DNA from: Bdellovibrionales bacterium
GTDB taxonomy: Bacteria > Bdellovibrionota_C > UBA2361 > SZUA-149 > JAGRAN01
Assembly: GCA_020434585.1 (NCBI GenBank)
Contig: JAGRAN010000012.1
Location: forward strand, 1 to 49,084
Direction: 5' to 3'
DNA length: 49,084 bases
Part shown: one piece after another, positions 1 to 49,084 of the stretch
Position numbering within the stretch: the first letter of the stretch is position 1
Layout: each line of letters opens with the position of its first letter
Position numbers and translations under genes: made by a program
The notes under the pieces: model-generated
Databases searched by the model: none
What the model was told of the DNA's origin: nothing
Seen by the model: only the letters and a program-made list of their open reading frames with translations

Positions 1-2
1 CA

Positions 3-701
3 TCCGCATCCAGCAGCTTTGATCGCAAACGCAAGCTAACCAAACAGTCTGCTCGCGCGCCAATTCTCAGCGAGCTGCTTAAAGATGCAGTTGGAGATAC
101 ACTGAGTGCCTTCGTCGAGAGTCCGGAGATCCAATTTCCCTCCCGACGTGAACATTTTCAGTTACAAGCCGCTGCTCCCCAGCCCGTTGTTGCACCGCCG
201 CGAATCGCTCGCGGACTGCAGCTAAATAATTTGCGCGAAGAGCTCGCCAAATCCTACGGCTTTAATACTGTGCCAGCGTTTACTCGGGAGTCCGCCCTGC
301 GAATCTTTCAGCGCGGCATCGAACGTGGCGCTGGACAGGCCCTTGGCTCAGAAGCGGCCAGCATACTGCAGCCGACCAGAACGTTTGCAAATAAATCGAT
401 TCACTGGTGGAATATCGACACCGAAGTGTTCGGGGTTCAAATAGTCGAACAGGAACATCCACATTTGCAAATCGACGCCGTAATTTCTATCAGCGAGCAC
501 TCGCTTGCAGCTGAACCGGGCCAGATCCTTTGGCGGGTCAGCTGCCGTGCCGCAGCGCCGCGCCGAGATGAACTCGATGGATACTGGGCGCACACGCTCG
601 AAGATGCGGGCTCAATGCTTGTCAATGCAGCCGTCAAAAATACAAGCTCAACAACGACGAGCTGCCGCCCCCTCGGCAAGAGCGGCGAGGAGGTCTTGTA
701 A
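3..701 (+). CDS. 3' end of an unknown gene, cut by the left edge
   Basis: The frame is open from base 3 to the TAA at 699-701 without any in-frame ATG or GTG before the TTG at 231. The gene therefore most likely begins outside the window, and a TTG start at 231 (156 aa) is only a fallback. The visible 232 residues are hydrophilic, with a proline- and alanine-rich linker at about residues 55-75, then a mixed region with a WW pair near residue 140. No signal peptide or membrane segment is visible and I recognise no family. The stop overlaps the plsB ATG by one base (TAATG), so the two genes are translationally coupled and probably share an operon. A role connected with phospholipid synthesis would be inference from this coupling only. 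Confidence 0.7.
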   Translation, partial: SASSSFDRKRKLTKQSARAPILSELLKDAVGDTLSAFVESPEIQFPSRREHFQLQAAAPQPVVAPPRIARGLQLNNLREELAKSYGFNTVPAFTRESALRIFQRGIERGAGQALGSEAASILQPTRTFANKSIHWWNIDTEVFGVQIVEQEHPHLQIDAVISISEHSLAAEPGQILWRVSCRAAAPRRDELDGYWAHTLEDAGSMLVNAAVKNTSSTTTSCRPLGKSGEEVL

Positions 702-3220
702 TGCTTAGCGGTATTCTCGATCGTCTAGCCAAGCGCTTCGTGCTAAACGCTCACTCGAGTGAGGTAGTCGCAAATCTTCGCAGCGCCGCCGAAACTAAAC
801 ATATTGTATTTGTGTTGAGGCGTCCCTCGTATCTCAAGACCGCCGTCCTTCGCAGAGTCTGTAGGGCCAATAATCTTCCCGATCCAAAGTTCACAATAGA
901 AGATGAACTCCCCGTCAAAAAGGGGAAACAGCGTTCCTCAAGAATGTACCTCAGGTCGAGACGCGGACAGGAAATCACGCTTCAGCAAACTCGTCGTCAG
1001 CGCCGAAAGCTCAAAGCGCTGTTCGCCACTGCTAAACGGACAGACGTTCTGTCGAATTCTATTTTCGTACCGGTTTCGCTCTTAGCCGGGCGCGGCCCCA
1101 AACCAACCCCAGCCCCGACCAGTTGGAACATCGACTTCCCGTTTCTTCCGCTCGGAGACATGTGGCTGATGATCGTTTACGCAGCTCACCGCGACGCATT
1201 AGAAATAAACATTGGCCCGATCCTCGAATTACCGGCAAAAACGTCCGTCCATAACGTCTTTGCGCTTTTTTCGCGGGAGCTCTATTGGAAGGAGAAGCTT
1301 TCTCGCGGTGCGCGTACACAGTCGTCTGAAACCATTGAGTCAATCGTGCTTTCAGGAAAAGAGTTTGAAGCGACGTTGGATCGCCTAGCGATCGCCACGT
1401 CATCATCTCCAAAGGTAGTCTCCGAACGCGCTCAGCAAATATTAAAAGAGATGGCGGCTACTATTGATCATCGAGTGGTCACTGGCCTGCGCTCGGCGCT
1501 GAATTTTATTTTTCGCCGCGTCTTTAATGGGGTCGAGGTTCACGGCCTGGATCAGCTGCGCAGCTATTCGCTCAAACATCCCATCATTCTGCTCCCGTCT
1601 CACAAGAGCCACTTCGATTACTTGCTAATGTCGTGGATTCTCTATCATGCCAATATGCCGATTCCTCACGTCGCTGCCGGCAACAACCTGAACTTCTTTC
1701 CGGTCGGCCGTATCATCAGGTGCGGCGGCGCGTTCTTTATTCGGCGCAAGATTGAAAATGACTATCTCTACAAGACCGTGCTTGAGCGCTACCTGACTTA
1801 CTTAATTAAACATGGTCACCTGATTCAGTTTTTCATTGAAGGCGGAAGAAGCCGATCGGGCTACGTTCTAGCACCGCGCCTTGGCCTGCTTAAAACATTG
1901 ATACGTTCGTTTAAGCGCGGCGATCGTAAGGACATTATGCTCGTGCCAATCGCAATATCTTATGAACAGGTGGTGGAAGCTTCCTCACTTTCTTCTGAGA
2001 ACCTTGGCAAAAAGAAAAAGAAGGAAAGTGCATTCGAATTGCTGAAAGCGCGGCTTATTTTCAAACGACGCTACGGCGAAGTAGTCGTCAATATTGGGGC
2101 GCCAATCTCCTTAAAAGAGTTCGCTGCTCAACCTAGAACAAAATCATCCCGCACCAGAGATTCGTTGGGTCTGCTTGCCGAAGACCTGGGATTCGAGATA
2201 GTGCGCTCAATTTCTGAGCAAAGTGCCGTAACCGCGACTGCGACAATTGCTGCTGCGGTTATGTCCTGCAAGGATGCTCAAATACTTGGTGGAGAGCTGC
2301 TCGAACGCACTCTTGCAATATTAAGACTTATCGCTGCGGGACGCGGGTGCACCGCCGTAGACCAAAACTCTCTGCCCGAACTGCTCGCTGAGAAGAACAG
2401 CAATTGGACATTTTGTAATTTGCCGATCAGCACCTCTCTCGTGCGAGCACTGCAAAATCCAAATCTGATGCTTGGTCTTGAAGCGCTAGTCGAACCCCTG
2501 CTCCAGGCCGGCATGCTGACAATTGAGAACGATGAAAATGAGCGTCAGTATCAGATAAATCCAGACAAGCTGATCCAACTCGGGATGTATCGCAACAACA
2601 TCATGCACTTGCTTGCCCCGCCAACCTTCATGCTGCTGTCTGCCCAGCAAAAGCCAAGCGAGCAAAGCGCTGCCCTGCACTGCCTGCACCAACTCTTCAA
2701 GTCCATGCTCCTACTGCCTCACTGGGACCCCTGGCAGCACGAGCTGGATCCGTTAAAGGCTCATTTAACTAAAATAGGCTGGGTCGATCCTAAAACTTCG
2801 CACGCGACAGAGGAAGGCGTCAGCGCCTGTGTTCCCGGGGGGGCGCTATTCCTTCACTTCTTCGAAGCAATTGAAGCCGCTATCAGCCTCGCTCAGTCAC
2901 TTGAGTCCTCTTGGGTCTCCGACAAGGATTTTCGAGACAATCTTCGCAGCAACCTTCTCGCGACAAGAGCAGGCAGCAGCGAAGACGTTTCTGGATCAGA
3001 TATTGACTTTGCCGTGCGCTACCTGCTCTCTTCCGGAGTCCTTCAGCTTGAGTCAATAACGATTGGCAAACGCGCAGAACGATGCCTGAAGCTGGGTCCC
3101 GGTGCGCGCTGGAATGCCGCTGATTTGAAGATCGACTTTTCCGACGAAGTGGCAGAGGAGGTGCGCTTTCTGTGCTGGTGTGCAAGAGAAATTCGCGTTC
3201 GGCTAGACAATGGAACTTAA
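701..3220 (+). CDS. plsB: Glycerol-3-phosphate 1-O-acyltransferase PlsB
   Basis: This enzyme transfers an acyl chain from acyl-ACP or acyl-CoA to position 1 of sn-glycerol-3-phosphate, the first step of phospholipid synthesis at the inner membrane. At 839 aa it is close to E. coli PlsB (about 807). All four acyltransferase blocks are visible: H301-x4-D306 in HKSHFD, GGAFFIRR at 342-349, FIEGGRSRSG at 378-387 and VPIAISYEQV at 415-424. Blocks I and III carry the catalytic His/Asp and the phosphate-binding Gly-Arg residues. The ATG overlaps the preceding stop, and the end overlaps the CPBP protease gene by 11 bases, giving a tight three-gene cluster. Motif order and spacing match the family, so the assignment is firm. 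Confidence 0.95.
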   Translation: MLSGILDRLAKRFVLNAHSSEVVANLRSAAETKHIVFVLRRPSYLKTAVLRRVCRANNLPDPKFTIEDELPVKKGKQRSSRMYLRSRRGQEITLQQTRRQRRKLKALFATAKRTDVLSNSIFVPVSLLAGRGPKPTPAPTSWNIDFPFLPLGDMWLMIVYAAHRDALEINIGPILELPAKTSVHNVFALFSRELYWKEKLSRGARTQSSETIESIVLSGKEFEATLDRLAIATSSSPKVVSERAQQILKEMAATIDHRVVTGLRSALNFIFRRVFNGVEVHGLDQLRSYSLKHPIILLPSHKSHFDYLLMSWILYHANMPIPHVAAGNNLNFFPVGRIIRCGGAFFIRRKIENDYLYKTVLERYLTYLIKHGHLIQFFIEGGRSRSGYVLAPRLGLLKTLIRSFKRGDRKDIMLVPIAISYEQVVEASSLSSENLGKKKKKESAFELLKARLIFKRRYGEVVVNIGAPISLKEFAAQPRTKSSRTRDSLGLLAEDLGFEIVRSISEQSAVTATATIAAAVMSCKDAQILGGELLERTLAILRLIAAGRGCTAVDQNSLPELLAEKNSNWTFCNLPISTSLVRALQNPNLMLGLEALVEPLLQAGMLTIENDENERQYQINPDKLIQLGMYRNNIMHLLAPPTFMLLSAQQKPSEQSAALHCLHQLFKSMLLLPHWDPWQHELDPLKAHLTKIGWVDPKTSHATEEGVSACVPGGALFLHFFEAIEAAISLAQSLESSWVSDKDFRDNLRSNLLATRAGSSEDVSGSDIDFAVRYLLSSGVLQLESITIGKRAERCLKLGPGARWNAADLKIDFSDEVAEEVRFLCWCAREIRVRLDNGT

Positions 3221-3851
3221 ACGAAATCAAATTATCGCAGCCAGCGTTGTTGTAGAAGGCTTGCTGCTGCTTGCCGCGTTCGTCTGGTCTTATCTTAGGA
3301 GTATTCCACTTTTCGACAAGCTGACCGCAGCTCATCTGACGCAAGGCGTGGCGTTCGTTGTGCCGCTGCTTTTCGTAAATTACATCTTGTTTGGTCCCGT
3401 CAGCGACCACGTACGACTGCTAGCCCCCTGCCGCGATTTTCGTGAGACGGTCGTGCGCCCGCTGGCAAATGCGCTCGATTTACCAACTGCCCTTTTCGTT
3501 TCTTGTCTTGCTGGTTTTGGGGAAGAGCTTTTTTTTCGCGGCATGCTGCAAACTGAATTTGGAATCGTTTTCGCTAGCGTATTGTTCGCGGTGCTGCATT
3601 TTGGCCCAGCGATTAGAAGCTACTTGTTTATCGCCTTAATCTACCTGCTGTTTGGCTTCTACTTCGGCTTCCTTTTCGTGTACAGCGGAAGCCTTTGGCC
3701 GCCTATCCTTACTCATTTGGTGTACGATTTTGTGGTTTTGTTGGTACTGCGAAAAATGTCCCTTCAAAAAAACGACGATCCATCAATGTATTGGACTGAA
3801 GCGAGCCAACATGGTGATAACTCTGTTAATGGCTCTAATCCTTCAAGTTAA
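3210..3851 (+). CDS. CPBP-family intramembrane glutamic endopeptidase
   Basis: This is a 213 aa polytopic membrane protein with the CPBP (CAAX protease/bacteriocin-processing, Abi) signature: EELFFR at 105-110, a conserved His at 130 in a VLHFG context, and HxxxD at 169-173 near the C-terminus. These residues form the intramembrane active site in Rce1-like proteases. The substrate is unknown; bacterial members process small peptides or act in bacteriocin immunity. The start lies inside the 3' end of plsB (11-base overlap), which argues for co-transcription. There is no bacteriocin-like neighbour. Confidence 0.85.
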   Translation: MELKRNQIIAASVVVEGLLLLAAFVWSYLRSIPLFDKLTAAHLTQGVAFVVPLLFVNYILFGPVSDHVRLLAPCRDFRETVVRPLANALDLPTALFVSCLAGFGEELFFRGMLQTEFGIVFASVLFAVLHFGPAIRSYLFIALIYLLFGFYFGFLFVYSGSLWPPILTHLVYDFVVLLVLRKMSLQKNDDPSMYWTEASQHGDNSVNGSNPSS

Positions 3852-3996
3852 ATAAAGAACCCCTAGCGGCAGCCCTTTTATCTTAACACTGTGTAAACCG
3901 TATTACGTGTTTTTAGTTCCGCACGAATGCGCTAAACATAAAGGGTTGATGCCCGTGTTTTACGCTTGGGATGGTTTGTCACTGCGCGAACGTTTG

Positions 3997-4656
3997 ATGA
4001 AGAGCTTCAAAACTCCTGCTCCGTTTATTTTTCGCCTGCTATTTGCAGTGATTTGCCTTTCGATAATTTCCTCCCCTGCCATAGCCGAACCTCCCGCACC
4101 CCGTCTCAAGCTAAGTAATTTCGATGTGCCTTCCAACGATGGCCAAAAGTTCTTCCTCGGGGGCTCAAGGGGCTTGGACGTTTCTGATGTTCGGCTGGAT
4201 TCGGCTGATGACATCATCCTCTCTCAAGATCGAAACAATAGACTATTTAAGTATTATCGCGGCCTCGTTTACCTGAAATACTTTAATGATTGGACTGGCA
4301 TCGGCAACTACGACGAGCTCGAGAATGAACGGCTCGCCGAATCCATGTTCGTCTATCACGGTGTCAAATCTCTGCTGGACTACCTCGAGTTTTCTCCGCT
4401 GGCGATGGTTTACGAAGACTTCATGAATGAACTTCGCTATTACAAGAATATGAGCACCGTCACCGTCGATAGAACCAACTCCGGTGACCTAACAATCGAC
4501 AACGCTGACGATGACAGCGACGGATTGCTGCGCTTTCGCATTGGGGTCAACTCAAGGCACGGTGTCGAACCTCAACTGCGCATCGCCGACGTTCTCCAAT
4601 TGCGCCATGACTTCTTCGGCGAGCAAACTTTGCTTGAGTTCCGAATCGACTTCTAA
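3997..4656 (+). CDS. Exported protein of unknown function, possibly outer membrane
   Basis: The frame is open from 3907, but the ATG at 3997 gives a textbook signal peptide: two lysines near the N-terminus, a hydrophobic stretch to about residue 28, then an Ala-x-Ala type site before EPPAPR. The mature part of about 190 aa is acidic and mixes helical and beta segments. It ends in an alternating strand with a terminal phenylalanine (LLEFRIDF), the typical C-terminal signature of outer-membrane or BAM-handled proteins. I recognise no family. It follows the plsB cluster after 145 bases, so it is probably a separate unit. Confidence 0.7.
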   Translation: MKSFKTPAPFIFRLLFAVICLSIISSPAIAEPPAPRLKLSNFDVPSNDGQKFFLGGSRGLDVSDVRLDSADDIILSQDRNNRLFKYYRGLVYLKYFNDWTGIGNYDELENERLAESMFVYHGVKSLLDYLEFSPLAMVYEDFMNELRYYKNMSTVTVDRTNSGDLTIDNADDDSDGLLRFRIGVNSRHGVEPQLRIADVLQLRHDFFGEQTLLEFRIDF

Positions 4657-4813
4657 GTCAAACCCTAGCTTAATCTCAGGCATTTACTTGCAAAAGCGAT
4701 GAGCCATCAGTGCAACTGAGCATTGTAAAAGCTGCACCTTGCACCTTGTGTTCAGGAGCGGTAGTAAAATTAGATAGTCGTTTTGTGGGACTGCGTCAGA
4801 ATCGAGATTCTCC

Positions 4814-6571
4814 ATGAAAAGAATACATAAGGTCGCAATGCTTGTGCTGATAGCCATAGCGTTGATTGCTGCCCCAGCAGGCTGCAGCAAGGAGAAGAAG
4901 CGACAAACTGAGGTTAAGACCACTCCTATCGAAGTCGACGTACCTGCAGAGCTTCGTGCCGCCGAGTCTCTGCTTAAGTTCGTTCCTGAAAACGCGTACG
5001 GATTTTTTCATTGGAACAGCACTCATCCGGCATACCGTCGGCTTGCGTCATCTCCTTGGGCGGGCGGCGGCGCGTTCTCGCTAGATTCGCTCACCTCGCG
5101 CCCCGGAGAAGAGGGAAAGTTCATAGCAATCCTTAAGCGCGCAGGCATTGATCCGACCGAGCGAGAAACATACGAAACCCTTTTATCCGAAGCAGTGGCT
5201 TTTGCCTCACCTCCGCCCTCATCTGACGAAAAGCCGGCGCTCGCGCTTATGTTCAGAGCTTCCGACGGCACCTCACTCGAGACGTACGCAGACAACCTGA
5301 AAGAACAATTGAAGCGTGCAAAAGTAACCGTGCATGAGCACGAAATCGAAGGTGGTTCAGCCTTCAGTTTCGATCACAATGAACTGGCTCAAGCTGGCCG
5401 ATCCCGCGCCAAAGATAGCAAACCACGTATGCGCTATGTGGGCTGGAGCGGACCGATCGGTGCGATCGCCACCAAACTCTGGCCGATTCAAGCAGCCTTG
5501 TCTCGTCAGGGGACTGGTATTCCCAAGAATGTTGACAGCCCTCAGTTTAAGGAATCGGTCGCGGAATTTCCGCCGGCTAAACATCGTTACGCAATCGGAT
5601 ACATCGACATCGCAGCCTTGCTTGAGGACGTAAAATCTCAGCAAGACGGCGGCGAAGTAATCGAAGACACGCTGAACCTAAAGCTTATTCCGTTTAAGTC
5701 CGTCGCATTATCGATGGCAATGGATGACGCTCCGTCGAATATGGCTCGGCTGCTCTACGAAGTAAAAGATCCTCAACACAAGAAATGGTTTAGGGCGCTG
5801 CACTCTTCCTCAAACGCCCAGCTGATAAATTCCATCCCTTCTCGTCCCCTGATTTTTCTGAGCGTTGATGGTCAGACGTTGAAGGATTTACGGCATTTGA
5901 CGCTGGAAGGATCCGGACTTGGTAGTCAGAGCGCCGTCAAAATGCTCAGCTCTCTTGATTCTGTTTCAAGAATTGCCCTGTTTACCCGAATCGCACCGAT
6001 AGGCCAGTCCATTTTGCCGATACCCGATTTGCTGATGGTGCTTGAATCAAGTAACCCGAGCGAACTTCGCTCAAAGCTTGAGAACCTCCTTGGCTCACTC
6101 GCATCGGGCACTGGAGTAAGCACCGGGGGCTGGCAAGAAAAAGAACTGCATGGCGCATCGGTAAAATTTATCCGAAGCCAGCTCGGAGTTGGTGCCTATC
6201 TTGCGATTAAAGATAACTCCGTTATCGTATCATCAACTGAGCCGATGATCCGTTCAGTGCTTGAAGGCTTAAGTACTGGCAAGGCAAGTTTGGCGAAATC
6301 TGTTTCATCCAGAACCCAGCAAGCTCTAGCCAAGGATGATTCCCTCGGAAGTCTCTACATCGATTTCCAGGAAGTAGGATCGTTCTTGGAAAATATGGGC
6401 GGAATGTTGTCGATGTACGCTCCGCAAAATGACGAGGCGAAGAAGTTCCTCTCTCCTGAATCCATCGCCAACGTTAAGAAAATGGGAGCGGTCGTCGGCT
6501 CAATCAAAGTCGATGATAACTCAATTTCGATCGTAAATTTCTACGAGGCGGCGAGCAGCGGCAGGAGCTAG
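4814..6571 (+). CDS. Large lipoprotein, DUF3352-like
   Basis: This 585 aa protein begins with a lipoprotein signal: positively charged start, hydrophobic core and lipobox APAGC at about residues 20-24. The Ser-Lys after the Cys is compatible with outer-membrane sorting under E. coli rules. The mature protein has two similar halves with segments of the type 'VPENAYGFFHWN' and repeated glycine-bounded hydrophobic strands. This resembles DUF3352-type proteins, which carry repeated beta-alpha domains of unknown function. It is a single gene with about 155 bases of upstream space. The lipoprotein call is firm; the DUF3352 relation is a tentative recollection from the pattern. Confidence 0.75.
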   Translation: MKRIHKVAMLVLIAIALIAAPAGCSKEKKRQTEVKTTPIEVDVPAELRAAESLLKFVPENAYGFFHWNSTHPAYRRLASSPWAGGGAFSLDSLTSRPGEEGKFIAILKRAGIDPTERETYETLLSEAVAFASPPPSSDEKPALALMFRASDGTSLETYADNLKEQLKRAKVTVHEHEIEGGSAFSFDHNELAQAGRSRAKDSKPRMRYVGWSGPIGAIATKLWPIQAALSRQGTGIPKNVDSPQFKESVAEFPPAKHRYAIGYIDIAALLEDVKSQQDGGEVIEDTLNLKLIPFKSVALSMAMDDAPSNMARLLYEVKDPQHKKWFRALHSSSNAQLINSIPSRPLIFLSVDGQTLKDLRHLTLEGSGLGSQSAVKMLSSLDSVSRIALFTRIAPIGQSILPIPDLLMVLESSNPSELRSKLENLLGSLASGTGVSTGGWQEKELHGASVKFIRSQLGVGAYLAIKDNSVIVSSTEPMIRSVLEGLSTGKASLAKSVSSRTQQALAKDDSLGSLYIDFQEVGSFLENMGGMLSMYAPQNDEAKKFLSPESIANVKKMGAVVGSIKVDDNSISIVNFYEAASSGRS

Positions 6572-6818
6572 GGATCGAATCCACGGCGCACTACAATTAA
6601 GGCAGATTAAGACTGTTTTCGCCTGTTCACTCTCGTTATCGACAGATCCGTCCAAATTTAGCCAAGTGCTTGAAAATCAAGCAAAGATTCGCATCAGTAT
6701 AATGATTACGGGTACTTCCGGAAAAAGAGAAGCGCAGCAGCTAATTTGTCAGATATAGAGGTAATTGATAGAGTTTCGCGATGGAAATCCCTTGCGAATG
6801 CCTAAAGGGGGCAACTTG

Positions 6819-7235
6819 ATGCAGCAGAGCTGGAACACCGAATTCGACAAAGGCCGCTTTCAACACGCGGTCGATTATTTGGCCAGCCCGATGAGCGCTC
6901 TCCTGCCTGCTCGAAGTGTAATTGAGATTGGTGTGCTGCTGATGCTTTTCCAAGCGATGGATGGCGTGCTTACTACCATCGGAATTAATCGTTTCGGTTT
7001 AGCTGCAGAAGGCAACCCTGTGCTGCGCCAGCTTATGGTCGAATTTGGCCATATCCCAACACTGACAATTCTCAAATCAACAGCGATTATTATCGTCCTC
7101 GCGCTTACTTTGATTGCTGCGCGACTGCCATGGGTTAAGAATGCGATGAGCGCACTTACCTGCCTCTACTTTTTCACCGCAATCGTCCCTTGGACCTACA
7201 TCTTGTTTATCAAGCCGTTTTTCCTGATTGGTTAA
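6819..7235 (+). CDS. Small membrane protein, DUF5658-like
   Basis: The frame opens at 6765, but the ATG at 6819 follows an AAAGGGGG ribosome-binding site at 6804-6811 with a 7-base spacer, so 138 aa is the likely product. Three to four hydrophobic helices are visible, with a signature D-G-x-L-T-T in helix 1, followed by A-E-G-N-P-V-L at the first turn. This D...LT / E-NP pattern is what I associate with DUF5658 membrane proteins, whose function is unknown. It converges on the CobS-like gene with a 19-base gap. Confidence 0.7.
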   Translation: MQQSWNTEFDKGRFQHAVDYLASPMSALLPARSVIEIGVLLMLFQAMDGVLTTIGINRFGLAAEGNPVLRQLMVEFGHIPTLTILKSTAIIIVLALTLIAARLPWVKNAMSALTCLYFFTAIVPWTYILFIKPFFLIG

Positions 7236-7254
7236 CGCCAGTCCGATTCAGCCT

Positions 7255-8034
7255 CTAATACAAAACCAAATTTATTCCAGTCCCGGCGAAAACAACGACT
7301 ACTAGAATTGCAGCTAGCTCCGCAACTTCGATCACCGCGCTAATACAAGCAGCATAGAGCCCGCCCAGCCGCTGTTCGGCGATAAGCCTGAAGACGACTC
7401 CGACTACCATCACTGTCACCAGCAGCGCCAAACTCAGCGTCAAATACTTAACCAGCGCTAGTAGAATGAAAATCGACGCACCTCCGACCACCTTAAGCTT
7501 AAACGGCTCCAGCTGTGAATCACACGGGGAAATGGGTTTTTCGCCGCTCATGGCAATCAGAGCAGCAACGTAGCGGCCAAAAAGCGGAACGACCAGCACG
7601 ATTACAGCGACAGAATGCACATCCATCAGCTGCGCCTGCATAAGCGCAATTACTTTTCCGGTGTAGAGCGCAAGTGCCATGCCGACACCGGCTAGCGGCA
7701 GTGCACCTCTCTGACGCATAATCTCCAAGCGCTGTTCGTGAGAGCCTGGAAACAGTACGGCTTCGCTGAATCGCGCAAAGTCAGCCAAATGCCTTCCCCC
7801 GGAGAGCATTAACCACAGCGTCGGCACGAGCCAAGCAGCTAGAACCGGGAGGGCTACCGCAAGGGACTCCATCACAATCAGCCCAATCAGACCAAACGCG
7901 AGACCGACCAACGGAAAGGCAGCCAAAAAAACGGCCTGACTACGCCCATTAAATTCACCAGACCGCTGGCCGCCGCCAGCCACAGTCAATGCAGAAACTG
8001 CTTCTGAAATCCCAATCAGCATAAGCCTAAGCAC
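7255..8034 (-). CDS. CobS-like membrane protein lacking the acidic active-site motifs
   Basis: The 259 aa topology and several landmarks match adenosylcobinamide-GDP ribazoletransferase (CobS): the GG-x-H position at 79-82, a RLEIMR segment at 102-107 and RLGG at 222-225 followed by an A-x-x-E helix. The acidic residues that define the family are replaced. Where CobS has HLDGLADTxDG, this protein reads RHLADFARFSEA; the Asp-Ser after LEIMR is gone; and the TGD after LGG is changed. It may be a non-catalytic paralogue or an enzyme with another substrate. No other cobalamin gene and no B12 riboswitch is visible nearby. The start may be GTG 8034 or ATG 8022. Confidence 0.65.
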   Translation of the reverse strand: MLRLMLIGISEAVSALTVAGGGQRSGEFNGRSQAVFLAAFPLVGLAFGLIGLIVMESLAVALPVLAAWLVPTLWLMLSGGRHLADFARFSEAVLFPGSHEQRLEIMRQRGALPLAGVGMALALYTGKVIALMQAQLMDVHSVAVIVLVVPLFGRYVAALIAMSGEKPISPCDSQLEPFKLKVVGGASIFILLALVKYLTLSLALLVTVMVVGVVFRLIAEQRLGGLYAACISAVIEVAELAAILVVVVFAGTGINLVLY

Positions 8035-8267
8035 CTAAATCTTCTTTTGCGCTACTAACCTAGCCTGAATTGGCCTAGGGTGAAATAATGCAATCTTAGG
8101 TCGAACGGACTCGATACTTTCTTAATAAACTTCTGGGTTTTTTGGTGAAATGATAACTGCGAGTCATCCGAAAATACGATTCCAGCCAAGCCACCGTTTG
8201 CCAGAAGCGAATTTGAAATATATTGTTAATACCTACAATTTGTCTCGGTTTCGGTAGAGGAGGAACC

Positions 8268-8768
8268 ATGAGAATTACACAATGGGGTGAATACGGCCTG
8301 CTCTGCTCAATGCATATTGCTCAGCGCAGCGACGAAGGCGAATCTACCGTTGGTGCGGCTGAAATCGCTGAAGTACAGGGTATCGCCCTGCAGTATGCTC
8401 AACAAATCCTGCAGCGCCTGCGCAAAGGCGATATCATCGACAGCGTTCGCGGTCCGCATGGTGGATACAAATTATCCCGGCCAGCTTCTGAGATTTCACT
8501 CGGAGAAATACTACTCGCCGCAGAGGGCAGCACTTTTGAAGTAATATGCGATTCCAAGCCGGTTGACCCTGAAGGACGGTGTCGAACCGATCACGCTTGC
8601 GGATTGAGAGACTTGTGGCGGGAGCTCGCTGATCACGTAGACGCTTTTCTCAATGGTCGTTCCCTAGCTGACCTGGTTAAGGATCACCTCCAGAGCACTG
8701 CCCTGATTCAACTTAAACATACAGAGCCGAGCTCATTGGAAAGCGGCAGTTCTATCGAGCAGCAGTAA
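8268..8768 (+). CDS. Rrf2/IscR-type transcriptional regulator with Fe-S cysteines
   Basis: The frame is open from 8223, but the ATG at 8268 follows an excellent AGGAGGA site and gives the canonical Rrf2 N-terminus MRITQWGEYGL. The 166 aa protein has the winged-helix domain (residues 1-75, with RGPHGGYKL wing) and three cysteines at 94, 105 and 111. These correspond to the IscR cluster ligands, although the first gap is longer (10 instead of 5 residues). It probably senses Fe-S status, redox or nitric oxide. The permease gene starts 34 bases downstream, so the two likely form an operon and the regulator may control metal or metalloid export. Confidence 0.88.
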   Translation: MRITQWGEYGLLCSMHIAQRSDEGESTVGAAEIAEVQGIALQYAQQILQRLRKGDIIDSVRGPHGGYKLSRPASEISLGEILLAAEGSTFEVICDSKPVDPEGRCRTDHACGLRDLWRELADHVDAFLNGRSLADLVKDHLQSTALIQLKHTEPSSLESGSSIEQQ

Positions 8769-8802
8769 CTCTGCGCTTACGGTTGATGACAGGTGATTTA
8801 GC

Positions 8803-9891
8803 ATGACAGGTATCCTAGCCTGGCTTTACGAGACGTGGCTGCTATTCGTTGTTAGTGCGCCGTGGCTTTTTTTCGGATTTCTGACTGCAGGGTTTATCAA
8901 AACTCTGATCCCGCGTAGCTTCATTGAACGCGCCCTGCAAAAACCCGGAGCCAAGAGCGTTGCTACCGCCTCACTGATTGGAATTCCACTCCCCCTCTGC
9001 TCGTGCAGCGTGATTCCCGTCGCAGTATCGCTGCGCCGCGCCGGTGCAAGCCGTGGTTCAACAGCAAGCTTCATGGTCAGCACTCCGGAAATTGGCGTTG
9101 ACTCGTATCTGTTAAGTTACGTCTTACTGGGGCCCTTCATCGCTGCGGCTCGCGTAATCGCATCTTTCGTGTCGGCCTTTACGGTCGGAATAGCTATCGA
9201 AACTTGGGGGGAGCACAGCGAACCAACTGACTCGGCTGAGCCAAAAAACTGCTGCAAAAGCAGCCATCAAAAGTCTTCAGAACCGACTAAGAATCGCTCA
9301 CTACCTCAGCTTCTGCGGGAGTCTCTCACTTACGGATTTGGCGATATCGTTGACGATCTAAGCAAATTGCTAATTCTGGGATTCCTAATTGCTGGCGCTG
9401 CTGCCTATTTACTTCCGCCAGACTTAGTAGCAAGCGCCAATTTGTCAAAAACCACGACAATGTTGATAGCGATATTGATTTCGATGCCGGTCTATATCTG
9501 CTCGACCTCAACGACCCCTCTTGCAGCTGCGCTGCTGTTAAAAGGTGTTAGTCCGGGAGCGATAATAGTATTTCTTCTGGCAGGCCCAGCGACGAACATC
9601 ACAACCATGCTTGCTGTTAAACAAGAACTTGGGATGCGCTCACTCGGTTTGTATCTCGCCGCGATCGCGGTTACGACTCTTGGAGCGGGCTTCTTGCTAG
9701 ATTCTTTGATACCGAATGCCGACTACACAACACAGCAGTCAGCTCTTTCCCACTCTGCCCATTACGGTGTGGTTCATATCGCTAGTGCGGTATTCCTACT
9801 GGCGCTAATTACTTACCGCCTACTTCGCAAACACCTTCCAAAAAGCAATAGCGCCCCCGCCGCTAGCGCGAACTCAGCCGCCTGCCACTGA
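8803..9891 (+). CDS. ArsP/SO_0444-type permease (metal or metalloid efflux)
   Basis: This 362 aa polytopic permease has the two-fold architecture of the PF03773 family: an N-terminal half with PLCSCSVIP at about 64-72 and a STPEIGVDS segment, and a C-terminal half with ICSTSTTP and LAGPATN. The CSCS motif marks the SO_0444-like branch proposed to export Cu/Zn or organoarsenicals. The cytoplasmic linker between the halves carries a CC pair and a His, and the C-terminus ends in Cys-His, both possible metal-binding points. It is the second gene after the Rrf2 regulator. The substrate cannot be read from sequence. Confidence 0.85.
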   Translation: MTGILAWLYETWLLFVVSAPWLFFGFLTAGFIKTLIPRSFIERALQKPGAKSVATASLIGIPLPLCSCSVIPVAVSLRRAGASRGSTASFMVSTPEIGVDSYLLSYVLLGPFIAAARVIASFVSAFTVGIAIETWGEHSEPTDSAEPKNCCKSSHQKSSEPTKNRSLPQLLRESLTYGFGDIVDDLSKLLILGFLIAGAAAYLLPPDLVASANLSKTTTMLIAILISMPVYICSTSTTPLAAALLLKGVSPGAIIVFLLAGPATNITTMLAVKQELGMRSLGLYLAAIAVTTLGAGFLLDSLIPNADYTTQQSALSHSAHYGVVHIASAVFLLALITYRLLRKHLPKSNSAPAASANSAACH

Positions 9892-9902
9892 TTCACTCAG
9901 AC

Positions 9903-12131
9903 TCAGTCGTAGCGAACGTGCGGGTTTGGCACTACTCGGCACTCAGTCGTTCCGTTGTATTCGACCTTGACTGTGATTGGAGCAAAATCGTCCATCTGGT
10001 TCGGATTCTTGTTCAAGAAAAAGTGCGGACGGTTATCGTTAGCCCCATTACAGTGCGATGAAGCCACTGAGGCCACGACATCTCCACTGCTCCCAAGAAT
10101 AGTCAATGTAAGCTGCTGACTATTGTGCAAACCGCAATATGGATTAGACGGAAGCAGGATAACTGTATTGCCCGTAGAGTCAGATTCTGGTTTCCACACC
10201 GCGCCTCCGCCGCCATCGACGAAGTCAGTGTCGGTTCCAGGTGAAGGATTACAGCCTGGCCCACCGGAGCCGCCGCCCGACTGACCTGCAACAACTGACC
10301 CGTCCGGTCTTACCAGTGAATGGGTTGAAGCGCCCCAAGCTACGGGAACAGTGGTCCCTGCGTAATTGCGCACGTAGAACGTACTCGTGCTCCCCGGACG
10401 ATAAACGCCAATTTCGCTGTAATTTACCCCCGAGTATCTGCCGCTAAGTGGTTTGTCTGTCGCCGCGATTCCGAACGGAACGACATCATAGATTCCTTCG
10501 GCGTAGCGTCGGTAGAAATACCAGGCACCGCCGACATTGCGCACAACGATAAAGTCCGCCCTGCCGTCTCCGTTGAGATCTACTGGCTCAAGATCGCTGT
10601 CACCAAGCAGCCCCCACTGGAAGGAATGATCGACTGCGGAGCCAGAACTAATTTCTCGGTAATACCAGACGATTCCACCAAGTGCCTGCACATCACGTGC
10701 AACTATCAGATCGTCGCATCCATTGCCGGTCACATCTGCGGCATAGATGCGATCACCAGCGAGGCCGAACGCATAGTTCGTCACACTCGGACCAGTGGAC
10801 AGTTCAATAAACCAATATAGCTGACCGTTTGTGTTGCGCACGACCGCTGGATCGGCTTTGCCGTCACAGTCGAAATCACCTGCAATCGGAATATCACCGT
10901 TGACCCCATGTTCAATCGAAGATTGGGTCCCATCGGGATTCAACCATTTCCAGCGCAGAGGAGGAGGATTCTGCTGCCCTACAAGTTCGACTCTTACGTA
11001 AACCGTTGCCGCCTGCGTTTTGCCATCGCCGTTATAGTCAGCCGGCACCAGGGCATCGCCTTGGTCGTTCACTACATAGGAGCTTTGAGCACCGGTAGAA
11101 TGCCGAACATTAAAGGTCGTAGTGTTAGCGGAGTCGTTGACTACTGCTGTAACGTAATCGCTTCTTCCGTCTCCGTCGTAATCACCTGGGGCTGGACCCG
11201 GTTCCTGCACACGCCCCCCAACCGGAGACGGTAAGTTTGCAGCAGATGAAAACGAGCCGGAAGTCATCGGTATCTGATAAAAAACATCCAGCGACGTGTT
11301 GATGAAAATTTCGTTGGTCCAGGGTCGATAAATAACACGATCCGCAGCTGGAGACTGGTCGACATTGCTTAGTATTAATTTGTCGCCGTTTAGACCCCAC
11401 TGCAGAGGACCAACTGCAGCACCAACCTGACCATTCACATACGAGGAGTTATAGAAAATAGAATTCGTCGAAGGCCTGTAGACTGCCGCTTCCACGCATC
11501 CATCTCCATCCCAGTCAGCACTCGCCGGAATATCTCCGATCAATCCAAAGTAGAAGTTATCTATTTGAAGGTCAGACGAGCGACGCAGCCGCCATTCGTT
11601 AGTGACGCGGTTGTAGGTCATTGCGTCAGCAGCACCGTCACAATCGTAATCGCCTGGAACTGCAATCGCACCCGGAGAGCCGTGAGTAAATGTTACTGCG
11701 TTTTGGCCATCGCAGTCAGCAACGGTCCACTGCGCATCCTTCTTGTCGTACGTGGCGTAGTTGGTGCAGCCTGCACCGTCATAATCTGCTATTACTGGCA
11801 AATCGCCCGGATTCCCCACCGTCACCGATTCAGATGCATTACCGTTAAGTACCGTATAGAAGTTAGACGTTGCCCGATCGTAGAGGCTGATATCGCTGGT
11901 GTTATTCCCGTCGAAATCCCCGATTAGCCCGACACGGCCCGCGGCGGCTTCAAAGTCAGTAACTGTAAGCGCGCCGGTGGAGCTTGCTCGCCAAAGAGCT
12001 TTCGCGCTTGATGAGTTAAATAGAATTAAGTCCTGATAAGGATCTCCGTCCAGAAAAGCCTGAGCCGCCGCCTGCTGGCACGGAAGTATGCATAAAAAGA
12101 TAAAGATTATGAGTGCTCTGTAACGGTTCAA
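9903..12131 (-). CDS. Secreted FG-GAP/VCBS repeat protein with WKP-type C-terminal domain
   Basis: The start is a TTG preceded by GGAGG with a 7-base spacer; no in-frame ATG lies before the signal peptide, which ends at about residue 24 (AAAQA). The mature protein of about 715 aa holds about ten FG-GAP-like blades, each with a calcium-loop pattern such as GDFDGNNTSD, GDYDCDGAAD, ADWDGDGCVE or DLNGDGRAD followed by V-x-R/Y and an aromatic strand, as in integrin-type beta-propellers. After a glycine-rich linker comes a domain of about 100 aa starting WKPESDSTGN with several cysteines. A related opening occurs in the lipoprotein at 47827. It is probably a surface or adhesive protein. Confidence 0.88.
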   Translation of the reverse strand: MNRYRALIIFIFLCILPCQQAAAQAFLDGDPYQDLILFNSSSAKALWRASSTGALTVTDFEAAAGRVGLIGDFDGNNTSDISLYDRATSNFYTVLNGNASESVTVGNPGDLPVIADYDGAGCTNYATYDKKDAQWTVADCDGQNAVTFTHGSPGAIAVPGDYDCDGAADAMTYNRVTNEWRLRRSSDLQIDNFYFGLIGDIPASADWDGDGCVEAAVYRPSTNSIFYNSSYVNGQVGAAVGPLQWGLNGDKLILSNVDQSPAADRVIYRPWTNEIFINTSLDVFYQIPMTSGSFSSAANLPSPVGGRVQEPGPAPGDYDGDGRSDYVTAVVNDSANTTTFNVRHSTGAQSSYVVNDQGDALVPADYNGDGKTQAATVYVRVELVGQQNPPPLRWKWLNPDGTQSSIEHGVNGDIPIAGDFDCDGKADPAVVRNTNGQLYWFIELSTGPSVTNYAFGLAGDRIYAADVTGNGCDDLIVARDVQALGGIVWYYREISSGSAVDHSFQWGLLGDSDLEPVDLNGDGRADFIVVRNVGGAWYFYRRYAEGIYDVVPFGIAATDKPLSGRYSGVNYSEIGVYRPGSTSTFYVRNYAGTTVPVAWGASTHSLVRPDGSVVAGQSGGGSGGPGCNPSPGTDTDFVDGGGGAVWKPESDSTGNTVILLPSNPYCGLHNSQQLTLTILGSSGDVVASVASSHCNGANDNRPHFFLNKNPNQMDDFAPITVKVEYNGTTECRVVPNPHVRYD

Positions 12132-12406
12132 ATCGTCGCCTCCGCTTACATGAAACCGGTTCTATTTTTGATGCGAAAAAGCTGCGTTTGCTTCCGGGGG
12201 AAGTTCCCGGGGGGACATCTATGCTAAAGCTTTCACAACGTTAACTTTTTCGCCCGCTTCTGCCCAGTAGAAATCGTATGCTGCCAGCTTAGACAGCGCA
12301 TATATTCGAATTGAGGAGCAAAAATGATGCCGGAGCACCGCGCATAATGTTTCGGTAAGTTGGAAGCAGGGTACACCCTTGTTTTAACCAGCTCGAGGAA
12401 CAAATT

Positions 12407-12493
12407 ATGTCACCCGCGGATAAATTTCGTCAGATCCGCATTGAAAAGTCCTGGGGACTTGGAAAATCACAAGATTTTTTAGACTTCGCCTAG
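12407..12493 (+). CDS. Possible 28-aa small protein
   Basis: A short frame with ATG at 12407 and TAG at 12491-12493 is preceded by GAGGAA at 12395-12400, six bases from the start. The product is polar, with a basic N-terminal half and an acidic, aromatic end (FLDFA). It sits alone between the FG-GAP gene and the DUF5666-like gene. The only support is the ribosome-binding site and intact frame. It could be a leader peptide or chance. Confidence 0.3.
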   Translation: MSPADKFRQIRIEKSWGLGKSQDFLDFA

Positions 12494-12621
12494 CTCGCGC
12501 GGCAGACGACGCGATTTGCCACCGCAAAATGGCACGCCCAATGCTCTATACGGCCGTGCGCCTCCAAGCGCCGCTACGAGGACCAGAAACGACCAGAAGC
12601 ATCAGAGAAGAGGCATTAAAC

Positions 12622-12861
12622 ATGTTCCGACAAGTTCATTCACGAAGAAAGCGTGAGAAACAAGTACGTCAGTTTGATCTGCACGGTGAAGTGCAGCTTG
12701 GAAATAGGACCAGATTTTCCATCTGCGGCACCGACTTCGACGTCGACAGCAATACTTTTGTCATTGGCGACCTTGAACTCGGCAAAGTTGCGAGCGTGCA
12801 CGGAGTTATCAGCCCTGGAAGCGGTTGCTACGCTACAAAAATTAAAATCAGCGCTGCTTAA
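12622..12861 (+). CDS. DUF5666-like single-domain protein
   Basis: The frame is open from 12529; the ATG at 12622 after an AGAGAAGAGG stretch gives 79 aa and is the more natural start. After a basic N-terminus (about 17 residues rich in Arg/Lys), the rest is a single small beta domain: a strand ending in G-E-V, F-x-I-C-G-x-D-F-x-V-D-x-x-T, then L-x-x-G-x-V-x-x-x-G and A-T-K-I-x-I. This is the order of the DUF5666 beta-barrel repeat, usually found in exported proteins, but no signal peptide is present. The basic tail suggests a cytoplasmic nucleic-acid contact, which is speculation. Confidence 0.55.
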   Translation: MFRQVHSRRKREKQVRQFDLHGEVQLGNRTRFSICGTDFDVDSNTFVIGDLELGKVASVHGVISPGSGCYATKIKISAA

Positions 12862-13027
12862 GAATATAATCTGCATCGCCAAGGGGCGAGAGCGGCGGGC
12901 TCCGGGACCAATACACCTATAGCACCCGCTTGCTCATATACATTGAGTTACCCGACATCGCCTGCTTCCCTGAGCCTGCCGCTGTCGCCCCTTCGAACTA
13001 CTCCTTTCCTTCACCCTTTCTCTATTC

Positions 13028-13058
13028 GTGCACGTCTAACGTGCACGTGCACGTGCAC
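13028..13058. repeat. GTGCAC tandem palindromes
   Basis: One GTGCAC at 13028-13033 is followed after seven bases by three perfect tandem copies at 13041-13058. Each unit and the whole run are self-complementary. The same triple run occurs at 32367-32384. The region 12862-13444 (583 bases) around it holds no gene that I can support: it contains this repeat, the hairpins at 13063 and 13188, and then the GC-rich upstream region of the lysozyme gene. Confidence 0.75.
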
Positions 13059-13062
13059 GACA

Positions 13063-13091
13063 CCGCTAAAGCGGCGAAGCTAATTTAGCGG
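13063..13091. terminator. Hairpin, possible terminator
   Basis: A perfect 8-base inverted repeat, CCGCTAAA at 13063-13070 and TTTAGCGG at 13084-13091, encloses a 13-base loop. It follows the DUF5666-like gene by 200 bases and comes directly after the GTGCAC repeat. No clear T-run follows, so it may be a structural element and not a true terminator. Confidence 0.4.
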
Positions 13092-13187
13092 TGAACTCCA
13101 GCCTTTGGGGATTTGGACTTAAGCCAAAATATCTGCAACAAAAGCAGGCCCAAACCCCACAACACCAAATACGGCCCAGTGGTACGC

Positions 13188-13205
13188 GGGGACAGCTATG
13201 TCTCC
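13188..13205. repeat. REP-like hairpin at the left border of the GC-rich segment
   Basis: GGGGACA-GCTA-TGTCTCC forms a 7-base stem with one G-T wobble and a 4-base loop. Short hairpins of this kind with a GGGGACA arm are common as REP elements or as ends of IS200/IS605-type elements. No transposase gene is visible nearby, so this is at most a remnant. Confidence 0.35.
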
Positions 13206-13444
13206 TGCTCACGTTAAAGGCCTGCGATCATTAGCATTCCGAGCGGCTTCAGCGCTCGTTCATATGGGTTTCGACAGACCACACTATGGTTTTTAGAGCC
13301 ATTGCGGGGTGTGGGGCGGCCAATTTGGCCCTCTTGCACCCTGTGATGGTCGTTCCATTCAGACGCACCAGCGTTTCCCAGACGGTTGGGAGGGTCGCTC
13401 ACGGAAGAGCGAATCCAGTGTTCCGATAGAAAGGGACTCGAAAC

Positions 13445-14572
13445 ATGAGCAAGGAAAGCTCCCCGGAGAACGCGGTTCGTCCGCCGTTCTTCACCCGCGG
13501 ATTCATTCGCGGATCCATCGTTGCGGCGCTCCTCGGAGTCGTCGCTCTCTCCGTCCTCGTACTCGTCGACTACCGCAAGGAGTCGGCCCGGATCAGCGAG
13601 TTCCGGCAACTCACCACTCGCGAGGAGCAGCGTGACTACCTGCTCCGACTCCACGAAGGCCTGTCCTACGTGGCGTATCAAGACTCCCTCGGCAAATGGA
13701 CCGGTGGAGTTGGTCACCTGCTCGAAGGCAGGTACAGCCGCGACCAGATCGACCAGTGGCGACGGGGTATCCCGGAGCGACAGGTCTGGCAGTGGCTGGA
13801 GGAGGACACCACTTCGGCGCAACAGCAGCTCGAGAACGTCTTCGGACGCGAGCAGTGGTTCCGCCAAGCCCCCGACCACGTCTGGGTGGTGCTCAACGAC
13901 ATGACCTTCAACATGGGAATCGGTCAGACCGGCGGATCCAAGGGCCTCCTTGGATTCAACGCGATGGTCCGAAACCTGAGGGACAGTCGTTGGGATGGTG
14001 CTTCTGAGGAGATGCTGGACAGCCTTTGGCGCTATCAGACGGGCAAGCGGTCACACCGCCTCGCCTACCTGATGCGTCATGGTGAACTCGGGACCTCATG
14101 GATCCCGCAGTTCTACCGCGACTTCGTCATGCTGCGAAAATGGAAGCTCGGCTTCGCCGCCGTCGTCCTGCTCGCAAGCATCATCGCGCTCCGCCTCTGG
14201 TGGTGCGGACGAGTCGAGGTGCAGTCCTTCAACGAGCTCTCGCTGAAGAAGCGCGTGCTCTATCTCCTGCAAACTGACGGACGCAGCTCCAACTGCGGCG
14301 CGATCAGCAACGCTCTCGATCGAATGGCTGAGGTCTGCGGTCACCAACCGTGGTTCCGCAGCATCTTCGAATCCGAGAGCAACCGGCTGGCAGTCTTCGT
14401 TGCTGCCTCGATCGCGATGGGAGGCTGGGAATCGTTCCAAGGCCCGGACAACGTCGAAATCTTCGAGTGTGCGGAAGAGGGTTGCTGGCAGAGTATGCCT
14501 TACACCCTCGCCGCCTGCGGTGTGTTCAACGCCCCGCAGATTCACTCGCTGGTTCGCCGCGTCCTGGCCTGA
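13445..14572 (+). CDS. Membrane-anchored T4-type lysozyme (GH24) with extra C-terminal domain
   Basis: This 375 aa protein has a membrane segment at about 23-42, a GH24 lysozyme domain at about 60-215, a second membrane segment at about 234-253 and a soluble tail of about 120 aa. The T4 triad is conserved with exact spacing: E71 (HEG), D80 (YQDSLG) and T86 (WTGGVGHL), as E11/D20/T26 in T4. It should cleave the MurNAc-GlcNAc bond, and the two-anchor topology would place the catalytic domain in the periplasm. The tail has several Cys and Trp and no recognised family. There are no holin, spanin or phage structural genes. GC content and codon use are much higher than in the flanks (63% in 13561-13620 by hand count), pointing to acquisition. 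Confidence 0.85.
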   Translation: MSKESSPENAVRPPFFTRGFIRGSIVAALLGVVALSVLVLVDYRKESARISEFRQLTTREEQRDYLLRLHEGLSYVAYQDSLGKWTGGVGHLLEGRYSRDQIDQWRRGIPERQVWQWLEEDTTSAQQQLENVFGREQWFRQAPDHVWVVLNDMTFNMGIGQTGGSKGLLGFNAMVRNLRDSRWDGASEEMLDSLWRYQTGKRSHRLAYLMRHGELGTSWIPQFYRDFVMLRKWKLGFAAVVLLASIIALRLWWCGRVEVQSFNELSLKKRVLYLLQTDGRSSNCGAISNALDRMAEVCGHQPWFRSIFESESNRLAVFVAASIAMGGWESFQGPDNVEIFECAEEGCWQSMPYTLAACGVFNAPQIHSLVRRVLA

Positions 14573-14608
14573 GCAGTTCCCTCCCAACCGTCACTGCAAG
14601 AAGGCCAG

Positions 14609-14633
14609 AGGTCCGACGGATCACCGCGGACCT
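14609..14633 (+). terminator. Hairpin after the lysozyme gene
   Basis: AGGTCCG at 14609-14615 pairs perfectly with CGGACCT at 14627-14633. A T-rich run (CCTCCTTTTTT) follows about 25 bases further on. Position after the stop at 14572 suits a terminator of the GC-rich single-gene unit. Confidence 0.5.
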
Positions 14634-14717
14634 TCAAGGTTCCGCTGTGGTCTGTCGGCCCTCCTTTTTTCCCAGTATGTTGCCTATCCCCCGCCGCCCA
14701 CGGTAGATTGACCGTGT

Positions 14718-16367
14718 ATGTATTCGTGCAGCATCACAGGCAGGCAATACGAACTCTCCCCGCTTGAAGCCAGGCTTCGTGAGAAATTTAGCGTCCGTCG
14801 TCCCCCCGATCTTTCACCCGCAATGCGCATCCGACACCTCGGTGCATTCTGGCACCACTGGGCGCTCCACAAACGAAAATGTGACGCGACTGGGCGAAGC
14901 ATCGTGTCTCCGTTCTCAGAGAGCTGTCCATACCCCGTGGTGCACCGAGACTATTGGCTGGAAAACGCAAATCCACCTGCCACGGACTACACGCTTGAAC
15001 GGGAAATTTTTCCGCAGCTGTGGGAGCTGTTTCAGCGCTCACCCATTCCACATAGTTCACAAGGCGGTAATCAAAACTGCGAATACGCTGACGATTGGTG
15101 GTATTCAAAGAACTGCTACCTTTGTCACTCCGGAATTCACAACGAAGACCTTCGCCACTGCTACCGTGCGTACTACTGCAAAGATTCTCAATACAGCGTC
15201 TTCTCGTTTTACTGCGAGTTATGTTCGGACACGATTAACTGCTTTCGCTGCTCTAGAGTGCGCTTTGCGGTGAACTGCCGTGACTGCAGCGAATCTGCAT
15301 TTTTGTACGATTGCCGCGGCTGCTCAGAGTGTATGTTCTGCTCAAACTTGAGAAACAAAAAGTTTTGCTTCAATAACGAACAGCTCACGCAAGAAGAATA
15401 CCGCCGAAAAACTGCGGACTGGGATTTAAGATCGAGGGAAGCTTTCGAAGAAGCCAAAGAATTTTTCTACAACGAAGTGCTCGCATCGGCCTGGCACCAA
15501 GCCCTGCAAAACGAAAACACCGACAACTGCAGCGGCAACTACCTAACAAATTGCAAAAACTGCGAAGACTGTTTTTTTCTGATCGACTGTGAAGATTCGT
15601 TCAACTGTCTGCGCGGAGGTCCTAATCACCGCGACTCGATGGACTGCATCGGCTTTGCGCTGGAAACAGAGTTGATTTATCACTCTACAATGATCGTCGA
15701 CCACTGCTACGACGTTAAGTTCTCATATCATTTAACTCAGTGCCGATTCATGGAATACTGTGCATTTTGCATGCAATGCGAACACTGCTTTGGCTGCTGC
15801 GGCCTACTGGGTAAAAAGTACCACATCTTTAATAAGGAGTATTCTGCGCAGGAATATCATGAGCGCGTTGCGGAATTGAAGCGCTGCATGCAGCAAACTG
15901 ACGAGTACGAAAGATTCTTCCCCGGTTATTTCGCTCAAACGCCTTACGAGGAAACTTGGTCTAACTTCTATTTCCCGTTAAATGCGAAGGAGCTGGCTCA
16001 GGCCGGTTTTCGCCCTGCTGAAGAGCGCGCGGAGCGTAAGAAGTCTTACCTTGATGCGGCGCAAGTTCCAGATCACTCCGGGGGAGCATCGACCGCTCTA
16101 TTAAATGAAATCTACTGGGATACCATCGTTTCTCGGCCGTTTAGAATCGAGGAGCGAGACATTGCATACTCATCAAAACTAGCAAGCCCCCTGCCCGACA
16201 AATATTACATGCGCAGGCTGCAGGAGAATTTCCGACTAGTATTCTTCGAAGGTGAGCTGAGATCAGCGCGCTGCGCTGAAACCGGAGCTGAGCTTAAAAC
16301 CACTCTACCGGAAGAATTCGACTCGGGGCTACTCTGTGAAGCAGCCTACGAGCGAGTGATTTATTAG
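14718..16367 (+). CDS. Cysteine-rich protein of the 'caib/baif' type common in Patescibacteria
   Basis: This 549 aa protein contains 37 cysteines by hand count, many in C-x2-C, C-x2-C-x2-C or single NC/DC steps spread over residues 100-350. Landmarks match a family often labelled 'caib/baif family protein' in candidate-phyla-radiation genomes: a HKRKCD segment near residue 53, K-N-C-Y-L near 111, then FLYDCRGCSEC and LRNKKFCFNN followed by a Q-Y/L-x-x-E-E-Y helix. The regular cysteine spacing suggests a repetitive solenoid or multi-zinc fold. Function is unknown, and the CoA-transferase name attached to such entries is almost certainly wrong. It stands alone, followed by a strong hairpin. Confidence 0.75.
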   Translation: MYSCSITGRQYELSPLEARLREKFSVRRPPDLSPAMRIRHLGAFWHHWALHKRKCDATGRSIVSPFSESCPYPVVHRDYWLENANPPATDYTLEREIFPQLWELFQRSPIPHSSQGGNQNCEYADDWWYSKNCYLCHSGIHNEDLRHCYRAYYCKDSQYSVFSFYCELCSDTINCFRCSRVRFAVNCRDCSESAFLYDCRGCSECMFCSNLRNKKFCFNNEQLTQEEYRRKTADWDLRSREAFEEAKEFFYNEVLASAWHQALQNENTDNCSGNYLTNCKNCEDCFFLIDCEDSFNCLRGGPNHRDSMDCIGFALETELIYHSTMIVDHCYDVKFSYHLTQCRFMEYCAFCMQCEHCFGCCGLLGKKYHIFNKEYSAQEYHERVAELKRCMQQTDEYERFFPGYFAQTPYEETWSNFYFPLNAKELAQAGFRPAEERAERKKSYLDAAQVPDHSGGASTALLNEIYWDTIVSRPFRIEERDIAYSSKLASPLPDKYYMRRLQENFRLVFFEGELRSARCAETGAELKTTLPEEFDSGLLCEAAYERVIY

Positions 16368-16396
16368 CCAGTTGAGAGTCTGTTTGAACGTTAAAA

Positions 16397-16462
16397 CTAA
16401 ACGAGGCCAGTCTCGAGGTGGGGCGCAAGGCGCCGCTTATCTCGAAGCTAGCCTCGTTTTAG
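16397..16462. terminator. Bidirectional terminator between the Cys-rich gene and the histone gene
   Basis: CTAAACGAGGC at 16397-16407 pairs with GCCTCGTTTTAG at 16451-16462. An inner GC-rich hairpin lies between them around GGCGC-AA-GGCGCC. T-rich bases flank the right arm and A-rich bases the left arm, so it can serve both convergent genes. Confidence 0.65.
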
Positions 16463-16479
16463 CTTAAAAGACCGGTGGC

Positions 16480-16683
16480 TTAATGAGCCATTCCCGATTC
16501 AAAATCGCGGTCCATGACGGTTTTACGGCCGTCACTTTTGGCCTTCTCCATGGCGCTGTCGCACAGCATGCGGATGATCTGTGAGATCGCCGGCGCAACG
16601 TTGCCTGAAGTGTTCATGCCCGATTCAGCCTTAATGTAGTTCTTAAGCTTAGAAACTACTACGAGGACTTCTTTGTTTTCCAT
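16480..16683 (-). CDS. Bacterial histone-fold protein
   Basis: The frame opens at 16725, but the ATG at 16683 follows GGAGGGG with a 4-base spacer and gives a 67 aa product. Its layout is that of a single histone fold: a short helix 1 (about 10-20, SKLKNYIKAE), a long helix 2 (about 29-50), the loop GRKTVM and a short helix 3 (DRDFES). The R-x-T pair of loop 2 (R53/T55) and the DxDF-like end are diagnostic of archaeal and bacterial histones such as Bdellovibrio HBb (Bd0055). It probably binds DNA as a dimer, by bending or end-binding. It is transcribed alone, converging on the Cys-rich gene across a shared terminator. Confidence 0.78.
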   Translation of the reverse strand: MENKEVLVVVSKLKNYIKAESGMNTSGNVAPAISQIIRMLCDSAMEKAKSDGRKTVMDRDFESGMAH

Positions 16684-16844
16684 TTGCCCCTCCAAAATCA
16701 AAATAACGCCGGTATTGGAGCTCATTTCAGGCTGGTAGACAAGGTGCTCGAAAAGAGAATCAGTCCTTGTTGTCTTCTCAGGGCCTTACAAAGGGCATTA
16801 ATTTACTAGGGTAACTTTTAAGGGCCAGCTCGGTTCTACCTACA

Positions 16845-17891
16845 CTAGGAGTCCGAATCCTCGATGCCGGCATCCTCGCGCAGCTGCTCAACACGCCTCT
16901 CAATGCTTCTGCGCCTCATTCTAAGCAGGTGCAGGGACCCCGGCTGAACCTCACCGGCTTCCGCAATTCCTGACAGGCGTTTAGCCGTATTAACGTAGGC
17001 CAGAACCGTCTCTTCGACGTCCTTGTTGCTAAATGAGACCTCGTTCTTGCTGAACCATCCGCTGCCGTTTACAGCGCTCTTCAGCAGAGATTCTTCCACC
17101 TCGAGGCGGCTGACTTCTTTGTAGACCGTATTAATCGATTGGTCCTTCTGCTCGCGGCTTAATCGCTCAGCCGCAGAATCATATCGGCTCAAAATCTTGT
17201 TAACTCGCCGTCCGATTCCTCGATTAGTTGCAAAACCGCGGCGCACTGATTTGCTGGAGCCGGCTCCGACAGTAAAAGTGTCCTTGGGAGACGGTGGCGT
17301 CGGCAAAACGGCTTGGGACTTGATACCCTGACGTTCAATTTCAGCCATGATTTTTTTTGCTTCGAGGCCGCGTATCACTGTGCCTCCGATGCGGGTCACC
17401 GGCAAAACTCCTCGCCCAATGTTCGCAAGATAATCTTCTTCAGCATGACGATCGCGTTCTAAATTGTAGACCCTGACGACAATTCCCTCTTCACGCAAAA
17501 ACTTCAGCAGTTCGTCGCAGTGCGGACAGTTCGAGGCAACAAACATTTCGACCTTGGCCAACGAGGGCATATGCGAGCTGGGAAAGCTGGAGTTGTAAGC
17601 ATATGGTGTAGAAGAGCTTCCGTCTGGAGCGAGGCCATACTTTGCGAAGTCGATATTGCTTTCCCGACTCGGATCACTTCCGATCAACATGTCACCGCGC
17701 CTGCCGCGCTGGCTCTCAGCTTTCGCCGCATCGCGATCTCGCCGGCGTTCCGCGGTCTCTCCAATCTCAGCTTGTCGGTGAATGATATGAACGGCTCCTT
17801 TGGCTGCCGTATATGGATCGATTGCGGCAGCTTCTGCGCAAAGCAGCAGAAACCAAATCGGAAGGACTATCTTTAAAGTATCTCGACTCAT
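16845..17891 (-). CDS. Exported protein with glutaredoxin domain
   Basis: This 348 aa protein starts with a signal peptide (hydrophobic 8-23, AEAAA). A charged region follows (40-70), then a glutaredoxin/thioredoxin-fold domain at about 113-185 with the dithiol motif C122-P-H-C125 and a cis-proline position in VLPVT at 162-166. The remaining 160 aa are helical, rich in Arg, Ser and Glu, with coiled-coil tendency. A glutaredoxin-type CPxC domain outside the cytoplasm is unusual, since glutathione is scarce there; it may act as a DsbC-like or NrdH-like reductant or have a structural role. Gene neighbours (histone, K+ channel) give no hint. Confidence 0.75.
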   Translation of the reverse strand: MSRDTLKIVLPIWFLLLCAEAAAIDPYTAAKGAVHIIHRQAEIGETAERRRDRDAAKAESQRGRRGDMLIGSDPSRESNIDFAKYGLAPDGSSSTPYAYNSSFPSSHMPSLAKVEMFVASNCPHCDELLKFLREEGIVVRVYNLERDRHAEEDYLANIGRGVLPVTRIGGTVIRGLEAKKIMAEIERQGIKSQAVLPTPPSPKDTFTVGAGSSKSVRRGFATNRGIGRRVNKILSRYDSAAERLSREQKDQSINTVYKEVSRLEVEESLLKSAVNGSGWFSKNEVSFSNKDVEETVLAYVNTAKRLSGIAEAGEVQPGSLHLLRMRRRSIERRVEQLREDAGIEDSDS

Positions 17892-17953
17892 CGAAACTAA
17901 ACGAATAAAACCTGGGTCTATTTTACATCATTTGACTTAGACTCGCTGAATAC

Positions 17954-18799
17954 TTATTCGTTCGAGTCTTTTGTCAGCCGACTTCCGCAATTATAACACC
18001 AAACGGCATGCGCCCGGTGACCGTCCACACCGCATGACCGGCACCTGGACTTGCTGGGCATCCGTTCGGCAGCTTTATGCAGCTCCACCGAGACAATCCC
18101 GGTTGGGACGGCAATCACACCATAGCCAAGAATCATCACGGCTGCCGCCAGCGTTCGCCCCAGCACTGTCCCTGGCGCGATGTCCCCGTATCCAACTGTC
18201 GTTAGGGTTACAATCGCCCAGTACATACTGACTGGGATATTGCTAAATCCGTGCTCCGGGCCTTCGATAATGTGCATCAGGGAACCGATCACCACGACTA
18301 CGCTTAAGACGGAACCTAGAAACACCGTGATCTTCGGTTTGCTCGCGCGAAGCGCCTCCATCAACACCTCAGCTTCCCCAAGGTAGCGGGTCATCTTCAG
18401 CACGCGAAAAACCCGCAGCAGACGAATTACTCGCACCACCGTCAAGTACTGCGAGCCGAGAACAAAAAAGCTAAGATAAGTTGGAATGACAGCAAGTAGG
18501 TCGATGATTCCAAAGAAACTGAGCACGTAGCGTCGCGGCGAATCAGAACAGTAGACTCTGCTAACGTATTCAACCGTAAAAACAACGGTAAAAAACCATT
18601 CTGTCGCATACAGCAATTTGCCGTATTCCGCTCGAATCTCAGCAACGCTCTCGAGTGCCACGGCTCCGACACTCAGCACAATCGCCCAAAGGAGAAGCAC
18701 GTCAAACAGCTTACCGCTCGGCGTCTCTGCCTCGAAGATTACTTCGTGCATCAAACGACGCAGGCCGGGAGTTTCCGGCTTGTTGTCAGAATGGGTCAT
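17954..18799 (-). CDS. Voltage-gated potassium channel with C-terminal zinc ribbon
   Basis: This is a 281 aa six-helix channel of the KvAP/Kch type. The S4 voltage sensor at about 120-137 has Arg every third residue (VVRVIRLLRVFRVLK). The selectivity filter TTVGYGD lies at 200-206, followed by S6 with a PTG hinge. The C-terminal tail has two CxxC pairs (C253/C256 and C268/C271), a small zinc ribbon that is not usual in this family and may help tetramer assembly or sensing. The stop is 20 bases from the end of sthA, in the same direction, so the channel is probably downstream of sthA in one transcript. Confidence 0.9.
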   Translation of the reverse strand: MTHSDNKPETPGLRRLMHEVIFEAETPSGKLFDVLLLWAIVLSVGAVALESVAEIRAEYGKLLYATEWFFTVVFTVEYVSRVYCSDSPRRYVLSFFGIIDLLAVIPTYLSFFVLGSQYLTVVRVIRLLRVFRVLKMTRYLGEAEVLMEALRASKPKITVFLGSVLSVVVVIGSLMHIIEGPEHGFSNIPVSMYWAIVTLTTVGYGDIAPGTVLGRTLAAAVMILGYGVIAVPTGIVSVELHKAAERMPSKSRCRSCGVDGHRAHAVWCYNCGSRLTKDSNE

Positions 18800-18819
18800 T
18801 CGTTGCTGTTTACGCCCAG

Positions 18820-20274
18820 TCAGTTAAGATTATCGTCGTACTCGGCCTTGGGAACCTCGTCCGGCAAATCTTGTGTCGCGATGACCTTGTTTAGACCGTC
18901 AAGCGCGGCAACCTTGTAAGCCTGAGCCAAGCTCGGATAATTGAAAATATTGTTTGCCAGGAATTCTACACCACCGGTGCGCTGAGAGCCCATCACAATC
19001 TGACCGATGTGCACCAGCTCGGTCGCTTCATGACCGATGATATGTACGCCAAGGATTTCCAGGGTATTTCGGTGGAAGATAATCTTTAAAAATCCCGTGT
19101 CGTCACCGATAATTTTCCCCTTTTCAATCTCACTGAAGCGGGCAACACCGACTTCATACGGCACGTGTTCAGCGCTTAGCTGCTGTTCCGTCTTTCCTAC
19201 CATGCCAATTTCGGGAACCGTAAAAATACCAAATGGCAGCGGCATATCCGGCGAACTGTCTCGCAGCCCAAAAGCGTGGCAGGACGCTCTTCTCCCCTGC
19301 TCCAAAGACGTAGCAGCAAGTGCCGGAAATCCGATGATGTCACCAACTGCATAAATATTTGGACAGGTCGTCTGATAATGCTCGTTTACTTTGATGCGGC
19401 CGCGTTCATCGTGTTCAACGCTGACGACATCGAGATTCAAACCTTCGATGTTACATACGCGTCCCGCGGACACCAGCAGCTTCTCGCTAACAATTCTCTT
19501 CCCGCTTTCAAGGTAAGTCACCGCGCGCCCGTCTGGACAAGTTCCACAGCTAACCACCTTGTCGTTGGTAATTATCGTCGCTTTCAAATCACGAAGCTTA
19601 TAAACGAGGTTTTCAACTATTTCTCGGTCCAGGAATCCAAGTATTGAATCCTGCGCTTCGACGATTGTCACCTTAACATCAAGCGCAGCGAACATTGAGC
19701 CGTATTCGCTTCCGATCACGCCGCCGCCAACAACTGTCAGCGTTGAAGGCAGCTGACTCATATGCAGGATGTTGTCGCTGTCGAGAATCGTCGTTTCATC
19801 GAACTGAAATCCCGGCGGCCTGCGCGGTCTAGTGCCTGTTCCAATAACGACAAACTCTGTACTAAGAGTGCGTTCATGATTCTCATCAGTAACCCTGACG
19901 TGGTTCGCATCAACAATCGAGCCGAAGCCCTTTACCAGGTCGACGTGGTTGCGCAGCATCTGAGAACGTATCGTTTGCTCAATATCGTTGACGATCCCGC
20001 GGCAGCGGTTAGTCAAGTCGTTCATCTGCACGTTCTGTTTTACGCGGTACGCCTTGCCGTAGTGGAAACGTTCGCGAAACCCACTGAGGTGAAGAATCGC
20101 CTCACGAAAAGATTTACTCGGAATCGTTCCGTCGTGGAGACAGACTCCGCCGATAAACGGATTTACATCAACCAGCGCAACCCGCTTGCGAAGCTTAGCC
20201 GCCTGAATAGCAGCTTTCTGGCCTCCGGGTCCGCCCCCAATCACAACCATGTCGTAGTCAAATTTCTCAGCCAT
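18820..20274 (-). CDS. sthA: Soluble pyridine nucleotide transhydrogenase (Si-specific)
   Basis: This 484 aa FAD protein of the pyridine nucleotide-disulfide oxidoreductase family moves hydride between NADPH and NAD+ in the cytoplasm. The first FAD motif GGGPGG is at 13-18, and a second dinucleotide fold with VGGGVIGSEYGS lies centrally. At the position of the redox disulfide the sequence reads GGVCLHDGTIPSK (43-55), with only one Cys. This is the SthA pattern and separates it from lipoamide dehydrogenase and glutathione reductase, which have CxxxxC. The length fits E. coli SthA (466) with a short tail. Confidence 0.9.
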   Translation of the reverse strand: MAEKFDYDMVVIGGGPGGQKAAIQAAKLRKRVALVDVNPFIGGVCLHDGTIPSKSFREAILHLSGFRERFHYGKAYRVKQNVQMNDLTNRCRGIVNDIEQTIRSQMLRNHVDLVKGFGSIVDANHVRVTDENHERTLSTEFVVIGTGTRPRRPPGFQFDETTILDSDNILHMSQLPSTLTVVGGGVIGSEYGSMFAALDVKVTIVEAQDSILGFLDREIVENLVYKLRDLKATIITNDKVVSCGTCPDGRAVTYLESGKRIVSEKLLVSAGRVCNIEGLNLDVVSVEHDERGRIKVNEHYQTTCPNIYAVGDIIGFPALAATSLEQGRRASCHAFGLRDSSPDMPLPFGIFTVPEIGMVGKTEQQLSAEHVPYEVGVARFSEIEKGKIIGDDTGFLKIIFHRNTLEILGVHIIGHEATELVHIGQIVMGSQRTGGVEFLANNIFNYPSLAQAYKVAALDGLNKVIATQDLPDEVPKAEYDDNLN

Positions 20275-20497
20275 AGTAGCTCTATCGGCACTTAGCTCTC
20301 CGTGCCTGGAGGCTTTTTATCCATCCATCAGCCTGGTCGAATTATCCTAATCCTCTGTTGGCGGGATGTTAGCAGTTTTGATAGTCTATTTGTCGGTTAT
20401 TCGAGCTTAGCTGCGGCTTGTGGTAAGAACCGCCGCTTCCCGGGACTTGATTCTTGCCGCGCGAGGCGGACATGATTGTTGTTGGAGAGAGCGCGCA

Positions 20498-20932
20498 ATG
20501 CAGAAACCATTGCTGAAAACTTCGATGCACCCGTTCCCGTACACGATTGGGGCGCACGAAACCCTACCAAGAGCGACCGCAGTAATGCGAGAGCACAGTA
20601 TCCGCCACTTGCCGGTAACCGAGGCCGGTGAAATTGTCGGTATCTTGTCTCAGCGCGATATTCGCCTGGCCCAGTCGTTGACCAACCTGATTAAGGAAGA
20701 CGCAGAGCTGACCGTCGGCGAAGTTTGCACGAGGGACCCTTACGTCGTCGACATCAATATGCCGTTAAATATCGTGCTCTCCGAAATGTCTGCGATGCAT
20801 ATCGGCTCAGTCCTGGTTACGAGAAACGATAAGCTAGTCGGAATCTTTACGACAACTGACGCATGTAGAATCTTCGGCGAACACCTGCGACGCCAATTCG
20901 GCGAGACTCCGACAGAACCGGAAATCGCGTGA
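20498..20932 (+). CDS. Tandem CBS-domain protein
   Basis: The ATG at 20498, after GGAGAG, gives 144 aa; the frame is open from 20420 but that part looks non-coding. Two CBS motifs fill the protein, about 7-60 and 75-130, each with the pattern of a hydrophobic strand, a helix starting at a Thr/Leu, and H-L-P-V-T / S-V-L-V-T followed by G-I-x-S/T-x-x-D. Such stand-alone CBS pairs bind AMP, ATP or NAD-like ligands. The stop overlaps the GTG start of the next gene (GTGA), so the two are translationally coupled. Confidence 0.88.
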   Translation: MQKPLLKTSMHPFPYTIGAHETLPRATAVMREHSIRHLPVTEAGEIVGILSQRDIRLAQSLTNLIKEDAELTVGEVCTRDPYVVDINMPLNIVLSEMSAMHIGSVLVTRNDKLVGIFTTTDACRIFGEHLRRQFGETPTEPEIA

Positions 20933-21531
20933 AGATTGAAACCATAGTATTCGATCTGGGAAAGGTTCTGTTCGACTTCGATTTTGCCTCTGTGTTTGAC
21001 TATGCGCGCAGTTGCGGCGCTAAGCACGAAAATCTTTCCGACTTTGCAAATGCGATTGACCAGTCGGCGTATGAACGCGGCGCAATTTCTACCAAGCAAT
21101 TCATTGCAAGAGTTCAGGACCAGTTAAGTCAGCCCCTTGCGCCAGATCAAATCGCTTCACGCTGGCAGAATATCTTCACTCCCTGCGAGGACATGCTGGC
21201 GTTGCAGCGCCGACTCCGGAATCGTCATCAAGTACTAATACTCAGCAACACTAATGAGCTTCATTGGGATTTCTTAATTGAGAAGTTCGCGCTTGAGAGC
21301 CTAGCCGACGGCACAGTCGCCTCATTCAAAGTCGGCGCCCTCAAACCTGGAGTGGAGATTTACCGTGCAGCTGAGACTACGTTCAAACTCAAACCGGAGT
21401 CTACGGTTTTCATCGATGATATTTATTTGAATGTCGGCGGCGCGAAAGCCCTAGGCTGGCACGGCATTCATCACACGAAGTTTTCCGAAACTGTGTCAGA
21501 GCTAAGAGCTCTGGGGGTCGACATCGACTAG
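20929..21531 (+). CDS. HAD-superfamily phosphatase, YihX-like
   Basis: This 200 aa protein starts with GTG inside the CBS-gene stop. Motif I reads FDLGKVLFD near the N-terminus, the nucleophile Asp followed by LGxV, as in the YihX/sEH branch. Motif II is ILSNTN at about 102-107, motif III Lys in GALKPG at about 140, and motif IV IDD at about 163-165. E. coli YihX dephosphorylates alpha-D-glucose-1-phosphate; the substrate here is unknown. Coupling with the CBS protein suggests that a nucleotide or metabolite signal may govern it. Confidence 0.85.
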   Translation: MKIETIVFDLGKVLFDFDFASVFDYARSCGAKHENLSDFANAIDQSAYERGAISTKQFIARVQDQLSQPLAPDQIASRWQNIFTPCEDMLALQRRLRNRHQVLILSNTNELHWDFLIEKFALESLADGTVASFKVGALKPGVEIYRAAETTFKLKPESTVFIDDIYLNVGGAKALGWHGIHHTKFSETVSELRALGVDID

Positions 21532-21543
21532 ATGTGGCTGCAC

Positions 21544-22395
21544 TCAGCCGTAAGCTGTCACCATGACTGCCCCGAGCGCGCAGCACAAGCAGTATGCTCC
21601 GCGACGCATTCTTCCCTCGCGCAGCTGCAAAAAAACTGTTTCATACGCAAACACAAAAATCACGCAGGTATTTAGCAGAGCGTATGTCACCGCTAAGCTG
21701 CCATGAGCCAGAGCGAACAAGACAAAACAAGTCCTCACTGCTCCGAGCAGCGGGGCCCAAAAGAAGCTGCTTTCACCGCTTGATATAATTTGCGGCAATT
21801 TCCTCGCTGCCTTGAGATCCATCAACAGAAAGTAGACAGACGGCAGTAAAAACGTCGAGACTGCTATCTCAGCAATCGGCAGCTCGCGAGTAAGAATGCG
21901 ATCGATGACCAATGCCGAACTAATCAGCAGCACGCTTACCAAAAGGTCACGCACACTTTTGCGAAAACGAAACTGGCGGATGTCTGTCCCCGCCGCAATG
22001 CTGAGCAGGATCACCACCATCCCCACAATTCCGAGCACTGAGAGAGATTCGTCAAAAAAGACAATCGCAACCGCAGTAATCAACACCAGGCTCAGTGTCC
22101 CGATGATATTTGTCTCTGAGGCTTCCAGGTCACGATATGCTTTGGTGCGGTACAAAGTTCCAAAAGTCCAGCACAGGGAACTGGCGACCAGGAGCCAAAA
22201 CACATCTGTAGGCATTGAACTGTAGGCAGGAAATCCAAAAACAGAAACGAGCATCAGCGCGCCCGCTATATGATAATATTGCAGGAGTGCTCGAGCCTGC
22301 CCACCGCTGCACATAGATTTTCGAAAAATGACCTTTACAGCAGCGCTCACATTCGCTGCAGCTACCGCCGATAGAACCGCACTCAAAATCGACAC
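21544..22395 (-). CDS. EamA/DMT-family transporter
   Basis: This 283 aa protein has about ten hydrophobic helices in two similar halves, as in 10-TMS drug/metabolite transporters. Typical features are the AYRDLEASETNIIGTL stretch at the end of helix 4 and the FFDESLSVLGIVGMVVIL helix 5, followed by a second half ending in FAYETVFLQLREG. The substrate is unknown. The start is GTG at 22395. It converges on the HAD gene across 12 bases and lies downstream of the small membrane gene at 22517. Confidence 0.82.
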   Translation of the reverse strand: MSILSAVLSAVAAANVSAAVKVIFRKSMCSGGQARALLQYYHIAGALMLVSVFGFPAYSSMPTDVFWLLVASSLCWTFGTLYRTKAYRDLEASETNIIGTLSLVLITAVAIVFFDESLSVLGIVGMVVILLSIAAGTDIRQFRFRKSVRDLLVSVLLISSALVIDRILTRELPIAEIAVSTFLLPSVYFLLMDLKAARKLPQIISSGESSFFWAPLLGAVRTCFVLFALAHGSLAVTYALLNTCVIFVFAYETVFLQLREGRMRRGAYCLCCALGAVMVTAYG

Positions 22396-22516
22396 CTCAG
22401 AAATCTGCAGATTCCAGGCAAAAAAATGCCGTTACAGCACAGGTCGTCGCTGCTGCCGAACTCCTAAAGGTAAAAATTATTCGGTGTTGTCGCTAAGCTG
22501 ACAGCATCTGTCGGGC

Positions 22517-22738
22517 CTAGTCTTCCGTATCCTGCTCTCGAAAGGCACGCGAGTCCTCGACTGCACGCGCGTAGTCCTCAGGATTATAAAAGGTGGTAAC
22601 TCGACCCTGCCCTAGCACCGCGGTGTAGTCTCGTCGGTCTTGCTCGCTTTTGCGCTTCCACAGAAACGCAATTAGCAAGTACAGCACAAACAATCCGAGA
22701 ACGAGTACGACAACACATTTAACAAATATCGATGCCAA
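22517..22738 (-). CDS. Small single-pass membrane protein
   Basis: This is 73 aa from a TTG start. One strongly hydrophobic helix lies at about 4-26, followed by WKRK and a charged cytoplasmic tail rich in Arg, Asp and Glu that ends DTED. No family is recognised. It precedes the DMT transporter gene on the same strand by 121 bases. The positive-inside rule places the tail in the cytoplasm. Confidence 0.5.
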   Translation of the reverse strand: MASIFVKCVVVLVLGLFVLYLLIAFLWKRKSEQDRRDYTAVLGQGRVTTFYNPEDYARAVEDSRAFREQDTED

Positions 22739-22932
22739 TGGTAGGAAATCTCCGCGCTCGAATTGCTGACTTAATATACTAGCATGGACGAGCCGTAGAG
22801 TCCGCTAAGAACCCGAAGTGATACGGCAATTCCATATAGCGCAAGGACCATACCTTCACCGGACTGTAATCATTCAACTTTCCGGTTCAGAATACCGAAG
22901 ACTCCCCTGAGGGAGAGATCTACTGGGGAGCC

Positions 22933-23712
22933 ATGCTCAGCTTAACACTAAACTTCTCAATGGTGTTTGAACGTGCGTTAGCGCTGACACTGCTGCTGAG
23001 CGCACAAGCGGGCGAACTCGGCTCCGAGCGCTGGTGGGATGGCGGAGCTGAGTCACTTCCCAAAGAACAGACTTACATCTATTTGGTCGGCGCCGTCCTG
23101 CTGCTCTTTGCGCTTGCAGTTTTTCTTGGCGCACGACTGATACTTGCAAAAAAGAGTCACAAGAAACACCTGAACAAGGAATTCTCGCAGCTGCGCACAA
23201 TGCTCTCAGAAAACAAGGAGCGCGTTGACCTAATTGAAACTCATGCGCTTGATTATTTGAATTCAATTTCTGGCCGTGCAACCCGCGCGTTCGGAGTTGC
23301 TAAACAAATCGTATTGGCAATTAACCAGGTACTTGAAGAAGGTGAGCAGCTGCTCGAGCGCGGAGATTATGCCGCGTTAATCGAGGCAGAAGAACTGCTC
23401 GAAAGCCGCCTGGTATTAAAGAAGGCACACCTTAACGCTGTCCAGGATGGTTATGAACTTCCTGACCTTTACCGTGACCAGTGGGGACCGACTCTCGACA
23501 AGTTATTTCAAGAAGTAGGAAAGGAAATCTCCCGCGCATCGAGTGCCGCTCGAGAATTCAACTTCAGCAAGCGCACTAGCAAACGCACCTACGAGGATTT
23601 GCGCCGCGCCGGTATTCGCTTCCTCAAGGAAAAAGGCAAACGTCTGACAGCCTCGTTTCGCAGTCCATTTAATCGGGATGCCGGAGAATCACCAAAAGAA
23701 GAGCAGCCTTAA
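22933..23712 (+). CDS. Membrane-anchored protein with long helical domain
   Basis: This 259 aa protein begins at an ATG preceded by GGGGAG. A hydrophobic N-terminus (about 1-26) could be a signal, then a second hydrophobic segment at about 48-70 (YLVGAVLLLFALAVFLGARL) anchors it. The remaining 185 residues are highly charged, helical and likely coiled coil, with an E-E-x-E-x-L-L-E-x-G pattern around residues 136-160 and a basic tail. No catalytic motif is visible and no family is recognised. It converges on the HEAT lipoprotein gene with a gap of nine bases. Confidence 0.65.
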   Translation: MLSLTLNFSMVFERALALTLLLSAQAGELGSERWWDGGAESLPKEQTYIYLVGAVLLLFALAVFLGARLILAKKSHKKHLNKEFSQLRTMLSENKERVDLIETHALDYLNSISGRATRAFGVAKQIVLAINQVLEEGEQLLERGDYAALIEAEELLESRLVLKKAHLNAVQDGYELPDLYRDQWGPTLDKLFQEVGKEISRASSAAREFNFSKRTSKRTYEDLRRAGIRFLKEKGKRLTASFRSPFNRDAGESPKEEQP

Positions 23713-23721
23713 CGCAGACAG

Positions 23722-24021
23722 CTATGAGCGCATGCCGCGAATTTCGTGGGCGTTGATTACGCGAATTGCATCGTGAGTGCCAATTTTTCGCAAAGCATAC
23801 GATGCAGCACTTCTAACTCCATCGTTGTCATCGAGGAGCAAACGACTGAGAGGATACACTGCCGTCTTGGCATCTTCGCCTTTCAGGGCGAGTTCGATCG
23901 CGGCGTTGTTCCTGATGTCGGGGTCAGCATCTTTAAGCTGCATGACTAACTCATCAACCGAGGCCCCGGACGAACAGGCCGTTATCAGCACAAAAAGGGC
24001 AATTTGCAGGGTGCGTTTCAT
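23722..24021 (-). CDS. Small HEAT-repeat lipoprotein
   Basis: This 99 aa protein starts with a lipoprotein signal ending in ITAC (Cys16). The mature part is a pair of HEAT/PBS-type repeats: D-P-D-I-R-N-N-A-A-I-E-L and D-N-D-G-V-R-S-A-A-S-Y-A-L-R-K-I-G. Such modules bind proteins, and here it would do so at the envelope. The vWA gene lies upstream on the same strand, 85 bases away, so co-transcription is possible. Confidence 0.75.
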   Translation of the reverse strand: MKRTLQIALFVLITACSSGASVDELVMQLKDADPDIRNNAAIELALKGEDAKTAVYPLSRLLLDDNDGVRSAASYALRKIGTHDAIRVINAHEIRGMRS

Positions 24022-24105
24022 AAAATTAAGTTCCCGCTTCAGTGATAAGCTATTTTACCACAGCCGCCAAGCTCAATAAAACGCACCCCGCTGCCCAATT
24101 CCACC

Positions 24106-25260
24106 CTAGTAGTGAGGACCGGAGTCGTAGGTTAAACCCTTAGCCCCAGCTTGTGTCTTAATTGCCGAGAAAATGACTTCGTCAAGCACTGGTTTCTCTC
24201 CTGCACTCTTCGCGGCCTCTTTCTTCAAGTAATCCTGGCGCGCCTGGGATAGCTTGCGAATTTCGCTCTCGATCTTGTCGCGCTTGTCCTTCTTTTCGGC
24301 AATGATCCGCTTCTGCTCATCCGCGCCGACATCACGCAGCTCCTGCGGTAGTTGCGCCTGATCAAGCTTCTCTAGCGAGACTTTACCTGTCGAAACATCT
24401 TCAACCAGCTCCTTCGAGCCGAGAAAGTTCGCTTTTCCGGCTGCGCTGACGTTGAGTTCGGAACGTCGAGCCAAGGCGGAAACGGTGGCTTCCTCGGCAA
24501 TTGCATCACTCATCGCGAACTTGGCTGCTTGAGCAGCTCGCTCGTCGTGATCACCATACGCCACACGAGTTTTGTCGAGCTCCGATGAAAGTTCGGCAAG
24601 TTTTGAATCGTAGGGTGTAGCTGCGAGCAGCGCGCCGCCGGACTGCTCAACCTTAGCGAAGACTCCTTCACCAAACTTTGCTATCTCGTTCCAAATCGGA
24701 GTTGTTGATTCCATGTTACCGCACTGAATGGTATTGATGATTATTCCTTTATTCAGTGCCAGATTAACTGTCTCTCTGTACGGAACATCGTCCTGATAAT
24801 CCATGTGCGGCGGCGCATCACCGACCAAGAACACCACTTTGTACGCATCGGGATCCTGACTCCAGTCGAATCGCGTGACTGCTTCGTTCAGCGCTTGATT
24901 CACGCTTTCTGGACCATCGCCGCCGCCGCCGGCCTCAAACTTCATTAGGTCGCCGTAAACTGCATCAAGATCTGTTGTCAGCGCCGAACGTGTTGTTACG
25001 TAAGCATCACCTCGGTCTCGGTAGCCGACAAGTCCAATACGTATCTCCGGTGCCGGAGTCGTATCAGAAAGGGTCGATGCAATGGACCAGATCTTTTCCT
25101 TGGCAGCATTGATTAGACCCGACATGCTCCCAGTCGTGTCGAGCACGAACACCACATCCACCTTGGGTGTTGGAGTGGGCTTGGAGCCCAGTGCTGTTTG
25201 GGGAGCCAGAATGGCCAGTCCTGCGCATAGAGCGGTTTTGAAAATCGTTCGCTTAAACAT
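24106..25260 (-). CDS. Exported von Willebrand factor A-domain protein
   Basis: This 384 aa protein has a strong GGAGGAAA ribosome site, a signal peptide to about residue 25 (TALGS), then a vWA domain at about 34-230 opening with VFVLDTTGSMSGL. The DxTxS MIDAS motif is complete, and a GDGPES loop and VVFLVGDAPPH strand follow. The last 150 residues are a charged helical region with a conserved-looking KR/KD repeat. It is likely periplasmic or surface-bound and metal-dependent in ligand binding. The small HEAT lipoprotein downstream could be a partner. Confidence 0.85.
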   Translation of the reverse strand: MFKRTIFKTALCAGLAILAPQTALGSKPTPTPKVDVVFVLDTTGSMSGLINAAKEKIWSIASTLSDTTPAPEIRIGLVGYRDRGDAYVTTRSALTTDLDAVYGDLMKFEAGGGGDGPESVNQALNEAVTRFDWSQDPDAYKVVFLVGDAPPHMDYQDDVPYRETVNLALNKGIIINTIQCGNMESTTPIWNEIAKFGEGVFAKVEQSGGALLAATPYDSKLAELSSELDKTRVAYGDHDERAAQAAKFAMSDAIAEEATVSALARRSELNVSAAGKANFLGSKELVEDVSTGKVSLEKLDQAQLPQELRDVGADEQKRIIAEKKDKRDKIESEIRKLSQARQDYLKKEAAKSAGEKPVLDEVIFSAIKTQAGAKGLTYDSGPHY

Positions 25261-25391
25261 TCGGTTTTCCTCCAGTAGAAAATCTATCTTGCACGTTCAT
25301 TATAATTGCCGTGCAGTTGGGTGATTAGACACGCGGAGGTAAAAGTAGTTCTGGAGAGTTTACAATTGTTTTACAAATGGCCCGATCGAGA

Positions 25392-26219
25392 TTAATGCTC
25401 GTTTTTTAGGTGCTCCAGCTCCAAAATATGCTGCTCAAGCTGACGCCGGGCGGGCATCCAAACCAGGCTGACCCTGCGGTCATTGCCGATTGTCATCTCC
25501 CAAATTCCCTGACGTTCCGTTACGCGAGCATAGAGTTCCGTGTAGCGGCGTGACGTTGTCAAATCCATTGGTGCTTCACGCTCAAGCTCCTCAAGTAGTT
25601 CAGAGTACTCTGTGCCTGCAGTGACTAGCCGCCTGACGGTTCTAGCAGTCTTTTGCGCTTCTTCAATGCGGCGGTTCAGTTTATGAATTGCGCGCTGCGC
25701 ATACTCTAGCTGCCTATCGAGCAGCATGTTCACATCAAGTAGAGAGTCCAGCTCCACCTGAAGCGAAAACGGAAAGCGGCTTCCCTCTCGTTTTACGAGT
25801 CGAATCAGCTGCGGCTTATAGGTATCGATGAAGTAGAATACAAAGTAAAAATGCTCACGCTGGTTAAAATACGGACGATGAACTATGCGCGACATCATTT
25901 CAATTACGCCGGTGCGGGTCAGGCGATAGCGCGGAAAGGATTTCTCGCTAACGGCTCGCGCAAAGCCCTCATCGATTAAATTGTCGAGATACCTGGAAAT
26001 TTGCGTGTTTTGAACAGGCAAGCTGGGGTTCTCTTCTGCCGATTCGACCCAGTTGGTAAACACTTCGATCATGAAGCGCACGTCGTTTTGGCGGAAGCCT
26101 CGCGCCCGGCCATTCACATGCGCACCGAGGACGGCACATGAGACAAACGTTTCGTAGCGATCGAGAAGAGAGTGTCTAGCCATAGAAGTAATTACAGTGT
26201 AATCAAAAATATTTGTCAT
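25392..26219 (-). CDS. Winged-helix-like protein, probable self-regulator
   Basis: This is 275 aa, or 263 aa if the second ATG (26183) is used. The N-terminal half (about 40-110) looks like a winged helix: helices with a Q-N-T-Q-I-S-R-Y-L-D-N-L-I-D-E-G-F pattern, then a basic wing R-Y-R-L-T-R-T-G. The rest is long charged helices (150-215 and the tail), suited to dimerisation. I recognise no named family. A palindromic site (26192-26202) lies between the two possible starts and a second copy is 120 bases upstream, which suggests autoregulation. If the second start is used, the first site lies just before the start codon. Confidence 0.65.
   Translation of the reverse strand: MTNIFDYTVITSMARHSLLDRYETFVSCAVLGAHVNGRARGFRQNDVRFMIEVFTNWVESAEENPSLPVQNTQISRYLDNLIDEGFARAVSEKSFPRYRLTRTGVIEMMSRIVHRPYFNQREHFYFVFYFIDTYKPQLIRLVKREGSRFPFSLQVELDSLLDVNMLLDRQLEYAQRAIHKLNRRIEEAQKTARTVRRLVTAGTEYSELLEELEREAPMDLTTSRRYTELYARVTERQGIWEMTIGNDRRVSLVWMPARRQLEQHILELEHLKNEH
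26192..26202. promoter_or_regulatory. Palindromic operator-like site 1 (TTACA-G-TGTAA)
   Basis: This is a perfect inverted repeat with one central base, TTACAGTGTAA. It sits at the 5' end of the winged-helix gene. In the longer form ATTACAGTGTAAT the dyad still holds. The matching site 2 differs only at the central base. Confidence 0.6.
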
Positions 26220-26320
26220 TTCAAACCCAAACTACAGTTTATGTACTTAGCTAATTTACTGAAATTCTTCTAAATCCACTACAATGCCCTAACCTTACTA
26301 GTTTTACGCCCTTATTCTAA

Positions 26321-26331
26321 TTACACTGTAA
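26321..26331. promoter_or_regulatory. Palindromic operator-like site 2 (TTACA-C-TGTAA)
   Basis: The same 5+1+5 dyad as site 1 lies in the AT-rich intergenic region between the divergent genes, 129 bases from site 1 centre to centre. Two copies of one dyad in a shared promoter region are typical of a regulator that controls itself and its divergent neighbour. Confidence 0.6.
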
Positions 26332-26376
26332 CTAAAAACATATCGATTAGAGTAAGACTCCAAGCTAGGCTGAAAT

Positions 26377-26396
26377 TGTGACAGGGAAGTGTCACA
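26377..26396. promoter_or_regulatory. Third dyad TGTGAC-N8-GTCACA
   Basis: This perfect 6-base inverted repeat with an 8-base spacer lies 82 bases upstream of the 151-aa gene. It differs from sites 1 and 2 in sequence, so it is either bound by another regulator (the spacing resembles CRP/FNR-type sites) or forms a hairpin in the leader RNA. Confidence 0.45.
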
Positions 26397-26477
26397 GTAA
26401 GAGTGCAAAGGCACTGGGTTGAATTATTGGGTTCTGTACGCGCGGTCAGCGTCCCCAACAGGTAATGTGGGCTAAGA

Positions 26478-26933
26478 ATGAAAATGATTATCTCAGACGG
26501 TTTTCGCCTTAGGGAGCTGCTCGAACAAGAGCTTCCTGAGCTACTTGAGCATGGGAAAAAAGCATTAAATGAGCTGGCGCTTTGTGATTTCAGCGAAGCA
26601 CCATTTATTCAATGGGCGCTCGTATCGATGATTCACTTTGTCGAACTAGAGCGCAACGCCCCAGGCAAAGGTGAAGAGTACATACAAATGGCACTTCGCG
26701 GCATCTCCTATGCAGGTGAACTTGCGACAGCTTCTATTGGCAGATTTGGTGAATCATTTGGCCGGCGGGCGCTGCTAAATGCAATTGCTCACCTCGAGTG
26801 CGGGGTAAATGACTGCCTGACCTACCGCAGGACACAAACTAAGGCGCAGCTGCTGGAGGCCACTGCGCAGCTCAAGTTAGCTCTAGTTGAAAGCATAGTT
26901 GCGCACGAGCACCTGCGGGAACGAGCGGCCTAG
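26478..26933 (+). CDS. Helical cytoplasmic protein of unknown function
   Basis: This is 151 aa, all predicted helical and amphipathic, with leucine-rich N-terminus (LRELLEQELPELLEHG) and two later helices with conserved-looking Glu/His/Cys positions (HLECGVNDC, about 112-120). It has no signal or membrane segment and no recognised family. It is divergently transcribed from the winged-helix gene and shares the region with three dyad sites, so coordinated regulation is likely. It converges on prfC across 22 bases. Confidence 0.6.
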   Translation: MKMIISDGFRLRELLEQELPELLEHGKKALNELALCDFSEAPFIQWALVSMIHFVELERNAPGKGEEYIQMALRGISYAGELATASIGRFGESFGRRALLNAIAHLECGVNDCLTYRRTQTKAQLLEATAQLKLALVESIVAHEHLRERAA

Positions 26934-26955
26934 TTGCCGTCTCGTCGACAGAAGC

Positions 26956-28566
26956 TCAGTCTACGAAGTCGAGCAGTTTGTGCTGCGGATTTTGTTCGAG
27001 TGCGTACTGCTTTTCCCATTCGCGAACGCACAGCATAATCACCCTACCCTCACCGTCTTCGGCAAGCATTGCGCTCGAAGGCGGCTTAAAGGCTTTAGGG
27101 TCTCCGACTAGCCAGGCACCATAGCTATACGGGAGAGCGTCCAGCTGGGTTTCAACCCGATATTCTGTCTGCAGTCTAAACTGAAGCACATCGAACTGCA
27201 GCCTTCCGACCGCGGCGACAAGCGGCTCGCTGTTCGGCTGTCCGAACTTACGAAGGATCAACATTGCCCCTTCGTTTTTAAGCTGTTCAATGCCTTTATC
27301 AAAAGCCTTGCGCTTCATCAGATCCTTGGGCCGGATTTGCGCCACAACTTCCGGCGGAAACTTCGGCATCGGCTTAAACGAAAAACCGCCTTTGGTAGAA
27401 ATTGTGTCTCCGATAGCAAAGCTTCCAGGATTAACTACTCCAACGATATCACCTGGAAAAGCAGCATCGACTGTCGTGCGCTCGCCGCCGAACATGCTGT
27501 GAGACCGCGATAGTCTAACGTCTTTGGCGCTGCGCTTGTGCTTAACTACGAGGTCTCGCTCAAACTTGCCCGAATTGATTCTAAGAAAAGCCATACTGTC
27601 TCGGTGTTTCGGATCCATATTGGCTTGGATCTTAAAAACATACGCACTGAAATCCTCACTCACCGGCTCAACGATTGACTCCTCCCCACTGTCAAGAGTT
27701 ACCGGCCGGGCTGACGGAAACGGTGCCAACGAGGAAAAACGATCGAAAAACGGTTCCACCCCGAAGTTTGTGAGAGCAGAACCAAAAAATACCGGAGTTA
27801 CATCCCCGGCGAGAAAAGCATCTCGCGAAAACGGATTCCCGGCCTCGTTAAGCAGTTCAAGTTCATAGCTCGCTTGTTCGTGCAGTTCTGATGAAACCTT
27901 TCCGGAAGCAACAGCGTCTTCCATGCTAAGACGAGAAGATGCTGCCCGCTCGCTTCCACCAATCCCCTGTTTCTCAAACAGAATAACGTCGCCCGCCTCC
28001 CTATCGGCGACACCGACGAAAGCCTTTCCCGAACCTATCGGCCAATTAAGCGCCGAGGCCTGAATATCGAGAGCTTCTTCAACGTCCGCCATTAGCTCCA
28101 GCGGTTCGCGGCCCGGTAAATCCATTTTATTGATAAAAGTTAGAATTGGGATTCCGCGCATGCGGCAGACTGAAAATAACTTTCTCGTCTGCTCCTCGAC
28201 TCCGCTTGCCGCGTCAATTACCATTACAGCGCTGTCAGCCGCGGTCAGCGTGCGGTAAGTATCCTCAGAAAAATCTTGGTGACCGGGAGTATCAAGGACG
28301 TTTATTACCACGCCCTTGTAGAGAAACTGCATTGCCGAAGCCGTGATCGAAATACCGCGCTCGCGCTCCATTTCCATCCAGTCGGAGCTCACCGCCTTCC
28401 GCGCCTTACGACCCTTGACCATCCCCGCGGTCCGAATCATTCCAGCGTAAAGCAGCAGCTTCTCTGTGAGCGTCGTCTTGCCCGCATCTGGGTGACTGAT
28501 AATCGCAAATGTGCGTCGCAGCTTAGTTTGCGCTGCTATGACTCCAAGTTCACCTGAATCAGCCAT
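26956..28566 (-). CDS. prfC: Peptide chain release factor 3
   Basis: This is the 536 aa translational GTPase RF3, which removes RF1/RF2 from ribosomes after peptide release. The G-motifs are intact: G1 SHPDAGKT at 24-31, G2 RGISI at 70-74, G3 DTPGHQDF at 92-99 and G4 NKMD at 146-149. Length and the long domain 2-3 insertion agree with E. coli RF3 (529) and exclude EF-G. The start ATG is overlapped on its upstream side by a short frame for a small membrane protein. A GGQ-type rescue factor lies divergently upstream, so the locus concentrates termination and rescue functions. Confidence 0.95.
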   Translation of the reverse strand: MADSGELGVIAAQTKLRRTFAIISHPDAGKTTLTEKLLLYAGMIRTAGMVKGRKARKAVSSDWMEMERERGISITASAMQFLYKGVVINVLDTPGHQDFSEDTYRTLTAADSAVMVIDAASGVEEQTRKLFSVCRMRGIPILTFINKMDLPGREPLELMADVEEALDIQASALNWPIGSGKAFVGVADREAGDVILFEKQGIGGSERAASSRLSMEDAVASGKVSSELHEQASYELELLNEAGNPFSRDAFLAGDVTPVFFGSALTNFGVEPFFDRFSSLAPFPSARPVTLDSGEESIVEPVSEDFSAYVFKIQANMDPKHRDSMAFLRINSGKFERDLVVKHKRSAKDVRLSRSHSMFGGERTTVDAAFPGDIVGVVNPGSFAIGDTISTKGGFSFKPMPKFPPEVVAQIRPKDLMKRKAFDKGIEQLKNEGAMLILRKFGQPNSEPLVAAVGRLQFDVLQFRLQTEYRVETQLDALPYSYGAWLVGDPKAFKPPSSAMLAEDGEGRVIMLCVREWEKQYALEQNPQHKLLDFVD

Positions 28567-28568
28567 AA

Positions 28569-28706
28569 TTAATCCGTAGAATCAGCAAAGCGCTCCTTAT
28601 AGCTTGGCCGTTCCCTAGTAGGCAAGCGAGTGTCGTTTCGCTCCCTTGCTAAGCAATAAACCACCACGGGAGCACAGGCTATACGAAATATCCAAGCAGC
28701 AATCAT
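28569..28706 (-). CDS. Possible 45-aa membrane microprotein upstream of prfC
   Basis: An ATG at 28706 preceded by TTGGAG (9-base spacer) opens a 45-codon frame that ends at 28569, three bases before the prfC start. The N-terminus is a single hydrophobic helix (about residues 2-20, AWIFRIACAPVVVYCLA) followed by a polar, Arg-rich tail with TRLPTRERPS. The position suggests it is translated from the same mRNA and may couple to RF3 translation. Support is the ribosome site, the helix-plus-basic-tail pattern and tight spacing; it could still be chance. Confidence 0.45.
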   Translation of the reverse strand: MIAAWIFRIACAPVVVYCLARERNDTRLPTRERPSYKERFADSTD

Positions 28707-28742
28707 CTGGGTCTGCTCCAACCGCTGTGCTAATAGAGCGAA

Positions 28743-29159
28743 ATGGCAAGATTTCCAGTATCAAAGCAAAAACAGGCAGCGCTCGACGCGAAAATGAAAG
28801 AGCTAGGCATCAAGGAGGATGAGCTAATCGAGAAGTTCATTCGCGGCAGCGGCTCCGGCGGTCAGAAGATCAACAAAACCTCTTCCTGCGTATTCCTCCA
28901 GCATCCACCGAGCGGTATTGAAGTAAAATGCCAAAAGGACCGCTCGCGCGCACTTAACCGCTACTTCGCACGCAAATTGCTATGCGAGCGCTTGGATGAA
29001 AAGCTTAAAGGAAAGGAGAGCCGCAAGCAGCAGGAAGTCGAGCGCATACGCAGGCAGAAACGAAAACGAAGCAAGCGCGCCAAAGATAAAATGCTAGCTG
29101 ACAAGAAGCAGCAATCCACCAAGAAGGAAATGCGTAAAACTCCAAGCGGCGATTCGTAG
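28743..29159 (+). CDS. GGQ-domain ribosome rescue factor, RF-1-like
   Basis: This 138 aa protein has the RF catalytic loop GSGSGGQKINKTSS at 35-48 (GGQ at 39-41) and a long basic C-terminal tail (KRKRSKRAKDK). It lacks the stop-codon recognition domains of RF1/RF2. The composition fits peptidyl-tRNA hydrolases of the ArfB/YaeJ or mtRF-R (C12orf65) type, which release peptides from stalled ribosomes or split subunits. The basic tail would enter the mRNA channel. It is transcribed divergently from prfC across a 36-base gap to the microprotein frame. Confidence 0.88.
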   Translation: MARFPVSKQKQAALDAKMKELGIKEDELIEKFIRGSGSGGQKINKTSSCVFLQHPPSGIEVKCQKDRSRALNRYFARKLLCERLDEKLKGKESRKQQEVERIRRQKRKRSKRAKDKMLADKKQQSTKKEMRKTPSGDS

Positions 29160-29170
29160 CGCCACACTGA

Positions 29171-30577
29171 CTAACTCAATAGACTAAGTGCTATCGCCGG
29201 CTGATTGTTGGCCTGAGCAAGAATTGCCGCAGATGCCTGCTGCAGTAAGTTCAGCCTGATAAGCCTTGCCGACTCGAATGCAACGTCCGCATCTGTGATC
29301 TGCGACTCCGCCGATGCCATGTTTTCGGCAGATACTTGAAGCACTCCGACTGATGTTCCAATTCTACTTTGCGAGGCGCCGATGCGCGAGACTATCGTGT
29401 TTATCAAATCTAAATTTGACTCAAGACTGCTCAGCGCATCGAGCGCCGAGCTCTGAGTCTGCAGGGAAAAGCTTGATTGCTCGAGCGATTCACCCTCAAA
29501 GATAGTGCTGATGTATGTCTGCGTATCCTGAATCCGAATATTCGCGTCAGCTCCTGATGCCGTCACCTGGTCATTGACTCCGTCGTTGTTGAAGTCTCCG
29601 CTCTTTGTGGCTGAGTTGTTCGCGGTTACCATGCCGAGCTGAAATGTCAGTCCCGGGTTCATATTGAAGGTACCATCTTCGACGGTTCTGTTTTGAATGT
29701 ATCCCGTATTAATCGGCGAAGCCCCAGTACTTTGGACCTGAGTGAAAATTCTTAGGTCTAAGTCGCCGTCACCACCAATATCAAATAAATTTGCTTTAAT
29801 AGAAACGTCTGTAAGGACTCCTGTATAGGTGCTATCAAAGGTTGCAGTGTCATCCAAAGTAAAGGTCGTTCCCCCGTCCTCACCCAGGAAGAAGGCAATC
29901 TGTGTCCTGATTGTCCCGATAACTGGCTGCACCGCTTTTAATGCGACGATATCCTTTATGCCGTCATTATTAAGATCTCCGACTAGGAAAGTTGGAGCTT
30001 CCACAACGTTTACGTTCGCGCCCCATGAGCGTACATTGTCCGTATAGGTTCCCAGACCTTCGGTCACACTACCAACTGTAGTCTCACCTTCGCGAATCAG
30101 CGCGTTTAATACACCATTTCCGCCGAATCCTGCTTGAAGTGCAACCGAGCCTATCGTTCCATTCAGCAGATTCTGTCCGTTAAATTCAGTCGAGCTTAGA
30201 ATTCGTTCGTATTCTTCGAAGAGTGACTGCGCTTCTAAGTCTAATGCTGACCGCTGACCATCACTGAGCACGCCGTTAGCAGATTGCTCTGCAAGCTCGC
30301 GTTGTCTTATCACTATATTCGAAAGCTGCCCCAGGGAGCCTTCAGCGACGTTAAGTAGAGAAAGTCCGTCATTTAAATTGCGAACCCCTTGATAAAAAAC
30401 ACGCTTGTTAACTCCAAGAGAAGAGGCAACTGCAAGTCCGGCTGCGTCATCAGACGCACGATTGATGCGCAGCCCGCTCGAAAGGCGTTCGAACGTCGAT
30501 CCAAGCTCAGAGCTTGTTCGAGCGAGGTTGCGCTGCACCTGCAGCGAACTCAAATTACTGCCAATACGTATTGCCAA
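29171..30577 (-). CDS. Flagellin with FG-GAP calcium motifs in the variable domain
   Basis: This 468 aa flagellin has standard conserved termini: MAIRIGSN..., ERLSSGLRINRASDDAAGLAV at 30-50 and the C-terminal helix ending LLQQASAAILAQANNQPAIALSLLS. Between about 190 and 350 the outer D2/D3 region contains three FG-GAP-type loops: DLNNDGIKD at 201-209, DIGGDGDLDL around 266-275 and DFNNDGVND at 328-336. These are the calcium-binding loops of integrin-like propellers, unusual on a filament surface. The start is TTG after AAGGA. The second flagellin in the window (42121) is of ordinary size and lacks this insert, so this gene would encode a minor or adhesive filament type. Confidence 0.88.
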   Translation of the reverse strand: MAIRIGSNLSSLQVQRNLARTSSELGSTFERLSSGLRINRASDDAAGLAVASSLGVNKRVFYQGVRNLNDGLSLLNVAEGSLGQLSNIVIRQRELAEQSANGVLSDGQRSALDLEAQSLFEEYERILSSTEFNGQNLLNGTIGSVALQAGFGGNGVLNALIREGETTVGSVTEGLGTYTDNVRSWGANVNVVEAPTFLVGDLNNDGIKDIVALKAVQPVIGTIRTQIAFFLGEDGGTTFTLDDTATFDSTYTGVLTDVSIKANLFDIGGDGDLDLRIFTQVQSTGASPINTGYIQNRTVEDGTFNMNPGLTFQLGMVTANNSATKSGDFNNDGVNDQVTASGADANIRIQDTQTYISTIFEGESLEQSSFSLQTQSSALDALSSLESNLDLINTIVSRIGASQSRIGTSVGVLQVSAENMASAESQITDADVAFESARLIRLNLLQQASAAILAQANNQPAIALSLLS

Positions 30578-30748
30578 GGCAATCCTTGCCTGTTACTTCC
30601 GTTGCTTCCTTGCACGTACCCCTGCATCAAGCGCACCACGGGCGCATGACTACTTGGATATCCCTTTTAATATCGACGACTTAGGGCAATTACTAGAGTT
30701 CTAACAATTCTCTAGTCAATTTCATTGGTTACTGACCTGATTTGGCCG

Positions 30749-30988
30749 CTAAACGAGTTGGATACTACAGGTCTCAGTCTCGGAGTTAAATACGACTCGG
30801 GCTTTGCCGCGCTCAAGCTGCTGCATCACACGCGCAACTTTTTCGTCCAAATCGTAGTCGCGATGTCCGTAGTCTGTACCTTCCTGAAGCACAAACGATT
30901 CTATTACTCCGCGCAGCGCTTCAGCGCTCAGCGACGCAAATGGAATTTCAACAAAGCTGATTTGACTTGAGTGGTCGGAACTCTTCAT
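30749..30988 (-). CDS. UPF0270 (YheU-like) protein
   Basis: This 79 aa protein matches the YheU family: I-P-F-A-S-L-S-x-E-x-L-x-x-V-I-E-S-F-V-L-x-E-G-T-D-Y-G at about 15-42, followed by a KVARVMQQLERG helix and a short strand with V-x-F-x-S-E-x-E-T. Function is unknown. The ATG overlaps the stop of the exported gene upstream (ATGA, 30985-30988), so it is translationally coupled to it. That is a different neighbourhood from the E. coli gene. Confidence 0.82.
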   Translation of the reverse strand: MKSSDHSSQISFVEIPFASLSAEALRGVIESFVLQEGTDYGHRDYDLDEKVARVMQQLERGKARVVFNSETETCSIQLV

Positions 30989-32286
30989 TGCGTCGGTGTC
31001 AGCTCCTCGGCGCCTTGGCCGAACTGTTCGTATGGATTGAACGAGTGATCGTTGGTTAGGACGTAATCACCACTATCCAGACGATAGGCATGATCGTAAG
31101 TATGGTCTAGCTCCACAGTTCCGGTTGATGACATTGGGTCGTCATAGGTTTCTACTCCGCGAATGGCCTCTGAGGTTTCGCGCTGCATTCGGTCACTACT
31201 CCTTTGAGAGCTTTCCCAAGACTTTTGACGTATCTCTGACATTTCTTGGTTGTGTTTTGCGATGATTCGGGAGCGATCTCTTGCACCTTTAATGTTAATG
31301 CCAGCGATTTTTGCTCGATGCTGGGCCATCTCCTGATTCCATTCTTGCCCGGGTCGAATTGATTTTCGGATTTGCTCTGCAACATTCAAATCAAACTGAG
31401 CTTCAGGCAGACGCATCGCATAGCCCGGCAAAATTCCGATTGTGAGGAAGTGCTGCTGGGGCATACCGTAGCCCCCCTGCATCGTCATCCCCGTAAAAAG
31501 CACCGATGTGCCAATAATCTCTTTCACGGACTGCCCGTTAACTTGATAAGCAATCACCGCCTGACCGGCACCAAACCACTGGCGAGTCTCTCCGCCAAAG
31601 CCGTCACGCCGTGAAGGAACGATTCCTTTAAAGTATTCCTTTACGTCCTGCGTTCGGTCGAAGTAATCGAGCACCTGAGCTCCGGGACGATACCGGCTCA
31701 CATAAGAAAGCACCGCCTGCTTTGGATCGCTGATCGTAACGTTGGGGCAGTTGCCGTTCTGAATCCCTGAACTGTTTCCCTGCCATGTTTCATCAGGCAG
31801 TAATGAAATCATCCCCAGTCCGTCCGGTGAACTTGCTGCCCAGTTGTAGTGCGGATTGTTGCGGCCGCACCCGGAGTTGTTGAGCTCCCAGACGACTCCG
31901 CCTTGAGTCTGCCAGCCGGTGGGAATTAACATCGTCGCTGCAACGAGAGGACGGCCAAAACCTTGGGTATCCATAATCTGCGCTGGACGCACGTGCATTC
32001 CGTCTTGTGGCGTTGTAGTCGGGCTTTGCATTGAGGCACGCGCAGATTGCGGTGAAAGTGACTGCCGCTGAGCCTGAACTGGCTGGCCTGCCTTTCGCTC
32101 GGCTTCCATTTCGCTAAATACGTCGTAGCCTTGTGAGTTTTCGCCTGGGTCTTCGTCGCTACCTTCGTAGCCTGCTTGATCTTCGCGGGCGAGGTGCTGT
32201 TCTAAGTCGGTGTCGTTTTCGCTCTGCGTTGCCGCGAGCGCTGCTACTCCGACTAGTGCTCCGATAATTATTGCGCGTTTGGACAT
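30985..32286 (-). CDS. Exported protein of unknown function
   Basis: This 433 aa protein has an N-terminal hydrophobic segment (about 4-20) that works as signal or anchor, a low-complexity polar linker rich in Gln, Ser and Thr (about 45-95), and a folded central domain with a N-N-S-G-C-G-R-N segment near residue 135 and aromatic strands. A charged helical stretch (about 310-370) is followed by a Y-V-L-T-N-D-H-S-F-N-P type C-terminal motif. No family is recognised. Its stop overlaps the UPF0270 gene start. The C-terminal motif recurs in uncharacterised bacterial lipoproteins in my memory, but this is not checked. Confidence 0.65.
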   Translation of the reverse strand: MSKRAIIIGALVGVAALAATQSENDTDLEQHLAREDQAGYEGSDEDPGENSQGYDVFSEMEAERKAGQPVQAQRQSLSPQSARASMQSPTTTPQDGMHVRPAQIMDTQGFGRPLVAATMLIPTGWQTQGGVVWELNNSGCGRNNPHYNWAASSPDGLGMISLLPDETWQGNSSGIQNGNCPNVTISDPKQAVLSYVSRYRPGAQVLDYFDRTQDVKEYFKGIVPSRRDGFGGETRQWFGAGQAVIAYQVNGQSVKEIIGTSVLFTGMTMQGGYGMPQQHFLTIGILPGYAMRLPEAQFDLNVAEQIRKSIRPGQEWNQEMAQHRAKIAGINIKGARDRSRIIAKHNQEMSEIRQKSWESSQRSSDRMQRETSEAIRGVETYDDPMSSTGTVELDHTYDHAYRLDSGDYVLTNDHSFNPYEQFGQGAEELTPTQ

Positions 32287-32357
32287 ACTTATCCGATTTT
32301 TTTAGTCACTGTGGTTTATAGCACGATATGTAGTTCGGTTAAATCGCTGTTCGTCCC

Positions 32358-32393
32358 TCGTAAAACGTGCACGTGCACGTGCACGATTTACGA
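32358..32393. repeat. Perfect GTGCAC palindrome with extended arms
   Basis: The core is three GTGCAC units at 32367-32384. Outer arms TCGTAAA (32358-32364) and TTTACGA (32387-32393) pair, so the entire 36 bases fold into one long hairpin with a single A:A mismatch. It lies 75 bases upstream of the exported-gene start (32286) on the opposite side from the GC-rich gene. The same core occurs at 13041-13058, also near a GC-rich gene. Confidence 0.7.
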
Positions 32394-32441
32394 GCACGGA
32401 AAATTCAGCGGAGGGGCGGAATGAGGATATAAAACGGGCGG

Positions 32442-32480
32442 TCAGCCGGAGATTCTCCTTCGGGCAGAACCTGCGGCTGA
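32442..32480 (-). terminator. Terminator of the transglutaminase-like gene
   Basis: TCAGCCG at 32442-32448 pairs with CGGCTGA at 32474-32480 around a partly self-paired interior. Read on the minus strand, the hairpin is followed by CCGCCCGTTTTAT, a short T-run, as expected for a rho-independent terminator. Confidence 0.6.
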
Positions 32481-32547
32481 AAGCGATGCACCTGCTGCGA
32501 TTACTCTTCGCAGCGCGGCATCGCCGTCCGTCCGTTATTGTTGACGA

Positions 32548-33678
32548 TCAGGAGTGCTTGAGAGCAGATCCGCTTGCCACGTCGATGATTCGTCCGTCCT
32601 TCGGCTGCTGCACGTAGCGCGGCAGCTCATCTCGGGTGCGACCTCTGAGTTCGAGCTCAGTCACACCGATGAAGAACGGACCGCCGCCTCGAACAGCTGT
32701 CTCGCAGAGCACCCACTGACGACCCTGGTATTTGAAACCGAGGCCGTTGCGGTAGAGGAACTGCCCTTGAGGCACGGCGACTGCTATGTGCCCGTCGTAG
32801 TAGCAGAGGAGATACTCTTCTCCCATTTGCTCCAGACCTGAGGCCATCAGAATCGCCTTGCCTGAGCAGTCCGACTCGCGCGACATCAGGACCTCGTTCG
32901 GACGCTTGAGCGTCTCCACATCAGCCCAGGCCTCGAAGTCGCTGTACTCGATCTGCCCGCAGACGAATGCCGACCATGCCTGGATGCGCTGCTCCCGGAA
33001 GTTGTCGTCCTTCGGGTTGGCGCGGGCAGTGACAGCATTGACGAACGCAGCCAGCGACGGCTCGTCCGGCTTGGCGACGAACGCTCCGTGGTTGTAGAAC
33101 GCGCGCCGAGATCCCGGAATCTGCATGCGCAGATGACCGCCGTAGACCGCTCGATTCGAGAGGTAGCTGTCGAGCACACGAGGTGTCAGCTTGTAGCTGC
33201 AGCCGTCGTACGCAAACTCGAGCTGCATCTCGGGGTCGACCTTGAAGTTGTCTTCGCTCATCACGAGAACCACCTTCTTCTTCGGGTCGACTCGCAGCAC
33301 GTATCCTCCCGGAATTTCGATCCGACCGGACTCGTTCTCCAGCATGCCCACCTTGGTGACGTCGGCGCAGAAGCGCTGGAAGCTGCGGCTAACCGCGAAC
33401 TTATCGTCACTCTTGGGATGGGTGAAGTAGACTTCGCCGCTGTCGACGATGTAGCCCGCGATATCTGCATCACCGAGGATCTGCCGCTTCAGGTCGGGAC
33501 CGATGATCCCTTCCTGCGCAAGCGCCATCAGCACGGTGTGCGAGATCTCATCCGCCGAGGCGGTAGACGAACCGCCCGGCACGTTGATGCCGAGCTTGCT
33601 GAGCAGCTGCGGTCTGAGCAGCAGCACAGCGGCACCGGCGACGCCGATGAGGACGAACAGCACCAGAAGCTTTCGCAT
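32548..33678 (-). CDS. Membrane-anchored transglutaminase-like cysteine peptidase
   Basis: This 376 aa protein has an N-terminal anchor (about 3-21), a preceding domain of about 170 residues, and a transglutaminase-like core at about 225-345. C271 lies in SDCSGKA, H297 in DGHIAV and E326 in WVLCETA, giving a full C-H-E/D triad with a Glu as the third residue. It is probably a periplasmic peptidase or amidase. The gene is GC-rich (62% in 33121-33180 by hand count) against about 45-50% around it, has its own terminator and ribosome site (AGGAAG), and therefore looks acquired as a single unit. The substrate is unknown. Confidence 0.8.
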   Translation of the reverse strand: MRKLLVLFVLIGVAGAAVLLLRPQLLSKLGINVPGGSSTASADEISHTVLMALAQEGIIGPDLKRQILGDADIAGYIVDSGEVYFTHPKSDDKFAVSRSFQRFCADVTKVGMLENESGRIEIPGGYVLRVDPKKKVVLVMSEDNFKVDPEMQLEFAYDGCSYKLTPRVLDSYLSNRAVYGGHLRMQIPGSRRAFYNHGAFVAKPDEPSLAAFVNAVTARANPKDDNFREQRIQAWSAFVCGQIEYSDFEAWADVETLKRPNEVLMSRESDCSGKAILMASGLEQMGEEYLLCYYDGHIAVAVPQGQFLYRNGLGFKYQGRQWVLCETAVRGGGPFFIGVTELELRGRTRDELPRYVQQPKDGRIIDVASGSALKHS

Positions 33679-33981
33679 TTGCTCACTTCCTGATCGCAGA
33701 ACGCGATCTCATTCGCGAAGCGCAGCGCGCCTCGCTAAACCTTGAATCGCACGCGCCGAATCCAAAACATCGACACTCCGCAATTCATTGAATGTTCTCC
33801 GACTGACCCCAAGGAGATCTAAAGAAAGATCTAAGCTGGCGAGTGTATACCAGATTGGCACAGAACTCTAATCGAGAATGTGGACTATAGGGCGAAATCC
33901 ACTCCTAACCTCTTGCAAATACAGAACTACTTGAAGGTATCAGCTATCGATAGTAGCCTCGCTGAAGTGGGAGGAAGGTAC
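33679..33981. other. Gene-free divergent region
   Basis: This 303-base stretch separates the transglutaminase-like gene from the PP2C/cNMP gene. The left half is GC-rich like the gene beside it, and the right half returns to the surrounding composition. It contains AGATCT-N6-AGATCT around 33815-33832 and a GGAGGAAGG ribosome site at its right end. I see no further gene. Confidence 0.5.
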
Positions 33982-35229
33982 ATGGAAATCTGCGGCTTCG
34001 GTTTCAGCGACAAAGGCAATCATCGGGAGAGCAATCAGGACTGCTTCTTAGCGGACAACGAGCTAGGCCTATACGTCGTTTGCGACGGCATGGGTGGTCG
34101 GGCTGGTGGTCAAACAGCGTCAAAGCTTGCGGTTGAGGCAGTTCGAGATTTTGTTCAGGCCAAGCGCGAAGAAATCGTGCGCTCCCTCGATCATTCAAAC
34201 GATCGCATTGGCGCGCAGAACCTAGTGCGCACCGCAGTGAATCACGCGTGTCAGACCGTTTTTGCAGAGGCGGAAAAAAACCCGGAACTAAAGGGCATGG
34301 GGACCACTCTCACAATGCTTGTCGTCGGCAGCACAACCGGCGTCTTAGCCCATGTCGGCGACAGTCGAGCTTACGTAATTCGCTCAGGTGTGGTGCATCA
34401 ATTATCCAAGGACCACACAGTCGTCCAAGAAATGATCGACAAAGGCATTCTTCCGCTAGAAACTGCTGCGGAGAGCCCCTTCTCCCACATTCTTTCTCGC
34501 GCTGTCGGAACTCAGCCTCTAACTCAAGTAGATACACTCGCGATTGATATCTTGCAGGACGACGCATTTCTGCTGTGTTCTGACGGACTGACCCAGGTCT
34601 TCGATGTCGGAAAAGAACTTGGCGAGTTTATTCAAGACCTGCCGGCAGAGAATCTGCCTCAATCCTTGGTAAACACCGCAAACGAACGAGACACATCCGA
34701 CAACTCAACAGCACTGCTAGTCTCCACACAAGTTTCAACGGAACATGCAGCCATTGAGGCCGAGCGCAGAAGTGAAGTCCTTTTGCGAATTGAAGCACTG
34801 CAGGGAATCTTTCTGTTTCGAGATCTTTCGCTCGAAGAACTATCGCGAGTTGTCAACAGAGCCTACGTCACAACACTTCCCGCCGGAGAAGCGCTGTTTC
34901 GTGAGGGCGAACTTGACGATAGTTTGTATATTGTCCTTGAAGGAGAGCTCAACATAAAGCGCGGTAAAAACAAGCTTGCAACCATTCGTCGCGGCAATCA
35001 CGTCGGAGAAATGGCAATGCTGATGTCGACTCCGCGCTCAGCCACTGTAACAGCTGCAAAGGACTGTCGACTGCTCAATATTGAACGCAAAGATTTTGAA
35101 GCCATCATTCAAGCAAACCCCACAACGGGAGTTCGACTGCTCACGGCTATGTCACGTGAATTAAGCTCTCGGCTTGATGCAGCTGTAAGCAAGTTGCTTG
35201 AGGACGAATCGCACTCTAGCTACGACTAA
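33982..35229 (+). CDS. PP2C-type phosphatase with C-terminal cNMP-binding domain
   Basis: The frame opens at 33880, but the ATG at 33982 follows GAGGAAGG and gives 415 aa starting at MEICGFG. Residues 1-255 hold a PPM domain with all metal/phosphate markers: SNQD, CDGMGG, GMGTTLT, VGDSRAY, CSDGLT and DNST. Residues about 265-400 are a cyclic-nucleotide-binding domain with LEGEL and the phosphate cassette GEMAMLMSTPRSATV, Arg included. cAMP or cGMP would thus control dephosphorylation of a Ser/Thr phosphoprotein. A second, shorter PP2C is at 46910. No Ser/Thr kinase or cyclase is in the window. Confidence 0.92.
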   Translation: MEICGFGFSDKGNHRESNQDCFLADNELGLYVVCDGMGGRAGGQTASKLAVEAVRDFVQAKREEIVRSLDHSNDRIGAQNLVRTAVNHACQTVFAEAEKNPELKGMGTTLTMLVVGSTTGVLAHVGDSRAYVIRSGVVHQLSKDHTVVQEMIDKGILPLETAAESPFSHILSRAVGTQPLTQVDTLAIDILQDDAFLLCSDGLTQVFDVGKELGEFIQDLPAENLPQSLVNTANERDTSDNSTALLVSTQVSTEHAAIEAERRSEVLLRIEALQGIFLFRDLSLEELSRVVNRAYVTTLPAGEALFREGELDDSLYIVLEGELNIKRGKNKLATIRRGNHVGEMAMLMSTPRSATVTAAKDCRLLNIERKDFEAIIQANPTTGVRLLTAMSRELSSRLDAAVSKLLEDESHSSYD

Positions 35230-36137
35230 CTCCGGCCGAATCTGCTCTTGGCCCATGCTACTAGCCGCTGTACCTCTTCATCATCTAGATATGCCGGATA
35301 CAACGCAAGCACCACCACCGAAAAAACCCAAATAATTGATGTTGCTGCAATTGAAACGTGCAGCGCTCCACCAACAACAAAGCCTAGCAGCCTGGTGCGC
35401 TTGCACCACAGCAATAGAGGAAGAGAAAGTTCAGCAGCCAGAGCAAAATAGCTCAGCAGCAACGACACCGTCTGCCACTGTGCATAAATTGGATTCGGAA
35501 AGAGTGAAAACATCGACATGTAGAAATAGGCCGCGAATTCACCGCTCTGCCAATAGGTATCACTAAGCTTCAACGCAGCCGTTACGAAATACATCACCGC
35601 AATCTGCCACTGCACCAAGTAAAGCCCATAAACTGGAGCGGTCGTCGAGGGCAGTCGCCCTGCCCTTCGCAGCAAACAGGCGTCGACACTCCAAATCTGC
35701 CCTAAGGGGGAAAGCAGCAGAACAAGGCCCACTGAGCGCAGCACTGCGTCCCAACCAGTATATGCTGGCGCAATTTGTAGACTAGATGCATGCAGCCAAA
35801 CGAAGACCGCCAACATTGCGGCTCGCGACAAAAATCCAAATAACAAAGCCGTCATCGCTGCTGCAAAAAACACGAACAGCACACTCACTGCCCAATCAGA
35901 GTCAAACACCCGAAAAACTGCGAGCCAGCTCAGTCCGCTTCGTATACCTGCATTATGCGCCATACCCGAGGCCGAATATAAATCCAAGCGATGCGGCCAC
36001 TGATGGACTAGACTCGCCAAACAGCCGATCGCAAAACCAATTCGCAGCAGCGAATAACGCCTCGAGTCTACCGGACGAAGCCAGAAGCGTTCCAATATTG
36101 TCGGTCTGCCCAGATTAGCAGCATCTAAGGTGTTCAT
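35226..36137 (-). CDS. HTTM-domain membrane protein
   Basis: This 303 aa protein has about eight hydrophobic helices and the HTTM (vitamin K-dependent gamma-carboxylase-like) signatures: a start of the type R-P-V-D-S-R-R-Y-S-L-L-R-I, and later an A-L-K-L-S-D-T-Y-W-x-S-G-E pattern with conserved aromatics. Bacterial HTTM proteins have no confirmed reaction. Its ATG overlaps the end of the neighbouring gene by four bases (ATGA), and its stop overlaps the PP2C stop on the other strand by four bases. Confidence 0.85.
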   Translation of the reverse strand: MNTLDAANLGRPTILERFWLRPVDSRRYSLLRIGFAIGCLASLVHQWPHRLDLYSASGMAHNAGIRSGLSWLAVFRVFDSDWAVSVLFVFFAAAMTALLFGFLSRAAMLAVFVWLHASSLQIAPAYTGWDAVLRSVGLVLLLSPLGQIWSVDACLLRRAGRLPSTTAPVYGLYLVQWQIAVMYFVTAALKLSDTYWQSGEFAAYFYMSMFSLFPNPIYAQWQTVSLLLSYFALAAELSLPLLLWCKRTRLLGFVVGGALHVSIAATSIIWVFSVVVLALYPAYLDDEEVQRLVAWAKSRFGRS

Positions 36138-36694
36138 AGACTCGCACCAGTTTGTAAGCAGTTTGCACGACGCCTTATTTCTGAAATGTTTTCTGCGATA
36201 ATCCTGTCCTGTTCTATTTGATCCAAATTTCTAATCTGCTGCACATGCGTTCTCAGCTCGATACTTGCTGCAGGAAACCCTTGAGCGCGAATTTCACGGC
36301 AAACCTGTTGCAAGTATCTGGGTAGATGGTACGAATCCAAATCCAGCGCGTAGGTAAAAAACAAAGTGTTGCGAATAAATCCGTCATGCTGACGCAGACC
36401 CGGCAGAATGGGACCGAACACTCGTGTGTCACCGTCCTGCGCGTGCGCAACAATATCCAGGTCGAAATAATGATAGTGCGGAATAGTGTAAAACATATTC
36501 CAGCTCTGCCATGAGCCAGTGCGATCTAGATAGGAAGCAGCAATTGTTGAGACGAAAGATTCTGGACCGCTGATCGCAGGAAAATGAACGAGCAGCACGA
36601 TCAGCGCGTGGAAGCTGCACCAGCAGCAAAGCAAAATTCTAAGCCCTTTCCTCACCCAAGCAGTTTCCAAACTCAAAGTCGGCTTCACACTCAA
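36134..36694 (-). CDS. Membrane protein coupled to HTTM gene
   Basis: This is 186 aa with one N-terminal hydrophobic helix (about 18-42) and a soluble domain with S-W-x-M-F near residue 70, a HYHYFDLD strand and R-x-F-G segment. Proteins of this kind are regularly found next to bacterial HTTM genes. Start is TTG at 36694 or GTG at 36688; neither has a clear ribosome site. The overlap with the HTTM start shows a two-gene unit, and the pair probably functions as a complex. Confidence 0.75.
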   Translation of the reverse strand: MSVKPTLSLETAWVRKGLRILLCCWCSFHALIVLLVHFPAISGPESFVSTIAASYLDRTGSWQSWNMFYTIPHYHYFDLDIVAHAQDGDTRVFGPILPGLRQHDGFIRNTLFFTYALDLDSYHLPRYLQQVCREIRAQGFPAASIELRTHVQQIRNLDQIEQDRIIAENISEIRRRANCLQTGASL

Positions 36695-36792
36695 AAATCA
36701 GGAACAAATTAAGCGTAGATGAGCGTAAAATGAAAGCCGCGGATAACCCACGATTTGATCAGGAGACGACGCGGAGCAGTCCTCAACCTGGA

Positions 36793-36823
36793 GGCGGTGC
36801 CGGAACGAGTTCCGGACACCGCC
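36793..36823 (-). terminator. Hairpin after the M20 gene
   Basis: GGCGGTG-CCGGAA at the left pairs with TTCCGG-ACACCGCC at the right, with a 3-4 base loop and one bulged base. This is the strongest stem in the window. No T-run follows on the minus strand, so termination may need Rho or another factor. Confidence 0.55.
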
Positions 36824-36853
36824 TGACGAACATCTGGCGAAGCGCCGCACAGC

Positions 36854-38200
36854 CTACTTGGGCTTGAGCAGCTCCATCACCGCCGAGGTCATCGAGACCA
36901 CGCCGGTGCGAATCGTCCGCTCCGGATCGGGGAGGTACTTCGCCGAGTGCAGACCCGGGAGTGCTTCTCCACCTTGAACGAAGCGAGCCCAGTCCACCGG
37001 ACTCACGGAGCCCAAGCGGTACATGAACACAGGGATCGCCGGGTCGACTTCACCGTAGAAGCCAAAGTCTTCCCCTCCCATCGTCGCCTCACGCCCCACG
37101 ACATTCTGATTGCCGAGGGCACTTCGCATCGCACCGACGCTGCGTTGAACGAGCGACGGATCGTTGTAGGTCACCGGGGTCTGCTGATCGGCCAAGACTT
37201 CGACCTTGGGCAGCTTGTCCTCGGGGACGCCGGCAGCGCGAGCGGTGTGCTCGGCGATGCGCTGGATTGACGTCAGGACACGTGCTCGAACCTCCGGCTT
37301 GCGCGTACGCACCGTGAGCTCGAGCCGCACTTCGTCGGGGATGACGTTGCGCTTGGATCCACCCTTGATCACGCCGACCGTGACTACTGCAGCGTCGGTA
37401 GGATCCGTCTCGCGGCTGACAATCGTCTGCAGCGCCAGCACGATCTGGGCGGCCGTGACCACCGGATCGATCGTGTTGTGCGGATAGGCACCGTGTCCTC
37501 CCACACCGTAGACCACGATGTCGACAGAGTTCACGGCAGCGTTGAACGCACCTTCGATGAAGCCGACCTCGCCCGCAGGAAGACCCGCATCGACGTGCAG
37601 TGCCAAACAGTAGTGCGGGCGCGGGAAGCGCTCGTACAAACCGTCGGCCAGCATCGCCTTGGCTCCCGCGGCAATCTCCTCAGCCGGCTGGCCGACGAGA
37701 ACCACGGTGCCAACCCACTGGTCCTTGAACTTGCTCAGCGCACGTGCGGTGCCGATCAAGTTGGACATGTGGATGTCGTGCCCGCAAGCGTGCATCACTC
37801 CGACCTCGGTTCCCGAAGAGCCGGGAACGCGAACAGACGAGGCGTAGTCAGCGCCCGTGTCCTCCGAAATCGGCAGCGCGTCCATGTCGCTGCGAACCAG
37901 CACTGTCGGACCGTCCCCGTTCTTGAGGACCGCGACGATGCCGGTTCCACCAACTGCTTCGGTGACCTCGAAGCCCGCGGCGCGCAGTTCGGCTGCGAGT
38001 CGCTTCGCGGTGTTCCCTTCCGTGCCCGAAAGCTCCGGATTGGTGTGCAGGTGTTTGTACACCTCGACGATCGACGGCAGCTGCTCCGCGACGTAGTCGC
38101 GAAGAGCCGCGTGTTGGGTGTCCTGCGCTCTGGCGTTTCCGCACAGCAACAGGCCGAAGAACACTGCAGTCAATGCCGCAGTTCGAACGATGGCGTTCAC
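36854..38200 (-). CDS. Secreted M20-family amidohydrolase
   Basis: The ORF is open to 38251, but a perfect AAGGAGGT site at 38207-38214 points to the GTG at 38200, giving 448 aa with a signal peptide (hydrophobic 9-22, ending NARAQ). The M20 zinc ligands and catalytic residues are seen in MHACGHD, PAEE, LALHVD and GLHSAKY, with the GGEDFG motif near the C-terminus. The pattern fits hippurate hydrolase/IAA-amidase-like amidohydrolases (M20D) acting on N-acyl amino acids in the periplasm. It is GC-rich (65% in 37441-37500 by hand count), a single gene with its own hairpin, and so a likely acquired gene. Confidence 0.88.
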   Translation of the reverse strand: MNAIVRTAALTAVFFGLLLCGNARAQDTQHAALRDYVAEQLPSIVEVYKHLHTNPELSGTEGNTAKRLAAELRAAGFEVTEAVGGTGIVAVLKNGDGPTVLVRSDMDALPISEDTGADYASSVRVPGSSGTEVGVMHACGHDIHMSNLIGTARALSKFKDQWVGTVVLVGQPAEEIAAGAKAMLADGLYERFPRPHYCLALHVDAGLPAGEVGFIEGAFNAAVNSVDIVVYGVGGHGAYPHNTIDPVVTAAQIVLALQTIVSRETDPTDAAVVTVGVIKGGSKRNVIPDEVRLELTVRTRKPEVRARVLTSIQRIAEHTARAAGVPEDKLPKVEVLADQQTPVTYNDPSLVQRSVGAMRSALGNQNVVGREATMGGEDFGFYGEVDPAIPVFMYRLGSVSPVDWARFVQGGEALPGLHSAKYLPDPERTIRTGVVSMTSAVMELLKPK

Positions 38201-38479
38201 AGTCTGACCTCCTTGGGCGATGCCCGGATTGGGTTGTTGTGGCATGCCCACAAGCTGTACGAGAATGCTCTTCCCGCCGGCTGGGACATGTAACCTCAGA
38301 AACTGCTCGCGTGCAGTCTCTGCTCGATTGACAGACCGAGAGGAGATGCACGGATCACAACTACTTACCCGAAAATAAGACGAGAATGGCGCTAACTTAG
38401 AAAACTAGAGGAATACTGTCAAAAATACTCAATTTTTCGACTAAGTTTAGGGATTTGCGAGGAGCGGCATGAGGCGCCG

Positions 38480-38632
38480 TTAGGAATAATCCATCGCAAG
38501 AGTATACAGCACCCAGATGAAACTGCCCTTAACAAGTAGGACAAATAGACCAGGCAGACTGAAGATGTGGCTCAGCATCGCACGGTAATACTCTCGGCGT
38601 GTCTGGCGAAGAATTTCCTCGTAAGTATCCAT
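38480..38632 (-). CDS. 50-aa membrane microprotein, family member A
   Basis: A frame of 50 codons starts at ATG 38632 (GGAG nine bases upstream) and ends TAA at 38480-38482. The N-terminal half is amphipathic and charged (E-E-I-L-R-Q-T-R-R-E-Y-Y), the C-terminal half a single hydrophobic helix with SxPG, then VK six residues after the G, then IW and YT. This is shared without gaps with the 48-aa product at 42996. It lies 86 bases after ettA on the same strand. No family is known to me. Confidence 0.65.
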   Translation of the reverse strand: MDTYEEILRQTRREYYRAMLSHIFSLPGLFVLLVKGSFIWVLYTLAMDYS

Positions 38633-38718
38633 CAACTCTGGCTCCACTAATTGTTATGGGGAGCCGCAAGTCGATCGTGATGTCGACAAGATAAAAAAAG
38701 CCTAGTCCTTTTAAGAGC

Positions 38719-40401
38719 TTATGCGTGAGAAATTCTCTTAAACTTTAAACGCTTCGGCTGAACCGCTTCAGCCCCCAAACGCTTAACCTTATCTTCCTCG
38801 TAATCTTGGAAATTACCTTCGACCATCACAACTGAGCTATCCCCCTCGAAGGCAATCAAATGCGTGCAGACCCGATCTAAAAACCAGCGGTCGTGGCTGA
38901 TCACTAACACCGTTCCGGCAAAGTTTAAGATGGCATCTTCGAGAGCGCGAATCGTGTTCACGTCTAGATCGTTTGTTGGTTCGTCAAGGAGTAGCACGTT
39001 CGCGCCGCCCTTAAGCAGCTTTGCCAAGTGAACGCGGTTACGCTCACCGCCGGAAAGAGCACCGACCTTTTTCTGCTGATCGCTGCCAGCAAAATTAAAC
39101 CTGGCGCAATATGCACGCGAATTAACTTCATGCCTTCCCAAGCGAATCACCTCGGAACCTTCCGAAATTTCTTCCCACACGGACTTATTCGCATCTAACT
39201 CGTCGCGAAGCTGATCGACGTAACCAATCTCGACAGTGTCTCCAACTCGGATATTTCCACTGTCAGGTTTTTCGCGACCGGTGATCATGCGAAACAGTGT
39301 CGTTTTCCCTGCTCCGTTACCGCCAATAATGCCCACAATGCTCGCGGGGGGAATCGATAATGTAAGGTTTTCAATTAGCAGCTGCTCGCCATAGCCCTTG
39401 GAGATATCTTCCATCTCAACCACCAGGTCACCCAGGCGAGAGCCCGACGGAATAAATATCTCCATATCCTCGACGGACTTATTGTTCTCTTCGTTAAGCA
39501 AGTTTTCGTAGCTTTTCAGCCGCGCCTTACTCTTAGCTTGACGGGCACGCGGGCTCATTCTCACCCACTCAAGTTCGCGCTGCAGCGTCTTTTGACGCTT
39601 GCTTTCTTTCTGCTCCTCCTGGGCCAGTCGTTTCTCCTTCTGCTCCAGCCACGATGAATAATTTCCCTCCCAAGGAATGCCGTGGCCTCGGTCGAGCTCC
39701 AAAATCCAGCCGGCAATATTGTCTAGGAAATAACGATCGTGGGTAATCGCTATAACGGTTCCTTCATACGACTGAAGAAAGCGCTCCAGCCACCAAACCG
39801 ACTCAGCATCGAGGTGGTTCGTAGGCTCATCAAGCAGAAGGATGTCTGGTTTGCTAAGCAGCAAGCCGCACAGAGCAACTCGCCGCCGCTCACCGCCAGA
39901 CAAATGCTCAACAGATGCGTCTGAGGGAGGCAAACGCAGCGCATCCATCGCCACCGAAAGCGTGTGCTCGATTTCCCAGCCGCCGGCATGTTCAATTTGC
40001 TCTTGGACCTCTGCCTGCTCGTCAATCAACTTCTGCATCTTGTCTGGGTCGAGATCTGGATCAGCAAAAGCGTTGTTAATTTCTTCGAATCGCTTCAGCA
40101 GCTCGGGCAGCTCTCCTAAAGCCGCCATAACGTTTTCCTTAACTGTCAGCGAGTTGTCTAGTTGAGGCTCCTGCGGCAGGTATCCAACCGTCATACCCTC
40201 AGTGATGCTAAGCTCGCCGTTAAACTCTTTCTCCTCGCCAGCAATTATTTTCAGCAGAGTAGATTTACCAGCTCCGTTAAGACCCAGAACACCAATCTTT
40301 GCGCCGTAAAAAAACGACAAGCTGATGTCGCGGATGACGGTCTTCTTTGGCGGGTAGGTTTTGTTTACCCGCATCATGCTAAAGGCGTACTTCTGACTCA
40401 T
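38719..40401 (-). CDS. ettA: Energy-dependent translational throttle protein EttA
   Basis: This is a 560 aa ABC-F protein with two nucleotide-binding domains: Walker A GLNGAGKST near 39-47 and GGNGAGKTT in the second half, each with LSGGE and a Walker B DEPTN. The linker between domains (about 250-320) is the charged arm typical of EttA. It binds the ribosomal E site and gates elongation according to ATP/ADP. Length (EttA 555) and the start SQKYAFSMMRVNK match EttA and not other ABC-F members. The microprotein downstream may be co-transcribed. Confidence 0.95.
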   Translation of the reverse strand: MSQKYAFSMMRVNKTYPPKKTVIRDISLSFFYGAKIGVLGLNGAGKSTLLKIIAGEEKEFNGELSITEGMTVGYLPQEPQLDNSLTVKENVMAALGELPELLKRFEEINNAFADPDLDPDKMQKLIDEQAEVQEQIEHAGGWEIEHTLSVAMDALRLPPSDASVEHLSGGERRRVALCGLLLSKPDILLLDEPTNHLDAESVWWLERFLQSYEGTVIAITHDRYFLDNIAGWILELDRGHGIPWEGNYSSWLEQKEKRLAQEEQKESKRQKTLQRELEWVRMSPRARQAKSKARLKSYENLLNEENNKSVEDMEIFIPSGSRLGDLVVEMEDISKGYGEQLLIENLTLSIPPASIVGIIGGNGAGKTTLFRMITGREKPDSGNIRVGDTVEIGYVDQLRDELDANKSVWEEISEGSEVIRLGRHEVNSRAYCARFNFAGSDQQKKVGALSGGERNRVHLAKLLKGGANVLLLDEPTNDLDVNTIRALEDAILNFAGTVLVISHDRWFLDRVCTHLIAFEGDSSVVMVEGNFQDYEEDKVKRLGAEAVQPKRLKFKRISHA

Positions 40402-40585
40402 ACCTGATGGCTCCAGCGCTGGTTAATCGCGAGAAGACTACTAGGGGCGCGGCGAAACAGCAAGAGGATGAATTGAAAAATCGACTGCGTTTCCAGGACC
40501 TTAGTTTGAGATGCTGCGCGTCAAACTATTAACTTCAGAACCTAAACTGCCGACCTAAACTTCAAACGGTCGGAACAGAGGTTAC

Positions 40586-41620
40586 ATGGCAGATAACGGC
40601 AAGCGTGATGACGGGTCACTCGGCGCAGGAGATCGCAATGCCATTGTCTTCGTAACACCCGACGAGCTTGCGCAGCATCAGGCTCCCCAAAACATGCCTC
40701 AACCGGCCGCACAAGCAAGTAGTCCGATCTCTCAAGCAGTTAAGCAGCAAACATCGACGTGGAAATACGAAGAGGAGGAAACAGCGAGCACTTCCGTTGA
40801 TTCGGCAGTCCTTGACGCAGCCGTGCGCACGTCAGCTGTAGCAACCGAACCTGCAGTAAGCGAATCAAGTGACTTGTTCGAAGGCCCGCCGGAGACGACT
40901 TGTCCACGCTGCGACACAAAGACAGTTTTAGACGAACAGATCAATTCCTGCGATTTCTGCGGATATTTCATCGGTGAAGTCAGCGACGCGCCTGTTTCCT
41001 CCGGCAGCGAAGAGAGCGTGCTAGAGACCGTGAACCGGGTTGGCACTCGCAAACGTGTAGACGGCGGAGCATTAGCCGTTATAAGTATTTTTGGGCTGTT
41101 GTTCTGCGGCGCTGTTATCGGAGTTTTCTCTAGCTTTGCGGAGCCATCATCAGACAGCGCCGACCGTCCAGATCGGCTAGACACAATAGTTATTGAGCCA
41201 GAACTGCAGCCGCTCCCCGTGAAGCGCAGTCAGCCGCAAATGACCTCAACCGAACGTATTCAGGCATTCATCGAGATGGTCCGCAAGACACAGGGCAAAA
41301 AAGACGGCGGCGCAGCTTACGATCACACTGACGCCAATCAAACGCTGGATGCCGAGGACAAGCACCTCCCTGTAGCGCAGAGCAGCGACAGCTTCGCTCT
41401 CAGCGACGAAGAGGCAATGTTCCTATTTCCAGAATCATCTGATGAGCTACAGAACGAAACCGAATTAATTAGCAATTTATGGGAATGCACACGCTACGGC
41501 GACGACCTGCCGCGCATTACTAACAATCCAAATGCAGGCGTAGATGTAAACTGCGTGCCCTCAACGGGCTCCAGAGGCTCTTACAACAAACTTAGTCCGG
41601 GTCAGACAATTACCTGGTAG
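40586..41620 (+). CDS. Zinc-ribbon membrane protein of unknown function
   Basis: This 344 aa protein has a polar, low-complexity N-terminus (about 1-105), a zinc ribbon CPRCDTKT...CDFCG at about 110-132 (C-x2-C and C-x2-C), a membrane segment at about 163-185 (ALAVISIFGLLFCGAVIGVF) and an acidic, disordered C-terminal half. The ribbon faces the cytoplasm by topology. No family is recognised. It overlaps the convergent gene at 41610 by 11 bases. Confidence 0.7.
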   Translation: MADNGKRDDGSLGAGDRNAIVFVTPDELAQHQAPQNMPQPAAQASSPISQAVKQQTSTWKYEEEETASTSVDSAVLDAAVRTSAVATEPAVSESSDLFEGPPETTCPRCDTKTVLDEQINSCDFCGYFIGEVSDAPVSSGSEESVLETVNRVGTRKRVDGGALAVISIFGLLFCGAVIGVFSSFAEPSSDSADRPDRLDTIVIEPELQPLPVKRSQPQMTSTERIQAFIEMVRKTQGKKDGGAAYDHTDANQTLDAEDKHLPVAQSSDSFALSDEEAMFLFPESSDELQNETELISNLWECTRYGDDLPRITNNPNAGVDVNCVPSTGSRGSYNKLSPGQTITW

Positions 41621-41834
41621 CGAGAATCCGCCAAAGAAAATTAACTAGACGTGAACGGTAGACTGGGCGCTCGAATTCTTCGGCGATCGCTCGTTGGACC
41701 TCGCCCGTGACGTAGTGATGCGGTTCAACGATGATGATTGGCCCAACAGCAGCCATCCGTACCGAAAAGACACCGCCTTTTGAAAACGTGAGCTGGTATT
41801 GAAACAGCTCAAATAACCTTTGGAATTCCTTCAT
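41610..41834 (-). CDS. Small protein of unknown function
   Basis: This 74 aa frame starts at ATG 41834 and overlaps the zinc-ribbon gene by 11 bases at its 3' end. It is a mixed alpha/beta sequence with a central VGPIIIVEPHHYV strand and an amphipathic basic C-terminus (FLWRILATR). No signal peptide and no recognised family. A start-codon ribosome site is weak. Coding quality is plausible but not proved. Confidence 0.5.
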   Translation of the reverse strand: MKEFQRLFELFQYQLTFSKGGVFSVRMAAVGPIIIVEPHHYVTGEVQRAIAEEFERPVYRSRLVNFLWRILATR

Positions 41835-41848
41835 GCTTAAGTCGTATC

Positions 41849-41958
41849 AGCCCCCGAAAATCTAGTAGTTCTGGGTTTTAGATAAATTTGAGCGCTAACC
41901 AATTCATTATACAGCCGAACAATTTTATAAACTAGCGAAGATTTAGCTTTTGGGGGCT
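41849..41958. repeat. Inverted repeat flanking AT-rich flagellin leader
   Basis: AGCCCCCGAAAA (41849-41860) and TTTTGGGGGCT (41948-41958) are inverted, near-perfect copies enclosing about 87 AT-rich bases. The region 41835-42120 (286 bases) is otherwise gene-free and holds the flagellin promoter, but I could not identify a convincing sigma-28 or sigma-54 site. Confidence 0.45.
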
Positions 41959-42120
41959 AATTTTCTTAGCTTAAACCTTAGAACGTCGTCCGAACCTAGC
42001 CTGGCGAATTAAGCTAAACCTACGTATTTCCACCAAAAGCAGGCCGCTACCTCCTGAAACCTACTTTTTTAGCGCCAATTTGTTAAGTGTTTAATAACTC
42101 TACCCGTTTTTCTATTTAGC

Positions 42121-42978
42121 ATGGCGATTACGATAAATACTAACACTGCTGCTCTGAGTGCTCAGCGCTACTTGGCCGAAACGACCAGTCGGCTCGGACA
42201 TACATTCGAGCGCTTGAGCTCAGGCTTGCGCATCGTGCGGGCTTCCGACGACGCAGCAGGATTGGCAATCGCCGACTCTTTGCGTGCGGACTCAAAAATC
42301 GCCGGTCAGGCAATCCGTAACGCAAGCGACGGAATCTCACTGGTTTCAATTGCAGACGGAGCGCTCAACGAGATTGGCAATATCCTAACCCGCATGGCGG
42401 AGCTGGCTGAGCAGGCGGCAAACGGCACTCTCAGCACTTCTCAGCGAAGCGCTCTACAGTCTGAGTTCGTTTCGCTGGGATCAGAAATCGAACGGATTAC
42501 CGTAACCACTGAATTCAACGATTTATCCTTAATTAACGGCGGCAGCGATATCACGCTGCAAGTTGGCCTAGACAGTTCTTCAAACTCTCAGATTACTATC
42601 AATGCGGTTGACTCTTCAGTGTTGGGACTCGGTATCGGCAATGGTACCGGCGCACTAGTTTTTAGCCTAAACGACACGACAGATGTCGGAGCGCAAGCAG
42701 CGGCACAAGCGGCACTGGACGCTGTCACTGATGCCGTCAGCACATTAACCGCTGCCCGAGGAGTCGTGGGAGCGGCAGAGAGTCGTTTAAACGTTGCCGT
42801 ATCGAATCTTCAAATTCAGCGGGAAAACTTCATTAACGCTGAGAGCCAGATCAGAGACGTAGATGTCGCAAGCGAAGCCGCTGAACTTACGCGGCTCACG
42901 ATTCTTCAACAGGCGGGAGCTGCGGTGCTCGCCCAAGCCAATGAACAGCCCGCGCTGGCGCTGCAGCTTCTTTCGTAG
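42121..42978 (+). CDS. fliC: Flagellin
   Basis: This 285 aa flagellin contains only the conserved D0/D1 parts and a short variable middle: RLGHTFERLSSGLRIVRASDDAAGLAIADSL near the N-terminus and the terminal helix ILQQAGAAVLAQANEQPALALQLLS. The protein forms the filament core. The length is about as short as functional flagellins get. The FG-GAP flagellin at 29171 differs from it mainly by a 160-residue insert. No clear ribosome site precedes the ATG; the leader is AT-rich with long T runs. Confidence 0.95.
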   Translation: MAITINTNTAALSAQRYLAETTSRLGHTFERLSSGLRIVRASDDAAGLAIADSLRADSKIAGQAIRNASDGISLVSIADGALNEIGNILTRMAELAEQAANGTLSTSQRSALQSEFVSLGSEIERITVTTEFNDLSLINGGSDITLQVGLDSSSNSQITINAVDSSVLGLGIGNGTGALVFSLNDTTDVGAQAAAQAALDAVTDAVSTLTAARGVVGAAESRLNVAVSNLQIQRENFINAESQIRDVDVASEAAELTRLTILQQAGAAVLAQANEQPALALQLLS

Positions 42979-42995
42979 CGGCTGGCAGAAGGCAC

Positions 42996-43142
42996 TTACA
43001 AAGCTGAAATTATCGTATAGCCGGCCCATATTAGGTGCAGCTTGACGAAGAGAAGTAGGAATCCGGGAAAACTGTAAAAGTGGCGGGTGCGGGACTTTTG
43101 TTCTTTTCTGGCTTCTTCAATGCAAACGTCGAACGAAATCAT
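42996..43142 (-). CDS. 48-aa membrane microprotein, family member B
   Basis: A frame of 48 codons starts at ATG 43142 with a perfect AGGAGGT site at 43151-43157 (8-base spacer) and ends TAA at 42996-42998. The layout matches the product at 38480: charged amphipathic start (C-I-E-E-A-R-K-E-Q), then a hydrophobic helix with SxPG, VK, IW and YT at identical spacing. In the 20 aligned residues from S to T, 10 are identical. It lies between the HEAT-repeat gene (same strand) and the flagellin gene (opposite strand, convergent). Confidence 0.7.
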   Translation of the reverse strand: MISFDVCIEEARKEQKSRTRHFYSFPGFLLLFVKLHLIWAGYTIISAL

Positions 43143-43315
43143 AAGCTTCAACCTCCTAGCAAACCGGCGGCTATTGCCGCAGCTAATGTGACCTGCTCGA
43201 GCGCTGAAGCCAAAGCTTCCGCGATGTCATATCCATCCGTTACTAACTATACTACGCAGAATTTCTTAGTCTACGCAGACCTTGCGAAATCCGCGCTTGC
43301 ACCTAGAACAATCGT

Positions 43316-44395
43316 TCAAAGTTCCATATTGGGAAACAGCCGCTTGTAATCATCAAGCGCACGATTCGCTTCTTCAGTATCTAGCTCAGCCAGAAGCTTG
43401 GCGGCTTTCTTTCGCTTCTGCCAGTCAGTGCTGTGAAGGTCTTTTTTCAAGCGCTGAACTCGCTGCTCTAGCTCCTTTTGTCCCTGGCGAAGATTTAACT
43501 CTTGAATTGCCACTGCAGCGTTGCGCCGCACTTCCGCATTGCTGTCATCAAGCATGGCGAGAACCGAGTCGATGCTGCCGCGCGCGCCGATTTTCCCTAG
43601 AGCCCAAACTGCGTAGCGCCGGATATCATCATCATCAGATTTTAGCAGCGGCTGTATCTTGTCCCGGGCCGAACGTGCTTCATTGCCAATCTCAGAAATG
43701 GCTATTAAGGCTGCAACTCGGGCGTCACGATCTTCTCTGACTAATGCTTCACTCAAGGTCGGAACAGCCTCCCGCGCTTTCGGTCCGACCTTCCCCAGAG
43801 CTGCAATCGATGCCAAATGAATCTGATACAGCTCGTCCATTATGGGCTGCATCTTAAACGCAAGTTCTTCTCGCGCTTCGTCTGACATCTGCTTCGAGAC
43901 GGATTCTACCTGCGCACGAGCCTCCCACCAATCGCGCACCGCTTGGATCAAGCCCTTTACCGCTGGGGCCGACTTGCGACCTATGTGCTGAAGGCTAATC
44001 GCGGCGGCTAATCGAACCGTCCGACTCGGATCGTCGAGAGCATCCTCTAACGCTGGAACGGCCGGGCTTACGTCCGGACCAATCATGCGCAGCGCCCACG
44101 CGGAGTTTCTCCTAACTAGCTCCGATCTATCGTTACGCAGAAAGTCCGCCAGCGGCTCAACTAGATTCTCATCCTGCCGGCGCTCCGTCCCCAATCCGGC
44201 AATAGCAGACGCTCGCGCGTTCGGATCTTCTGAGAACATCAACTGCTCGAGAGGGGCCTTAGGGCCGCCCGGAGCTGCTCGCATCCAGCGCACCAGGAGC
44301 GCAGTAAAAACGATGAGCAGGCAGATCAGCCCTGTAACCTTCAGGTATAAGCCTGGCTCGAAATCACTTTGAGGAGCGGTCTGCCCTGGGTTCAT
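43316..44395 (-). CDS. Membrane-anchored HEAT-repeat protein
   Basis: The frame stays open to 44581 via a TTG, but the ATG at 44395 leaves a membrane segment at about residues 16-38 (LKVTGLICLLIVFTALLVRW) followed by HEAT repeats to near the end. Eight or so repeats show the pattern of D-D-P-S-R-T-V-R-L-A-A-A-I-S-L and A-L-G-K-I-G-A with conserved Arg/Asp. A charged helical tail follows. HEAT solenoids bind partners, here on the cytoplasmic side of the inner membrane. The N-terminal extension, if real, would add 62 residues with a hydrophobic segment. Divergent from the receiver-like gene. Confidence 0.78.
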   Translation of the reverse strand: MNPGQTAPQSDFEPGLYLKVTGLICLLIVFTALLVRWMRAAPGGPKAPLEQLMFSEDPNARASAIAGLGTERRQDENLVEPLADFLRNDRSELVRRNSAWALRMIGPDVSPAVPALEDALDDPSRTVRLAAAISLQHIGRKSAPAVKGLIQAVRDWWEARAQVESVSKQMSDEAREELAFKMQPIMDELYQIHLASIAALGKVGPKAREAVPTLSEALVREDRDARVAALIAISEIGNEARSARDKIQPLLKSDDDDIRRYAVWALGKIGARGSIDSVLAMLDDSNAEVRRNAAVAIQELNLRQGQKELEQRVQRLKKDLHSTDWQKRKKAAKLLAELDTEEANRALDDYKRLFPNMEL

Positions 44396-44580
44396 TTGAA
44401 TAAGTTGCTTTAAGCAGTGTTCTAAGGGCCTGCCAGCACAGTTAAACACAAGTCCTATTTGATCCAACAGCTTATCTTTATCGGCAGCTCCAAACAAGAA
44501 GATTAATGTTGTTGGGCCATTAAGTCGATTACCTATCTGTGAGGCCGCTGACACTAATTCAGCTGGGACAGATTCGTACA

Positions 44581-45303
44581 ATGCATCGCAAATTTAACGC
44601 TCTAATAATCGATCCAGACTTGGAGAGCCGCGCCAGACTCAAGACCGCCGCTCACCATGAACAGCAGTCCGGGGCCCAAAGCTTCGGAGCTGTTTTCGCT
44701 GTGAACTCGCTTCGCGATGGACTGGTGTTCCTGCAAAACGGTCGAAAAGCGGACGTAGTCTTCCTGTCTCACCGCCTAGACCATGAGGAGATGGTTGAAT
44801 TTATCGACGGCGCAAAGAAGACTACAGTTGGCGAAGACTGCGCTTACATCAGAGTCCTCAAGCCTTCAGACAAAAAAGCGGAAAAGGTCGCTGAGCAGCT
44901 GCTTGAAGGCGCAGATGGTATGCTTTACGAACCGTTTTGTGTTGCCGACCTGACGATCATCGTGAAAATCGCTGCTGAAGTTAAACGTCAGAACGCCATT
45001 CGCCGTCTAAGCGCTGCGACTGCACTCTTGCTTGGCAACGCGATAGAAGCAATCGACTATCGTGCGGCGGCACTTTCCGTCGGCGCAGAACACATGCCCT
45101 ACCCCACTGAACTTAAACACGCTTTTCGCATGTTCAAGGACATGCCGAAGGAGGAAGAAGCTGCTTTCTACGACGTGGTCGTCGAGCGTTTCATCTCTAT
45201 CAAGACGCCGCCCCCGAAACCGAAAATTAACTACGCCGGCGCAAGTAAGCGGGTTAAAACCACCCTCACTGAGAAGCTGAAAGAAGAGCTCGTCGGGGAC
45301 TAA
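44581..45303 (+). CDS. Receiver-like protein lacking the phospho-acceptor Asp
   Basis: The ATG at 44581 gives 240 aa. Residues 5-130 have the receiver fold order: FNALIIDPDLESRARLK at the start (the acidic pair), then a strand ADVVFLSHRL where receivers have the phospho-acceptor Asp, here Ser, and a conserved Lys near residue 99 (VLKPSDKK). The acceptor is thus lost, and the protein is a pseudo-receiver, presumably signalling by binding. The C-terminal 110 residues form a helical domain without a known output. It overlaps rarD by 38 bases at the 3' ends. Confidence 0.65.
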   Translation: MHRKFNALIIDPDLESRARLKTAAHHEQQSGAQSFGAVFAVNSLRDGLVFLQNGRKADVVFLSHRLDHEEMVEFIDGAKKTTVGEDCAYIRVLKPSDKKAEKVAEQLLEGADGMLYEPFCVADLTIIVKIAAEVKRQNAIRRLSAATALLLGNAIEAIDYRAAALSVGAEHMPYPTELKHAFRMFKDMPKEEEAAFYDVVVERFISIKTPPPKPKINYAGASKRVKTTLTEKLKEELVGD

Positions 45304-46162
45304 ACAGCCAGCTTTCTGTGCTGTACAGCAGTATAGCGAGCCAAATCGCTGAAAACGTCACAAGGTGGGCCTGCGTGAACGGTTCATTGTAAACAAATAC
45401 TGCCAAAAGAAACTGAAGCGACGGTGCGATGTACTGAAGGAGCCCAACTGTCGTAAGCGGAAGCATTCTGGCTCCTGCTGCAAACAATAGCAGAGGAGTC
45501 GCTGTCGCAGGTCCAGCACCGATCAGCAGCAGCTTTGTAGACCAATCTCCGTTAAGGAAGCTTCCTGAACCGTCAATTTCCAAACCTGCAAGATAAATCA
45601 GCGCAGGCAGCAGCAACAGCAGGGTTTCAGCAGTCAAGCCATCGAGCGATTCGAGCTTTGCGGTTTTGCGAAACAAACCGTAAAAGCCAAAAGAAAACGC
45701 CAATACCAGCGCGACCCATGGGAAGCGGCCGTAACTTAACGCAAGGTACAGCACTCCTGCCGCGGCTATAGCAACTGCCGCCAGCTGCACTGGGCGCATT
45801 CGTTCGCCAAGAAAGACGCAGCCCAATAACACGCAAACAAGCGGATTGATGAAATAGCCCAAACTAGTTTCTAGAACGAGAGAGGCATTAACGGCCCAGA
45901 TATACGTAAGCCAATTGCCGCCAACAAGCAGCGCACAAACCAATGCGAGCAACAGAACTCGAGGCTCACTAAGGGCGTTCAGAATCCTACCAAGCGAGCC
46001 CTTGCGCAGCACAAGCAGCACGCAGCATACCGCGGACCAGACCATGCGGTGGCCAAGGATCTCGCCCGCTCCTACTCCAGCCAGCGCCTTCCAATAAACG
46101 GGCAGCATGCCCCATAGAATGAAGGCCGAAGCCGCAATCCAAATCCCTCGTCCACTCGCCAT
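45266..46162 (-). CDS. rarD: EamA-family transporter RarD
   Basis: This is about 298 aa from the ATG at 46162; the frame is open to a GTG at 46189. It has ten helices and the RarD landmarks G-I-W-I-A-x-A-F-x-x-W-G-x-x-P-V-Y-W-K near the start, H-R-M-V-W-S in helix 2, and L-G-Y-F-I-N-P-L-V in helix 4. RarD is a 10-TMS permease of the DMT superfamily whose substrate is unsettled. It overlaps the receiver-like gene by 38 bases. Confidence 0.88.
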   Translation of the reverse strand: MASGRGIWIAASAFILWGMLPVYWKALAGVGAGEILGHRMVWSAVCCVLLVLRKGSLGRILNALSEPRVLLLALVCALLVGGNWLTYIWAVNASLVLETSLGYFINPLVCVLLGCVFLGERMRPVQLAAVAIAAAGVLYLALSYGRFPWVALVLAFSFGFYGLFRKTAKLESLDGLTAETLLLLLPALIYLAGLEIDGSGSFLNGDWSTKLLLIGAGPATATPLLLFAAGARMLPLTTVGLLQYIAPSLQFLLAVFVYNEPFTQAHLVTFSAIWLAILLYSTESWLFSPRRALLSASQ

Positions 46163-46365
46163 AAAGCCGCATAAGCACGTTTGCTGCACCGGTCAAACCC
46201 GGAATACCAATGATTTTAAAAAACTTTCATGATTTCAGGAAGTTAAGTCTAGCTTAACCTCAAAGAAAAACTGAAGCAGGCCTTCGCATACAACGGATAA
46301 GAGAGTGGTAGCGTAAAGGTACGCTCGGGGAGCAGTTAAAACAGAAGGCTGGAAAGGTTATTATT

Positions 46366-46794
46366 ATGTCGCAAGTAGTGGTTTTGGATGGGCAGCGCAG
46401 ATGGCAGCAGCTGCAAGTGGAAGCAGACAAGCTTACCAATCTTATTCGTGTATCTCGCGATAAGCTGGTTGATCTCGACGGAAAGATAATGAAGAACATG
46501 TCGCGCATGACCTCTGCGGAGACAAATGCGCTGATTTCTGCACGCAGAATAGTTCGAGCTCTCGAAACCAGGCTCCAAGAACTCAATGCATTTCTCCTTT
46601 ATCGGGCAGGAAACACGGTTGAGCAGGCTGAAGAGCTGATGCGAAAGAACCTGGTAATTCCTTCAGACCCGATGACAACTGTGTTAGACGCCACTCCAAT
46701 TCGACCGCTGCGACCGTCGGATTGGAAAGGAACGCTCGAAGCACTGTTCAGCAGAGTCGAAGCGAAAATCCCTATTCGCCACGCTTTCGGCTAA
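46366..46794 (+). CDS. Coiled-coil protein of unknown function
   Basis: This 142 aa protein starts at ATG 46366 after GGAAAGG. Residues 8-85 form amphipathic helices with heptad-like leucines (RRWQQLQVEADKLTNLIRV; LETRLQELNAFLL). The C-terminal 55 residues are looser, with a PIRPLRPSDW segment. No signal peptide, no recognised family. The PP2C gene follows on the same strand after 116 bases, so a functional link is possible. Confidence 0.6.
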   Translation: MSQVVVLDGQRRWQQLQVEADKLTNLIRVSRDKLVDLDGKIMKNMSRMTSAETNALISARRIVRALETRLQELNAFLLYRAGNTVEQAEELMRKNLVIPSDPMTTVLDATPIRPLRPSDWKGTLEALFSRVEAKIPIRHAFG

Positions 46795-46801
46795 GAATCA
46801 C

Positions 46802-46813
46802 ACTGTATACAGT
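46802..46813. promoter_or_regulatory. 12-base palindrome ACTGTATACAGT
   Basis: A perfect dyad without spacer lies eight bases after the coiled-coil gene and 97 bases before the PP2C gene. It resembles the half-sites of the dyads at 26192 and 26321 (ACTGTA/TACAGT). It is too short for a LexA box of the CTG-N10-CAG type. It could be an operator for the PP2C gene. Confidence 0.35.
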
Positions 46814-46909
46814 ATTTAGGCTTAAATATCGCAGCCTTGTCTTAAGCGGTGGCGCGGCCGTGGTAAAACCTATATAGTCTGCCGGAAAATAACCTCAGAG
46901 AGGCGGTTT

Positions 46910-47710
46910 ATGCTCTATCGAAGTTACGGTTCGACCGACTGCGGAAATCGACCCGGAATTAATCAAGACGCATACTATCTGAATGACGACGCGGGTCTAT
47001 ACGTGCTTTGCGACGGTATGGGCGGACACACGGGCGGCAAAATTGCCGCTGAACTTGCTATCGAAGCAATCGTCAGCTTCATCCTTCCCCGAGCCGAGCT
47101 AATCGAGGCCATCGCCGAGACTGACGCCGACGGTAAGAAGCTCGAGCTCCTCGTGCGAAACGCCGTTCAAAACGCATGCAGAGAGGTTTATCGCTGCGCT
47201 AAGCGTTATCCCGAATGTGATGGCATGGGCACAACATTGACTATGCTCCTGCTTTGCGGAAACAGTGCCGTGCTTGGCCACGTCGGTGATTCTCGCCTTT
47301 ACGCGCTGCGCGAAACACATCTGAAACAGCTTTCAAAAGATCACACCATTGTCCAAGACCTAATGGATCAAGGGGTGATGGATGAAGCCACACTTAAGGC
47401 CACCCCTTTCGCCCACGCATTGATGCGCAGCATTGGCCGGCAGGAATCAGTCGAAGTGGACACAATGTTTTTTCCTCTTCTTTCCGGTGATCGCTTTTTG
47501 CTTTGCTCAGATGGATTAAGCGGCGCCCTTAAAGACGAAAACGAACTTCGCAAACACATGGGAGCGAAGGACGGCACTCTGATTGCGCGCAAGCTTGTTA
47601 ATCTTGCTCGAGAGCGAAAATCAAAAGACAACATCACTGGCGTAGTTGTCGAAGTCAGAGACGACGAGACGGCGCGTAGGCCGCTAGAGCAGCGAGTCGG
47701 CAATTTTTAG
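46910..47710 (+). CDS. PP2C-type serine/threonine phosphatase
   Basis: This 266 aa phosphatase contains just the PPM domain with all motifs: GINQDAYY, CDGMGGHTGG, DGMGTTLTMLLL, GHVGDSRLYALRE, LLCSDGLSG and KDNITG. The two metal-binding Asp pairs are complete. It is very similar in motif sequence to the cNMP-linked phosphatase at 33982 (both have QLSKDHTIVQ/QLSKDHTVVQ), so these are probably paralogues, one regulated and one not. It should dephosphorylate Ser/Thr residues in the cytoplasm. Confidence 0.93.
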   Translation: MLYRSYGSTDCGNRPGINQDAYYLNDDAGLYVLCDGMGGHTGGKIAAELAIEAIVSFILPRAELIEAIAETDADGKKLELLVRNAVQNACREVYRCAKRYPECDGMGTTLTMLLLCGNSAVLGHVGDSRLYALRETHLKQLSKDHTIVQDLMDQGVMDEATLKATPFAHALMRSIGRQESVEVDTMFFPLLSGDRFLLCSDGLSGALKDENELRKHMGAKDGTLIARKLVNLARERKSKDNITGVVVEVRDDETARRPLEQRVGNF

Positions 47711-47826
47711 CGCTATTTAAGCCATATTTCCACAGTTTCTAGGCGGACAATCTTCGTGACAAGGCGCTCCTTCGTGCTATATGAAGGACTATATATTTTA
47801 TCATCGAAGGCTTTTTGGAAGAGATT

Positions 47827-48375
47827 ATGCGCCTAAATTTTTCTGTCCTTGCCCTGCTGCTTTGTTTCGCTGCTGGCTGCGGATCTGCTAGCCAAGACGA
47901 CCTAGTTTTTGTTGATGACGGCTCAGCCGCTCAAACACCTTCGGGCACGACTTCGGCAACTTCAGACGATGATATTGTCGTTCCGCCTCTTCCCGAGCCA
48001 ACTGCTCCGGTCGAATCTTCTGGCTTCGAAGTTGCCGAACAAACGCAAGGAACAACTGCCGGACTTTCTAGCAGCTCAATCAGCTGGTTTCTTTGGAAAC
48101 CTGTTTCGGACAGTGACGGAAACGTCGTTGTTCTGGTTGATCCCGTCGGCGTAACTGTCGTCGCTACAGGAAGCGCAGGTGCCGAGACACTTCGGGACGT
48201 AGGACCCAGCAACGACCGAGGCACAACCGCTCGCGGCAGTGTGCCGGGCTGTCGATTCGGTCGCAATGTGATCGTTGAGTTCTACGATTCTAGGGGAAGG
48301 ATCGTACCCATCGTAAACGGCAACTACCGGGTTCAAGTACCGGACGGCTGCCAGCGCGCGGAATTTAGGCTGTAA
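47827..48375 (+). CDS. Lipoprotein with WKP-type domain
   Basis: The ATG at 47827 after GAAGAG gives 182 aa with lipobox FAAGC at about 15-19. A Ser/Thr/Asp-rich linker follows (about 20-75), then a beta-rich domain opening with WKPVSDSDGNVVVL and ending with VPDGCQ. The FG-GAP protein at 9903 has a C-terminal domain opening WKPESDSTGN with the same spacing. No known family. It overlaps the peptidoglycan-binding gene by 11 bases at its 3' end. Confidence 0.75.
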   Translation: MRLNFSVLALLLCFAAGCGSASQDDLVFVDDGSAAQTPSGTTSATSDDDIVVPPLPEPTAPVESSGFEVAEQTQGTTAGLSSSSISWFLWKPVSDSDGNVVVLVDPVGVTVVATGSAGAETLRDVGPSNDRGTTARGSVPGCRFGRNVIVEFYDSRGRIVPIVNGNYRVQVPDGCQRAEFRL

Positions 48376-48601
48376 CAGTCTCCCGCTTCACTTGTCGAAA
48401 TAGCAGGTCTAAGGTTTGTCGATTGAGTCTGCGTGTTACAGGCAGGCCGCTGCGGCGTTGAAACGATCCTAGTGCATCCCGGGTCGGTCTATCGAACAAA
48501 CCGCTTAGCAGGAGCTTAGCTCCAAAGTGATTTAGTCTTTCCTGAATTCGCCGAACGCGCTTTCGCTCGCGGTATTCGGCTACCGCCTGTATATGCTTCA
48601 T
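48365..48601 (-). CDS. Small peptidoglycan-binding domain protein
   Basis: This 78 aa protein is almost entirely one PG_binding_1 module: R-R-I-Q-E-R-L-N-H-F-G, a G-L-F-D-R-P-T-R-D-A-L-x-x-F-Q-R-R-S-G-L-P-V-T-R-R-L helix-turn pattern and a T-L-D-L-L end. No signal peptide is visible, so it either acts inside the cell, is exported by another route, or is a remnant of a longer protein. It converges with the lipoprotein gene. Confidence 0.7.
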   Translation of the reverse strand: MKHIQAVAEYRERKRVRRIQERLNHFGAKLLLSGLFDRPTRDALGSFQRRSGLPVTRRLNRQTLDLLFRQVKRETVTA

Positions 48602-48672
48602 GGCAAAAACCTGGGAATGAATCTTACGTCAATCAGACGTGGGCGGGACGTGAATTATTCAGCGCGACGTCG

Positions 48673-48696
48673 CGGGCGCGCCGGAAGGCGCACCCG
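48673..48696. terminator. GC-rich hairpin at the right end
   Basis: CGGGCGCGCC and GGCGCACCCG pair with one mismatch around a GGAA loop (48673-48696). TTTT follows on the plus strand. It lies 20 bases beyond the stop of the right-edge gene on the minus strand, so it probably ends that gene although the T-run is on the other side. Confidence 0.55.
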
Positions 48697-48716
48697 TTTT
48701 GATTTAACTTACGGAA

Positions 48717-49083
48717 TTAACAGCCCCAGTTGGCCATTTCCATTTTGACCATAGAACCGTCGTTCCACCGGCTGTAGCTCACGGCGGTGTCGCCGTCACA
48801 GTGCCGAGCGGTCGCCCATTCGGTCATGCAGCATAAGCCGCCCCCGGGGCACCACTGGTTTGCAAACGTTTCGCAGAACCCGTCAAAATTCGCATCCAGT
48901 CGGGTGTTTTCCGTCACTTTGACGCCGGGCAGGAATTCGTCAACTCGCCAGCCCTGCAAGGTGCCGGTGTTGTCTGTCCACGCCCAGAAGAAATCCATAA
49001 CACCATGTTTAAAGTTCGTTCTTCCGGCAGCAAGCGAAACTTCCGCGTCGTGGAGCAGAGAGTCCGTGTGCGCATCGTACGCC
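48717..49083 (-). CDS. C-terminal part of a Cys-rich secreted protein, cut by the right edge
   Basis: The frame is open from the right edge with no stop in the 29 codons upstream of the ATG at 48998, so the gene very likely starts outside the window; the visible part is 121 aa. It contains seven cysteines, including CCM and WCPGGGLCC, and aromatic residues (FFWAW) that suit an extracellular, disulfide-bonded domain. No family is recognised. The end MANWGC is unusual. Confidence 0.65.
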   Translation of the reverse strand, partial: AYDAHTDSLLHDAEVSLAAGRTNFKHGVMDFFWAWTDNTGTLQGWRVDEFLPGVKVTENTRLDANFDGFCETFANQWCPGGGLCCMTEWATARHCDGDTAVSYSRWNDGSMVKMEMANWGC

Positions 49084-49084
49084 T

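Follow-up and report, generated by a model that had tools for sequence, protein, structure and literature searches.

The flagellin gene P0001 (29171..30577, minus strand) appears to belong to a family of flagellins in which the exposed middle part has been replaced by blades of the FG-GAP/VCBS type and which would thus display calcium-stabilized, diversifying binding domains; the probability of this reading is put at roughly 55%. The typical member of the family carries a complete seven-bladed propeller, and P0001 itself is, as judged from its sequence, a shortened member with three blades. In the following, the whole stretch of 49,084 nucleotides that was analyzed is called the window.

P0001 has a TTG start codon and encodes a protein of 468 aa, which was identified from its open reading frame and from matches to the Pfam families Flagellin_N and Flagellin_C. 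The N-terminal D0/D1 half (residues 1-160; 30098..30577, minus strand) contains the Flagellin_N match at residues 6-141 (E 1e-31, 110.2 bits), and the C-terminal D1/D0 half (residues 367-468; 29174..29479, minus strand) contains the Flagellin_C match at residues 386-467 (E 3e-14, 53.6 bits). Both matches are above the cut-off, and both halves are helical in the structural model. Between them lies the insert (residues 161-366; 29480..30097, minus strand) with three repeats that resemble FG-GAP/VCBS blades. The original prediction had described three loops of the DxN/GxDGxxD type in the variable part of the protein, and these were found at residues 201, 266 and 328, i.e., DLNNDGIKD (residues 201-209; 29951..29977), DIGGDGDLD (residues 266-274; 29756..29782) and DFNNDGVND (residues 328-336; 29570..29596), all on the minus strand. 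When residues 190-350 were shuffled 200,000 times, three motifs were never obtained, and zero, one and two copies occurred in 198,166, 1,823 and 11 cases, respectively. P0001 and eight homologues were grouped into a short class of nine proteins, all of which matched both Flagellin_N and Flagellin_C. Loops 1 and 3 were present in all nine members (the first residue of loop 3 being N in one of them), and loop 2 was kept or slightly degenerate in eight, so that the motifs persisted in the orthologues instead of being lost. The second flagellin gene of the window, P0002 (42121..42978, plus strand), encodes a plain flagellin of 285 aa, which indeed lacks the insert, as had been claimed, and lacks the loops as well. 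Both genes lie outside any flagellar operon.

In P0001 the Pfam families FG-GAP_3 and FG-GAP scored below their thresholds (19.1 bits for FG-GAP_3 versus a cut-off of 26.9 bits). In a profile-profile comparison with hhalign, the insert aligned with three consecutive blades of a profile of the seven-blade paralogues (probability 98.7, E 3e-16), about equally well with the first or the last three, and the alignment included a GxGTYT linker that precedes the insert and is also found in the seven-blade class. The controls matched much less well: the reversed profile yielded an E of 0.0094 with a probability of 4, and column-shuffled profiles yielded E values of 0.3-0.8. Masking of the loops reduced the match to E 0.0025, and thus the loops carry most of the homology signal. 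An AlphaFold2 model of P0001, computed from an alignment of nine rows (A3), reached a pLDDT of 71 and a pTM of 0.45, with much of the insert at 65-79 and parts below 50. In this low-confidence region a strand-loop-strand-strand-strand pattern occurred three times, so the suggested structure prediction yielded blade-like repeats, but at low confidence. The 50 best Foldseek matches of the model were all flagellins. As the profile match is strong, though the model is weak and the signal is dominated by the loops, the insert is termed a predicted three-blade form of the FG-GAP/VCBS propeller. Of the integrin-type propeller that had been proposed, the homology to FG-GAP blades was thus upheld, and no closed propeller is claimed for the three blades.

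The genome from which the window is derived (3.80 Mb, 304 contigs, 94.4% complete, 3.75% contamination) contains 23 Flagellin_N matches, and 11 of its genes match a propeller-flagellin profile at E <= 1e-90. Ten frames of 614-648 residues were aligned, nine of which are complete while one (L022) runs off the contig end; the eleventh propeller flagellin (L016) is cut inside the insert by a contig end. Nine of the ten contain seven strict or near DxNxDGxxD loops and one (L012) contains six, with a spacing of about 48 residues and neighbours mostly 44-53 residues apart. Among 69 blades, which had been selected by the loop pattern, the loop aspartates were nearly invariant, and most other blade positions varied strongly. 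A close P0001 paralogue (L021, 475 aa from its ATG) also has three loops and is the second three-blade copy in the genome. It passes the FG-GAP cut-off of Pfam (33.3 bits), as does the seven-blade representative L020 (153.9 bits, 7 stretches), in which Flagellin_N and Flagellin_C are intact. Several of the flagellins share single contigs (the window contig and C33), and hence the multiplicity is not an artefact of mixed genomes. Plain flagellins are encoded as well (L009, L010, the fragment L023 and P0002). Two further frames differ from all of these: L024 (L024:1066-3012, contig C89, 649 aa) carries a PD40/WD40-like propeller insert without calcium loops, with PD40 above the cut-off and both flagellin families matched, and PD40-type flagellin inserts like this one were also seen in the genomes G001, G023, G024, G028, G044 and G045. 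L026 (contig C162) is a flagellin-like frame with an N stretch in the record, and its visible part is unlike the other flagellins.

The structure of the seven-loop protein L020 was predicted with higher confidence (pLDDT 80.9, pTM 0.72; AlphaFold2 with a ten-row alignment, A1). In the model, helices of the flagellin type flank about 28 strands, which is the number expected for seven four-stranded blades. For L020 a propeller of seven blades is thus predicted, framed by the helices of the flagellin. In a Foldseek search against the PDB flagellar filaments ranked first, followed by CRTAC1 and the seven-bladed lectins PVL and AAL2, and for the models of both P0001 and L020 the matches of the D0/D1 fold to flagellar filaments reached E values down to 1e-15. 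When the propeller of L020 was searched alone by sequence, PVL was the closest solved propeller (E 3e-8). The GlcNAc pocket signature N-x5-GGW-x4-H was absent from all ten propellers, each of which contains 0-2 tryptophans.

A search of relatives for the insert, as had been suggested, revealed at least 123 genes that match the full-length propeller-flagellin profile (E <= 1e-90); they are spread over 19 of the 46 genomes of the candidate phylum that were searched, with up to 19 per genome. All 46 genomes belong to one class, and these counts may be low, as no more than 28 candidates were scored in candidate-rich genomes. Samples of 395, 379 and 399 genomes (about 1,170) from three other phyla, those of a Desulfopila, a Myxococcales and an Uliginosibacterium genome, yielded no propeller flagellins with three candidates scored per genome. 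Among the named GTDB genomes, seven of the best 80 loci listed (L066-L072) have 6-7 loops; they come from HKST-UBA20, -25 and -28 (Bdellovibrionales bacterium), Co_bin.265 and 6_bin.32, and identical matches place these genomes in the same candidate phylum set. The other 73 loci comprised 70 with a readable flagellin frame and no or one loop, and three without a countable frame. A Desulfopila flagellin from outside the phylum matched the profile over its length and was ruled out, as it has no run of FG-GAP loops. In two flagellins of relatives other inserts were found (L184:2067-3422 and L188:2584-3858), each with a single EF-hand/dockerin-like stretch (DGELDAADFDAII and DYTGEGNVDASDTSIF, respectively) and without any Pfam domain above the cut-off.

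To place P0001 within the family, a quick tree was calculated with 99 rows from the D0/D1 residues alone; L024 and L161 have long branches in it, and details may move. One clade (support 97) unites the plain flagellins of the phylum, P0002 among them. A branch with support 89 separates them from every flagellin with an insert, also from the PD40-like L024 and from L040, which has another type of insert. The five short flagellins of the P0001 genus, two from the window's genome and three from a sister species, form a clade with support 100 that is nested among the seven-blade flagellins (93), and therefore the short form is most simply explained as a contraction. The short flagellins of the genome G020 were placed elsewhere in the tree, outside the P0001 clade.

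The ends and the inserts of these proteins diverged to very different extents. In G020 four propeller flagellin genes follow one another in the same orientation, with gaps of a few bases; the ends of these tandem copies are 88-96% identical versus 35-37% for the propellers. Orthologues in the sister species exhibited 71-83% identity in the ends and 33-56% in the insert. For most tandem copies dS at the ends was about 1, and dN was mostly 0.03-0.1 at the ends versus 0.62-0.73 in the inserts. On these estimates, the D0/D1 ends are under strong purifying selection, and the proteins combine a constrained shaft with a fast head, a pattern that by itself does not indicate positive selection. The divergence of the inserts may instead reflect relaxed constraint, as synonymous sites are saturated. 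Recent cassette swapping in the tandem arrays was considered and rejected: at synonymous sites the ends have diverged strongly, as have the inserts (dS about 1 or saturated), so that most of the contrast can be put down to unequal constraint. Gene conversion is suggested only by short near-identical patches in the ends. Standalone FG-GAP genes (385, 341, 323, 353 and 217 aa) were inspected as possible silent donor cassettes, and none is a loose flagellin cassette; several have a start that resembles a signal peptide, and most have WGL-type repeats.

A comparison of the promoters of the two flagellin genes of the window had been proposed; their leaders differ. In the leader of P0001 there are two hairpins with a GGA in the loop and in that of P0002 there is none. 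The first one (aggca-AGGAT-tgcct; 30577..30591, minus strand) abuts the start codon and holds the ribosome-binding GGA in its loop, and the second one (tgc-AAGGAA-gca; 30603..30614, minus strand) lies 25 nt upstream of the start; they are candidates for a first and a second CsrA site. A start-codon hairpin with a different stem is also present in the orthologue L037, and a GGA-loop hairpin occurs throughout the P0001 clade (five members), again with differing stems. Hairpins of this type with a stem of at least 4 were found in 18 of 59 leaders of propeller flagellins versus 13 of 245 other ORFs (p 4e-7, an optimistic value, as the sets include some duplicate loci and paralogues). The enrichment was weaker or not significant for six control triplets treated alike. 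The folding energy of the leader hairpins was overall no better than that of shuffled sequence. On contig C93 fliW (603-947) and csrA (1194-1346) are adjacent, and a flagellin/FlgL-like frame (2179-2568) is nearby. The products of csrA and fliW form a known circuit that controls the translation of flagellin (PMC6529632, PMC4894983). Because of the hairpins at the ribosome site and the neighbourhood of csrA and fliW, a CsrA-FliW switch is suggested as the probable control of the propeller flagellins. A scan for sigma-28 and sigma-54 promoters yielded no convincing site above shuffled sequence; -10-like words (GCCGATAA or GCCGATCA) were confined to L018 and L024, and far upstream of L013 and L010 there were sigma-54 matches with a score of 10. 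Rfam had no matches in the window. In the genome G005 a frame of 108 residues with two tandem CsrA domains (L189:1157-1480, contig C61) precedes two propeller flagellins, the first of them by about 1.8 kb.

The intact D0/D1 regions would allow export through the flagellar apparatus and polymerization, and the propeller would be left exposed on the surface of the filament. The filament would then present many binding domains, predicted to be stabilized by calcium, for the attachment to cells, glycans or surfaces, and the expression of the individual flagellin genes would determine the choice of subunits. The genomes that contain the family mostly encode many propeller flagellins together with plain flagellins of another lineage. 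In its best-known relatives the FG-GAP-type propeller fold is a binding scaffold. Since the GlcNAc pocket of PVL and AAL2 is absent, any ligand would be a different one. The flagella of Bdellovibrio are sheathed by a membrane, and the record titles at NCBI place the identified relatives of the window's genome in the Bdellovibrionales; a membrane sheath would hide the propellers, and this would be the strongest argument against a role in adhesion. An extended form of the display of binding domains is offered tentatively and would need some luck to be right: at least ten flagellins with a common shaft and different calcium-dependent heads would be co-polymerized or alternated under the control of CsrA-FliW, and the filament would become a polyvalent recognition array. 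If this were true, the swimming organelle would recognize and grip different ligands on prey, hosts and surfaces.

Four alternatives to the display of binding domains were weighed. The propellers could be structural, i.e., the outer domains would pack into a sheath or a rough surface and so determine how stiff the filament is and which waveform it takes, while calcium would stabilize the fold and no specific ligand would exist. In several flagellins the outer domains do form dimers or tetramers, and the resulting sheaths or screw surfaces influence motility (PMC8931119); moreover, the strongly acidic inserts (40-61 D/E versus 3-10 K/R) would suit calcium bridging; however, packing would favour conserved surfaces, and the tandem propellers are only about 36% identical versus about 90% for the shafts, nor does stiffness call for more than ten variants per genome, so that this explanation is regarded as rather unlikely. 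Unlikely to a higher degree is that the surface varies in order to escape flagellotropic phages, predators or the recognition by a host, with the propeller as a tolerant variable scaffold. The many paralogues, with a conserved shaft and a strongly diverged exposed part, would fit this case as well, but almost all blades have retained the fold and the calcium loops, as would be expected of a functional domain, and no silent flagellin cassettes were present among the standalone FG-GAP genes that were read, which encode proteins of another type. It seems improbable that the insert flagellins leave the cell via the flagellar channel and act as free or surface-bound proteins instead of filament subunits: although secreted flagellin-like proteins with a role in biofilms have been reported for Vibrio (PMC6692518), and although the flagellin genes of the window are not part of a flagellar operon, D0/D1 is complete and under strong purifying selection in most tandem copies (dN about 0.03-0.1 at dS about 1), and the models match filament flagellins. 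It is just as improbable that P0001 is in decay, having lost blades and its importance as a propeller flagellin, because its three of seven blades, its sub-threshold FG-GAP score and its position among seven-blade forms are offset by a fully supported clade with copies in two species, conserved loops, intact frames and retained GGA hairpins.

Flagellins tolerate inserted domains, and one enzymatic family has been characterized. In this family, flagellinolysin (FlaMP; PMC5595980), a foreign functional domain likewise resides in the hypervariable region, D0/D1 is intact, and plain flagellins are encoded alongside. In contrast, flagellinolysin is a metallopeptidase with an HExxH motif, which is missing from the P0001 insert, where calcium-loop blades were found and histidine is lacking altogether; furthermore, flagellinolysins are scattered across phyla by transfer, while propeller flagellins were found, among the genomes searched, in one candidate phylum only and with up to 19 copies per genome. 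The same study surveyed the hypervariable regions of flagellins in 2017 and reported 61 domains (Table 1); FG-GAP/VCBS is not among its ten most frequent domains, and an earlier sighting is possible in the full list, which is in the supplement. With the FG-GAP/VCBS propellers (PF13517/PF01839; PMC8023676) the proteins described here share the DxNxDGxxD interstrand loop, blades of about 48 residues and, in the model, seven blades with four strands each. The core VCBS members in that paper carry a signal sequence, whereas the propeller described here is embedded in a flagellin, and flagellin is not mentioned in its main text. The fungal GlcNAc lectins PVL and AAL2 (2bwr, 4tqj; PMC4483166) also have calcium sites and are among the best fold matches after the flagellins, but the signature of their pocket, as defined there, is missing from the ten propellers analyzed here. 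Full-text literature searches for a flagellin with FG-GAP or a beta-propeller yielded no description. A whole lineage of flagellins with a predicted calcium-loop propeller, at least ten copies in several genomes, conserved shafts and diverged heads would make two questions testable, namely the purpose of flagellar outer domains and the reason why many bacteria keep several flagellins, because the heads would have a defined binding fold. It would also be a natural design for the display of propeller domains on a self-assembling filament.

Several other genes of the window and the genome were recorded. The window also encodes a secreted FG-GAP repeat protein (9903..12131, minus strand) with a related repeat, which is not a flagellin (FG-GAP_3 65.5 bits, above the cut-off, 5 stretches); about ten blades had been claimed for it, and its translation shows nine or ten loops. 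Together with L030:2790-3743, L031:2314-3363 and L032:2428-3081 it represents the FG-GAP proteins apart from the flagellins, most of which have WGL repeats and several of which have a start that resembles a signal peptide. The genes adjoining P0001 encode the release factor RF3 (26956-28566) and a small protein with an RF-1 domain (28743-29159), which may be of the ribosome-rescue type.
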